Below, in pieces: positions 1 through 64,000 of a stretch of DNA of 64,000 bases. This DNA is from Tetrahymena thermophila SB210 (taxonomy: Eukaryota > Ciliophora > Oligohymenophorea > Hymenostomatida > Tetrahymenidae): the NCBI RefSeq assembly GCF_000189635.1, contig NW_002476033.1, forward strand, positions 1 through 64,000, in the 5' to 3' direction. Each line of letters opens with the position of its first letter. The first letter of the stretch is position 1. The position numbers were made by a program, and so were the translations under genes. Below the pieces are notes generated by a model. It did no database searches, was not told the DNA's origin, and saw only the letters and a program-made list of their open reading frames with translations.

Positions 1-322
1 CCCAACCCCAACCCCAACCCCAACCCCAACCCCAACCCCAACCCCAACCCCAACCCCAACCCCAACCCCAACCCCAACCCCAACCCCAACCCCAACCCCA
101 ACCCCAACCCCAACCCCAACCCCAACCCCAACCCCAACCCCAACCCCAACCCCAACCCCAACCCCAACCCCAACCCCAACCCCCAACCCCAACCCCAACC
201 CCAACCCCAACCCCAACCCCAACCCCAACCCCAACCCCAACCCCAACCCCAACCCCAACCCCAACCCCAACCCCAACCCCAACCCCAACCCCAACCCCAA
301 CCCCAACCCCAACCCCAACCCC
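1..322. repeat. Macronuclear telomere, (CCCCAA)n
   Basis: The first 322 bases are an uninterrupted array of the C-rich strand of the ciliate telomere repeat, CCCCAA (G strand GGGGTT), about 54 copies. This repeat unit and length are typical of Tetrahymena macronuclear chromosome ends, where telomerase adds the repeat to fragmented chromosomes. One unit is irregular: the C-run at 180-184 has five Cs instead of four, which shifts the repeat register for the rest of the array. The array stops abruptly at 322 and unique AT-rich sequence follows. Confidence 0.99.
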
Positions 323-598
323 TGTTTTTATTTACATTATTTTTTATTTACAATAAAACTTAGAAAAATTTGTATTCATAATTAAAGATAGTTTAAAAGA
401 ATTAAATATGATTAAATTTAAATTTCATAAATTATTTAATTAATTCATATATGAAATAGCAAATAACACTTTAAATATAGTTGAAAGTTTTGAAAATACT
501 TTTGAAATTATATAATATACTGTTTTTTAAAATTTTATAAGACAATACAAATAAATTTTAATTGGGAAAAAGTTTTATTCTTGAAATATTATATTTTA
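323..598. other. Subtelomeric non-coding spacer
   Basis: This 276-base AT-rich stretch separates the telomere from the 3' end of the first gene. I see no open frame with coding character, no degenerate telomere repeats and no conserved motif. It probably holds the 3' UTR of the neighbouring minus-strand gene. The short spacing shows how close to a gene the chromosome end was formed. Confidence 0.6.
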
Positions 599-2851
599 TC
601 ATTAATACAAACTAGTGGTTTTATTTATTTAATTAAGAGACCTTTGTTAATTATTATTAAAGGCATCTAAAGCATTCATTAAAGGAGTTTATTTTTATTA
701 AATTTATTATAAATCAGTTGTTCCTTCAATCGAAAAGTAGTTAGCTCTTTTAATAACTTCATTAATTATTGGGTCTTCAAATTTCAACTCATTTAAATAG
801 GCTTTAAACTATCTTAAACTCTTTTTTGCTATTAATTATAAGAGATGGTCTTCTATCCAAGATGGAAGTTGATTTATTTATTTTACACCAAAACTTTCAA
901 TTTCATCTAGCAATTCTGTAATTACATAAATCATCGTTTTTGGTTCATCGTTAGCTTCTGCTATTTTAATCAAATTATCAAAGCAATTAAAGCAATAGTT
1001 TTTCTTCAATACTTCTCTCAAACCTTTTTAAGCTAATGGATAAAATTTTAATCTCATAGCTAATTATGAGCGAAGAAGCCAAACTTCAGCTGTAAAATCT
1101 AATTAACTAATTTATACCTCTAGATTACTAATGTCAATATTATTTTGCTTTTTATATTTAAGTCTTTCCTGTTGGCTGAGGAGCTCTTCTCTAATTTTAT
1201 CTTCATTTTACCATTTTATTAAATAATTGAGATCTTCATATAAGCTTTAGAATACTCCATTAAATGTTTTATGTATTGGCCTCTTTTAAGGATAAGGGAG
1301 CAAATCATTAATACTTGGTTTAATTTAAGCAGATACTTTCTTTCTCTACTTACCAAAAGCAACAGGTATATTGGCACTATTAGAAATATTGCTTGAAAGC
1401 AGCTTGTTTGAAATATTTAAATTTTGTACGCGTTCTGATTCAGCTGAATCTTCAGTTAATTCTGTAATGTGGCTATTCTTTTCAAACTTTGGATTATTTT
1501 ATGCTTTTTACTACTTTTAGTTAATTAAATGCAATTTTCTTTAAATATTCTTTTATATTTAAGGGTCTTTTATATTAGCCATTCCATAGTTTTTTTATTT
1601 GCTGTCTTCATTGTCATCTTTTAAAAACTAAGGGAGCTATTCTTCATCGTCAGAGAAATCAGTTCCATCATATTCTGGAGGGAATTGCTAAATTGCCTAC
1701 TACTGTTAAATATTAGTTTAGCGATTTGATCCTTATGAATTTGTAGCCACCTAATCTTCACCTTTATTAGAAGCTTTATGGCTGTTTTAACTATCTTATG
1801 AAGGATGAGATTTAGAACCTTATGGTCCAGCGCCTTAATGCATCGGATTTATAGCTTATTAATGAGGACTGCCTTAATTTTAGTGTAAGATATTGAAAGG
1901 AAAATCATTAGATCTATCATAAATTTAGGTAAAATTATCTTAATTGATCATAAATATGTTTGTTCGAAGTTTAATCATGTTTTCCCATCCTATTTTTTTC
2001 TCCATTTCAATTAAAAGCTGATAAATCTTAAACTCATCCTCACAAAACTCTGAGGATTGTAATTTTGTTAGACTATCAATTTATTCTAAGTTTTATGGGG
2101 CGATTTTTTATTTATCATTTTAATTCTATTTTTACCTCAATAGCAAAGGAATGTTATTATTTATTACATAAATGTTGTTAAAAGAGCTTATAGTACCCCA
2201 TTCCTTTGGCTGAGTTAGCTATTTATTACTTTTATTATTTTCGCATAGCATAGAATTAGTGCATTATTTATCTGGGAAATGCTCTTAGCGTAGAGAAATC
2301 TTAGCATATTTAGATGCCTGATTAAGAGCTACAAAACAATATTCAAAATTTTCCATTTTGTAAAAAATTTCAGAAAGTAAAAACCAAACATCGAAGCTGG
2401 TGCTGTGAATTCCTACTAAAAAGTTAGTAATACGGTAAGAATCTTCATACTTTCCGCAAGCATATAGATTTCTAGCTTATTAATATAATAATAAAGGAGA
2501 ATCTGGTTGCTATATAAGATAATTTGCAATTAATTTTAATCCATCAGGGTATTATTTCATTTAAATATACAATTAATTTAAATGTAAAATCATTTTAGGA
2601 TTTTCATGTACATTTTCAATTAAAAAATTTAATGCTATCTAGTACATTCTCTTTCTTGTCAAATATTCTACCAGTAAATAAAGCGATTTTGAGCCTCTGT
2701 ATTCAAAATGCTTTTCAACTTCTTCCTAATTTTCATAAGGTAAGTCTATTTCTTTTACAACATTGCTAAATGCCTTGAGATATTCCTGTAAATGATCCAA
2801 AGTTTAAAATTCTTAAAAGTACTTGCCTGCTGGAACATCTTACTAATGCAT
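599..2851 (-). CDS. TPR-like protein with a ChAPs-like segment (750 aa, intronless)
   Basis: A single code-6 frame runs from ATG at 2851 to TGA at 599-601 and gives 750 residues. Around residues 145-180 a helical stretch reads FDVWFLLSEIF...FVALNQASK, which looks like a tetratricopeptide hairpin. Around residue 285, IGWENMIKLRTNIFM resembles the conserved 'GWDxLLxxRSxVFxM' element of the ChAPs (Chs5/Arf1-binding, exomer) family. A Q/N/S-rich linker follows from about 300 to 460, then a charged C-terminal region. If the resemblance holds, the protein would bind Arf and sort cargo at the trans-Golgi, but in yeast the GWD element lies near the C-terminus, unlike here, so the family call is weak. 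The gene itself is well supported: it is open over 2.25 kb, has normal coding composition and uses many TAA/TAG glutamines. It is the first gene next to the telomere. Confidence 0.8.
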
Positions 2852-2931
2852 ACCTTTTTAGTGATGAATAAATTAAAATCTATAAATTATAATTATTTTT
2901 TTAAATTGTTAATAATTTATTTTAGTATATT

Positions 2932-3729
2932 TCAAAATATTTTTGCAAAGAAAATATTTTTTTAAATTAGCTTTAAGAATTTTAAATTTAAAGCTTCAAA
3001 TTTTATTTCTATGCAATAATAGTTGTAACTCTATTTACTTATAAAAATTTTTATTAGATTATTAACATGTTTATAATAAAGTAGATTGAACTTAACTTAT
3101 CGTTAGAATGATTTAGTTAAAAAATAAAAAAGAGTACTTTAAATTAGATTTTGTGATATTTAGTTAAAAAATACCATTTTTTAATTTTATAGAACTCGCA
3201 TAAATAATGTAAAATAAACAAATAAATTACTTCTCAATCCAGAACTCACCATGGCTCTTTCCCAGAGCTAATCTGTAATTGTTACTAGTTCGCCATCAAT
3301 TTTAAAACCATACAATTTCATAGTTCCTGGAATGGTGATTTCAATATGAATATCTATCCTTGAAAATGAGTCAAAAATGCAAAAATAACCTTTGACAATT
3401 TTCCACTCTCCTCTTTTTAATAAAGTCTATTTTTCTTCTTCCATATTCTTTATCATTAGATTAATATATGCTGAAACAGAGGCAGGAGTGGAGAGGTTTA
3501 TACCGTGCACATAATGATATGTTCCTATTTATATCTATTCTTTGCTTATGGGAAGAATAGAGCCGCTTTAATACTTTTTTGAAAGATAACAGAGATCAGG
3601 TGGACCTAATGTAGAATACTACTTCATGCATTTAATCCTATTTCTTAATATTTCAACCTAATCTTATTGATTCTCTATGATTTCAAACACATCTTTTATT
3701 GTACTACCTTAAGGAAATTAATTTTTCAT
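2932..3729 (-). CDS. Hypothetical protein; 3' end doubtful
   Basis: ATG at 3729 follows an in-frame TGA directly, which fixes the start. Coding-quality sequence then runs to about 3240 (roughly 163 residues), with an N-terminal acidic helix and a beta-rich second half (IDIHIEITIPGTMKLYGFKI). After the residues WERAM the frame stays formally open to TGA at 2932-2934, but that last 300 bases has the composition of intergenic DNA. In the neighbouring frame two TGA codons lie at 3246 and 3234, exactly where coding character ends, so a one-base indel or an unrecognised intron starting at GTGAGT (about 3249) would give a natural end. I do not recognise the family. It sits head-to-tail with the TPR-like gene, 80 bases upstream of that gene's ATG on the formal ORF. 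Confidence 0.5.
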
Positions 3730-4143
3730 TCAAAATTTACTTTTTTTTTGTAAAATTTCAAAAAAATAAATAATTAATAAATTGAATTTTATAATTTTTA
3801 GAATTATATTAATTTTTTAATGCATCTTTTTTCATGAATTTTTATTTTTTTTTATTGTTAAAAACATAGAATAGAATTTTTTAGTAAGCAAAAAGACTAA
3901 ATATTTCATAAAATCAGTTTAAAATAAAATAAAATATTCAACTACTAAATCTATGTTCTATTTCATTTCATATTAGCGGTTTTTTGTGTATTGTTAAAAC
4001 CAATCAAATTTAACAAAAAATATATATAGATAGAGTCATTTCCTCTATGAATATAAATGCTTTAAAAAATATTTCAATCAAATATATTAAGATATTCTGA
4101 TCAATTATTTTAATAAAAAAAATTTATAAGTAGATTAAACAAA
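3730..4143. other. Divergent intergenic region
   Basis: This AT-rich spacer of 414 bases lies between divergently transcribed genes and must hold both 5' regions. I see only homopolymer tracts and no recognisable element. Confidence 0.5.
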
Positions 4144-7100
4144 ATGGAAGATTTTGACTAAAGTTGTTAAGTTCAAGAAATATTGGAATACTAAGAGCTT
4201 TATAAGCTTACCAAAGGAAAAATAAACCCAATTAGCAATAATCTTAAAATAGATTTATCGTAATCAATAAAATTATATTACTTAAACAGCGTAATAGTAA
4301 AAGGATTGTAAATAATTTATAAATAGTGGATTAACCATTTCAAGAGAAAATATTCAAAATTTTTGGCTTATTTTGAAGAACCTTCCAAAGGAAACTACAG
4401 AACTGGATGTAACTTAAAGGTAAATTTAAACATTTTGTTTTTATGGATGTATCTTATTTTATTTATTTGTGATAAATATTTTTTTAATGCGTATAGAGAC
4501 CTTATTTTATAGAAGGAGATGAGATTTGATACCACTCCATTACTTAATTTGGCTGATTTACCTAAATAAATAAAAAAAATTTACTACTTAATAGGGTAAA
4601 AAAATATTAATCATCATTTTTCAAAATAAATTATTGAAGTTTAGTTTTTTAAGATAATAATTTTATTTAACTTATCATTTTATTTATTAAATAGATTTGC
4701 TTAAATTTATTAATGCATAAATATCGAGAAGTACTTAGAATAAATAGCTAAGTTGCCTAAATTTATAAATTAATTTTAAATAAATATTTAGTAAGCAAAT
4801 TAACTTTTAATATAAATTTTAATATTATTTCTTTTAGACAAGATTAGGGAATTGTTTTTTTCATCTCATTAGATAACTAAGAATTAGAAGTAATTATTAA
4901 GTATAACACTTTACTTTTATTCTTATTCAAATGCCGTATTAAATATTTTATTCTATTAGTGTAAATGAAAGAAAAGAAAGATATGGTCTGCTTACGAAAA
5001 GCTTTAAAGAAATATTTGAAAATTTTGGAGATAAATTCAATCAATTTTGTCTTAATATTAAGTAGAAGAAATAAATTATAATTTAAATTTGCTTAAGTTT
5101 TAAAATACAAAAAAATTTTTTTGTTAAAGGAATAATCAAGATGACGAATATACAGAATATACCTAAATATACGAAGCTCTGTAATATTTACCAAAAAATT
5201 TAAGGTCCATTGAAATAGTTAATGAGTAAATAACTAACAAAGTAATGATTTAATTATTAATGTTTTTATTTATTAAAGTATCTAGGAGACTTAGGAATCT
5301 AATCAAATTTTAGCAAATTCGTTGAAAGGAATCTCCTAATCAGTCTAAAGAATATATTTTTAGTAATAATAATTTTTTTTTTTTTTAAATTAATAACTCA
5401 AATTTTATATTAAAGATAAAATGGAATACTGAATAACCATATTTGCTCACTATAATAATTTCCATAAGCAAAAACAATTATTTAAAATAGAAATTATAAT
5501 ATTAATGAATAATACGACGATTATAAATTCTAATTATTGAAGAGTTAATTCTTTTTAAATATGATGTAATAAAAAATATTAAGTATTGATAAATATTAAT
5601 TTTTAAATTTTTTATAGAGGAGAAGATTTGTAATAAAATGAAATAAATAATGTTATACCAAATTTAAAAGAAGTATTTTTAAATAAATCAATTAAAGATA
5701 TTTTCTTAAAATTCAAAAATCTATCGGAATTGACAATAAATAATTGGTAATAGCTACTTTAGCAATTTGAGTTCCTAAATTCTCGTTTAAAAAATTTAAA
5801 TGTATCTCTAAAGTAATTAAATATTAATTAATTATTAAATAAAAAATAAATGTTTTTAAAATTATTTAGTCAAACCAACAATGGCTTAGATCCACAAAAT
5901 AATGACTTTTCATAGACATTATTCTCAAGAATATAAAATTTACCCAGAAAATTAGAGTCTCTAAAACTTAAATTAACTAACACAAATTTTTTAGATACTT
6001 CTTTTTAGCTATTTTCCAACAATATTTAGAATTTGCCTGGGACATTGAAATATTTTAAGTTAAAAATTGGGTAAAAAAACATATTTTAGCTTTATTTAAG
6101 CTAATTTTTTATAAAAAAAGGAACTACAATCAAAGGAATATAAATTATGATCTATTATTTTAGAATATAAAGCAGCTACCGAATTCTTTAACAGAGTTTC
6201 ATATAATTATCTAACATCCGTAATTTATTTATTTATATTTTATTTTTTAATTATTTCTTGATATAATTATTTATCATTACACATATTTTCTGGATCATAG
6301 AAGAATCAATTATTTCATTTATATTTATATTGATTTTCTAATTAATTTAATTCATTAGATAATAAGCATTTAATTAGGCAGAGCATTTCAAAAATTGTAT
6401 AGGAATTTTCACCAAAGATAGGAAAATATAAAATTTTACCATAAAAACTTAATCGTAAATAATTATAAAATAAAAAGTTTGTTTTTAATACATTTTGAAT
6501 ATTAAAAATAGACATATAATATTAAGGGATATATTTAATTCAAAAACTTTACAAGTTATACTATCTGATGTGAGAAATTTAAATAATATTTTTAATTAAT
6601 TTGATGATCAGTCTTTTTATTTAGAAGGAGTCGATTCGCTTTAATTAAAAATTAATCTTGTTTAGACGTAAAATATTGAATAAAATTAAAATTATTGAGA
6701 AAATTAAAATAGATTTCCTAATGGTAATGAGTGTGAATAGTTAGGAAATTAGCTAAAAAATATAAGCAAACAATTTTAGGAAGTTAAGATATAGATAGGG
6801 TAAAGTTTTTATTAAAAATGCTATGATGAAAATATTTAATTTACTAATTTAGATAAGAGTTTCCATTTGGTCAAAATTAAGAGTCACTAATCATGTATTT
6901 CAAATTAGCAGATTAAAATTTCTTGAGAAAAGTATTTGAAATCTAAAACTCGAATTATTAAACGATATTTTTATAAACTGATAAAAAATATTTTTATAAT
7001 ATGTAAATTAGAGATTCGTAATAATAATAATACTAAAAACTTCATCTTTTTATTTTAATTAGGAAATTTCTAACTAACTATAATATATTAAATGATAATA

Positions 7101-8822
7101 TATTTAATGAGCTTGATTAATTCTTAGGAACTGAAGATTATCAATACGAAAATTTAACACTATAATTTTAGTATTAATAATATATTTTATTTAATAATAA
7201 AAACTTTAAATTTTTAATTAATAAATAGAGAAATGAGAAATATTGATGGCATTATGAAGTTCAAAGAAATACATAAATTTATTCATCCAAAACTCAAAGA
7301 ATTTGACTTACATTATTAGTAATTTGTTCAAATCTTTATTAACTAAAATATTTAATTTTTAAATAAAATTTAATAATTACCATAAATTTATTTCAGAAAA
7401 CCTTAAAATGTTGATTTTAAAAATACTTTAAAGCAAAATTAAACAATTAAAATAAAATTAAAAATATAAAAATGCAATTTCATTAAAGAATATTTAATAG
7501 ACAATATATAAATTTCTAATGAATAAAATTAGATAATGCAATATATCAGACTCTGATTTACCATTTTCAATTTAAGCTCTTGGAGAGAGTTTATAATCTA
7601 GCAATATTGAAATATTTAATTTGAACGTTTAAAGCAACTCTAAAATTCATAATAAATTCTTAACTAATGTATTTAGCAGAATATATTTGTGGGAAAGTTT
7701 AAAATCTTTGAATTTATATTTACCATCCACAAACATGAAATCAAAAGGGCTAAGTTAATTTTCAAAAATCATTTAAGGTAGACTTCCTAAATTAGAGAAA
7801 TTTTAATTAGATCTAAGGTAAATTTAATGTTTACTAATTAGCTTGAATTTATAAAATTTATTTTAAAAAAGTAAAACAGAATCATCTTACAAATTACTCT
7901 CTTCATCTGTTGCTCATCTAATTTAAGCATTTAATTGTAATGTATGCCCTAAATTGGAGAGTTTTGAATTATCCATTAATGAAATGTAATAAGATAGGAA
8001 GATTAATAATATCTTATTTTATATATTTATATTTTAAAAAGGAAAAATAAATACGTTAAGAAAGATTTGAAAGATATTGGATATTCAATAACTAAATTAT
8101 CATAGACTATGAAGTGTATTTTTCTAAATCTAAAGTAAAATCTTTATTAGTGGTATAAATTATAAATTAAAACATATTTTTAATATACAAGAAATATGAT
8201 TGAACAATAAGGCAAAGGGCTCAAATATTTGGTTAAATCTATTGCTACTTTAAGAAATTTAGAAAAAGTAGATTTAGGTTGTTCATGCCATGATTAAATT
8301 TACTAAGAGTCTGTATTTTTTTTTGCAGTAAAAATTCCTAAATATTTTGACTTCAATAAATTAAGGGAGTTAATAATAACTTTTGAGTAATTTATTGCTT
8401 CAATTCATATATACTTTATTAATATTTTAAATTAATTATTTAGCGTTAAAGATAATATAGACATAGATTAAAATAAGCTCCTCTTAAAATTAATTAAATA
8501 ACTTAAATAAACTGATTTAACTAGATGCTTCTGTGATATTTATATTTATAATATGACTATTGCTATTGGAGGATTTGAAGAAGCCTATTTTGATCTAAAA
8601 AAATGCACTATTTCTAAGGAAACATATGATATACTTACTAAATTTATTTTTGATCTCCCTCCAAATATACAACTTCCTGAAGATTTAAGTTTAGTTCCTA
8701 TGTATGATTATATATAAACAAACAACAATTAAAGAATTAATCACCAAAATAGTGATAGTAGTGATGATAGTGAAGAAGATGAAAGTGATATTTTAGAATT
8801 AGATTAATTTGTTGATTTTTGA
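4144..8822 (+). CDS. Intron-rich leucine-rich-repeat-like protein
   Basis: The gene starts at ATG 4144 and ends at TGA 8820-8822. It is split by many AT-rich introns, on the order of fifteen to twenty. The first was resolved: 4420-4512, joining exon 4144-4419 (phase 0) to AAGGAGATG; the second donor is at 4596. Exons are 80-250 bases and encode repeated leucine-spaced segments such as LKNLSELTINNWQQLL, LPRKLESLKLKL and LRNLNNIFNQF, which look like irregular leucine-rich repeats of the large lineage-specific families seen in Tetrahymena. The last exon ends in a serine/aspartate-rich acidic tail (SDSSDDSEEDESD) followed by LELDQFVDF. Such repeats bind proteins, but nothing here identifies a partner. 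Internal exon borders were not all checked, so the protein length is not given. Confidence 0.75.
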
Positions 8823-9613
8823 TAAATAAATTTTTTATTATTTAAATTGAGAATTTTTTTAGAATTAATTATTTAAAATATATAATTTTATTGAAATTAA
8901 AATTTTTAATAATTAATATTGTAAATAAATATTGATCTGTATAAAGTAACTTTAAAGGTGATCTTTTTTTAAGAGATGAAATATTTAGATAGATAAAAAT
9001 ATATTTTTATGATATAAAGCATACAAAAGAGATCAATTGAAATTTTATTATAAATTATGAAACAGTGTTTGTAAATAATTAATTAATATATTTATTTTTT
9101 TTGAAATCAAAATTTATTCTTTTCTAATTTTATCAAATTATATATGGCTATGCCTTTTGAGAGAAATTTGTTTGAAAAGAATTATGGAATTACCTTATTT
9201 TAGAAAATTTAGACCCTATTTTTTACATTATAAAAATAAATTTTAATTACATATTTTTATTTTAAAATTTAATTTCACTTAAAAAAAAAATTTAATAAAT
9301 CATATTTATTTTTACATGAATTGTTTTCCAGAATTATAAAAAACTGATAAATAAATTATGAAATAGAAGAAGAAAAAATAAACCACTTTTATCAATTTTT
9401 TGATTGATGATAGGTTATTCTGTATTGTATGTAAAATCTTTAAATAAAATAAATTAATTTAATATTGATATTTACCAGTCTAGTTAAAAGAAATAGGAGA
9501 AAAAAGTTGCTTATTATCGTTAGTCCTTGGAGTTAAAGAGCTAATATTTCTATTTCTTTATTAGATTCTAAAAATTAAAAATGAATTTAATTAATTAAAT
9601 TGAAAAAATAAAG
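8823..9613. other. Convergent intergenic region
   Basis: This is AT-rich sequence between the 3' ends of the leucine-rich gene and the kelch gene. A short stretch near 9144-9190 (ATGGCTATGCCTTTTGAG...) has coding-like composition but no extended frame. Nothing else is visible. Confidence 0.4.
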
Positions 9614-12175
9614 TCAATACTCATTTTATAAGGTCTGGGTATTTGTAGTGTGTAAGCTTCTCTATCTTTTTCTCGTATTTTATATTTAATTTTCTTGTTA
9701 TTATGATAAATTTATTGGGCGAAGAGATTTTAACTAAAATTTGTTTGGAAGTGGGGCAAAAGATTTAAAATTAAGAGGAAATTTTGAATGAGAAATTTAT
9801 TATTCTTCTCCTTAAGAGTTTTATTTTGCCTGCTCAAATGCAAGCTGCTATTACTACTGGTTAATAAACTTAAAATCTGTTAATGGAGTACTCACATCTT
9901 TAGAATAATCATCCCCTTCCATCGCTCTCTTAAGCTTATAGGAATTTATGTTATCAGTTTCTATATAGTAAAGAAAGCAATTAGAATATTGAGCTTCTTA
10001 TAACCCTCCGAAAAAGAAAATTTATGAACCTAAAGCACAACTAGCATGTCCAGAACGATATACGTTATCTAAATACTCAAAATTAATTTAAACCCATGTT
10101 TTTGTTGAGATTTTGAATATCCAAAGATCATTGTAATGCACATATGCTAATCTATTTTGAGTTTCTCCAATTCCTCCAAAAATAACTAAACAATTCAAAG
10201 CTTCTATATAATCCATAGAATGATCAAATCTTGCAGGAGGTTGCTTGCCAATAGTTTAAATATTCTACCACTCACTTAACTCTTCTTTTGCTTTTTTTAT
10301 ATTATCAATTAAATAAACCTTCAACTAACTTCATTTTAATTTACATGAACTGTTTTCTTTGACAAACTTCAACACCATCATTTAAGAATATAATTTTCCT
10401 TTTCTGTTTTTCCCTCCATAACAGTAAATGCCCTCGTCGTTATACTTTTTAAATTTATTAATTGAATTAATTTTTACATTTATTATCTAATTTGTTATTT
10501 AAAATTCTATTAAGTGCTATTTATTACTTTTAATCTATCAATAATAAGGCTTTGCTTTTTTTTGTTTTTCATCTGGTTTTTTGAAATAAAAACTGCCACT
10601 ATTTTATGAAATGCAATGCCATCGTGAAAGATTGAATCAAATTAGTATGTTTTCCATCTGCCTAAATCTAAATTTTTATGATAAAAAGAAAAATAAAAGT
10701 TAGAGTGTAACTTTTTTTTAAAAGTGTTAGGAAAAACCTAAGTTTAATGTCTATATATCGGATAAATATCTATCGTTATTTGAAACTCCTCCTAGTGTGA
10801 TTAAAAGATTTTCTTTAACAACACTGCTATGATTTCTTCTCTATTCAGGTATAGATCCAAAACCTACTACTTAAGACCACTCACATTTTAAAACATCAAA
10901 GCTCCAAACATCGCTAAAACAGTGTCTTTATTTTAGTTTAGAATTGAATTAACTTTATCCTCCATATATAATTATAAAATTATCTTTGTATGTTACTGCA
11001 GTATGACCAAACATCCCTTTGTGGGGATAGTATTCACTTTTAAACTCCAGTTTTTTCCATTATTTAGAGACTAATATAATAAATAAAGAAATATTATTTA
11101 CTCAGCATTAAGGAAAAATACCTAAATCAAACTGATCTACTTCTTTTCTTATCTCTTCTCCTAAACCTCCATAAAGATACAAATTACCGTTTAAATAATT
11201 TAAAGAAGCTCCTTCCCTAAATGCAGGAGAGTAGGCAGAATTAAAATCAACTTTCAAGCAAAAAAAGTGGTAGTTCTCTTACTCATCTTTTTATAAAATT
11301 ATTATAAGAAATAAAGATCTTTCATTTGGTATTTATTACTTTGGTTTTATTCAGCTTTAATCTAAGTATTTTCATTACTTAAATTATCTTAAAATCCTTA
11401 ATCTAATTCCTATTATTAGATATTTATATTCCTCTTAGGACTACCCTCTGCATTTTGTTTTAGTTTAGAAAAATCAGTGTATACTAATTCCTCATCTGCA
11501 AAAATAAAATTGTTAGATTTTTTATAGCTCCTGATTTTAGTTCTTAAACTTTGAGTTCTTTTTTCTATTTCCTAAGCCTAAGATAAAGAATAATTATCAT
11601 ATTTTTGTTAAAAAATTTGAAAATTTTATTTGTTATTAGAAAGTTGTTTTACTTCTTTAAATATTTTTTCCATGTTAGCTTTTTAAAAAACATTCAAGTT
11701 TTAACTAATTGATCGCATTTCTTTTTTATTATGCTGAAGCTGCACCTACAGCTTCTCCTTTTCATTTTACAATTTTAACAAATCATTTAATTCTGCATTT
11801 TCTGTAAGCTCTTTTTTAAAAGAAAAGAAGAAACTTTTTTGGTTATTTGTAAAATAATTCTAAGTAGATTTAGAAAATAGAAATGAAGTAGCAGTTAAAT
11901 TGAATTCCTGAAACCTATTTGTAAATTTTATTTTAAAAATTTATATAATTCTATAAATTTATATTTTACGCAGGAGATTTTAAACTTCTTGCAAAGTTAT
12001 CTTGAAGCGTATTTGTCATAGAGCTCTCAGACGATTAAATTCTAATTTACTTCAGTTGCCTAATATCAACTTAAGATTTTTGCTTAGAATCTATTTAGAA
12101 TTTTTATTATTGATAGTTAGTTCAGTTATTAAGTATAAGCTAATTTTTACTAGATCTATTGAGCGTATTGCTCAT
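9614..12175 (-). CDS. Kelch-repeat protein with N-terminal coiled coil
   Basis: Six kelch-type blades are visible from their hydrophobic-Gly-Gly strands: LYLYGGLGEE, IIIYGGQSQF, ITLGGVSNN, YCYGGKNR, VIFGGIGE and FFFGGLQE. That is enough for one closed six-bladed beta-propeller, a protein-binding fold. Before it lies a glutamine- and lysine-rich coiled coil, and after it a Q-rich tail ending at TGA 9614-9616. The start is ATG 12175 (MSNTLNRS); the same frame hits TGA unless the 60-base intron 12091-12150 is removed, and removal keeps phase. Other introns resolved by phase are 11915-11969, 11287-11339, 11071-11121 and 10668-10737; at least one more is likely between about 10200 and 10450. Coiled coil plus kelch propeller is common in ciliate cytoskeletal or scaffold proteins, but the partner is unknown. 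Confidence 0.85.
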
Positions 12176-13014
12176 TAGGTGTTCAATCTCAAGTTTATAT
12201 ATTTCAATATAATTTCTATATTAACTTATAATTTTTTTTTCTTTAAGAAGTCAATTATCTTTTTATTATTAGACAAGTAGAATTTTGGATTATGCTCAAT
12301 TATATTTAATTAATTAATTAATGAGTTAGTTTTTAGGCATATAATTTAATAGGATTATTCTACTTAAAAAACATGCTAGAAGTTTTAAAAAAATATAAGT
12401 AATATAATTAAATAAACATTTTTTTCATAAAATGCACTTATTTTGTTTGTGCTTCAATCTGAATTATAATTATATTCGTTTATTTTTAAAAATTTTTAAA
12501 TTGATTTAATAAACATTTTTTATTATTTAAAAATCCTACCTTAGCTTATTGATTAAAATGTTTAATTATAAAAAATTTATTTAAAAATAAACCATAAAAA
12601 ATATGTGAATGTTATGAATATAAGTTAGACATACATGCATATTATAGAATAGTAACAAATAGTGGATGCTTAAAACTAATTTTAAATCTTAATAGGGATG
12701 AATAATTATCATATTTTATGTCTGTCTTTCATTCTATTATGATCCTATTTGCAGAATAGGTAGAAGCGACATGAATGATGTAAGTAGCATGTATATCTTA
12801 TAAATTGTAAATGTTTTTTTTAGATTGGCATTGATATTATTAAACTTTCATATTATGAAATCATTAAAGAAAATATTTATATGATTATAGTGATAAAATT
12901 AAAATAGCCTTAATACATTATGTCAGTAAAAAGTATGATATTTTTAAGAACAATTAATTCAATTTAAATTATTTAATTTTTTATTTGTAAGTTTATTAAA
13001 CCCCAATAAATCAA
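12176..13014. other. Intergenic region upstream of the kelch gene
   Basis: This holds the 5' region of the kelch gene and the 3' region of the EF-hand gene, both on minus. It is very AT-rich with several TAATTAAT tracts. I find no gene or conserved element in it. Confidence 0.4.
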
Positions 13015-14180
13015 TCAACGTTAATCATAATAGTTGTTATTATATTAAGGGGGGAATTATTGCTATTGAGAGTGATTGCTCATATTATTTTAAAAGTTAT
13101 TAGGAGGAACCATAGGAATCACACCTCCATTTCTATTTTTATAATAAAAAAAAACATTTTAATTAATCTTTTAATTAATTTGATAAATTTCAAAATAATT
13201 CATATGCCTATTTTAAATATAATAATAAAATGGTTTGCTAAATGACTTATAAATGAAATTATTATTCTAAAAGGCATATAAAATAATCAATCAATCAATC
13301 AATCAATTTTGTATAAAAAAAGTATTTAGTTACTGAGGAGGAGGTTAGTAAGGGTAATATTAATTGGGTTATCCTTAGGGGTAATATGGCTATTGCACTT
13401 AGGGAGGATATTTTTGCTATTATTGAGAGTAACTAATGTGCTATTAATTAGGGTGAACAAACTATTGCTATTGTTATACTCTCTACTATTGTAAAGAGTA
13501 GTATGAGATTTCTTGGAGAGTCTCGAAAAACTCATTAAAGGTAATACTTTAGTCACCATTTTTGTCAAAAATTGTGAATGTGCAATTTAATTCTTCTTCA
13601 GTTAAATCTGGGTCAACCTTTTTTAAAAGCTTTGAGAACTCACTGATGTCCAACTGCTTATCATCTGATTTATCATACTTACTGAATAAATCTCCAAGAT
13701 TTATGTTGTATTTTTAAATTGCAAATTGTAACTTCTTGATTGCATAATTTGCTCTTTCAACGGATTCCCTTCTGCTGTGACTCAAATTCTAATTCTAATT
13801 ATTTAAGAAATTTTATGCAAATCCACTTTGCTTTTATTGGATTGGCATGGGGGCTTATTAACTAGCAGGAGAATTATTTCCTGAATTGCTAACTAAATTA
13901 GTTCCGGTTTATGTATTTTATCTATTTTAAGTAAAAATAAATATGAAATATCTTTAATAATTGATTTAATTAATTAATTAACAAATTTAAAATTAAGAAA
14001 TAATCTAAACAAAATGAAAAGATGGATTGATTAATTTATTTATTATAAATTATTTTGGGTTTTTACTGATTTTTGTTATGTGAAATAGTAGAAAGAAATA
14101 AAAAATAATGAAATAAAAATCTATGTTTAATATTCGAAATATAAATATTACTATTTATTCCTCCTCTTTAGCGAAAACAT
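13015..14180 (-). CDS. EF-hand calcium-binding protein with Q/N/P-rich tail
   Basis: Three exons (14180-14152, 13921-13334, 13132-13015) join in phase to 245 codons, 244 residues, ending at TGA 13015-13017. Two adjacent EF-h and loops are complete: DKSDDKQLDISE and DKNGDQSITFNE, each with acidic positions 1, 3 or 5 and a glutamate at 12, so both should bind Ca2+. They are followed by a tail rich in Gln, Pro, Tyr and Asn (YYPQGQPNQYYPYQPPPQ), and the last exon gives NGGVIPMVPPNNF and a Q-run. The introns, 201 and 230 bases, are long for this genome. The second intron contains an AATC microsatellite that would cause a premature TGA if read through. The first exon (MFSLKRRNK) is the least certain part. 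The gene lies 381 bases downstream of an EF-hand kinase on the same strand. Confidence 0.8.
13286..13306. repeat. AATC microsatellite inside an intron
   Basis: About five tandem AATC units lie within the 13133-13333 intron of the EF-hand gene. Read on the coding strand they give TTGATTGA, which contains stop codons, so retention of this intron would truncate the protein. Confidence 0.85.
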
Positions 14181-14283
14181 AAATTTGAAAATAAAAATTA
14201 TACTTTAAAATGTTATAAATTTAATATTTTTATAATTTTTAAAAATATATTTCCAAGAATTTGAAACTTTATTTGATTTATGA

Positions 14284-14333
14284 GTGGATGGATGGATGAA
14301 TGAATGGATGATGGATGTAATTAATGAATGAAT
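14284..14333. repeat. GGAT/GAAT simple repeat
   Basis: A run of imperfect GGAT and GAAT tetranucleotides lies between the EF-hand gene and the kinase gene. It has no coding role that I can see. Confidence 0.8.
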
Positions 14334-14561
14334 TTAAGTATGGGAGATAATAATGCTGTTATTTATTTTCATCAAAAGGAATTAAATTGGAGACTAATAC
14401 ATTTTACACACACTAGACTGACTAACTACATGTAGTACTTCCACTAACTAACTGAATGAAAATCAAGCGCAAATAAAAATATGCTTGCTTTAGAGTGCAT
14501 TTTTTAAAATTATTAATTTTGAGTGAGGCTTGGTTAGTAATATTTATTTTCTTTATTATTT

Positions 14562-16729
14562 TCATGCTTATTCATTTTTTTACCTCGTTATGGCTTGAGT
14601 TGTTGGAACCTAGGCATTCATTTTTGTACTCATTACTACATCGTTATTTGAAAGCCACTTTGTAAATTCTTCAAAACTGATAGTGTTGTCTTTATCGTCA
14701 TCAAATTTATTGAAAATGTATTCGATTTCCGATCTATCTAATGTATTATCAATGCTTTTCATTAACTTTGAAAATTCCTTCATTTCAAGTTTTGAATCGT
14801 GGGAGAAGTCGTACTTCTTGAAAAGATCTTCTAGATCGATACGATTCTTGTATATATTCTATCTCAACTCATTTATAATGTACTTAGCCTTATCTTCCAT
14901 TTAATCGAATTGGCTAGTAAATTTCTAAAAATATCCTTAGAATACAGGATGTTTGTACACATCAGTCCATTCCATTCTATCCTTTTCATCTATTTTTAAG
15001 CATCTAGTTATGAAATCCTTGGAGAGATCAGAGACATTGTATGCAGGGTCGAACTCAAGAGGTTTTGTTTAAATGTTCTTTACTAGTTGGTATTATGAGT
15101 TAGCAGTGTAAGGAGTTTTTCCGTAAAGCATTTCATAAAAAATGAAAGCAAGTGACCATAAATCGCTCTTTGCTGTCTTTTGATTTTATTAAAATTTAAA
15201 AAATTTAACTTATTTCCAAAGCAATAAACATGTTTTTAATTTTATTATTTCATTTTTAAAAAATGATCTCCATTTATTTAGCTCGAATGAAAAATTAGAT
15301 TTCTTTTTGCTTTTTAAAATTTTTACTATTCTATTTGATTTATATCACTATTTTTATCTAATATTAAATTGGCTAAATTAATAATTTATTATGCAATAAA
15401 ATGTATAACAAGCAGCTTAAAAAATTTAATATTTGGTTTCGATTAAATTAAAAATAGGTGACTTAGTAAGAGCTAGCTAGCTTCATAGTTTTTTATAATA
15501 TTTATAACCTACTGAAGAAATTTTTTAAATTAAAATTTGATAACAATATTAACTTTATTCATAATATATATTTATCATAAACTCACTATTAAAAATTTAA
15601 ATATTCCTTTGTTGTTTGAATTTATTTTCTATATTTTTAAAAAAAATAGTTTCGTGCTTTGTTTTGCTTTTTTCATATTTGATGTAAAATAAATCAAAAA
15701 ACCTTTTATTTGTTCAATACTTTAAAATGCTTATTGTTTGATCAAAGACCTTTGGATTTAAATTCAGAAAGGGAAATAATTATAAATGCTGTTTTTTAAA
15801 AGTTGATTGCCTATTGAGGTTAATTAGTTAGTTTTACTAATATTTTGCTTATTGCAAACTTTTATCTTTTGAAGTTTTTCTTTTATTTTTCCAATTATTA
15901 AAAACTAATAAAAACTAAACAAGACAAAATTTCAAAATTCAGCGAGGGATATTATAAATTTTTAAAAAGTATTGATGTAAGCTTGTTTGCTTCGTCTTAG
16001 TATCTTGTGAAGTACATTCAAAAATTGGAGCTGAAACAGTGAAAAACAAAAAATGAAATGAATATTTTTATATTTATTTACATATTTTTCATGCATAAGA
16101 ATCTAAGGGCTCATATAAAGGGGAGTACCAACCAAGGAGGTAAGCATTTATCTTTAGAAGTTATCAACAGTACGAGCGAAACCAAAGTCTGCAAGCTTGT
16201 GCTAATTGCCCTTGATTAATATATTTTCAGGCTTGAGATCTCTATGAATGATACCATTCTTTAGGAGATCCATGAAGCCATTCAATAAATCCTTCATGAC
16301 ATTGAGGGATTCTTGTTCAGAAAGATTCTTTCTTTTTTTAAGTTCAGAACGGAAATCGCCTCCGTCACAATATTCCTAAATTATATAATAATTGTTGGAT
16401 GTTTCCAATACATCAATCAAGTCAACAACGTATTCGCTCTTTAACTTCTTCATAATTTAGATTTCTGAAAAAAGACCGTTCATTAAATATTCATCATTTT
16501 GAATCTACTTTTTCTCAATCATTTTGATTGCCACCAATTGTCCATTTTCGGTATTCTTTCCTTTAAAAACTTTACCGAAAGAACCTTGTCCTAATACACT
16601 TGAAAGCTAGAAATGATATTTGTCAATCTTCTTTGTTTCTTAATTATTGTTCTATTTGTTTTATAAAATAATATAAGTTTATTCTCATTTTACATTTGTT
16701 TTTAAAAACATTTTTGTGCAGTTGGTCAT
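14562..16729 (-). CDS. EF-hand protein kinase (CDPK/ULK-like, 406 aa)
   Basis: Three exons (16729-16694, 16651-16082, 15176-14562) join in phase to 407 codons. The catalytic domain has the Gly loop LGQGSFGKVF, the ATP-binding lysine in VAIKMI, the catalytic loop HRDLKPEN, the magnesium motif DFG and an activation segment ending GTPLYMSPQIL, then DLWSLAF. Two EF-hands follow, with loops DFSHDSKLEMKE and DDDKDNTISFEE, so Ca2+ should regulate the kinase. Classic CDPKs have four EF-hands; this one has two, and its activation segment looks like the ULK/ATG1 branch of ciliate kinases. The second intron, 15177-16081, is 905 bases, far longer than its neighbours. A different first exon beginning at ATG 16889 (MRKRANTLFK...) with donor near 16788 also joins in phase and avoids a 42-base intron, so the start is uncertain. 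Confidence 0.87.
15177..16081 (-). other. Unusually long (905-base) kinase intron
   Basis: The donor follows the codons for HEKY and the acceptor precedes TAKSDLWSLAF, phase 0 on both sides, so the splice is convincing. At 905 bases it is about fifteen times the usual intron in this window. Its sequence is AT-rich with a few more mixed stretches (about 15455-15520 and 15930-16060). No open frame or clear structured RNA is visible in it. Confidence 0.8.
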
Positions 16730-17414
16730 TTATTTATTTATCTATCTTTACAAATTTATGGAGTTAAGGATGTGAAAGATTGCTTTTTACTTTCTAGTTT
16801 AAAAGGCTTTCCTAAGTTTTTAGGGCTTGCCCCTACTGAATGAGGAGTTAATTTGATATTTTAAAGAGGGTGTTTGCTCTTTTCCTCATTTGTAGAAAGA
16901 ACAAGATGAATATATTTTTTGTAAGTTGTATTTATCGTTTTTATTTTGCCTTTTTTGTAAAAATACATTAAGCGGCTGGAAGACTAATGAGTTGAAATCG
17001 ATTCCAAAAGCTAAACTACTCTTTTTATTTAACAAATACTTTGCCGCTAACTCCTCAACCAACTGCATATTGTGAGTAAAAACTCGAAGCAGATAATTGT
17101 GTTGTAGTAAAGAACATTTTCAATTTCAAATACTATACCATTTTGATTATTTTGCTATGGGTTAATCTTGAATTTTTCTTATTATTTGACGATGAACTCT
17201 CTTCTTCTTCTTATTTCTTTCTTCTTTTCTTAATTAAATTATTTCTTCTTCTTTGATTTCAATAATTTTTTATGAACAAAACGAAGGTTTTTATTTCTTT
17301 ATATATTTTTTGATTTTATTTTTATTATTAATTAATGCAAATTAATGAGGGCCTATATTTACTATATATTTTTATTATTTCACTCTAATTTCATTAATTG
17401 TATAAACTTCATCT

Positions 17415-17470
17415 ATGCATGCATACATGCATACTTGATTGATTGATTGATAAATAGATAAATTGATTGA
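17415..17470. repeat. Compound CATGCATACATG / GATT simple repeat
   Basis: Alternating ATGCATGCATAC-type units pass directly into GATT tetranucleotides. A low-complexity intergenic tract. Confidence 0.8.
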
Positions 17471-18698
17471 TTTTTTATTAATTTATTAAATGCCCTCTTA
17501 AATTATCACCAATTTTTATTAATTTATTTATCTTTAGACAAAGTAATTGCTAGCTACTTCACTATTTTAGGGTAACCTTCAATTCCATTGAATTTAGAAG
17601 TAATTTTTTTTAACAAGGGACACATACATACGAATGCATTATTCCCTATTTATTTGTTTATTTTATTGTTTTAACTTGTGAATCTATATGCTTGCAGATA
17701 TTTATTTGTTTTTTAATTAAAAACTACCCTCGATTTTGACAAGAACAAGCTTGCTCTTTTTGCACATTTTTTTCTGTTCGCTTTAAATCAGAAATTAATT
17801 AAATTATGTGTGAAAGCTAAAGTAATAGAGATATGATTGTTATTAAAATGCATAATCGTTCATCAAATATTAGACTTTTGATTTATTATTTTTTCTCCTT
17901 TTTCAACCTCAATTTTTAAAATTTAGATGCCTTAAAAATATATCTTTTTCTTTTCTTTTACTCTTTCTCTCACCGTTCTTTTAATTCTTGAAATAGCCAT
18001 TTCTCAAACAAACTAAAGACATTACCTAATAAATAACATTTTATTAAACAATCAAAGGCTCACTAAATTCATAAAGCTTTTTCAAAGATAATACAACATA
18101 CATACTTTCTCCTATTAGAGAAAAAAGGCTTGACTATTTGAAGTAATAAATTTCAATTCAAATTAATAACTAAACTAAGATAAATACGCACCTCATCACA
18201 AAAAAAAAAAAAGAAGTAAAGATTATGTTACAATTTTCAAATTAAAAATTAAATATTTAATAATTATTAACCAATAAATGATAAATATTCTTGAGATATG
18301 CATTTGTTCCTTTGCAATAATTTATTTGAAAAAATACTTCATTATAAAATTTATTGAAATAAATACTTCTATTCTATCAATCATATCTACTCATTAGATA
18401 TTTAAAAAAAATATCAGTATTTGTCTAAAATTTAGAAAAAACGCATCACATTTAAAGAAGTTTTTGTAATCAAAAATAAATGTTTTTTCAACAAATAATA
18501 AAAAAAATCTATTGAAATCACTAAATAAAATTTGATTTATACTTTTACTGATAATAAATTTCTCCTAATTATCCTATTCTTGAATAAAATATTATTATTA
18601 CTCTTTCAAATATCTTTTAGATTTATTTTCTATCGTACTTTCTTAAATAATTAAAAATTTAATTAAAAAATTAGGCAGATTAGACTAAAAGATATCGC

Positions 18699-18720
18699 GC
18701 TTTTATCAAATGATAAAAGC
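18699..18720. repeat. Perfect 10-base inverted repeat with 2-base loop
   Basis: GCTTTTATCA and TGATAAAAGC form a perfect 10-base stem around AA. It stands out because it carries GC pairs at the base in otherwise AT-rich intergenic DNA. It could be a transcript hairpin, a protein-binding palindrome or chance. Confidence 0.6.
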
Positions 18721-19675
18721 AAAGCATTTTCACATTCCAAAATAATCATACAAATTTATTTTATTATTTGTTTAAGATTTCAATGATAATTAAATTTTAA
18801 TAAACTTAGTCAATATTCCAAAAATTTAAAAAGCCAATATTATTTTTAAAATATCTTCAAAATTAAATTTATGAACAAACAAAATGAATGCAACAAGTAA
18901 TTGAACAACCAAATTTTATCAATAGAAATATTTTTTAGTCTAAATAATGTTAAGTCTATAAAAATATTATTTATGTATGTATTTATGTTTCTAATAAGCG
19001 ATTCTCTAGTATTAAATTGAAATCAAACAACCTCAAAATTTTGCTATTATCATTAAAAATAAAATTGAAAAAATATTATGCAAATTACCTTTCATAACAT
19101 GAGTATTTTAGATATTCAGATTGCAAATAATTTTTTGATGAGAAAAGATAGTAGAGAGATGTAATTTTAAGTATATAGATTCAAAAAGGTAGTTTACCTA
19201 TTTCATTTGTTGGGATATAAGCCTAGTTTAATAAAATTTGATAGGTGAGTAATCTAAATAAATAAAATTCAAATATCTAACATTCATGCGTTAAGGATTT
19301 TGATCAATAAATTTGTCTATCTCAAAATATTTTTAAAGACTAGTGAAAAACGAATGGTTGAATACTAAACAATTAAAAAATTAATTATTTGTTTAACAAT
19401 ATTTCTTTTTATAAGATATTTTGATATTATAATAATTTTTTTTGGATCTTTACCCATTTTTTACTATTTATAAAAAAAAATATTGAAGTTCAATAAGCGC
19501 TTTAAGATTGGCATTTAGAGATTAAAAATTAGAATTAATACGAAATACAAATAATATTGGATGCATGAGTAGTTACTTAGGTAAGTTTTACTGTAATTAA
19601 TTAGGTTTTTTTATTTTAAATTAAAAAGAAATGTTAAATTTATGCTTGATAGGCTTTTCTATTCTTTTTTTTTCT

Positions 19676-22312
19676 TCATTTTTACTTTGTTTTTGTTTAT
19701 TTTTTTGGAGGAGAGCGATCTTTTTAATTTTTATACTTCTCTTCAAGTTACTACAAAGTTAAAACCTTTTATGATTTTGGTCCATTATTATTATCGCCAA
19801 AATCTAAATCTATCTCTCCTTCATCATAATCTTAATAATTATTATCATCATCTTCATCTATTTTACTATTTTTGTCTATTTTTAGGTTTTTGCTTTATGG
19901 TTTGTCTTTTAATTCTAATGCACATACTTCGCTGCAAAACCAACTAGCCTTAGCGAATGTTGCTTTTTCTTTTAATTCTTATTTGCCACACAAGCAAGTT
20001 ATCTATAAATAATAAAATTTAAGAATATTTACATAATTAAAATTTTTATTACATAGCTTGAGCCTTTGTATACTGATAAGCAATTGGTAGAACAAAAATT
20101 TTTAATATTAAATGTTTTTTCTTCACCTAAGGGTACTAATTTATAACAATTATAACAAGAAATTTTATCAATATCTCTCTTAGGCTTCCTACCATAGCTA
20201 GGGTCAGTCTTTGGATCTGTTTCTATTTAAGCATCTGTCTGATAAGGGAAACCTTCGTTAGACCAGCTATCTCCACCTGAGGAATAAAAGAAAGGAGTTT
20301 TTTGAGTTGGAGCTTTTTCTTTATCTTATTTATCTACTATCTCTAAATCTATTGGAGGTTGATATGAATTTTTTGCAAATCCTCTTATTGTTCCATCCTC
20401 ATCTTCTGTGCTTTTATTCCTTCTTAGCAATTTAACTGGATGATCTCTTTCATTATTGACAACATTCTCTGCAAATCTATATAATTTATTCAATTTAAAA
20501 TGATCCATAAAAAATCAGAATTAAATGATGTCTCAAGTCAAGACAGTTTGATTTTATAAAACATTTTTTTTGATTTTGTAATGATTGATCATACCTAACA
20601 GATTTTTTTCTATCTGCTGTTGAAAGATTAGCCCTTTCGTTTTCTAAATTGTTTTCAATCACATTTTTCTTTCCTTAGCCTCTAAACTCCATTAATGCTT
20701 CTAAAAAAGATTTGTGAGATTCTTCTTCATTAAAATTACCATTTAGAAGCTCTCCTCCCTTTGATTCATTTTATGAATTTGTTGTTGCAGTTGATGAAGA
20801 TATTCTATAATTCGAGTCGTATTAATCTTGCTCTTCTGTTGGAGGCTCTAATTCCTCTAAATCTGTTCTCTATACTCTTGGGTACAAAACAATATTTTTA
20901 ACTTTGGAACTTTCTCCTTATTAATCTTTCATTTCTTTTTTTAAGTGTAATTCATCGAATTATTTTTATTCTTCCTTCAACACCTCTATTCTCTTTTATA
21001 TCTTAATTTAATGGCCAGCTGGAATCTTCATTGAGTTCATTATCTCGGTATTTATTTCTAAAATTTTATTTATATAGCTTATTGCATTTTTGAAAATTTA
21101 TTTTCACTGTGTTAAATTAAAAATTTAAAAATATTCAATATATTTGTTTATTCTATTAAGTTTTTTGTGATTAGAATAATTTAAGAGATGAAATTAACAT
21201 TTTTTATACCTAAAATAGTTTCGAGGTCATCAAAACCATTATCTTCAAAAGCTTGTTGATATTACAGCAAGTTTACAGTAGAAAGAAATTAATGAACTTC
21301 CTTCTGAAGTTCCTTTTATTAATTTAAATGTTTTAATAGGTTGGATTCAGCTTAAGTTTTTTTTTGAGAATAAGCATTTACTTGAGTAGTGTTTTAAGAC
21401 AACTCATTTAGCTTAGTTTCTATTACTTTTCTTGGCTTTCTATTTGGGTTTTATACCAGAAAATCGTATTCAGAATTGTTTTTATCAGTTTAAATTTCTT
21501 CTTTATCTTCTTTAGTATCAGTCTACTAAGTGAATGAAGTCATGGAAGATGAAGCTTATTGCTAAACTGAATTATCGAAACTTTAATTTAAAGTTTTTCT
21601 AAAAGAAGAATTTAAATTATTTTCGTTTTCTTTTCCTTTTTCCTTTTCCTTTCCATTTAAGGAAGTATTTAAAGCAGAACGTGAGCTTTAATTTGAACTT
21701 GGTCCTTTATTTTATTTTATTTTATTTGCATTTATATTAATTTAATTCTACTTAGGAAAGATGCAATTCTTGTTTACTTGAATTTGGTAAGTTAGATGGA
21801 CGTTTTAAAATTTTGCTTTAAACCTAATTAGTCTCTGGTTTTGTATAATTGCCTATCTTCAATGTTGGGGGTTTTATAACTGGCTTGCTAGTGCTAGATG
21901 AAGTATTTGAAGATTACTATGTCAAATTTAAATTTTTTTTATCAAGAACCTAATTTGCATAATCTATATTTTAGTGAAACTTTAATTTATATTATCATCT
22001 TTTAATTCCAAAGCATTACTTTTTATTGGCTAATCAGTGGTTGATGTTTTCCATCTAGATCCACTTGTTCTCATGCTAATTTGTAATTTTTGTAAAAAAA
22101 GTTTCATTAAAATTTGTTTTATCATAGCAAATAATAATTATTATTCATTACTTCTCCTCTCTTTTAGTCTTCTCTTTATTCATAGCTTACTTTAACTGCA
22201 ATAATTTGTCTTCCTATATTAAATAACAAAATAGCTCATCATTTATCTTTCCAAAATTGAATCTATTTTTCTATGTTTCTTAACAAATATTAAATAAATT
22301 TGATAAATACAT
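19676..22312 (-). CDS. SAM-domain protein with PP1-docking motif and two CxxC zinc fingers
   Basis: The gene starts at ATG 22312 (MYLSNLFNIC) and ends at TGA 19676-19678. Resolved introns are 22076-22151, one from about 21205 to 21080 inside the SAM domain, 20477-20594, and one near 20000-20055; exon joins between about 21720 and 21960 are not resolved. After a helical, charged N-terminus and an S/N/Q-rich stretch, a SAM domain reads FLSTVNLLQYQQAFEDNGFD then KIPAGHQI. A coiled coil follows, then SFLEALMEFRG, then KSVRFAEN, which matches the RVxF docking motif for protein phosphatase 1 and is completed only by splicing out 20477-20594. The C-terminus has two similar zinc fingers, CYNCYK...FCSTNC and CLCGK...FCSEVC, and a basic/acidic tail. 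This suggests a scaffold that brings PP1 to a structure; the place of action is unknown. I do not recognise an orthologue. Confidence 0.8.
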
Positions 22313-23217
22313 TTTTCTTGACTTCGCTTTCTAAAGTATTAGATGATTATGACTTCCTAAATATATTGAAAAAATGTTTATTAATTTTTTATCTGAAATT
22401 ACTAAAATAAATTTACTTTGGATTTGAAACTCCTCTCCTCATCTTCGCTTTATCAACTTACTTAAATTATGTATTTATGAATTTATCTATTTATCTGTAA
22501 TTTATTTTAAACGATAAAATACTGATGATAAATAAATAATTATGATTTGACTTTTTTAATCAAAATTTAAAAATAATCAAAGTAATTCAAACTAAATTTT
22601 ATGCATAAATTGTCCATTAATAGTATCAGATCTTGCAAAAAACAAATAACACTGTGATGAATATCTTCTGCATCATAACTTAAGATAATCAAGATATTAA
22701 GTATTTAAATTCATTAAAAATTACAAAAAAAATAATTTAATCATATTTTTTCATTGATTTATAATTTTTAAATCAAATTAATATTTTTAAATTGGTAAAT
22801 AAAATTATTTTCAAAAACTTTAATAATTAAAAACTATAAAAAAAATAAAATAAATTGTTTACTTACTCTAAAATAAAAAATTATAAAATAGCAAAAAAAT
22901 AAAACCAAGAAGAATTGCTTGAAGTATTTATGTATTTGTTTATTGACTCTGCTCTACTTTTTTTAATTATATAAATTTATTTAACAAATTATTATTTTTA
23001 ATAAAATAAATATAATTAATTAGTGAGTTAGTTATTCTCTCTTTATAAATATTTATAGTTAATAATGTATGGTTATTTATAATATAGATAAACATAGAAA
23101 AAGAAAGTAGACCTCGAATAAATAGATAGTTGTTAATTAGATTAAAATTATTAAAAGCTATTCCTTTATATATAAATATATCAGTCAATTAGTTGTATTT
23201 AACATAATCAGTGAATT
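22313..23217. other. Intergenic region
   Basis: This lies upstream of the SAM-domain gene and downstream of the next minus-strand gene. It is AT-rich with A/T homopolymers. A short plus/minus open stretch near 22967-23188 has no coding character. Confidence 0.4.
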
Positions 23218-23910
23218 TCAATTTTTTCTCTGAAGGTAATGATCCCATCTTACTCTGTAGGCTTATATTCCTGAATGATTAGTATGCTTACTTGAATATC
23301 TTTAAGCAGGAAACTCTACTTAGTTAGTAGTTTTCCAGATATTATTCTTTTCTCCATGATAAACTGTTCTATCTCCTATTTATATTGTAGAAATTTTATT
23401 GCGTGGATAATAGAAGTCATTCGATGTATTCAATCTGCTTCTATAGGAATTAGGATTATATCTTTCTAGAGGTTTATTTTGGCCCATTCCTGCGTATGGG
23501 ATAGTTTTTTGCCTATACTGGGTATGAGAAAAGCTATCATTATATGTACTCCTATTCATTGAGTCTGCTACAGTTTTTAAAGGCTTTTCATAAAAAGGTA
23601 CTGCTAAATAAGATTTGTCTGGGCTTTTTACACTTTTTACATAAGAGCATGAATCAATTCGAGTATCTTTAAAAAAATTAGCTGACTTTTCAAATTTTTT
23701 AGGTGTATTATAAACGAATGTGCCCATAGTTGATCTCATCTAACTAGTCTGTGATATGGGAGGAATAGAGCTATAACCTTCTCTAGATGCACATGTTCTT
23801 TATTTGATTTTTGATTGCTAATCATAATCTTGATATGCTTAATATTTTTAACCACTAGAAAACCCTCTAGACTGTTAATGTATATTGCTTCTTTCCAAAT
23901 AATCTTCCAT
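23218..23910 (-). CDS. Small Y/S/T/N-rich protein, possibly axonemal (230 aa)
   Basis: One uninterrupted code-6 frame of 231 codons runs from ATG 23910 to TGA 23218-23220. The composition is balanced and coding-like, richer in GC than the flanks. The protein is basic and rich in Tyr, Ser, Asn and Gln, without membrane segments or catalytic motifs. It has short extended motifs such as TMGTFVYNTPKKF, YAGMGQNKPLERYNP and NIWKTTNQVEF. Extended Tyr/Thr/Asn-rich chains of this size are characteristic of microtubule inner proteins and other axoneme-bound proteins in ciliates, but this is an inference from style, not a recognised match. It is 905 bases upstream of the SAM-domain gene on the same strand. 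Confidence 0.8.
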
Positions 23911-24793
23911 AATAAATTTTATTTTACCTTTTTATTTTATATTTTTACTTACTAAATTAATAAATTTTTGCCAAAGAATAATTATAATTAGTATTTCGCT
24001 GGCTTAATTAATAAATAATTAAAGTAATAAAATTACTACTAACAAAATTTTAATGGCTTAAATAAGGCTAAATTATTGATAAAAAATTTCCATAAATTCA
24101 TTTTGTAAAAAATAAAATAAACACACATATTAAAATAAATTTATTAAATTAAATTAAACTTTTAATGAAGCTGTCAAAAATTTTTGAGATTAAAATTTAA
24201 AAAAATTTCTGTGATTAAATTTTAAAAATATTTCTGATAAGATTATGTAAATATATCAAAAAAATTTTTTATTTATCTACATCAAATAATTAAAACGTCT
24301 AGAAACTTTCATTGAATTAATTATTATAGATATACTGTGTCTAATATAACTTTTTTCTAACTTTTAAAATAAAAAAATGAGTTAAATATTAATTAAAAAT
24401 TTTTATCTCATTCCTGTATAATCAATTCAATCACTTTTTGTATAATTCCATATTCTAGAATAACTATTTATCAATCACATAATACTAAAATAAATAAATG
24501 ATCTTTGTTTTTAAATGGTTTTTTGACTAAAATTTTTTACTTTTAGATTAATTAAATTGATTTAAACAAAAATAATAATTTAAAAAATCGATACCTAGAT
24601 GCTAATGCTAAAGATAAGATTTTAATTAAAACTAAATGTGTCTGAGCTAAATTCGCAAATTTTCAAATTAGATATAATATTTTCTTTTAATTTTTTAAAA
24701 TAATTCCTTAAAAAATTAAAACAAACTAAATTCCTGATAATTTTTTATAATAATTAAAAAAGAAAAAAAAAAGTAATAGTAAATATTAAGAAA
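23911..24793. other. Divergent intergenic region
   Basis: An AT-rich spacer between divergent genes, presumably with both promoters. No coding character or recognisable element is visible. Confidence 0.4.
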
Positions 24794-25444
24794 ATGAAAA
24801 AGTGTCAATGCGGAAAATCCTTTAAACTAAACGGATCACTTTATAATCATATTAAGAATAAACATGATGGGAAATACTAAGAGTATAAATTATCCTAAGC
24901 AAAGAGAGGAAGACCTAAGAAGCCAATCACCGATAATCAAAAGAATAATAAATATAAGGATATTAAATATACTTTAGAAATTGAACCTTAAGGCTAATAG
25001 TTAGTAAAACTTTTTGATACAGGTTTATTGATTTCATCAACATTTAGAAAATTAATAAATTCCTTTAGCGAAAAACATTCAGATTTAATATATGAAAAGC
25101 AAATAAACTCTTGTGACTATTCGAAATTCTCCTAACTTTTTAACTAATTTTAAAACAATTAAGAGGTTTAAAAACTCTGTGTTGAAATTGTTGGCTTTGT
25201 TTAAATGCTTATACCTAATATGTAATAACATATTCTAGAATATGTTTATGATGAAATTTTATAATAAAAAAAAGAAAATTATTCAATCTCTTAGGAAATC
25301 TAAAAAAGCTTAACTTAAATAATAGGAGAAGTTTATGGGCATATTAATGTTAAAAATGATAATAAAGATTCCAACAATTATCCATAAAAGTTATCCTAAA
25401 ATTTATCATAAATGTAAATTCAAAATGAAATCATCTCTTAATGA
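24794..25444 (+). CDS. C2H2-like zinc-finger protein with AT-hook-like motif (216 aa)
   Basis: A single code-6 frame of 217 codons runs from ATG 24794 to TGA 25442-25444. The protein starts directly with a zinc finger, CQCGKSFKLNGSLYNHIKNKH, in which the two cysteines are only one residue apart while the two histidines are four apart (CxC...HxxxxH). Next comes KRGRPKKP, an AT-hook-like basic patch that binds the minor groove of AT-rich DNA. The rest is helical, with cysteines near the middle, and Q-rich at the C-terminus. It is likely a nuclear DNA-binding protein. Single-finger proteins starting with this short CxC form look like a multicopy ciliate family, as I recall it. No intron is needed. 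Confidence 0.82.
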
Positions 25445-27000
25445 ATGAATAAAAACAAAAGAAATGACTTTTTTTGAATTTATAAGGTTAAAGACCTATC
25501 AGAAAAATAATAAATGTATCTATTTCAATTCAATTCATCATATAATTACTATAGAAAACAAAAAAACTATTCTAACTTAGATCAGTTTTAGAGTTTCTAA
25601 TTTTTCTTTCTTTCTAAATTACTTTCTTACTTACTTACCAATCTTTTTATATCTCATATTTTAGTTAAAAATGTAAATAACAAAAGTACTCTTGTAAAAT
25701 ATTCATGTAAAAATTTATGTTGTAAATAATATATTTTAAAGAGATTTTGATAATAATTTCTTAGATTGAGAATCTTTAGTTCCAGAATTAAAAAGAAATA
25801 AATTATTGTAATTAAATTAATAATTCTTTCATACATATAAACATAAATACATACATAGATAATATGTTTAGATTAAATAGGCTCTTTAAGCCAAGTAGAA
25901 ACTTTTTGTTAAATTAGCACCTCTTTTATAAGACTTAAAATGAAGTGGCTTCTTAAGCACTCTTTAGGAAGAATTATTACAATTTTTCCAGCTCTTAGTC
26001 ATCTTCATAGTCAGGGTATTTTGACAATACTTCTTATAAAAAAAAATATAAATTTGACAATAAGAATAACAATAACTAAAACTAATAACAATAAAATTAT
26101 GACGATTAAAATAAATAAACTAATTAATTTCTTTCTACCGAAAATAGCGATAATAGCTAGCAATCATTAAACGACTTTAAATCATATATACAAAAATTGA
26201 AGGTAGTTTAAAATTAGAGTTTATTTGAAAAAATATAGCAATTAATTATATTAAAAGGATGAAGACTCGAAGCAATTCAATAGAGAAGAGTGGGATAATA
26301 AAATGATGTTTAAATTTTTGAGTAGTTTCATTAGAAGGTATATAAAATATATAATATATTTTATCTTTAAGGTGGCCTATACATTTTTACTTGAATACAA
26401 GTATTATGTATTATTTGGCAGCTTATTCGTTATTTTGTGAGTTATAATAATAATTAATTTGTATTTGTTAATAGCATTAAATGTAGAATCAATATGTTAA
26501 TTAATTATCAATCAAATAATTGATATTTTGATTTCAAAATTCTTTCATCCTATTGTATGCATTTATTAATCAATGGATTTCTCATCAATCAAAAATATTA
26601 AAACATATATAAATATATATATTTTTTTTTATAAATTTTATTTTAGTTTTATAAAATATTTTTTAAATAAATTTAGACCATATGCATTAGAAATCATTTA
26701 GGAAATAGAATTATATGTATTTAGCCAGCAATTTCAAAGTTAAGTCTCATTTATCTCAAACTACAAATTTATAAACAATTTATCATTTATTTTTAATATC
26801 TGAAGAAATTTCTATTTAATAATTAATTAGGTTGCTATAAGGAAGAAATAGTTATTGTTAAATATGCTTTGTTTGCTTTACATGTGTGGTTAGTTAAGAA
26901 TAGGCTCTCTCAGATAGTATGATCCGATTTGATTCATTCAACAATCTATCTATTCTAAATCTTTAAATATATTAATCTTTATTTTACCCTTAAACTAAAG
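25445..27000. other. Gap with unresolved coding-like pieces
   Basis: Most of this 1.5 kb is AT-rich. Two stretches look coding on plus: about 26218-26335 reads YLKKYSNQLYQKDEDSKQFN then REEWDNKMMFKFLSSF and ends at a plausible donor GTATAT, and about 26677-26800 reads RPYALEIIQEIELYVFSQQF. Around 25930-26030 both strands are open with mixed composition. I could not join these into one frame, so they may be a decayed gene or parts of an unrecognised intron-rich gene. Confidence 0.35.
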
Positions 27001-27583
27001 ATGAGTTTAGAGTCATTTCGTATAAACAGAAGCTTAGATAAGCTATTTGAAGAATACACTAAAGATATAGTGTATCAGTTTTAGGTAAAAATTTCAAAAT
27101 AAACTAATTTCAACAAAATTATTTTAATAAAAACTTTTATCTCAAAATTAAATCATGAGTATTAAACATAATAATAAAAAGGATTATTTTGATAAGGATG
27201 TCTATTCTGAGCTTATTAGAATCAAGAGGACTCTTTTCTATTCTTTAGATGATTATTTTGTTTATGATTATAAAGATAGAGATCTTTCAGATATCATTCT
27301 CGAGTAAATTTTGCCCACTCAGATTTGTAAAAATATGCCATTTAAATAGTGAAATATTATAAGGAACATATGAAGGAAACGACATAGATAAAGAATCAGA
27401 AGAAATAAATAACTTGATAAATTACATTCATGAGCATGTAAATATTACATCTAAACTATAAAAATAAACATTCAATTTTTAAAAATAAAGAGAAGCTATT
27501 TATCCCATTTTTCTGCCTCTGATTTAAAAGAGTATAAGATTTTCTGGGGGCTAGATAGATGCTATAAAAAAGATTAGAACTGA
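27001..27583 (+). CDS. Small hypothetical protein, four exons (128 aa)
   Basis: Four exons (27001-27084, 27182-27303, 27350-27437, 27491-27583) join in phase to exactly 129 codons including TGA. The introns are 97, 46 and 53 bases with GTAAA donors and TAG/AAG acceptors. The protein is acidic and helical, starting MSLESFRINRSLDKLFEEYT and ending WGLDRCYKKDQN. It has no membrane segment or known catalytic motif. I do not recognise the family. Without the second intron the frame would stop at TGA 27350-27352, so the splice is needed. It converges on a minus-strand leucine-rich gene 328 bases away. Confidence 0.65.
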
Positions 27584-27890
27584 TTTGAGTATGCATACAT
27601 TATTACACATTCTAAAAAAATAGGCAAAAAATTTGACAATCAATAATAAAAATATGAAATTTAGCAAGAAAGCAAGTAATAAATATTTTATAAGCTATGA
27701 TTAATTTATAACTTTTTAATTATTTAAATACATATTTGATATAAACAAATAATTTGTATACATTAAAATTTATATATTTATTTGTACATATTTAAAATTT
27801 GTTTTTTAATTAAATTTAAATAATTCATTTTACTCTTAAAATCATTTAAAATTGATTTAACATATTTTACACTTCTAATTTTAAGTTTAT

Positions 27891-27912
27891 ACTTACTTAT
27901 TTACTTACTTAT
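27891..27912. repeat. ACTT/ATTT tetranucleotide repeat
   Basis: A short tandem ACTTACTT tract lies directly after the stop codon of the minus-strand leucine-rich gene, in its 3' UTR. Confidence 0.75.
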
Positions 27913-29976
27913 CAGCCCATTGACAAATCCCAATGTGAAAAATCGGACTTATATATTAGTTATTATTTTATAAATTTTTCATAAGCTATTGCACTTAGCA
28001 CGTTAGCATATTTATCATAAACATACTTTTTTATCTTATTTAACTCATGCTTTCTAATCATAATATTATTATCTCTATTAATTTTAAAATTTATGTTCAA
28101 AAAAATATACTATAAATTATCATCTATCTATTAAAATAAATAAATAAACACCTCTTTATTTTTCATATTTACAGGATTAAATTTTAAATTTCAGAATTTT
28201 TTATTTTCTTTGTTTTATTTTTGAGGATTTAGAGTAAAAATGTTAAATTTAATTTATTGAACAAACTTATTTTATTATTTTATAAATATTTTACCTGAAC
28301 TCATAATAAAATAGTGTTAAATACTAGAGTTATAGTATCATTTTCTAAAATTCTAAATAACTCTTTGATGATATCACATTTTATCTAAAATTATTAAAAA
28401 ATATTTTTTAAAAGCTAAAAATTAAGATTTTAATACCCTAAATGTATGATCATAGTGTGCAAATTCTCTAGTTAACTGATAGCCCCAAATATTTCCTTTG
28501 CTTATATATCTCCTATAAGCATATCCCTTAATATTAAAATAAAATTTAGCTTAATTAAAGATATTTTAAAACTTTTACTCAAATCCAAGAGAAAGGATCT
28601 TTAACTTAGATAAAAGCCCTAGCTCTTTGGGGAAAAATTATGGAGAAGTATTGATGTTAAAACATAAAAAGAGTCTTAGTCTTTCTAAATTTTATGGTTT
28701 GACAGCATATTCCATAATAGACTTTATTCCCTCAGTGGTTAAGCCATTCTAGCTATTTAAATTTTTATAAAAAAATAATGGGAATTTATATATTTAGAAA
28801 AAGATCTATTGATCCTTTAATTAATAATTTACCAAACACTTAACTCAAATACATTTAGATTACTTTGTAGGTTATTCATCATCTATTAAAAGTCTTCAAC
28901 TATTGCATTTGTAAGGCTATTAGCACTTAAATAAATTAAAAAATATTGAAAAAGTAATTGAGATGAATAGAAAAAACATAGAACAATTAGTAAAATAAAT
29001 TGTCTACTCTAAATTTATAATTAATTCTTTCAAAGTGTTCTTTTTAGAAAGAATATAGAACATTGAATTGGCACCTACATCTTTTATCCTACAATTCCTA
29101 TTTTAAATTAGTTAAATATACTTAAATATTTTATATTATTTTCTTTAATACTATGCTCTCATTATAAATCTACTAAGTTTTTCCAAATTTTCTACTCCAC
29201 TCATCAATATTGAAAATCCATCTTAACCTACAACATTATCTCTAAAAAGTAAAACAATGTTAGAATAAATATACTGTAAAATAATAAGTACGTTAAAAAT
29301 ATCTCGAGCGATTCTAATTGAGGTAAATCCTATAAACAATAACCAATCATCTATGCTCCCTATTCGCCAATTAAATTTTTACTATTGTTTTATATTATTA
29401 ACTTTACTTCTACTTCTCATACAAAAGAGTTTATAAAAATTTACGTTAAACTTAAACCCAAAGTTTTTAAGTTTTTTTATAGCTTAATAAAATTTGTTAA
29501 AGATTCAACTCCATTTTTACCTATTTTGTTTTATCTAAAACTTGCTCAATAAACCTTATTTTAAATTGATCACTTAAAAAATACCTTATATCTATTTATA
29601 AATTATTCAGCTAATGCATCATTCCTATATCCTTAAGTATCATGGAAATTTACGACAGTTTGATGCTATTTTACCTGTTATAAATGTTTTATGAATGCTC
29701 AAATAATTTTTAAATAAATAATTAATTCAAATAATTTTCTACCAAAGTTGTAGACCTAAGAAATGCAAATCGTCTTTATAATATTTTGCTACTTCATTTA
29801 TTTACTTACACTCATCATCACTAATATTTTCCTCACTATAATTACATTAGCATAAGAATAATTAAAAAATTATTTTACAGTTTTTTAAAAGCTAATTTGT
29901 TTTAATCCTCTTTAATTTAAACTATTTCTGTTGTAATTATATTCTTTCTTTTTAATTCTTAAGCTAATTATTCCAT
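27912..29976 (-). CDS. Leucine-rich-repeat-like protein (intron-rich)
   Basis: The start is ATG 29976 (MEQLAQELKRKNII) and the stop TGA 27912-27914. The first intron (GTAAAATAAT...ATTATAG, about 29830-29872) joins in phase to EENISDDECKQINEVAKYYK. Several later exons carry the leucine pattern of this genome's repeat family: GIKSIMEYAVKPQNLERLRL, ELGLLSKLKILSLGFE and NSLTNAIVEDFQQMMNNLQS. The last exon is long and free of repeats (IDDNLQYIFLNINFKINRDN ... SHWDLSMG). Exon order is clear but not every border was resolved. The protein probably forms a leucine-rich solenoid for protein binding. The lower-confidence parts are the joins around 28250-28470 and 29000-29700. Confidence 0.65.
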
Positions 29977-30777
29977 TTATTTTATTTGAGTATTTAAAGT
30001 TATTAATTTTGTTAAAAGTTGGTTTTTAATTTTCAATATAATTTTTTACCAAATAAATTGTAATCAAATCAAAATTCATACTTATTAAAGATATTTATAA
30101 ATATAGATACTAAAGAAAATATCTGGAAGGTTTCTATTCATGATTAAATAATATAAATTTATCATAAAAAATAATACTTCTATTTTTATCTTATCTAATT
30201 TAAACCATTTACAAATAAATATAATATCTATTCTAATTAAATATTTTTTTTTATTTAAAATAAATTTTATACAAAAAAATTAAGCTTTTTAATTATTTTT
30301 AATACTTTCTTTGCTTGCTTTAATTAAAGTGCATAATCAAACAGTATTTTTTCTAAAAATTTAACACCTTAATAAAAAATTAACCATAACTAAAAAATAT
30401 ATGTACCTTAATTAAAAATAAATATAATTATAAGGATATTATAATAAATTTTTTAATGATTTTTTGAAAAAAATGTAAATGAATTTATTAAATAATAATA
30501 ATTGCTTAAAATTTAATTTGAAAGTTTACAGTATAATTAAAAATTTACAAAGAATTTTCAAGAAAAATTTTTATGGAGAGTATTTTTTATTGTTATAATT
30601 AGAAATTACTTTATGTGATTTGAGAAGAAATTTTAATTTATATTTAAAAAAGTGTTTTAATTCTTAATTTTTTATCAAAAAAGATATTAAGGATAAAGAT
30701 TTAATTAAAAAATAATAGAATGGGTTGTACATAAATGAAACAAAAAAAAAAATTGATATTGAAAAAATAGTATTTTA
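29977..30777. other. Divergent intergenic region between two leucine-rich genes
   Basis: An AT-rich spacer of 801 bases between a minus-strand and a plus-strand member of the leucine-rich family. No gene or element is visible. Confidence 0.4.
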
Positions 30778-31625
30778 ATGAATTAGAAGAAGTAATTAAA
30801 TATTTTAAGTTTCAATTTTGATAAATTTGTTTTTCTTATATAAAAAAGTTTTAAAATATTTTCCATTCAGCTTATTTAATATTAGAGATAAACTTAAGGT
30901 ATTAAGAGTTTTTTTACTTTACTTAATTTTTATTTATTTTTTATTTTATTTTATTGTTTTTATTTTTCTTTTTCAATTTCCAATATTTATACAAGCATTT
31001 AATATAAAATTATTAAAAAATTGATAAAAGCTGGAGCTAAATAAATGAAAAAAGTATTTTGCCTTTATGTTCTTCCTTAACAAAATGCATTAATCTTTAA
31101 AATTTAACTCTCATCCTTTTGTAAAAACTTCTTAAATTATTTTAAATTAATCTTGTCTTCTTTCAAATAATTTAATTATTAGGATATAATTAAATTAGCA
31201 TATTTATAATAATATATTTTGTTTAATTAAATCAATAATTAATTTTTTTTTAAATTTTTTATAATTTTTTAATTTGAAAAATAATTGCATATATTTAAAA
31301 AGTCATAATCATATTGGAGACTAAGGAGTATATGACTTATCTATTGCTTTATCTAAATGTGTAAGTCTTTCAACTTTGGTGATAGATTTGATGTATAATT
31401 TATTATTCTAATTTATAATTTTTTTAAACTTAATTCAATTATTTAATTAAATTGATATCTTTTATCTAACTCACAAAAGCAGCAATCTTTTTTTCGATGA
31501 TGGTATATTAAATTTTGCTAGTGGATTATTAAAATGCCCAAAACTGAAAATGCTAGTGCTATAAATAAAGTAAATTTTATTTAATTAATCAATTTCTATT
31601 TTATAGATTGATTATTTTTGCTTGA
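30778..31625 (+). CDS. Short leucine-rich-repeat gene or remnant
   Basis: Three exons show the same repeat: LPLCSSLTKCINLQNLTLIL near 31050-31125, DLSIALSKCVSLSTLVIDL near 31332-31390, and GILNFASGLLKCPKLKMLVL near 31500-31560. The spacing 'LxxxLxxCxxLxxLxLxL' is that of a cysteine-containing leucine-rich repeat. The last exon joins in phase across GTAAATTTTA...TTTATAG and stops at TGA 31623-31625. The start is weak: ATG 30778 opens a frame, but joining it to the first repeat exon in phase was not possible, so the 5' end may be missing or the gene may be a truncated copy. It is short compared with the family members at 4144-8822 and 27912-29976. Confidence 0.45.
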
Positions 31626-32715
31626 ATTTGCCTATGAATTTAAAGAAATACATAGATTATACAATTGTTTTTTTTTAAGCTTTAAAATAATAATTATTTC
31701 TAAAATATTAAATTTTTTTAACTAAAATATTTAAATTAATTAATTAATAGTAATAATAAAATTTATTGCCAACAAAGACTCAAAAATAAAATTAAAAAAG
31801 CAAAAAGGCTGGTCAAGTTCTCTATCATTTATTGAATACTTCATTAAATTCAAATTAATTTTATTTTTTATTTAATTTTATAAATAATTAAAAATATTTA
31901 ATTTCAAAAGAAATTTAAAGTTAAAATTTATATTTTTATCTTGAAAATGATAAATTAGTATTTTTTTAATTCTGATTTAGTGAGTACATTAACAATATGA
32001 TAAATAGTTACTTACTTAATACACTAAATAAATTTTACATGATAATTAATTCTAACTAAAGATTTAACTGAATATATTAAAAATGTTATTAATTTATGCT
32101 ATTTTTATATACTATATTAACTTTTACATGATAATTAATTAAGATAAGATTAAACTGACTTTTATTTAAAATATAATTAGATTTATGTTATCTAAAAATA
32201 TGAAACAACTTATTATCTTTATAGATTAAACTGACTTTTATTTAAAATATAATTAGATTTATGTTATCTAAAAATATGAAACAACTTGTTATCTTTACTA
32301 AATAAAAATTAATTACTTATTAAAAATCATAGCATTCTTAAAAATAATGAATTTTTTTCTTAATTAATTGTATAATGTCTTTTAACCTGATTTTAAATTA
32401 AGCTAAACAAATTTATTTCAAAATATAATAAAAAATATTTTTTTTTTAAATTTTATAATTTAAATTATTTTTTATTACAAAAAAGAATAAAACTATTAAA
32501 ATATAAAACAAAGAATGTTTAAATTTTCATTTTGTTTTTTTCAGAAATTAAAATATTTAAGATATTTTTAATTCTGACATTAAGTTTTTTATAATAAGAT
32601 TTATACTTATTAATATACTGGTTGATTTGTGAGCGAAAAATTATTGATCAAAAATATCTTCTAAATTTTTTACAATTAAAATAATCTTTTAAAATATATT
32701 AAATTAACTACAAAT
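31626..32715. other. AT-rich intergenic region with tandem duplication
   Basis: This region has no gene that I can support. It contains a 76-base tandem duplication (32148-32299) and, just upstream, a second partly repeated block around ACATGATAATTAATT (about 32037-32052 and 32126-32141). Confidence 0.5.
32148..32299. repeat. Two-copy 76-base tandem duplication
   Basis: Copy 1 starts at 32148 and copy 2 at 32224, both beginning GATTAAACTGACTTTTATTT. They are almost identical; one internal difference is CTTATTATC against CTTGTTATC near the end. The near-identity suggests a recent duplication. Confidence 0.9.
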
Positions 32716-34442
32716 ATGTCTCTAACACAAAGTCATACATTAGAAGTAATTAAATTAAAGGTACGAATTAATAAAATTTATACTTTTAATATAGGAAAAG
32801 TTGGATTTAAGTAAGAAAGAGTTTAATGCTAATGTAAAACTCGTTTAAGATTTACTTGCAATTTTTTAATTGAGATTAGATATTGAATAGCAATATTTAA
32901 ATGGTTACTAAAAATTGTCAAAAATGGTCGAAAATTTCAACAAGAGTTTTATTTCGTAAATTGTTTTTATTTTTTTATAATATTTTGAAGAAATTATTAA
33001 TTAGTGTTTGTATATAATAAGGTTTTGCCCAGATTTATTTAGTCCTTTTGAAAGTTTTCATGCAATTTAATTAGACCAAAAGTAAAAGTTAGTTCATAGT
33101 TTAGAAACAGATCTTGTATAACATATGAAAGCTTAGTCTGGATACATATTTAGCTTAGAATAAAATTTATATATGAACTGTAAGAGCATAATAGATAGTT
33201 ATAATTAGCTTTTTTTAGATATTCCTAAAGTATATTTAGATACATTTTTAATCATGAGTATTTTTATATGATAAATAAATTGCCAAATAGCTAAAAAATG
33301 AATATTTATCTACAAGAGAAGAGTTGAGTAGCTCTTGGGAAAGTTTAAACTCTGCACAAATGAGCTCAAATTCATTAAAAACTATTGAGAAATTTTAAAA
33401 AAAGTATATTTTAAAAACAAAAAGAAGCTATAAACATTTTATATTCTAGATTTTAACTTGCAAGACAAAAGAAAGAAGAAAAAATGGATTCAATGCATTA
33501 AAAATTAAAAAATTTGAGACACTGCAATAGATTTTATTCAGAAATGGAAGTAAATTTTTTTCCATAAAATTAAAAAAAAATAATCACAACTAAAGAATGA
33601 GTTAGAAGCTAAGTATGACAATTTTGAATGCTAAAAGAGTGATTTAGTATTTGATAGTATAAGCAAATATTTTGTTTAGGAAGTTCACTACATGACTAGC
33701 TTATAATATGATTTCAATAACATTTTAAAGGTTTGTATTTTTTGATTATACAATCAAACTAAATAATTTATATTTTTACAAAAATATATTTTTTAGAAAC
33801 TAAATGATGAAGAAGGAAAAGAAAAAATAAAGTTAATTAGATATAGTTAAATAGACTAGTAGAATTTACCTGCTTAACAATCTCCAACAGAAAATTAAAA
33901 GCCATTTGGATAAACTTTTAATTAATTTCTTGAGGGAGATGCTGCTAATAAATTGAAACTAAAAGTATGAAGTGAAATACATTTATAAACCACTTTAAAT
34001 AAGTATTATTAACTAATTAGGCAATGGATTTCATAAAAAAAATGTCAAGTCAACCTAAAGAAAAGGGAATAGTGATAGGATTTTAAGCAAACGAACTTGA
34101 TGGATTTTTACATGATGAATGGAAGTGTGTCTTAAAAGAAATGTAAGAAAGAGAGGCAAAAAAACAAAAATAGATAGAAGAGGAAATACAAAAATAATAG
34201 GAATTATAAAACAAAGATGAGAAGTAAAAAGGACTTGAAGAAAATAATAATTCTTCTTCAAACAATCAATAATAAAAAAAGGTAAATTTAACATATAATT
34301 ATTTAACATACAAATCAACTTCAAAATATATTTTTAAAAGGAAAAAGAATTAGAAGAAAAAAATTAAAACTAATCAGATAGTTCTGAAAATAGCAGCTAT
34401 TAGTATTTTGATTAATAAGAAATCAACTAGGCACTTGATTGA
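32716..34442 (+). CDS. Coiled-coil protein with F-BAR-like N-terminal half
   Basis: The gene runs from ATG 32716 to TGA 34440-34442 in about eight exons; donors are clear (for example GTACGAAT at about 32761 and GTAAATTG at about 32957). The N-terminal part is long, helical and charged, with the order seen in F-BAR domains: KEFNANVKLVQDLLAIFQLR, a basic/aromatic helix DIEQQYLNGYQKLSKMVENF, then SPFESFHAIQLDQKQKLVHS and HMKAQSGYIF. Further helices continue to about 33740. F-BAR dimers bind and bend membranes in endocytosis and cell-surface shaping. The C-terminal part is Q/E-rich coiled coil with ELDGFLHDEWK and ends in a S/N/Q-rich tail. No SH3 or other adaptor domain is visible. The F-BAR call rests on pattern, not on a diagnostic motif. 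Confidence 0.72.
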
Positions 34443-37091
34443 TTGATTAATTTATTAATTACTAAAAAATGATATCAAACTAAATTTTAAATTGTTTTGA
34501 TATTCATGTAAAACAATGTGATTTTAACTTAATAATATTATATAAAAGTATTGCTATCTAATTATCTCAAGTTTTTGTATTAAAATTATTAATTAAATAT
34601 TTATTAGCCGGTTTATTTTTTTAAATTTGATTAAAAAACACCAGAAATAATTAGTCATAAATTAAGCATTTATTTTATAAATATTTATGAAATTCAATAC
34701 ATATTATTATTAGTTCGAGTTAAATAAATATTTTTTATTTCTAGTAAGATCAACACTCAATCCCTTTTTATTAATATTAACTTTTAAAAGTATGGTTACT
34801 TTTTCTACAATTAATATTACCAGAAGCAATATATATTTTCAAATTTATTTACTTTTTCATTTATTTTTAAAATAATAGCTTGGTATTTCGATTTCCAAAA
34901 ATAAATGATTAAAACAGATAATAAATATAAATGAAAATAGATATTCAAATATCCCTAATTCTATAAAAATATTAAATCTATTCTTAATTGATTTGCTTTT
35001 AAGTGATATTGGAGTATCTTTTATCAATCACTAAAATTACATTTAAATATTTTTTTGTTTATATTTATTTTCTTACAATAAACCTTTATTATTTTAAAAA
35101 TGAAAAACAATCTTTATTTTAGGTCTTTTATTAATTGCTGATGTAGCAAATTTAATTTCTTTCTTTATATTTAAATTTTCAAACATATTATGACATAATT
35201 CAATTTGAATTCTTCTAACAGATAATTTTAAAAATAATTTATGTATATTTAGACTTTAAGTAGTCTTAAATAAATTTAATTCCAGATTGGTTCCATAGAA
35301 ATTAACTTGTATTTTTCACCATTAAATTTACTTTAATTAAAATAAATATCTTTCTTTACTTACTTGATTACAAATATTTATTTTCACATAGTTTTTTTTA
35401 AATTAAATGATTTTTATTTACAAAACTAAAATTGTTAATATTTCTAATTTCCTTCCTTTTTTTATTATTATTTGCTAAAAATTTTTTTTAACAATTAATT
35501 TAAGGAAAAAGGATTGATTATTTAAATAAATCTACATATTTTGCTTTATTTATTTAAAAAAGGGATATTTATTATTAAAAAATGGTAATGAAGTAAGAGT
35601 TGATGAATTTCAAATTTAATTATTAATTATTATTTAATTTACATCTTACTTAAAATGAAAATGAAATATGCTTTAATTACACTGTTCGAAAAGGTAAGGA
35701 GTAAAATAGAGAAAATGTAAACTAAAATATTAACACATTTAATTTAGTTGAAATTTTTAAGATTTTAAGCTTTTATTTGAATTTAGAACTAAATATTATT
35801 AACCATACATTGAAATCAGAAAATTTACTTCATTAGAATATGTTTACACTTCTTTAATTAAATTTAGATTTTTATGGCTTCATAAAGAAAAGTATTTAGT
35901 TACACTCTTTATTGCACAAAAAGAATTAAAAATATATTATTGTTTAAAAATGTAAAATTTCAATGTAAACATGAAATTTTTAACTTCATAAAGTAATAAA
36001 TTTATTTAATTGAGAAATAATGAATTAGATATATTTCTATAAATTGGTAGGTATATGCTGAAGCTTTGAAAATTTAATGTCGAGTACTATTGGAGTGAGT
36101 GCTTTAAGAGTGAATTGTAAAATAATCGTAATTAATAACAATGATATACTTTTTCTAACTAAATTTTGGATATAAAGTATTGAAAGTTATAAGATAAGAA
36201 TAAAAGGTTTGATAAAAACAATTAAAAAAGAAAGTAAAATTAAATTGAAGATCAATTTTCTTAATTACTTTAATTTAAATTAAAAAGGATAAATTAAGAT
36301 TTTTTCTAAAAGATTGAATAAAAACTACATAATTTATCAGTTTTGATTTACTAATTGTAAACATTTTGATTTTTTTATTTGAAATCAAAAATATATTTTT
36401 AATTATTTGTGTATTTCAATTTCAAATATAATTTAGTATTTTGATTATTGGAGAGAACAGAATTTTTCTAATAAAAAAAACACTTGTTTCTATAAAAAAG
36501 TAAAGAAAATTAGGTATTTTTAATTAATAATAATCTTGTAAACAATCATTAAGATACTTTTTGCAAATTTGTATCTTTTTTTAAGAGTAAGCTTATGAGT
36601 TATGATTAATTGTTAGAGAAGCGTGTTTTCTTTTTTAAAGATTCACACTAAATATATAAATATAAATTTGAATAAATATTTTTAACATTGAAAGAATAAA
36701 ATTATAATTAAATATTATAGACAGGTAATTATCAATTTTAAATTTTTTATTTTATTTATTAATTAATTAATATATAGGTATTTTGTTAATCAGTAATTAT
36801 TATTTTACTGAATTTATTTGAATGAAGTAAGTAAGCTTCAGTACTTCTAAAAAGGAGGAAGAAGAAAAAAACTTATTTGTTATACAAAAGTAGTTCTGAT
36901 TTTATTAAATGTTTTTCTATCTTTTCAATTAAATTTTTAGTTTAAAGCTTATTATTCAAATTTGTTATATCAAGATATTAGATAAGAAATAGAATTTTTC
37001 TTATTATGACATAAAATGCCTTTATTTATTTGATTAATTAATTAATAATTTTCTACCTTATTTTGATTTGGGTCAAATTAAATAAAAAAAT
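34443..37091. other. 2.6-kb AT-rich region with decayed coding pieces
   Basis: No intact gene is supported. About 35020-35330 on minus is open and coding-like: NLELNLFKTTQSLNIHKLFL, then RRIQIELCHNMFENLNIKKE and INKRPKIKIVFHF, stopping at TGA near 35020. On plus, pieces such as MKMKYALITLFEK (about 35655) and LNLDFYGFIKK (about 35860) have the leucine spacing of the local repeat family. These lack joinable exons. They look like relics of leucine-rich genes. Confidence 0.4.
35020..35330 (-). pseudogene. Coding-like remnant, probably of the leucine-rich family
   Basis: A roughly 100-residue code-6 frame with good amino-acid composition ends in TGA, but no start codon or upstream exon with the same character can be joined to it. 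Its ending resembles the non-repeat C-terminal exons of the local leucine-rich genes. It may be the last exon of a decayed copy or of a gene whose other exons I failed to see. Confidence 0.35.
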
Positions 37092-40076
37092 TCAAACTAT
37101 TTAACTGATTGTTTATTTCGTTTCTGAATTATTATTTGAATATTTTTACAACTCAATTGCATTTTCTGTTTCTTAATCTTCAACTTATTTTAATGGAGTG
37201 GTAATGATTTCATCTAAGGATAAATATTTATCACATTTTTCTTTTGTGCTTTACTTTGAAAGAATTTATGTTGATATTTATGATACGTCAGCATTTTAAT
37301 CTGCTTAATTTCTATTTTCACAATCTTTACAATTTTCTTTTTCAAATAGAATAATTTCTGATTATTAAAATTTAAACGATTTTTTTTCATAATGCTTACT
37401 TCCTGATTCTTCTTCATTACGATTATTAAATTTTTACTAACTGTTTTACAATTAGTTTTCATGGTTTACAAAATCTTCTTTCTCATTTGAATATTTTTCA
37501 ATATAAATTTTTTGAGTTTTCTATGTCATTTTTAGATTTAGTCGATTTTCTTTAATATTCTTTAACTCTTGGTTTTCAATTTCATCTTTATCTAGAGTAT
37601 TATCTTCATTAAAATCTATTTGTTTTACAATTTTTTCAGGACTCTTAGTTTCTTCATTCTATTGTCCTTGATTTAAAATTTAAATTTCTCCTTTCTCTTA
37701 TATTAAATCTTCTTAGTATTCTTTGAAGTTAAGACTTTTATTTGAATTTGGAATTTCTTTTTAAGTTGATCCGAAAAAAGTTGAATGACTTTCACTTTTG
37801 TTATCGCTATGTATACTCTTAGCTTGAGATTTTTTTTCTGTTGAATACATTAGCTTAAATTGTGTTATTAGGTTTTCTATATCAGAGAGAGGAAGGTTTT
37901 ACTATTGAAATTGCTTTGCTTTTGGAGGGGTAACAAGAAGCCTATTTTCATATCCTTTCTAGGGTCCAGACCACAAATTCAAAGAATAGAATGAATTAGT
38001 TGTGCAATTTTGAGGTTATGGAAATGGCTAAGATACATGTTTATTTATTTCAGAATTTTGTTCCTGATTACTGAAATTTCCATTGCAAAGTGTCTTATTT
38101 GTTTTGATTCCACAAATTTCATTTACCCCCTAAGATATTTATTGATTCCTACTTGGTAATTATTATTATTATTATTACTGTTGTTAAAACACATTTGAAG
38201 GTTTTTAAATTACATTAAAGTTATTTAAAGTTAAGCCCTAAGGTTGTTAAAAAACCATAGATTTCTAAAGAAAATTTATTTGATGGGGAAAATAAAAACT
38301 TTATTATTGTTATTTTGATTCTGATTAAAGAACAACACTTTATTAATATTTAGATTCTTCCTTAGAATTTAATTAATATTCAAATTATTTTTCCTTTTCA
38401 CACTTTGCTTCGTACTTGTTGTGCTCTTGTGTACATTATTACTACTAAAAATATGTTTATTAATTTTAAGTCTGATCACTCTGCATTTGATTTTAAGAAT
38501 CATCTTAAGACTCAATTAGCTGACTTCTCTGAGTATTATTATTATTATTATCTATTAAAAACTATTACATGTTATTTTTAGGATAATGAAACTAATTTTA
38601 TAGCTCATTTTATAGTGGCTAACCGCTAACTTAGGGAAAGTTAAGCAAATGTGGGGTTTAATTTAAATTTTATGAAACAGCTGGATTTTTTTATTGTTGC
38701 AGGAGTAATTATTGTTAATACATCATAAAATGCATCTATCTTTACTAATAAATTTCTTATTAAGAAATAAGTATGTTACCATTGATTTGAGATGAATTAT
38801 CTGGTTGTTGGTTTTAAGATATGTTTTATTTAAATTAAAATGGTAATTAGAAATTTTAACTTTCAAATTAACAGGGTTGTTAATACTGTGATTAATTAGA
38901 GATTTAGTTAAAATTGTACTGAAAATTTTGTTTAAATTGTTGCTAATTATTTAAATCATTTAACTTTGAAATTTGGGAGGAATTATATAGCTGTTACTAA
39001 TTTTAATTTTAAAGATATTAATATTAGTTTTACTTGAAATCATTGAATTTTTAGTTATTATTTGGATAAAAAAGCTAAGGAGTGTTGAGATTAATGCACT
39101 CGCTTTATAAGCTTTAATTAAATTAAAAAGAAGCGTTTTAATTAGCACCTTAATTGGCTAAATAGCTGTTATTAAAAGATCCCTTAGAAGTTTAAGCATC
39201 TTGGTTATAGCTAGTTTGTAATACACTTGGATTAGGATTATTTATATTAACCATGTTAATTTATGTTCCCAAGGGAGCTCCATTAGCCATGGTAAAGCTT
39301 GGTTATGGCTCCTTATTTTCCTTTTCTGAATTGGCTTTTTTAAGATTCATATTTAACAAAGGGATAAATGGTTATTAAAACTATTAATTTTGAGAGTGAG
39401 ATTTCTAAATTGCCTATTATTACTGCTGAATTCGATGATAGATTTAGTGATTTTATTATTGCTATTCTTGAGCAATTTCATAGTTGATTAATTAAGGTGT
39501 TGGAATTACTAACTAAGGATTGAAAGTGGAATTTAATTTGTCTTATGAGCAAATCATCATATTTTATATGTAATTTTATTGCTTAGTTTAGATTCTACAT
39601 CTGTTGCATTCATTTCTGAATGAAAAATTTAAATTATTACAAATTAAACAAATCCAATCTCCTGCCCGCATAGTAGTAGTAGTAGCATTATTGCCATTGA
39701 AGTTACTGTTTCCAGAGGAAGTATTGTTATTAGAGTTTTATCCTTTGCTTTATCTATTAGTATGGATTGCTTAATTTTTATTAATGATATTACTATTGTT
39801 AAAATTTTAACTTAATGCCTGATTCTAATTCTATTGGCTATTTAATATCTATTTTTAGATATGCTAATGGTTTCCGTATGCACTCTACTAAATATTATAT
39901 GCAAAGGTTTAAGGTTAGATAAGTTGAGTATCTACAGCACCTTCTATCTGTGCTTTTACCTGTTATGGATTATATGGCCTAAAATTTTTTTGAGCGTTTT
40001 GAGTAGATGAACTGGTGGTGGAAAAGAAATTTAGTGAGTCTTAGTATGGATAGTCCTGGTTATAATTGGTTTTCAT
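37092..40076 (-). CDS. Q/N-rich protein with RanBP2-type zinc finger (994 aa, intronless)
   Basis: One unbroken code-6 frame of 995 codons runs from ATG 40076 to TGA 37092-37094. Around residues 138-165 there is a RanBP2-type zinc finger, GDWICLICNNLNFSFRNECN then RC: W-x-C-x2-C-x10-C-x2-C with the conserved NF and R. Such fingers bind single-stranded RNA or ubiquitin. The rest is extremely rich in Gln and Asn, with Q-runs, to about residue 660, then a charged lysine/glutamate-rich C-terminal third. Nearly all the glutamines are TAA or TAG. The layout, RNA-binding-type finger plus a long prion-like tract, is that of RNA-granule proteins, which is an inference. It is divergent from the next gene across 1.6 kb. 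Short standard-code ORFs inside it are fragments between TAA/TAG glutamines. Confidence 0.9.
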
Positions 40077-41646
40077 CTCTTAGTTATGAGGGCTTGGAAA
40101 TAATTTGTTATTTTCAATTTTTGTTGTTTACTTGTTTTTTAATTGTATTTTTATTTGGTAGATATTAGTTAGATTAGTAATAAATATTATTCCTATTTGT
40201 TTGTTTGTACAAAATGGGTAATAAATTGAAGATTCTTTTTATTAAATCTTACTTTCTTTTTTTTTAGTATGTATTAAGTTTTTTAGTTTTTTTTATAATT
40301 TAAATTTTTGTTTTTTCTGTGATGGATTTTATTTAAAAACTAACAAGAAGATTCACTTTATTTCTAATCAATTAAATAGGATATTGTCAATTTGATTAAA
40401 TTGCATCACCAAATATCAAAATAGATAAACATGCATGCATACTCAATCAATATAATTATTTTGCTTTACTCATTTGATCGATAATAGTAGCTTTTGAAAT
40501 TCCTTGTTATTTATATTCAGATTTATAAGAAGTTGTAACCCAAAATTACTTTTAAACTATATTTTTTGCTAATTTATTGTATAAATACTAACTGCTTATG
40601 AATATCTCATTTACATTTCAACTACTCTATATTAGGGAGTGTTTTTAATATTAATCTCAACTTTTAACGAAAAAATTGCAATTTAAATTGGCTTTAGAAC
40701 GTATTTTTATTTATATTTTAAATTTGTAAATATCTTTTCAGCTCTCTTAACTGTCTATTTATTCAAATTTCTCTTAGCTTTTAAATAGCCACAAATATTT
40801 GATTTTGAAATATTTAGATGTTTCTTTATGGTAAAAATATAATAAATTTGATAATTGCATTTAATTTTCATTTGACCACTCATTTACTTATTTATTATTA
40901 TTAATTTATCATAAACAAGACTAAATTTATTAATTTACATAAATTTTTCTTTTTATATCCATGATATTTTATCTAATTCATGGATCTTATATTTCATTCT
41001 ATTCAAAATAAATTCAAATAATCATTTTCTATTAATATATGTTATAAGCCTTTAATATATGAATAAATATTTGATTAATCAACATGTAACTTTTACCTAA
41101 CTCTAAACATTCTTTAAAAATAAATTGATTAATTATTAGAAAGTAATTGATAATATTTGATCTTTGTAAATTTATTTGAACTGTAACTTTATTAAATTAG
41201 TACCATTATTTAAGAAAATATTTGTAACAAAATTAATATTGAAATAATTCAATCCAGAAATCTTACTTCACTAATACTGATAATTTATTATTGTATCATA
41301 AAGAATTTGTTTCCTTTTCATCCTTTAGAAATATATAAACCAAGAAAAAATTTAACTTATCAAAAAGGCTTATTAATTAATATAATTGCAAAAGTAACAT
41401 CAAAATATTTTGACATATTACTTTACTCTTGATCATTAAGATATTAATTATATTATCAATGTAAAAAACCTCTACCAAATATTAACAGTTTTTAAGAACT
41501 AAATTTTTCAAAATTAAACATAGACATTCCTGAAACAATAACCATTTACTTTCTAACCCTAGCCTATAGTTTTAGAGAAAATTTCTTTGAAATACGTACT
41601 ATATACAAACATTATCAAAACAGAGTCATAGATAAAATTTCTAAAT
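40077..41646. other. Divergent intergenic region
   Basis: This 1.57-kb AT-rich spacer separates two divergent Q/N-rich genes and should contain both promoters. A CATGCATGCATAC tract lies at about 40430. No gene is visible. Confidence 0.4.
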
Positions 41647-44600
41647 ATGTCAATCTATAGTGGGTTCGGTACAAGAAAACAAGAACATGAGTACAATACT
41701 TCAATTGAGCGCCTCATTAATTTATTGTCTTAAAAAATATTAGAACTCCATTTGAATTGTTTGTTGCTTTATTCATTTTTAGAAAATTAATTTTATAATT
41801 TGGAATTTAATTGATTGAACAAAATATTTTTATATTAGAGGGCATAGATGACCAAAAGTTTGTAGTATCCTTTGGGAAAATATATGGAGCTATTACAAAA
41901 TTAGAGTAAAATAAATATCTCCCTCCTAAATTTTCTGAATCTGCTAATGAACTAGCTAAAAAATTGGGTTTTTATTATGAGTAAATTTCAAATGCGATTG
42001 GAAGCAATTATTCTACAATCTAAATGGTAAAAACTATCAAATTCTTCAAATAAAGCATCATATTCTAAAAATAAAAAACTTTCTTTTTATAAAGAACGAG
42101 AGGATTGTGAAGAATAGTAGTCTACTGAATTCTAGTAAGCAAACATTGAGTGTGCAAAAAAATATGAATTAATAAAAGGCTAGTCCATAATTGGCTATGA
42201 GCTAATCCCCAAGATTACCAACGGTAAAATTAATTATGTTCGTTAAAAAAAAAAAATTTAAAATGGTTTTTGATTTCTCAACAATCTCTATCGATAAATA
42301 TTTTAAAATTTAGTTTAAAATTTTGTATTTAAATTTTTAAATTAGAAAAATAAAAGTAAATCTGGAATCAGCTCGCCTAAAATATTGAATAGATTAGATG
42401 AAGGATATAAAACAGATAAATAAGAATCAACAGGAGATGAGCTAAACCAGACTTTTCCAATAAAATAAAAAAATAGGAATAGCTTTGATAATACTAACAA
42501 AAAATAAGTTTTAAACAATGATAAAAAGCAAAGCAACATAAATTAAAATAATCACGGCAGCTAAAATAACATAGTTTCAGTGAGTTAAGTAATATAAAAT
42601 TAATAAATTTAAATGGCTAGATAAAATAGTTCAAATAATAATAAATCCTCAGTAATTCCTTCTGTTGTTTTACAACCTATTCCATTACAATAGCTTGACT
42701 AAAATAAAAAAAATAATAACGAACTGCTTATTTAAGTCAATCTTCTTGAAGAGTCAAACAAGTTTGTTAATTTGTATCCTTCATCAGATTAAGATAGCTA
42801 GCAAAATTATGAATTAAATGATCATAAGCTTAAGCAATAAAATGATTAATTTTTAGATAAATGGTCTAAACTGTGCTCTAACATTTATAAATACTAAACT
42901 GGAGAATAGCCACAAATCAAAAATGAAAGCACATAAGAATTAAGTAAATATTTTTTTATCATTTATATCTTTTATAACAAATAATTAAGTCACTAAAAAT
43001 ACATTAAATTAGTTTGTTAAATTATGCTAACATTTTAAATTAAATTTATGGAAAAATAAATAAATATTTTTTAGCTGTAAGACAGACCTCTAAGTTAAGC
43101 TATTTTTTACTAATTTTATATAAGAATTAGATTTTTATTTGTTTTTAATTAAGAGTTAGATAATCAATACTGTATTAATTATTTAACTAATATTTTCAAG
43201 GGACTTAAAAAGTTTTGGGTAAAAATAAACTTAAGATGGTTCAAAAAATTTTTTAAATTTGATTTTAATAGTTTCGTATTTTTGATTTAATGTGGTATAT
43301 AGCCTTAAATTAACATATTAAAGTAACTTAGAGTACTCTCAGCATTTATTTTATTTTAAAAATATCATTTTTATTATTTAACTTCTTTAGTTAAGTATAA
43401 ATAATTTTTATTAACTAGATGAAGAATAAATTGCAAATGGGAATGGATTAGATCCTATAGCATAAGAAGCATTAAATTTTCAAATTATTTAAAAGCAAAG
43501 ATAATAATATTACTAATAGCAAATGATAAAAAATTAACAGTTCATTCAAAGCCAAATATTGAATTAAAAATTATTTAATTAGTAAATGTAATAAAATTTA
43601 TAGGGTAATCAAGATAATTTAGCAGTATCTAGAGTTTCTAGAAAAAATGCTGTTTCCTAATCACTTTAAAGATATTAAAAATAATCTCCATAAGCAAAAA
43701 ATAACAGATCTACATCAATTACCAACCCTACAACAGTTAAAGTCAATAACAGGTATAATTTAGATAACTCTAAGCTATTATCACAAAAAAAAGAAAACTA
43801 TAAAAAACTTAACTAAAATGGCTAGAATGTACCTCAATTTACAAATTTCTCAAATAACTCTACTTCTAACAAAAATTCTTCTAGTAATTTGAGGGTACTT
43901 CCAGATTTAAATACCTCTTAAAATCTAGGAAGTTTAAATTAGAATAATATTTAAATTTAGTAAAGCTACTAATTCCACAATGAGTCCAATTTTCCAGAGC
44001 CTAAAAAGTAACTAAATAATGTCAGCGAAGATCTTCCTTAATCATATCAAAATAGATACAAGCAACAGTAATTGCTTTAAGATTTATAATCTATAAATTT
44101 ACTTATTTCACAAATACAGGTTTTAATTTTTTATTTTTATTAAATTCTAGAGCAATTTCAGGAAAAGAGAGCAACTAAGATAACTTAAATACTCAAATAA
44201 ATGCTACAAAAAAGCAACAAATGATTTTTTAAAATAGAGAACCAATAAATTACAGAAATTAAAAAACAGAAGGGACAGAATAAATACAATAAAATATATC
44301 TCTTCCTTAAACTAATTAATCTTATTCATTTAGTAATTCTAAAAATATAGTCGTAAATGGAGGAAAGAAACAAAAATCACCTTATAATTCTATTTTGGGC
44401 TATCCTATACAATAAAAGAATAAAGCAAGAAGATTATCTAATATTTAGTTAGAAAATGATTAAGAAGATCCTTTCAGTCTAGATCAAAGCATACAAAGAA
44501 TATATAAAGAATCAAAGGCATATTCGACTCAACATAAAGAAAATAAATAAATGGCAAATTTTAATCTTTCTTAATCTACAAAAAATTAGAATAAGGAAGA

Positions 44601-44676
44601 TATTTAAATACCTCAACTTCAACCTTAAATTTAACCAAAAAATGAAAGCGGATTCTTCATCACTCCAACACAATGA
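41647..44676 (+). CDS. Q/N-rich protein with conserved-looking N-terminal domain
   Basis: The gene starts at ATG 41647 and ends at TGA 44674-44676. Exon 1 reads MSIYSGFGTRKQEHEYNTSI and ERLINLLSQKILELHLN. After an intron of about 130 bases the next exon has GIDDQKFVVSFGKIYGAITK and YLPPKFSESANELAKKLGF, a compact helical domain that looks conserved. The remainder is spread over several exons and is low-complexity, rich in Gln, Asn, Ser and Lys, with introns near 42030, 42230, 42940-43430, 43590 and 44120. The last residues are GFFITPTQ. I half-recognise the N-terminal block as belonging to a widespread ciliate protein family, but cannot name it or assign a function. Border details in the low-complexity part are approximate. 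Confidence 0.7.
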
Positions 44677-45039
44677 ATTAACTAAAAGCATTTATTTGAA
44701 ACATAAAAAATAAAAAATATTTAATTTAAAAATGTATATTGTAAAAAAATTTTTATATTTTATGAAATAAATTTAAATATTAAATTATAATAAAGAAAAA
44801 TAATTAATAAAATTTAACTAATTTATGCAAATGTAAACTATTGAAAAACAAACATCAAATTAAGAAAGTAAGTAGTTTTTTAATATGCTTTTATTCTATA
44901 TTTTAATACAAATTATTTTATTTTAAGATATTTTTAAAAATTTATTTAACAGATTGACTGTTTATATATTTATATCATAGTAGACGATAATAGATACATA
45001 CATAGATAGATAGATAGATAAACTATGAGATATAGTTTT
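44677..45039. other. Short convergent intergenic region
   Basis: 363 bases between convergent 3' ends, AT-rich, with a GATA microsatellite at 44995-45020 directly next to the kinase stop codon. Confidence 0.5.
44995..45020. repeat. GATA microsatellite
   Basis: ACAT then four to five GATA units in tandem, in the 3' flank of the minus-strand kinase gene. Confidence 0.85.
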
Positions 45040-48000
45040 TCAATTGAAAAGAATATAACTCAAGCTATCATTTGAAATTGGGTTTTTTAATTCTTTTAGG
45101 TTGTTAATATTGTTAGGGTTGTGTAAGAAGGGCAAAGGGTTTTAAATGAAATTTTTTTTCTGCTAGCAAGGATTTTTCATGTTTTTTTCGTTTTGCTTAT
45201 CAATATCATCATCCCAATATCCCTTATCTGACAAGTAATTTGGTGTAAATTCAAGTATTTGATTATCTAAATAGCTTGCCTCTTCTCCGATGCTAGGCGA
45301 GGCTTCTAAATTAGGGTCATTTTTTTACTTTAAATTGCTAGGTGATAAATTTTACATATTTAAATTTGATTCCTAAATTATTTACTATTATTATTGATTA
45401 TAATTCAAATTTAAATCTGGTGCTTAATGGTTGTTTATGTTGTAAAAGTAAATATAGTTAGGATTTATGAGATTTTCTTTCTTAGGTATATCATTATTTA
45501 AGCCAACAAAATTCAAAGAATAGTCAAATAAAGAAATTTGATTTTCATTGTTTTGAATTTTAGTTTCAGGTGGTTCGTTAGCATCAATTTTACAGTTTCC
45601 TAAATTTCTTTGTAGATTAAATGTATTTTTTAATTATTCTTCTGCTTCTTTTGATGCAAGATTCGTAATTAAGTCTTAGTTTTACTTCTGGATTTATATC
45701 ACAGGGAAGCTAGAATTTTGCCAAACAGTTTGAGCTTAACTCTGATAATTTGTAGATTGACTTTAGTGAGCTATACTTTCATTACGAGAATATACATAAT
45801 TTTTTAATATTGGTTAATCTAAATTTAAGTTATTCAAGTTTGGTTTAGCTTAAATCTCATTTAAACTAGAAGATTTTTAATAAGTACTAGGTTGTTGTAT
45901 ATTATCAGATATATTTTCTTTGTTATTCTCATTGGCTATTCTTAAGCTTGTTTCAAAATTATTTGATAAAAGGTTTTCTTTTTAGTCAAAGTTATTATTC
46001 TTTGTGTATTCATAAAGACTAAATTAATTTTGAGAGTCTTATCCATTTCTTTATCCAATCAAATTTTGAGTATTTTTTTCGTTATTAAATTCTACTTAAT
46101 AAGCACTTACAACATCTTAATTTATCTAATAATTCATGCTTTGAATATTATTTTGTTTATTGCTTCTTTTTTAATGTTAGGTTATATTTTTTCTATATTC
46201 TTCTAATGGGTCAGGCAAACAATCAAATGGATCTAAAAATTTATTAATTTAATTTTTTTAAGTCTCTTAATCAATTTTTTCATTTTAATTTTCTATTTTG
46301 TCACATTTATTAGAAATTATTTCATTTATTTCTTTATCTTCTTCATTTAAAGGATAGTCTTTTACATAAAGAATATTTTCAACATTTTTTTACAAATTTA
46401 GAAAGATATTTGGATCCAAACTTTTATCTGTGTTTTATAAACAGAAGTTAGTTGCTAACAATTAATTATTATTATTAAAGTTCGCTTCACTTTTCATGAC
46501 AAATTCAAAGTTATTAGAATTCACTCCTTGCATGCATGGCATTTCTTAGTCTATCTTTTATGAGCTTTATGAGTTTTAAAAATTAAATAATCCTTATTTA
46601 AAATCTGTAAAATTGTTGTCTATTACAATTTGATCACTAATTTATTTTTCTTTAAAGTCTTCTTTTTATTAAAAGAAATTTACAGCTCCTGAATTATTTT
46701 CAAAAGATGAAAATTTGTTTAAATTTATTTAACTAGGCTCAAGTAGATTTTCGAATTTATTATTATTGTTGTTTAAATTTAATTAATTTTAACAAATTTT
46801 ATTACCTTAAAAGCTTGGAAATTCTTCTTGATTTTTATTTTTTTATTATTCATTGAGCAAAAAAACCTAGTTTTGAAAATTTTTTGATTGATTAGGAATA
46901 CATTATTATTATAGATCTATTTTTTCCTAACACATAATAGAAACTTCTTCTGATTATTTATTTGATTTGTTTTCTAAATCAAAATTATAATTATTACTTT
47001 GAATATTAACTGATAGCTTTTATGTCTGATTGATTTCTTTTTTTTATTCAGAGGAGTCGAAGCTGCTCAAATTTTAAATTAAGTTCTATGATTTTAAATA
47101 TTCTTGCACATAAAATTTAAAATTTTAATCATATTTTTTAAATATTAAAATTAAGTCTTCTAATAGCACCTTCTGCTTATTATCTGGAGACTTAACCAAG
47201 TTATATTTTATGCTCAATTTCAATATAAAATCAAAAAAGATAGAATGATCACCTTTACCCAAATATGTTTGCACAAATTATTAAAATAGAGTCTTATCCA
47301 AGCATCCAAAATTATAAGTAAACATTCTCTTGTTAAACTATTCAAAATCTTATTTTGAAAATTCAAGGAGCTAATAGAGTTTTGCATAATTTTCGTCACT
47401 AAGATTTTATTCAGATTATTCAGATGTCTTCTCAGAAATGTCACTTTTAAAATCAATATTTTGATTTATATTTTTTATAATGGCTTAATTTCCACTTTTT
47501 AAATCAAATTAGTATTTATTTTTATGATTAATTTAGTTTTCACTTTTTAATGACAATAAATTCTCATTATTTTACTATAAATTTAAATCAATTTTGTTTT
47601 CATTTTTATGATCATTTTCATTTTTTAACGAAATTTAGTTTTAATTTTATAAAACTTAGTTTTCATTTTTTTAGATAATTTGATTTTCATTTTTAAATGT
47701 TTTATCATTTACATTTCTTGAAGGAAATTTATTTTCATTCATTTAGAAAATTTAATTTTTGTTTTTTTATGCTACTTATTTTTCTGATTGCTGAGGCTTT
47801 AAATTAAGTTAATCTTTTTAAATTTCATTATCGCTAATAGTTGGATGCATTTCTTTTTGAGTAGAAGGAGTGAAAAGACAGCTTTAAGGAGCTTAGAAGT
47901 AATTGTCTTCAAATAATTCTTAATATGAAATTCTTTTAGTGGGTTCTATCTGAAGCATTTTTTTAATTAGACTTTTAGCTTTTTCTGATACGCTTATTTA

Positions 48001-49175
48001 CTCTTAAAAACGTATTGGTATTTTTTTTATCTTTTCTAAAAGGTCGTACTGAGAAGTTACCCTTGGCCAAGGAGTGCATCCATAAAGTAGCTCATAAAAA
48101 ATAATTCCAACTGACCAAATATCACATTTGCTATCCTATAATCATGAAAAAACGATTTAAAAATATTTTAATTAAATGAATTAGAAATTATTTTTATTTT
48201 TATGATATTGATTTTTTAAAATATTTAGTGATCACTTATTTGAAATTTATGTTAAAAAAATTTCCTACATGAAAAATAATCAAATTAAAATTGATTATTT
48301 TTCTTAAAATTGATAAAATAATCTGCGAAACTTTAATTAATATTTAAAATCTGATCAAAAAATCTTGAAGTCTGAGTTTCAGATTTACCAAAGCATTTTT
48401 GAAATCAAAATAATTTGCATTTTAATATATTTAAATATCAATAAGATTTCTTTTTAACATTTTATGTTTAAATATTTAATTAGTTTTTTAAAAAAAAGAA
48501 TAGTAAATAAAATAATTTTGTTGCAATTTTTACATAAGGTTTTCCAAGCAATATTTGTGGGTCCATATACAAAGGTGTTCCAACTTAAGATTTTATCATA
48601 TCTTGATTGTTTAATATTTTTGCAAATCCAAAATCAGCCAATTTATAAACAAATCCTTAAGGAGTCTAAGCTACTAATATATTTTCAGGCTTTATATCTC
48701 TGTGTACTATTGATCTTTAATACATTTCTTTTAAACCGCTCATTATTTATATCATAATCTATTTTGCTTTGTTTTCTGAAAACTTTTTCTCTTTTTAAAT
48801 TTGTTGTTTGAGGTTACCAGCATTGCAGTAGTCTAAAATCAAGTAATAATTGTTATCCGAAATCAAAAACTCTTTAAGCCTAACTATATTTTCGGATTTC
48901 ATCTACTTTTATACTCCTACTTCCTGGCGGAGAAGCTTTTCAAGGTAATCTTTCTTTCCATTAATTAAATTTTTGCTAATTTATTTAGCTGCCCATACTT
49001 CGTTCTATTTATCTGTACATTTGTATACTACACCAAATGACCCTGACCCAAGAATGTCTTTCATGCAAATTGTGTAGTCTCCAATTTACTTGATAGCATC
49101 TACAAATAAAAACTTTTAAATATAAGGATGATAAAGAAAAATAAAAAAACCTGATGCTCCTTTTTATGGTTTCAT
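45040..49175 (-). CDS. ULK/ATG1-like protein kinase with ~1000-residue Q/N-rich tail (1228 aa)
   Basis: Exons 49175-49151, 49099-48534 and 48135-45040 join in phase to 1229 codons; introns are 51 and 398 bases. The kinase domain (residues about 15-270) has the Gly loop LGSGSFGVVY, the lysine in AAKQIS, HRDIKPEN, DFG, an activation segment ending GTPLYMDPQIL and CDIWSVG. The ending of the activation segment resembles the ULK/ATG1 branch. The last exon carries the C-lobe and then about 950 residues of Q/N-rich sequence, including a stretch with repeated KNENQ-type units (about residues 330-430) and, later, FLDPFDCLPDPLEEY. The tail presumably provides docking or condensation rather than catalysis. 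The 398-base intron lies at the same codon as the long intron of the EF-hand kinase. Confidence 0.9.
48136..48533 (-). other. Long (398-base) intron at the conserved kinase position
   Basis: The donor follows LLGKPY and the acceptor precedes DSKCDIWSVG, phase 0. It interrupts the kinase domain just after the activation segment, as does the 905-base intron of the EF-hand kinase. AT-rich, without visible coding sequence. Confidence 0.85.
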
Positions 49176-50722
49176 GAGTTTTAGGTATTATTTTTATAAC
49201 TATAAAGAATCTAATAAGCCCTTATTTTGCGCAAATATTGTTATTCAAATTATTGTTATTAGATTATTAATTTAAAACACAATCTTTGTGATTTTTTAAA
49301 TCTGTTTGAATTTTAATAACGAAAAATAGTCGCTAATTTAATCATCAAAGTTTTCTAATTTTATTAAAAACTTCTATTAAACTAAAATCCTAATTAAATA
49401 ATGATAAATTTTAAATTCATAGAGAAAATTGAGATGTCAATTAGATTTTTATTTAAATAAGAAAAATATATTTTTTAAATATTTCAAACTCTTTTTTTAA
49501 AAAAATAGAATTATTTTATTTTATTTTTCTTTTTTATTTTTTATTTTTAGATATTTAAATAATAATTATTTTTTTTTCAGTAAATAAAATTTTTTCCAAA
49601 AATAAAAAATATTAAAGAATTATTTAAAAATAGAAAAATTATTACCAGCTCATAAATTTAATTTAATTTAACTTCATAAATAATATATTTTCTAAAATTA
49701 ATTTAGGATCAAATTTAATTTTGTACTTAGCGAATCATTTATTTTAAATCAATTAAGTTATTATATTGTGTAAGTAAATTTTGTAAATATATTTTTTAAA
49801 GGAAATAGATAATGAAAAAAAAATTTGTTTACTTATTTTTTAAACATAATTATTAATTTTTTTAATAAAATTCATGATAAAAATAAGATCATATATGCAC
49901 TTTATACCATATCTAATTAAACATAAAATGTTAATTGAAACTCTCTACTAACTAAGTATAATAAATAAGGTCAGAGTTAGGCTTTAAACTTTTATATTCT
50001 AATTATGAATATTAATATGTTTTATACATACTTTCCTTATTCATTATTTACCTATCATTTCTAATATAAAATATAGAATTTATTTAAAATAATCTTTATT
50101 AAATGATGAAAAAAGTAATTGAGTCATATTTTATATAATTAATATAATGTTACCTTCCTAAAATTCCTAATTTAAAGCTGATAAAGAGATATTTTTTGTA
50201 TGAAAATATATTTTTCAAAATAGGCTATAAATTTATATCATACTGAAAATTAATTTATTAATTTTTCTTTAAAATTGAATAAGGCAATCTAAAAAAATAG
50301 ATAAAGTAAGTGAGGATTATGATAAATATGTAATATGAAATTGTATTACGCATAGTAAAGCTAAAATGTCAATTTTATAAATTAAAACTTTCTTTAGAAA
50401 ATTTGCGGAATAAAAAGAGAGTAAAAACCTCTTTTTATAATGTTTTCATTCAAAAAAATTAATGTTTCGATTTATTATCAACAAGATTGAAATTTATGTG
50501 CGTTATAATTGATATAGCACATTATGAATATACCTGACGCAATTAATAGGTAAGTAATTAAATTTCTAAAAATCTAAAAGTAATTCCTTCTTTTATTTAT
50601 ATGCCACTATTAAAACCAAATAATATTATCTAAAAAAAAAAAAGTTAAAATAAATCTAAATAGCAATATTATTAAAATAATAATAGCACAAAAAACTTAA
50701 GATAAATTTATTAGCCAAATAA
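49176..50722. other. Divergent intergenic region
   Basis: 1.5 kb of AT-rich DNA between divergent genes. No coding frame or element stands out. Confidence 0.4.
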
Positions 50723-51640
50723 ATGTCAGGTTCTGATTCAGATAACAAAAGGCCTACAAGAAATTTAAAGTCAGTCATAGGATCTACCTTTTTTGCAATT
50801 TATAATTTCCTTCCTGTATTGATGGTTTATATTTATTACAAAGCCATCACAGGAAATTTAATTTGCATAGCACTTTCAATTATATAAATATATGCTTAAG
50901 CAACTGCCAAAAAATCTACTTTGTATAGAAAGTTTTTAACATACTTCTCAGCTGAATACTTTTTTGATGAATACACTCTTAAGAAAGAAGAAGAACTTGC
51001 ACCTGAAAAAACTTTACTTGCTGTTCATCCTCACAACGTTTACACTGTTGGTTTGAGCATACATGACTATGCAGGCAGACTTGGTAATTAACTTATTTGT
51101 GGAAGTAGAATGCTCCTCTACACTCCCTTACTTGGTTTGGTTCATAAGTGGGGTGGAGTTACTACAGTTGATGCTGCTAACTTGAAGTCATTAATGTCCA
51201 AAAACAAAAATATTAGTATTCTTCCTGGTGGCTTTGAAGAAGCAACTCTTACCACTCCTAAAGAAAATAGAGTCTTTATTAAAAATAGAAAGGGATTTAT
51301 TAAGTATGCTTTGAGATATGGCTATAATGTACATCCTGTATACATATTCAATGAAAATAAAATTTTCTACACCCTTGAAAAATTCGAATAATTCAGATTA
51401 CTCCTCAACAAGCTTAAGTTAGTAGGTGTTATTTTCTGGTCAAGATTTGGATGCATTCCTGAACCTTGCTCTAAAGTTAATACTGTTGTAGGAAAAGCAA
51501 TCAAGATGCCTAAAATAGAAAATCCTACAGATGATGAAGTAGATAAATACCATGAAATCTATGTCAATGCCCTAAAGGATTTGTTTGATAGAAATAAAGC
51601 TTTATATGGTTAAAAAGATGAAGTCCTTAAAATTTACTGA
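50723..51640 (+). CDS. DGAT2-family diacylglycerol/monoacylglycerol acyltransferase
   Basis: A single code-6 frame of 306 codons (305 residues), intronless. Residues about 20-65 form a hydrophobic hairpin that would anchor the enzyme in the ER or lipid-droplet membrane. The active-site block is VHPHNVYTVG, the position of the HPHG motif of the DGAT2/MOGAT family, here with Asn in fourth place. Further along are SILPGGFEEA and RKGFIKYALRYG followed by HPVYIF, which match the conserved 'PGG' and 'RxGFxKxAxxxG' motifs of the family. The enzyme transfers an acyl group from acyl-CoA to a diacylglycerol, monoacylglycerol or wax alcohol; the acceptor cannot be read from the sequence. Length is slightly below the usual 330-390 residues. 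GC content is markedly higher and TAA/TAG use lower than in neighbouring genes, typical of well-expressed ciliate genes. Confidence 0.93.
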
Positions 51641-52159
51641 AATTTTATGAAAATCAATTAATATATTAACAATTTTATTAATAAATGCTTGTTAATCCTG
51701 CATTATATTTACTTTATACCTTGGTTTGAATTTTAATTAATTTTATCAAAAAAAATCTTTTGTTTAAATTGATATTAAATTTTAATTACTGATCAATATA
51801 AGATAATGAAAATTAAATGTGCAAAATTTATTTCGAGCTTAAAAAAGTATTCTATTTCAACCTAAAATTAAAAAGATTTTCATTATAACAGAGGAATTTA
51901 AGTGGCATTTGGCAAAAATATCTTTTTTTAGTGATAATATCTCATTTTTAGGTAATTCATTTAATAAATGATGATAAACTCCATACTTATAGATAGTTAG
52001 GATTATTATGTTGTATTATTTATGAAATTACATAATTTTATGATTTCTTTATTTTCTTTTTTTAATAATTTCTAAATATTCCATAGAATGAATATATTCA
52101 TTATTTGTTCTTTATAAAAAAAAACAAATTACTATCAATTCTTGTATTAAAAAAAAATC
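51641..52159. other. Intergenic region after the acyltransferase
   Basis: 519 AT-rich bases holding the 3' UTR of the acyltransferase gene and the Pol III terminator of the tRNA at its right end. Nothing else is visible. Confidence 0.5.
52149..52157 (-). terminator. Pol III T-run terminator of the tRNA gene
   Basis: On the minus strand nine Ts follow the tRNA 3' end after two bases, the standard RNA polymerase III stop signal. Confidence 0.85.
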
Positions 52160-52231
52160 AGGTCCCACTGGGATTCGAACCCAGGTCAAGGGATTTAAAG
52201 TCCCCAGTACTAACCACTATACTATGGAACC
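52160..52231 (-). tRNA. tRNA-Gln (anticodon UUA), reads UAA as glutamine
   Basis: A complete 72-base cloverleaf on minus. The acceptor arm pairs GGTTCCA with TGGGACC. The anticodon loop is CTTTAAA between GGGGA and TCCCT, which puts TTA at positions 34-36. The T arm is CTGGG-TTCGAAT-CCCAG. The internal promoter boxes are TAGTATAGTGG (A) and GGTTCGAATCC (B). A tRNA with anticodon UUA pairs with UAA, and by wobble can read UAG; in ciliates this tRNA is charged with glutamine and accounts for the reassigned stop codons (established knowledge). The 3' CCA is not encoded, as usual in eukaryotes, and there is no intron. It is the decoding partner of almost every protein gene in this window. Confidence 0.96.
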
Positions 52232-52523
52232 GGTTCTAACAATCTACTATTTTAAATTTTATACATTTTTTAAAATGTAATTTTATATTAGAAAATAAAG
52301 TTTCTTAATTTAAAATTTAAAATATAAATTAAATGTGGTTGATTGAGCTTTAATTTATTGGAGTAATATTATTTTTATAACTCTGAGTTATTTAATTACT
52401 TGATAACTTAAAATTAATTATAATAGATTTTATCTTTTTCAAAATTTATAATCAATTATTAAAATTAAAGTTTTATTTGTTATCAAATTTTATTTTTTAT
52501 TAAGTTAAATTAAAAAGTAAAAA
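52232..52523. other. Spacer between tRNA and 5S genes
   Basis: About 290 AT-rich bases. The right end carries two T5 runs on minus (52519-52523 and 52512-52516) that serve as the 5S terminator. Confidence 0.6.
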
Positions 52524-52642
52524 GGTTGTCGACACTGGGACTTCCCAAGCGGTCCCCCACCTTAGTACTAACCCAGCCTTAAGGCGCTTAACTTCGGAGT
52601 TCGAATGGGATCCGGTGTTTTCACCTTAGTATGGCCGACAAC
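52524..52642 (-). rRNA. 5S ribosomal RNA
   Basis: The minus strand reads GTTGTCGGCCATACTAAGGT at the 5' end and closes with GTGTCGACAACC, so helix I pairs GTTGTCG with CGACAAC. The conserved internal stretch CCGGATCCCATTCGAACTCC and the GAAGTTAAGCGCC box C region (internal TFIIIA/Pol III control region) are intact. The length is about 119-120 bases and T-runs follow the 3' end. It is a component of the large ribosomal subunit, transcribed by RNA polymerase III. It appears as a single copy here, not in a tandem array, and lies 292 bases upstream of the tRNA on the same strand. Confidence 0.97.
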
Positions 52643-52946
52643 AAAATATATAAATATAATAATAAATATAAATATAATTTTTTTAAGCCATTTTTATTTT
52701 ATAATAAAAAATATTTTAAATTTGTATTATTATACACTTATGAGTATACTTTGTAAGAATTTAGAGTTTTTTAATTTTTAATATGGTTGGTCTAATGCAA
52801 AAAAAAATCAAAAATTGTTCGAATTTATAGATCCATTTTTGTAGTTAAAACTAATTTATGTATTTAATTAATAATCTAAGAGATATTTAGTGATAAAATT
52901 AATTCAGAAAACAAATCCAAATAAATGATTTAAAATATTTCTTTAA
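52643..52946. other. Intergenic region
   Basis: 304 AT-rich bases between the 5S gene start and the next plus-strand candidate. No element is recognised. Confidence 0.4.
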
Positions 52947-53138
52947 ATGTTGAAACTATATTTGTAAAAGCATTTAAAGCAGAAAGATGCTTCATTTTAT
53001 CAAGCATTTCTAAAAGATAATATTTTAGTTTGTATAGAAAAAAAGCTCATATCAGAAATAAATGCACTAGGGATAGATGAGTTAACTATTAAAACGGATA
53101 AAAAAACTATAGTGAATATAGAAAAAACAGATTTATGA
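52947..53138 (+). CDS. Candidate 63-residue protein
   Basis: ATG 52947 opens a code-6 frame of 64 codons ending at TGA 53136-53138. The composition is much more coding-like than the flanks, with MLKLYLQKHLKQKDASFYQA at the start and INALGIDELTIKTDKKTIVN near the end, a helix followed by an alternating beta-type segment. I do not recognise it. It could be a small free-standing protein or the last exon of a gene whose earlier exons I do not see; upstream space to the 5S gene is only 304 bases. No membrane segment or catalytic motif is present. Confidence 0.45.
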
Positions 53139-53638
53139 TTAACTAGCGAATTATCACACAGTAATTTACATAGAAAAATTGAATGATGAAATCTTATTTT
53201 TATGATAACATGCAATTTTTATACTTAAAACTTTAAAAGTTCAAAATAATTACGATTGAGTAAACATTTTATTCGTTTAAAATTTATCTTTTTTATTTCA
53301 AAGGAAAATGTTATCTGTTTTAAAGTTAATATTAATAAACTTAAAAAATATATTTACTATTTCATTGTAAAATTGAATCATAAATTTTTGGTGTTAATCA
53401 AATAAATTTTAGACAAATATCTTTCTATATGATTAAGTTTCTTTAAATAGGATTTCAAACTGATCAGAAAGCGTAAAAAAGAGATTATAATCTTCTATAT
53501 CTAAGACACAATAAAATAATGTAATAAGATAATCATTATAAAAATTAGTTCGCAAATTTAGAAAAAAAATAAAGATAATTAATTATTAATAACATTAAAA
53601 ATAAAATATCAAAGAATACAACCTAATCTATCTAAAAA
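53139..53638. other. Intergenic region
   Basis: 500 bases of AT-rich sequence upstream of the thioredoxin-ZZ gene, presumably its promoter. Nothing recognisable. Confidence 0.4.
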
Positions 53639-56156
53639 ATGGAGAATAAAGAAAAATCAAATTAAACAAAGCAAATTGAGTTTCTTTAAGAGCTCTTTAG
53701 CAAATCTTCTTTCTCAAAGACATGGTAGTTGGAATATTCAACTTAAAAGCTTTGGTCAACTAGTTAAAAGTATATAGATAGGAGAACTTTGAAAATCTCT
53801 GTAAGACCTTAAAATGAAGAAGAGGTAAATGAGCTCAATGAAATTGAAAAAAAGGTATATTAATAAGGCAGTGCTTAACCAGATGTTTATTCTGACCTTT
53901 AAGAAACAGAAATTGATAGAGGCTTAGCTGTTGGAGAAAAATTCCCACACTATTCAAAAGTCTTAAGCGTTGCTGATGAATCTGAAGGAGAAATAAAGCA
54001 TCAAGAAGGAGAAGTAACAAATTTTTTATAAATAGCTATTTCATATAATTTAAAATTTAAAATTATTGATAACAGGTTATTCTTTTAGATGTCTGGGCTA
54101 CTTGGTGTGGACCTTGCTAACGTCCTATGTAGCATAATTAAGATATGCTTACTAAAAATGAAGAAAAATGGGCAGGAAAGGTAAAAAAAGAAAATGCTTG
54201 ATTTTAATCTCTAAAAATTCTGATATAATTAAAAAAGGTTAGAATTATTGCTGTTAGTGTTGATGAAGACAGAAAAGATGTACAAGATAGAATAAATCAA
54301 AGAAATTGGGATAAGATCACTCATTTTAAGTTAAATGGGTGGGATGCAAGTCACCCTATTATCAAAGATTTTTCAATCTAGGGTATTCCTTTTGTTGCAT
54401 TGGTTGATAAGTAAGGAATCATCAATTACACAGGACATCCTTCTGGCGTTAATTTAGAGGAAAGAATTAATAATTTATTAGAAGATAAGTCTGAAAGTTA
54501 AGCCAAAAATGTAAAGTTTTTTCATTTTTTTTATTCATAATTTAATATCTATCAATCAAATTTTAGTAATAAATGAATTCAGAAAAGTACAAATTAGTAA
54601 AAGAGTTTATCAAACATAAATTGGGAGCATATTTAGATTCTTAAGATAAAAAAGAAGTAGACTTTACTTTCTAGCTTTCAGCCTCCAAAAAAACATCTAT
54701 GAAGGATGGTCAAAAAGTTAAAACCTATTCAGAACCTTCAATAACTCTAGTTGCTAATAAAAAGCAGGTTTAAAGCTGGTAAAAGCTAAAAAATCATGTG
54801 ACACAAAGCTTAAAAAATATAACTTTGAAATACGATCAGGAATCGGTAAAATTAACATTTCGATTATCTAAATACAATTTAAAATATTATTTAAATTTAT
54901 AAATAGATAAGAGATATTCAAGTAGAACTTAAAAAAGATATGGAGGCTCTTTCTAAAATTTATGAAAAATTTAACATTAAATCAATAGAAAATAAACATT
55001 GTGTAAAACTTAGTTTACAATTAAAAAATAATAGATTATAGTTCTCCAGAGCAGATTGTTTTAACTAGCATAAAAAACTATACTTGAAAAATGAAGATCC
55101 TGAAAAAGTAGCACTTTCAGCTGATGAATAATAAGATTTTGCTTTAAACAAATACAGGTCAGGTTAATACGCTGATTACTTGCAAAAGATGTTCTATAAA
55201 GGTATCCAAACAATTGAAACAGAATTTTAAAAGCCTCAAAGCCACGAAGATATTTACAGAAAGTACAAAGATCTTTTTAATGATAAATCTATCTAAGAAC
55301 TTAATTTTAACTTCAATCCTGACTACAATTGTAATTTGCAATTATATGTAAAGAGGAGAAGGGTTTTTGATTATAAAGGATAAATGAAATGTAAAAACTT
55401 TATAATTTTTTTATTCTTCATTAATTTAACTTATATTTCATAAAAGATAAATATTACAGTAAGCCAGTTTGCAAGTATGTTGTTAGAGAGAAAGATGTTG
55501 AAAAGTTTTAAACTGAAGTTTTAGATAAAATTTTTGTCAAATTTGACAAAAACGAAATCGTTTTTAGACCAGAAATTTTAAAAGCCGCCTAAATTGAAGA
55601 AGGAAAGAATTGTAAATCATGCAATTTAGAGCTGACTCTCCCATATTACTTTAATTATTTCTAGAAAGAGCATTATTGCATAGCGTGTGGTGATAAAAGA
55701 GACCCTGAACTTAAAACTCTACAATAATTTGCTGTTCCTCATAATCTAGTTTTGTTAACAACAAATGAAAAAACTTTTTTAAATGTAAACATTTTTCAAA
55801 ATTTTTAAACAAACTCTTAAATTATTATTCTAAATTATGCAAAGGATGTTGATGAATATAAGCTTGGTAAAGACGTTTAACCAAAACCGGATTAAGAGAT
55901 TGAATTCGAATTCGGCTATTCTTGTAACGGATGCAGTGAAGGAGGAAAAGATGCCAGATATATCTGTCTAAATTGTCGTCCAGGTCCTTATAGAGATGGA
56001 GGATTCACTGATTTTTGTTAAGATTGTATCAAAAAATAAGTTTTTGATAAAGATGAGTAATTCATGAAATAAATTCAAAAAAGAGATACTTAACATAACT
56101 TCAATCATATATACTTAAAAGTTATTACTCCTATTGGAAATTATAAAGATTATTGA
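53639..56156 (+). CDS. Thioredoxin-fold / ZZ zinc-finger fusion protein
   Basis: ATG 53639 to TGA 56154-56156, with five introns that keep phase (donors near 54017, 54180, 54510, 54849 and 55391). The N-terminal third is a TlpA/thioredoxin-like domain: VILLDVWATWCGPCQRPM contains the redox CGPC site, followed by VRIIAVSVDED, the cis-proline strand IQGIPFVALVD and GIINYTGHPSG. It should reduce or form disulfides. The middle is helical and charged, with a CxxC pair set (NCKSCNLEL and HYCIACGDK). The C-terminus is a ZZ-type zinc finger: FGYSCNGCSEGG, YICLNCRPG, FTDFCQDC and HNFNHIYLKV give its C/H ligands. ZZ fingers bind protein tails. The domain boundary falls in an intron after SESQAKN, but no TGA separates the halves, so one protein is the simplest reading. 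Confidence 0.87.
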
Positions 56157-57103
56157 AATTATTTTTAACATAAGATAGTTAATTTCATTTGCATATAAAT
56201 AGTATTTTTTTAAGTTAACTATATTTTGAAATTAATTATTGCCAATTAAACTATCTATCTATACTTAGATAATTATTAATAATTCTTATTATTTTGTAAA
56301 GTTTCTCATAAGATTAAATTCATTTTTATTTGTTTATTTATTTATTTATTTTTTAAATAAAAAAGATTGAATTTATTTTTATTATTTATTTGTGGGAGGG
56401 AAAAAAATTATATTTTTGATTTTCCTTATTTAAAAATTATTCCTAATATATATCACAATTCTATCAATTTTATCAAAAATATCAAATATTAAATTAAAAT
56501 ACTCAATATACATTTTTTAAAAATAAAAAACCCTAAAAAATTTGAAATGATAAAAATTTAAAAAATATTAAAAATTAAGCACTTTAAAACAGTGATAAAA
56601 AATTTTGCTTAAATTTTTCCTCCTAATCAAAAAATAATTCTTATTCTATTACCATCCTTATTAAATATTAATTTAAGAAAAAAATATTTTAAATAATTTT
56701 TAAAAGTTTAAGAGAATGTATGTTTATAAATCTTACTAATTAAGGTATTTATCAATAAATAATTTACTTACAAAAATAACCTTTATAATAAGAACTTAAG
56801 GTTAGGAAATAATATAAAATGATTGTTTTAAACTTATTTTTCACTTTATTTTAAAAAGACTATTTAATTAACCTACATTTTGGTTATTTTATTCAAAAAC
56901 AAAACAAAGAATTTAATTTGTAATCATTTTAATATTAAAAATTATTAAGTTGAATAAAATATAAAAAATTGAAGCAAATAAAATCAACATAATTATTTCT
57001 GTTTACAAATTAAATTCAAGAAAATAAATTTTTTAAATTTTATTTAAAAACAAATATTTCAATAATAATAAAAAAAATAATACCAACTGAATATACAAAT
57101 TAA
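56157..57103. other. Convergent intergenic region
   Basis: 947 very AT-rich bases between two 3' ends, with a TTTA microsatellite at about 56330-56350. No coding character. Confidence 0.5.
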
Positions 57104-60100
57104 TCATTTTTATGATTAAAGTATTTTTTTATTTTATTTTTCAAAAACTCCATCATGAAATGTTGACTAAATAACCCCATATTTTGAAGCTACATCTTCT
57201 TAAAACTAATCAGCATTTTCTTAATCATTTGAAGAGACATCTTAGTCGTTTTCAATATCTTATTGCTCTAAGAGCTCATCTTATTATGGGAATAATACAT
57301 TTTCAATAGAATTTTTTTTTTTCACATTTATTACATTAGATAAATCTATTGTTTTATTCGGTGTTATTTAAGAATTGTTAAATAATAGTTATTTATCTTA
57401 TTTATTATTTTGATTAAAGAACTATTTATTCTATTTGATTGGAGACAATGTTGAATTTTGAGAAAAACCCTCTGAATTTCGATGATTCTAGGTTTTTAAA
57501 TTGGTTGACTTTTTCTCATACCTACTTTTTTCTTTAAATAAAATATAATTATTTAGTTAATAATAAATTTAAACTATTAATATTACCTATTGTACTTTTT
57601 TTACTTTTTAAATTTAGAGAAATTTATTTTTCTTAAATCAAAAAATCAAGACTTGCTCTAATTCTTTTCCACCTAAGAAGTGATCTTATAGATATAGTAT
57701 TTTTGATAAAAAATGTAGTAGTCTTCTCTTTTCCAATAACTTTTGAAATCAGAAATCTAAACATTTTCCCTAAATAAGAATACTGACTCATTAGTTTTTA
57801 GTAGATAATGGTATAAATTATATAAGATATAAAAATATAGTTAGCAAAAACATATAAAATTTCAAAAATAGGATTTTCCATTTAGGTACTTAATTCTTAA
57901 AGCCCAATCAATAGCAAAATTGTCATGAAAGAAAAAATTTCCATATTTTTTAAATTTATTCTATAAAAGGGGTTTAAATGAGTAACCAGGTTAACGTAAA
58001 TAGTTATAATAAAGCTTATTAAAATAACAGCAGTCACTTTATTATTTTATAAGAAGGTAAAAATGAGCACAATTAATATTTTGACGTAAATTCTGATAAA
58101 CTCCCAATAAAAAAATTATTCTTTAAATTCAGTATAATAATAACCTAATTTCAGTTTAACTGAGCACCAATTTAACTTTTTTCTTCCTTTAGCAAGAAAA
58201 TATAAAGGTATTAATGGAAAAAGGATACAAAAAATTAATGTTGGAATGGTAAAGAATTTGACAAATCTATCATACCCAGGATCATCGCAACTAAATAATG
58301 TGTCATTAGCAAATACATTTAGTGAGCCTACTTATCGACAAGTTAAAGATTTTGAATACAAATTTAAAGAATCAGGCTAAAAAAACATAAATGTAAAACT
58401 TATAAGTGTATATTTATGGTACTTTCCTACATTATAAACTCTAAGCCTTTCTAAAATAAAAAATATTAAAAGCGAGATTAATAGGACAGTAGGAGGTATG
58501 AAGCATTGTGTAATTTATCTCAATCTTCCTGTACCGTAATTTAAAATATATCTTTATGGATAAATGCAGTTTATATCTATTGCCAGATTTCCCATAGAAT
58601 TACCTAGAAAGCTTGGCCCTACTAAAAATACACTAGGGAAGATTTTTGCTTTTATTGTCAATAAAATTGCATTTAATTACAAATAGCTGATCAAAATTTT
58701 CATAAAGAAGCCAGATTATTCTTTTAATGAGCTCATAGAAATTGGAAGTAAGTAACAATTTCTAATATAGTAGCTTTGTTGGTAATGAATATAGCTATTC
58801 ATAAATGATAAAACTTAGAATACTACATATATAAAAATAATGAGTCCTAAAATAGAAATATATATGATCTAGACATGAAATTCACTGCATTAGGAACAAA
58901 AGTATTTTTAGGATGAGTCAGTATATCTATCCTACCATAATTTTCCTTGAGTGTCACAGAAATCACACACAGGGCCAATATATCCCTTCAAACACCCTTA
59001 TTTATTTTATTTGTCTTCAGGGATACAAGACGATTCATTATTCAAACACTAAAGAATTTCATCGGTTAATTCTGAAACTCTCCAGTATCCATTTTTTAGT
59101 TAAATTTTTTTACCATAGCAAGAAACTGCTGAGTCTGGACACTTTTTGCAAATTATATTATCAAGCGCAGTTGGATTTTATTGTAAAGTTGATAAAACAT
59201 TTAAGCTTTGTGACTATACATCAGTTAAAGAATAAAAACCATTTGGACATTGATAACATTGTATAATATTATTATTTATTTTTTTGAAGATTTCTCCAGT
59301 GTAGCATTCCCTAAAATTGATATATATATTCAGACTTACTGGGTCATATATCTAATTTGTTTAGTAAATAAGAACAAATTAATTTTTTGTTGAAGGGACT
59401 CCACTTATCTAAAGACCTTTTTTTATAAACGCAAACTTACTTTCATCATATTAATTCAGGTTTACTAAAGACTAATCGCTTAGATAAATTGAATTTTATG
59501 ATAATGAAATAGGTAACAAAACGAAATTTAGTTGTTTAAGATCGTTTATGATAGATTAAACATAATTTTGATTGAAAAAATCAATAGTAGAGATTTTCAA
59601 TACTTAGTTTTCTTCATCTAAAAATTAAAGAGTAACATTTAAGATACCTCCGCTTTAAAATTTATCTATATTTATTTACACATTTGAATTATTTACACCA
59701 GCATTGCGCGGATCTATAATTTAAGTATCAATAAGGGTATTTTCAGTTTAAAAGACTATCCGAGCTCTAAAAGGATAGCTGGCTATGTTGTTTCCATATA
59801 TAAGTCCTTGATTTTATAAAATTTAAGCTCTAGTTGAAATCTAATAATTTTCTTTAATATATTGCTCGCTTACTTAATTGCTAAATATGAATCTAATTCC
59901 TCCACCTATTTATGCAACATTTTATTTGATTATTGAATTTTAATCTATAACCATTTTTTAAACATTTTTTAAGAAGATAGAACCTCCACTTCCATGAGCA
60001 GTGTTGTTAATAAATTATGAGTTAGTAAGATTAAGTTACTCACTAATTTAATTTGCATAAATAGCACCACCATTAAAGCAAGTGTTATTGTAAAAGAAAC

Positions 60101-63100
60101 TTTCTTTTATAGTAGCATTAAAGCACGAACTAATCTAAATATTCTCTAAATTAAAAGAAAATATAATAGAATCTATTAATATATAGGAATTTTGCAAAAG
60201 TATCATTGTGCTTTGTTCTCCATTAATTTTTAAGAATTACTCAGAAAACGTATTATTTAATATAAGGGAATGACTTAATGTTAAAATGTCATTTTCAAGA
60301 TAAATTATTTGATCAGCCATAGTTTAAATATTTGATGAGGAAATTAAGTTTACATTTAAATTATTTGAAGCATTTAAATTTGTTATATCAATTAATCTTG
60401 AGCCAGATATTTACATCAAGTAACCTAAACTAAAAGTAGTATTTAGAGAGTGTTAACCGATATTATTATTTATTATTATTGTATCTATATAAATCTAATC
60501 GCATGACTCAAACTAAAATAATTAAGAAAAAGTACTATTGCTTATTGTTGAATTTTTTATGAAGACCTGCTAAACATTTTAGATAAAAAATATTGGGTAA
60601 TTATCTTTTATGTTAATGTTTTTTATAGTTAACCCATAAATGTTAAGAGTTGTGCAGTTTGAGATAAATATTAAGTTTTGAATTATTTCTCCTTATGTTG
60701 ATATTACTGAAGATGTAAGATTAACTCCATCTATCATTAAGTTTTGTATGACAACATTTCCCTAATTTGTTATATATAAGTTTATTTATGCAATATCTTG
60801 ATTTTAAATATTAATATTTTATAAGATTACTTTATCTTTTAACTGATTAAATTGATAAATACCTTTTTATGTAAAATTAAAAGAAAAGCAATTAATCATC
60901 ACATTATTTTTTAAATTTAAAAATGAATTTGTATTTAAATTCAGTGAACTCTAACAAGGTTTAATTTAATCATTATTTGCAGCTTAAGGATTTACTATTA
61001 CTTGAACTGAAGTACCTTCAATTTAGTTGAAAATATCTAATGAATCTGCTATTTAGTAATAAAATGAGTATTATAAGTCTAGTTCTAGTAAATATACTTG
61101 CTAAAACTAAAGGAAAGCTTGTAAATGGTTCTAGCTCATCAGACTATAACTGCAGTATTGACTACCTGACTATATTAAATCTATGCTATAATAAATTTCA
61201 CTAACTTATTAAGAGCTAAAAAAAATGATTTGTAATACTGTTTGTTAATTAAAATTTACTATGACTTAACTATGAATCAATTTTACAAATTAGCCAGGAA
61301 AAGTATCTATGAATTAGTAGGAAAAATTTAAATTATTTAACATAAATATGTCAATATTATCTGTATAACAAATTATTAAGTATGTATCTTAAATTAAGGT
61401 AATTGTATCTATTGTATTAGTTCTGCTATTTTTTTAAATATACTAGATAAATTTTAAAGTATCTCTTGTATACATATTTAATTAGTAGGCTGTATAAAGG
61501 ATTATCAAATTATCTCCTACATGAATTCTGTTGTAGTCATCACTCCCATAAGAGAGATATTTTATTATTTTAAAATTACTTGCATCAAGCACAAATAATT
61601 TCTATTAGTCTTAAAAATTTACGTAGAACCTGTTGAATAAATTATCATAAAATGCGTTACTAAACTCATATTAATTTTAATTATTGGTGTAGCTTGATTA
61701 AAGAGTAAGAATAGCCTAGCTAACACTATTTTCATATAAATTTAAAATGTTTCCATTACGATAAAAGGCGTAAATACACTAACTTGTATAAATTATTCTT
61801 ATTACTTAATCATTTAGCTATTGAGAACTCGTTAAATCTTTTACTTATAAAGATTATTAATAATATACGTAGATTTAGCCTGTAAAAAACCCAATGATTA
61901 ACTTATTTTCAGAAGAAATATATTGAAAATCATTAATAATATTTTAAGTTTTATCAAATTAGAATGAATAAATCTCTTTGTTATTTACGAAATCATATTA
62001 AACTAACTTATTATCATAAGTAAAAAATGTAGAACCTCCTAAGTATTACTTATACGTGTAATTAGTAATTATATTTTGTTATATCATTTGAATTGTTGTC
62101 AAGCTTGTAGAGAGATTAGGTTAAAAAGTTATTATTTATTTTCTAAAAGCAATGATAACTATTTATTTGCTCTCGCTGATGACCCAAATATCTAAAATCT
62201 TTTCATTAAATCTAAGAACTTGTACCAACTAAAACTTATTGTATTGATAAACTATGTTAGAATAGTCTAAAATTAGATAATAATTTTCACCAGAAAATTA
62301 TATTTGAGCATATTAAAATGTAAAAGTGTTAAATAGCTGTATGTAAGCTAGTTACATTTAAGAAAAATCGATTTTGTAAGCAGAAAATTAATCAGAAACA
62401 AGAATTGAATTTATCTCCGAATTAAAATCCATTCCAATAGGGCTTGAATGAGGAAATAAATAAGAAAAATTGGAAGTATTGTCTTCAGATAAATTTGAGT
62501 AAATGACTTTACCGATATTCCCTTCATAATCTAAAAAAACCAATTAAGATATGTAGCTGTCAAAATATAACTCAACTATTAAATTTTGACTATTAAAATT
62601 TGCTGTTGAAAAGGCCCCTACATTGCTCATTGTTTACAAACTATAAAAATAAATTTATCCATATCTTATTGAAGTTGTAAAATAGGCTATCATATTCACA
62701 TCTTGAATATAAATAATCTTTAATATTTAGACAGCATCTGGAGAATAAAAATTAGTTAATACCATCATACTCTTGTAATCACATATCATAATTCCTATAA
62801 TTAATTAATTTATAAATATCATCTTAAAATTTTATTAGAAAATTTAGATAGATATCGAAAGTTTGTAAGTATGTATTTATATATATGTATTTACCTGCGT
62901 TAAACTTGGCTAAAATTTTATCTCCGAATTAATAAATAACTTCTATCACATTTTAAGACTATGCCTCTAATTGACCTTTTTAAATACCTTAATAGTTGTA
63001 GATTATCAATTGTAAGTTATATGCAAATATCCTTTAATATGTTTGGTCAAAATAAATATTAAATGTGTTTGACTAATTCAATACTTCAAAGTTTATGATA

Positions 63101-64000
63101 ATATTAAATGAAGATGGGTCAATCATAACTATATTTTAAGGCTCCTATTTACACACATAAAATTAAATTCCAAAAATGCAATTTGATATTACCTTATCTT
63201 ACAGGACAGTTTAAATTTTTTATAATTATAGGGAGTAAACTTAAAAACCTTAACCATGTATCAATATATTTTAATCACTAATAAAGGCTCCATAAATTTT
63301 TTAATCAAAAGTTTGATAGTACTTTTTAATATTCTGGTAATCTCTTACAATTATTTCTTATGGTTTTAAAAAAAGTACAATCTAAATTTTATAGTTCACA
63401 GTATAGATGTTACACAAATTATTTTGGTCATTAAAGATGATAATTTCTTCTTATTCATCGCTATGTATATTATAAACGAATACATTATAAGAAAGTATGA
63501 AGTACCTTTCAAGTCTTAAACTCTAAAAAAATTTGTTAATAGGCTAATTGGATGGGCTTATATGAACCTATTTAGTATTATTTTAAAACAAGGTTACTTA
63601 TCCAATATACCCGCTTTAAGTTCCAATGTAATTGTTGATAGCATATTTATTATTTATATTTATGTTTGTTGTACAAAACTAATAATACAAATCTGGAAAT
63701 TCTCCAAAGTACAAATATTGGAGATTTATATTATAGACTACAGGATATACTAACGAAACAATTGTTAAGGGCATTAATGGAGTTATTAAATATAATTAAT
63801 TGCCTTGAGAATCTTCTTAATAAATTATATTTATTATTTAAGTTACGTAAGGTAATTTAAAAACAAAATATGGTGAAGGATTTGATTAAGAATAAACATA
63901 AACTTAACACTTTTTAAATTCTTTTTAATCATCAATATACCCTAGTACCATGTAATCCTCTCTATCACTGTTAGAAGGAAAATTAAGGTCAATGACGTAT
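57104..64000 (-). CDS. Giant multipass surface protein (5' end beyond window)
   Basis: One gene runs from the right edge to TGA 57104-57106; intron 57532-57586 was resolved. From N- to C-terminus the visible parts are: (1) about 61000-64000, beta-rich repeats such as NLIVELYFDSYISQLVFLDY that look like propeller blades; (2) about 59300-61000, glycine-rich parallel-beta-helix repeats, e.g. FINNTAHGSGGSIFLKNVQK and QIGGGIRF, like PbH1/polymorphic-outer-membrane-type repeats; (3) about 58880-59290, a Cys-rich region with CPNGFYSL, CPDSAVSC, GCLKGYIGPVCDFCD and YFCSQCSEF; (4) about 57590-58880, seven or eight membrane segments, e.g. IIYISILGLIIFIYVVF and VILISFIITIYVNL; (5) a Q/N-rich cytoplasmic tail. 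The order implies a large extracellular region, a membrane domain and an inside tail. Similar large proteins occur as families in ciliates; function unknown. The signal peptide would lie outside the window. Confidence 0.8.

Follow-up and report, generated by a model that had tools for sequence, protein, structure and literature searches.

Genomic setting of the locus

The window, by which we mean the whole stretch of 64,000 nucleotides analysed, covers bases 1–64000 of a contig that is 160,987 bases long; the assembly as a whole has 445 contigs and amounts to 101.0 Mb. The features relevant to this report are given below.

1..322, plus strand: CCCCAA telomere repeats, macronuclear chromosome end (from the sequence)
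37092..40076, minus strand: glutamine-rich ORF of 994 aa with 104 TAA, 30 TAG and 54 CAA/CAG codons, open under code 6 from M to stop
52149..52157, minus strand: run of nine T, 2 nt past the gene end, putative Pol III terminator (from the flank sequence)
52160..52231, minus strand: tRNA-Gln(UUA) gene, 72 nt, no intron (ARAGORN; Rfam RF00005, 67.9 bits; stems read directly)
52171..52181, minus strand: B-box internal Pol III promoter element GGTTCGAATCC (pattern match to the box consensus)
52196..52198, minus strand: anticodon UUA, reading UAA and, by wobble according to print, UAG (direct reading, ARAGORN)
52214..52224, minus strand: A-box-like internal Pol III promoter element TAGTATAGTGG (pattern match to the box consensus)
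52524..52642, minus strand: 5S rRNA gene, 292 bases upstream of the tRNA and on the same strand (Rfam RF00001, 117.2 bits)

The CCCCAA telomere, the GC content (about 22% in the window), the identity of uL3 and the eRF1 motifs mark the genome as a macronucleus of the Tetrahymena type. Residues 1–184 of the genome's uL3 are identical to chain BB of PDB 4v8p, which we take to be the Tetrahymena thermophila 60S structure. For uL1, 24 PDB chains matched at an E-value of 1e-40 or better, and 4v8p was not among them. Other parts of the genome contain 40 or more identical copies of the 5S rRNA gene. The unit formed by the tRNA and the upstream 5S gene (52160–52642) is duplicated on contig C419, where the block, with both genes included, shows about 83% identity in an alignment of 1,281 bases and the tRNA and 5S genes are identical. 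Among the loci examined, a 5S gene was found near the tRNA only in the window and on C419.

The tRNA gene and its UUA anticodon

The minus strand at 52160–52231 carries a complete 72-nt tRNA gene with anticodon UUA and without an intron, just where the earlier note had placed one. ARAGORN, run with the bacterial code, labels exactly these positions (minus strand) 'tRNA-Stop (tta)', and the Rfam tRNA model RF00005 is matched there at all 71 of its positions (67.9 bits, E-value 1.2e-12, gathering score 29). Direct reading gives an acceptor stem of seven pairs, one of them U-G, an anticodon stem of five pairs, one of them G-U, a T stem of five pairs, the anticodon loop CUUUAAA and U as the discriminator (last) base. 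The minimum-energy fold lacks a clean cloverleaf and has no exceptional stability (z −1.18, with 24 of 200 shuffles equally stable), and the centroid fold is nearer to one. The covariance-model match is a better test than a free-energy fold and outweighs the unconvincing fold. This match runs end to end, and the gene has the cloverleaf with a UUA anticodon that belongs to a ciliate tRNA-Gln(UUA), a point that the energy fold by itself does not decide. We read the feature, with a probability of about 0.97, as one of the ordinary gene copies for the cytoplasmic tRNA-Gln(UUA) of Tetrahymena, to all appearance intact; this tRNA inserts glutamine at UAA and, by wobble, UAG.

This tRNA is long known, the gene is one of many identical copies, and it adds no new biology. 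The T. thermophila tRNA-Gln(UUA) is reportedly the subject of Kuchino 1985 and Hanyu 1986. According to section 10 of PMC4967479, all model ciliates have such tRNAs, with Eisen 2006, Hanyu 1986 and Kuchino 1985 cited there. A passage of PMC10553269 reports, from experiment, that the UUA tRNA of T. thermophila reads UAA as well as UAG and the CUA tRNA only UAG, and a passage of PMC5304391 agrees on the limitation of the CUA tRNA to UAG. The decoding of UAR as glutamine in T. thermophila needs UUA and CUA glutamine tRNAs beside the usual UUG, according to a passage of PMC4695839, and the species has 710 tRNA genes, according to one of PMC3341644. The window gene resembles the T. thermophila tRNA-Gln(UUA) of these passages in its UUA anticodon, its glutamine identity, the decoding of both UAA and UAG and its CUA and UUG companions, and no feature in which the two differ came to light. 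Ichthyophthirius also has UAA- and UAG-reading tRNA genes, but in fewer copies (6 and 2; passage of PMC3341644), and Oligohymenophorea sp. PL0344 has tRNAs for UAA and UAG as sense codons which, however, carry lysine and glutamate instead of glutamine (passage of PMC10553269).

Transcription would be carried out by Pol III from the internal A and B boxes and would stop at the T run. Both boxes (judged by their consensus) and the terminator are intact, and a run of at least four T within 25 nt downstream is present in 28 of 28 intact UUA genes and in 7 of 7 CUA genes. An upstream stretch like GGNATATTAGCCAA, as well as GTGTTC directly 5' of the gene, appears by eye to be common to many UUA copies; the window copy, also by eye, has no GGNATATTAGCCAA-like stretch. 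It is unlikely, in our judgement, that the window copy is transcriptionally silent and that other copies do the work. Silence would fit the lack of the upstream TATTAGCC-like element seen by eye in many other copies, the position of the gene in a duplicated block common to C419, and the existence of at least 27 other intact copies, which makes this one dispensable. Against it stand the intact promoter boxes and terminator and the identity of the window tRNA to 26 others, even though the duplicated block that contains it is only 83% identical; a tRNA kept identical in such a block is therefore under constraint or subject to gene conversion.

The family of glutamine tRNA genes

A BLAST search of the assembly with the window tRNA returned 41 matches, all of the glutamine kind (UUA, CUA or UUG). 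They comprise 27 identical UUA genes (the window's included), one UUA gene with one change (on C417), seven identical CUA genes, one CUA anticodon on a UUA body, two degenerate UUA copies and three UUG genes, the 14 non-identical matches having been read individually. Intact UUA genes number at least 28, of which 27 are identical, and lie on 12 contigs. A pattern scan, with 28 UUA-type and 13 UUG-type sequences, agrees with BLAST. A search with the UUG tRNA returned 13 identical genes, of which three were read in sequence and flanks, and two CUG genes were read. As the searches score their best candidates, all of these are minimum numbers. With variants and degenerate copies excluded, the glutamine tRNA genes UUA:CUA:UUG:CUG stand at no fewer than 28:7:13:2 (56, 14, 26 and 4%). 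The body of the window tRNA is related to the organism's ordinary tRNA-Gln, with 82% identity to tRNA-Gln(UUG) and 94% to the CUA tRNA.

A tandem cluster on contig C94 (539301–545516) contains 11 intact UUA genes, the two degenerate UUA copies and the CUA anticodon on a UUA body; the latter also has one base of its D-loop changed and resembles either a gene whose anticodon has switched or one in decay. Two patterns did not find tRNA-Glu: the first matched 72 places, made up of 28 UUA-type and 13 UUG-type sequences, 30 that resemble tRNA-Asp (GTC in the loop) and one other, the second none. In a tRNA family search, the best 63 of 6,697 candidates were scored, and no count given here rests on these. 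An exact 35-base pattern taken from the tRNA gave no match in the viral contigs searched.

These counts bear on several claims of the earlier note. The identity of the UUA tRNA as a glutamine tRNA that reads UAA and, by wobble, UAG accords with the all-glutamine BLAST matches and with the experiment reported in the passage of PMC10553269. As regards UAG, wobble reading by the UUA tRNA holds according to that passage, though the UUA tRNA does not do this alone, as a CUA tRNA is present in seven identical copies plus one variant. The proposed dependence of the chromosome and its protein genes on the window copy has to be given up in view of at least 28 intact UUA genes on 12 contigs, in addition to at least 7 CUA, 13 UUG and 2 CUG genes; it is only trivially true that a chromosome in need of this tRNA also encodes it.

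Use of TAA and TAG as sense codons

The 994-residue ORF at 37092–40076 (minus strand) is indeed open under code 6 from M to stop. Its frame contains 104 TAA, 30 TAG and a single TGA, which is its end, and the other two frames contain 7 and 33 TGA. TAA and TAG supply 134 of its 188 glutamines (71%). The centre of the protein had been described as nearly all TAA/TAG glutamines, which holds in neither of its possible senses: across residues 201–700, 70 TAA and 18 TAG codons compare with 36 CAA/CAG (88 of 124, or 71%), and glutamine accounts for 124 of the 500 residues, a quarter. Five window ORFs with 4,821 codons, chosen as open under code 6 and hence free of inner TGA by construction, use TAA, TAG, CAA and CAG in the ratio 336:81:109:32 (60, 15, 20 and 6% of glutamine codons). 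The 417 in-frame TAA and TAG codons of these ORFs, with TGA as the stop, and the higher summed score of glutamine over glutamate (below) bear out genetic code 6 as the earlier note had proposed. In the comparison that it had suggested, genome-wide UUA, CUA and UUG gene counts of at least 28:7:13 (plus at least two CUG) stand against the 336:81:109:32 codon use of the five window ORFs.

Glutamine or glutamate

In window ORFs, TAA/TAG were read in turn as ten different residues, rather than all twenty, and the resulting translations were scored against Pfam; five further regions were scored for glutamine and glutamate only. Glutamine was best in kinase domain B (169.8 bits, followed by serine at 165.5 and glutamate at 165.2) and exceeded glutamate in ChAPs (62.8 against 61.4), while kinase domain A scored higher with glutamate (174.2 against 172.6, a difference of −1.6). 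The sum over the three domains was 405.2 for glutamine, 400.8 for glutamate, 394.2 for lysine and lower for the others, making glutamine the best of the ten. In the five further regions, glutamine minus glutamate amounted to +0.4 for DAGAT, +0.6 for the C-terminal part of kinase A, −2.2 for that of kinase B, +1.5 for Kelch and +0.5 for the EF-hand. Over all eight regions glutamine leads by 5.2 bits, with six favouring it and two favouring glutamate; one domain was taken per region (for 14565–15344 the kinase domain, its EF-hand_7 being tied), and the eight are not fully independent, since 15938–16684 with 14565–15344, and 48441–49244 with 45043–48141, apparently form one kinase gene each. The earlier note had seen in the window an internal proof of the code without outside data. 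It is not one, because an anticodon does not name its amino acid and the margin of glutamine over glutamate is only 5.2 bits, with two of eight regions on the other side. The window by itself favours glutamine but is no proof; stronger support comes from the rest of the genome and from print.

Contig C167 (545400–547400) carries a second, divergent eRF1, a paralogue with the motifs SIKN and YSCNTIF. Of the ten residues tried, glutamine scored highest in the sum of its three Pfam domains, 1.3 bits above glutamate, though in one of them, eRF1_1, lysine led with 36.9 against 36.0 for glutamine. Compared with human eRF1, its 22 TAA positions meet lysine five times, glutamate four times and glutamine once, and its TAG positions meet glutamine in four of six cases. 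The paralogue is too divergent to decide the meaning of TAA, because its CAA/CAG positions, used as a control, also meet glutamine in only 2 of 13 cases. The glutamine of its GGQ motif is encoded by TAG, and the conserved glutamine of EIQVNGG in uL3 is encoded by TAA, this residue being glutamine in all three other uL3 chains with an alignment shown. These two positions weigh more than the domain score sums.

In peritrich ciliates UAR means glutamate, and a window tRNA charged in that way would account for the two of eight regions in which glutamate scores above glutamine; the two residues are, moreover, hard to distinguish in alignments. Such a reading is scarcely credible in view of the summed margins for glutamine in the eight regions and in the eRF1 paralogue, modest as they are, the 82% identity of the UUA tRNA to the genome's own tRNA-Gln(UUG), and the GGQ and EIQVNGG glutamines encoded by TAG and TAA. 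Species identity, through the uL3 match to 4v8p, points the same way, and so do the passages of PMC10553269, PMC5304391 and PMC4695839. On this evidence TAA and TAG mean glutamine here.

Termination factors and a model of decoding

In the canonical eRF1 of the genome, on contig C172, the NIKS and YxCxxxF regions are altered, with KATNIKD on one exon and YFCDSKF on another, and its GGQ exon was confirmed as eRF1. The best PF03463 match, on contig C64, was rejected as an eRF1, as its N-terminus reads like Pelota/Dom34, a relative of eRF1. The start of this gene lies some 550 bases in from a contig end of telomere-like repeats. KATNIKD and YFCDSKF form the T. thermophila row of the eRF1 motif table in PMC4695839, a passage of which also describes conflicting results on the loss of UAA/UAG recognition by Tetrahymena eRF1 and notes that tRNA competition may matter. 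The SIKN motif is reported for T. thermophila eRF1-2 in a passage of PMC2613156, where the paralogue is described. Because the GGQ glutamine of this termination factor is a TAG codon, making the paralogue needs the reading of a former stop codon.

In the decoding that we envisage, GlnRS would charge the UUA tRNA with glutamine, which the tRNA would insert at UAA and, by wobble, at UAG. A 2'-O-methylated wobble uridine is expected of a ciliate tRNA-Gln(UUA). The dedicated tRNA-Gln(CUA) would share the work at UAG, and the UUG and CUG isoacceptors would take CAA and CAG. UGA would be left for termination, through a modified eRF1, through suppressor tRNAs that outcompete eRF1 at UAA and UAG, or through both. 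We infer, or take from print, the transcription of the window copy, the charging with glutamine, the modified wobble base and the reading of UAG.

On C172 (728200–730818), the canonical eRF1 gene (KATNIKD, YFCDSKF, GGQ) is followed after 293 bases by a tRNA-Gln(UUA) gene on the same strand that is identical to the window's. Chance is the simplest reading of this adjacency. Tetrahymena has about 26,000 genes, and with the 19 UUA/CUA sites counted from the BLAST matches and their 38 flanks the post hoc chance of one named gene as a neighbour is about 0.0015. If the adjacency were old and had been kept, it would unite the competitors for UAA and UAG, release factor and suppressor tRNA, and could point to the site at which the altered code became fixed, which we consider very improbable. 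A literature search by titles and abstracts found no report of the linkage, and we do not claim it as unpublished.

Significance

The gene illustrates the wrong labels that programs set to the bacterial code give to such tRNAs, 'tRNA-Stop' for UUA and 'tRNA-Pyl' for CUA, and it confirms both the type of organism and the genetic code in use. Set against codon use, the counts of glutamine tRNA genes offer a simple example, under a reassigned code, of gene dosage in step with codon demand.
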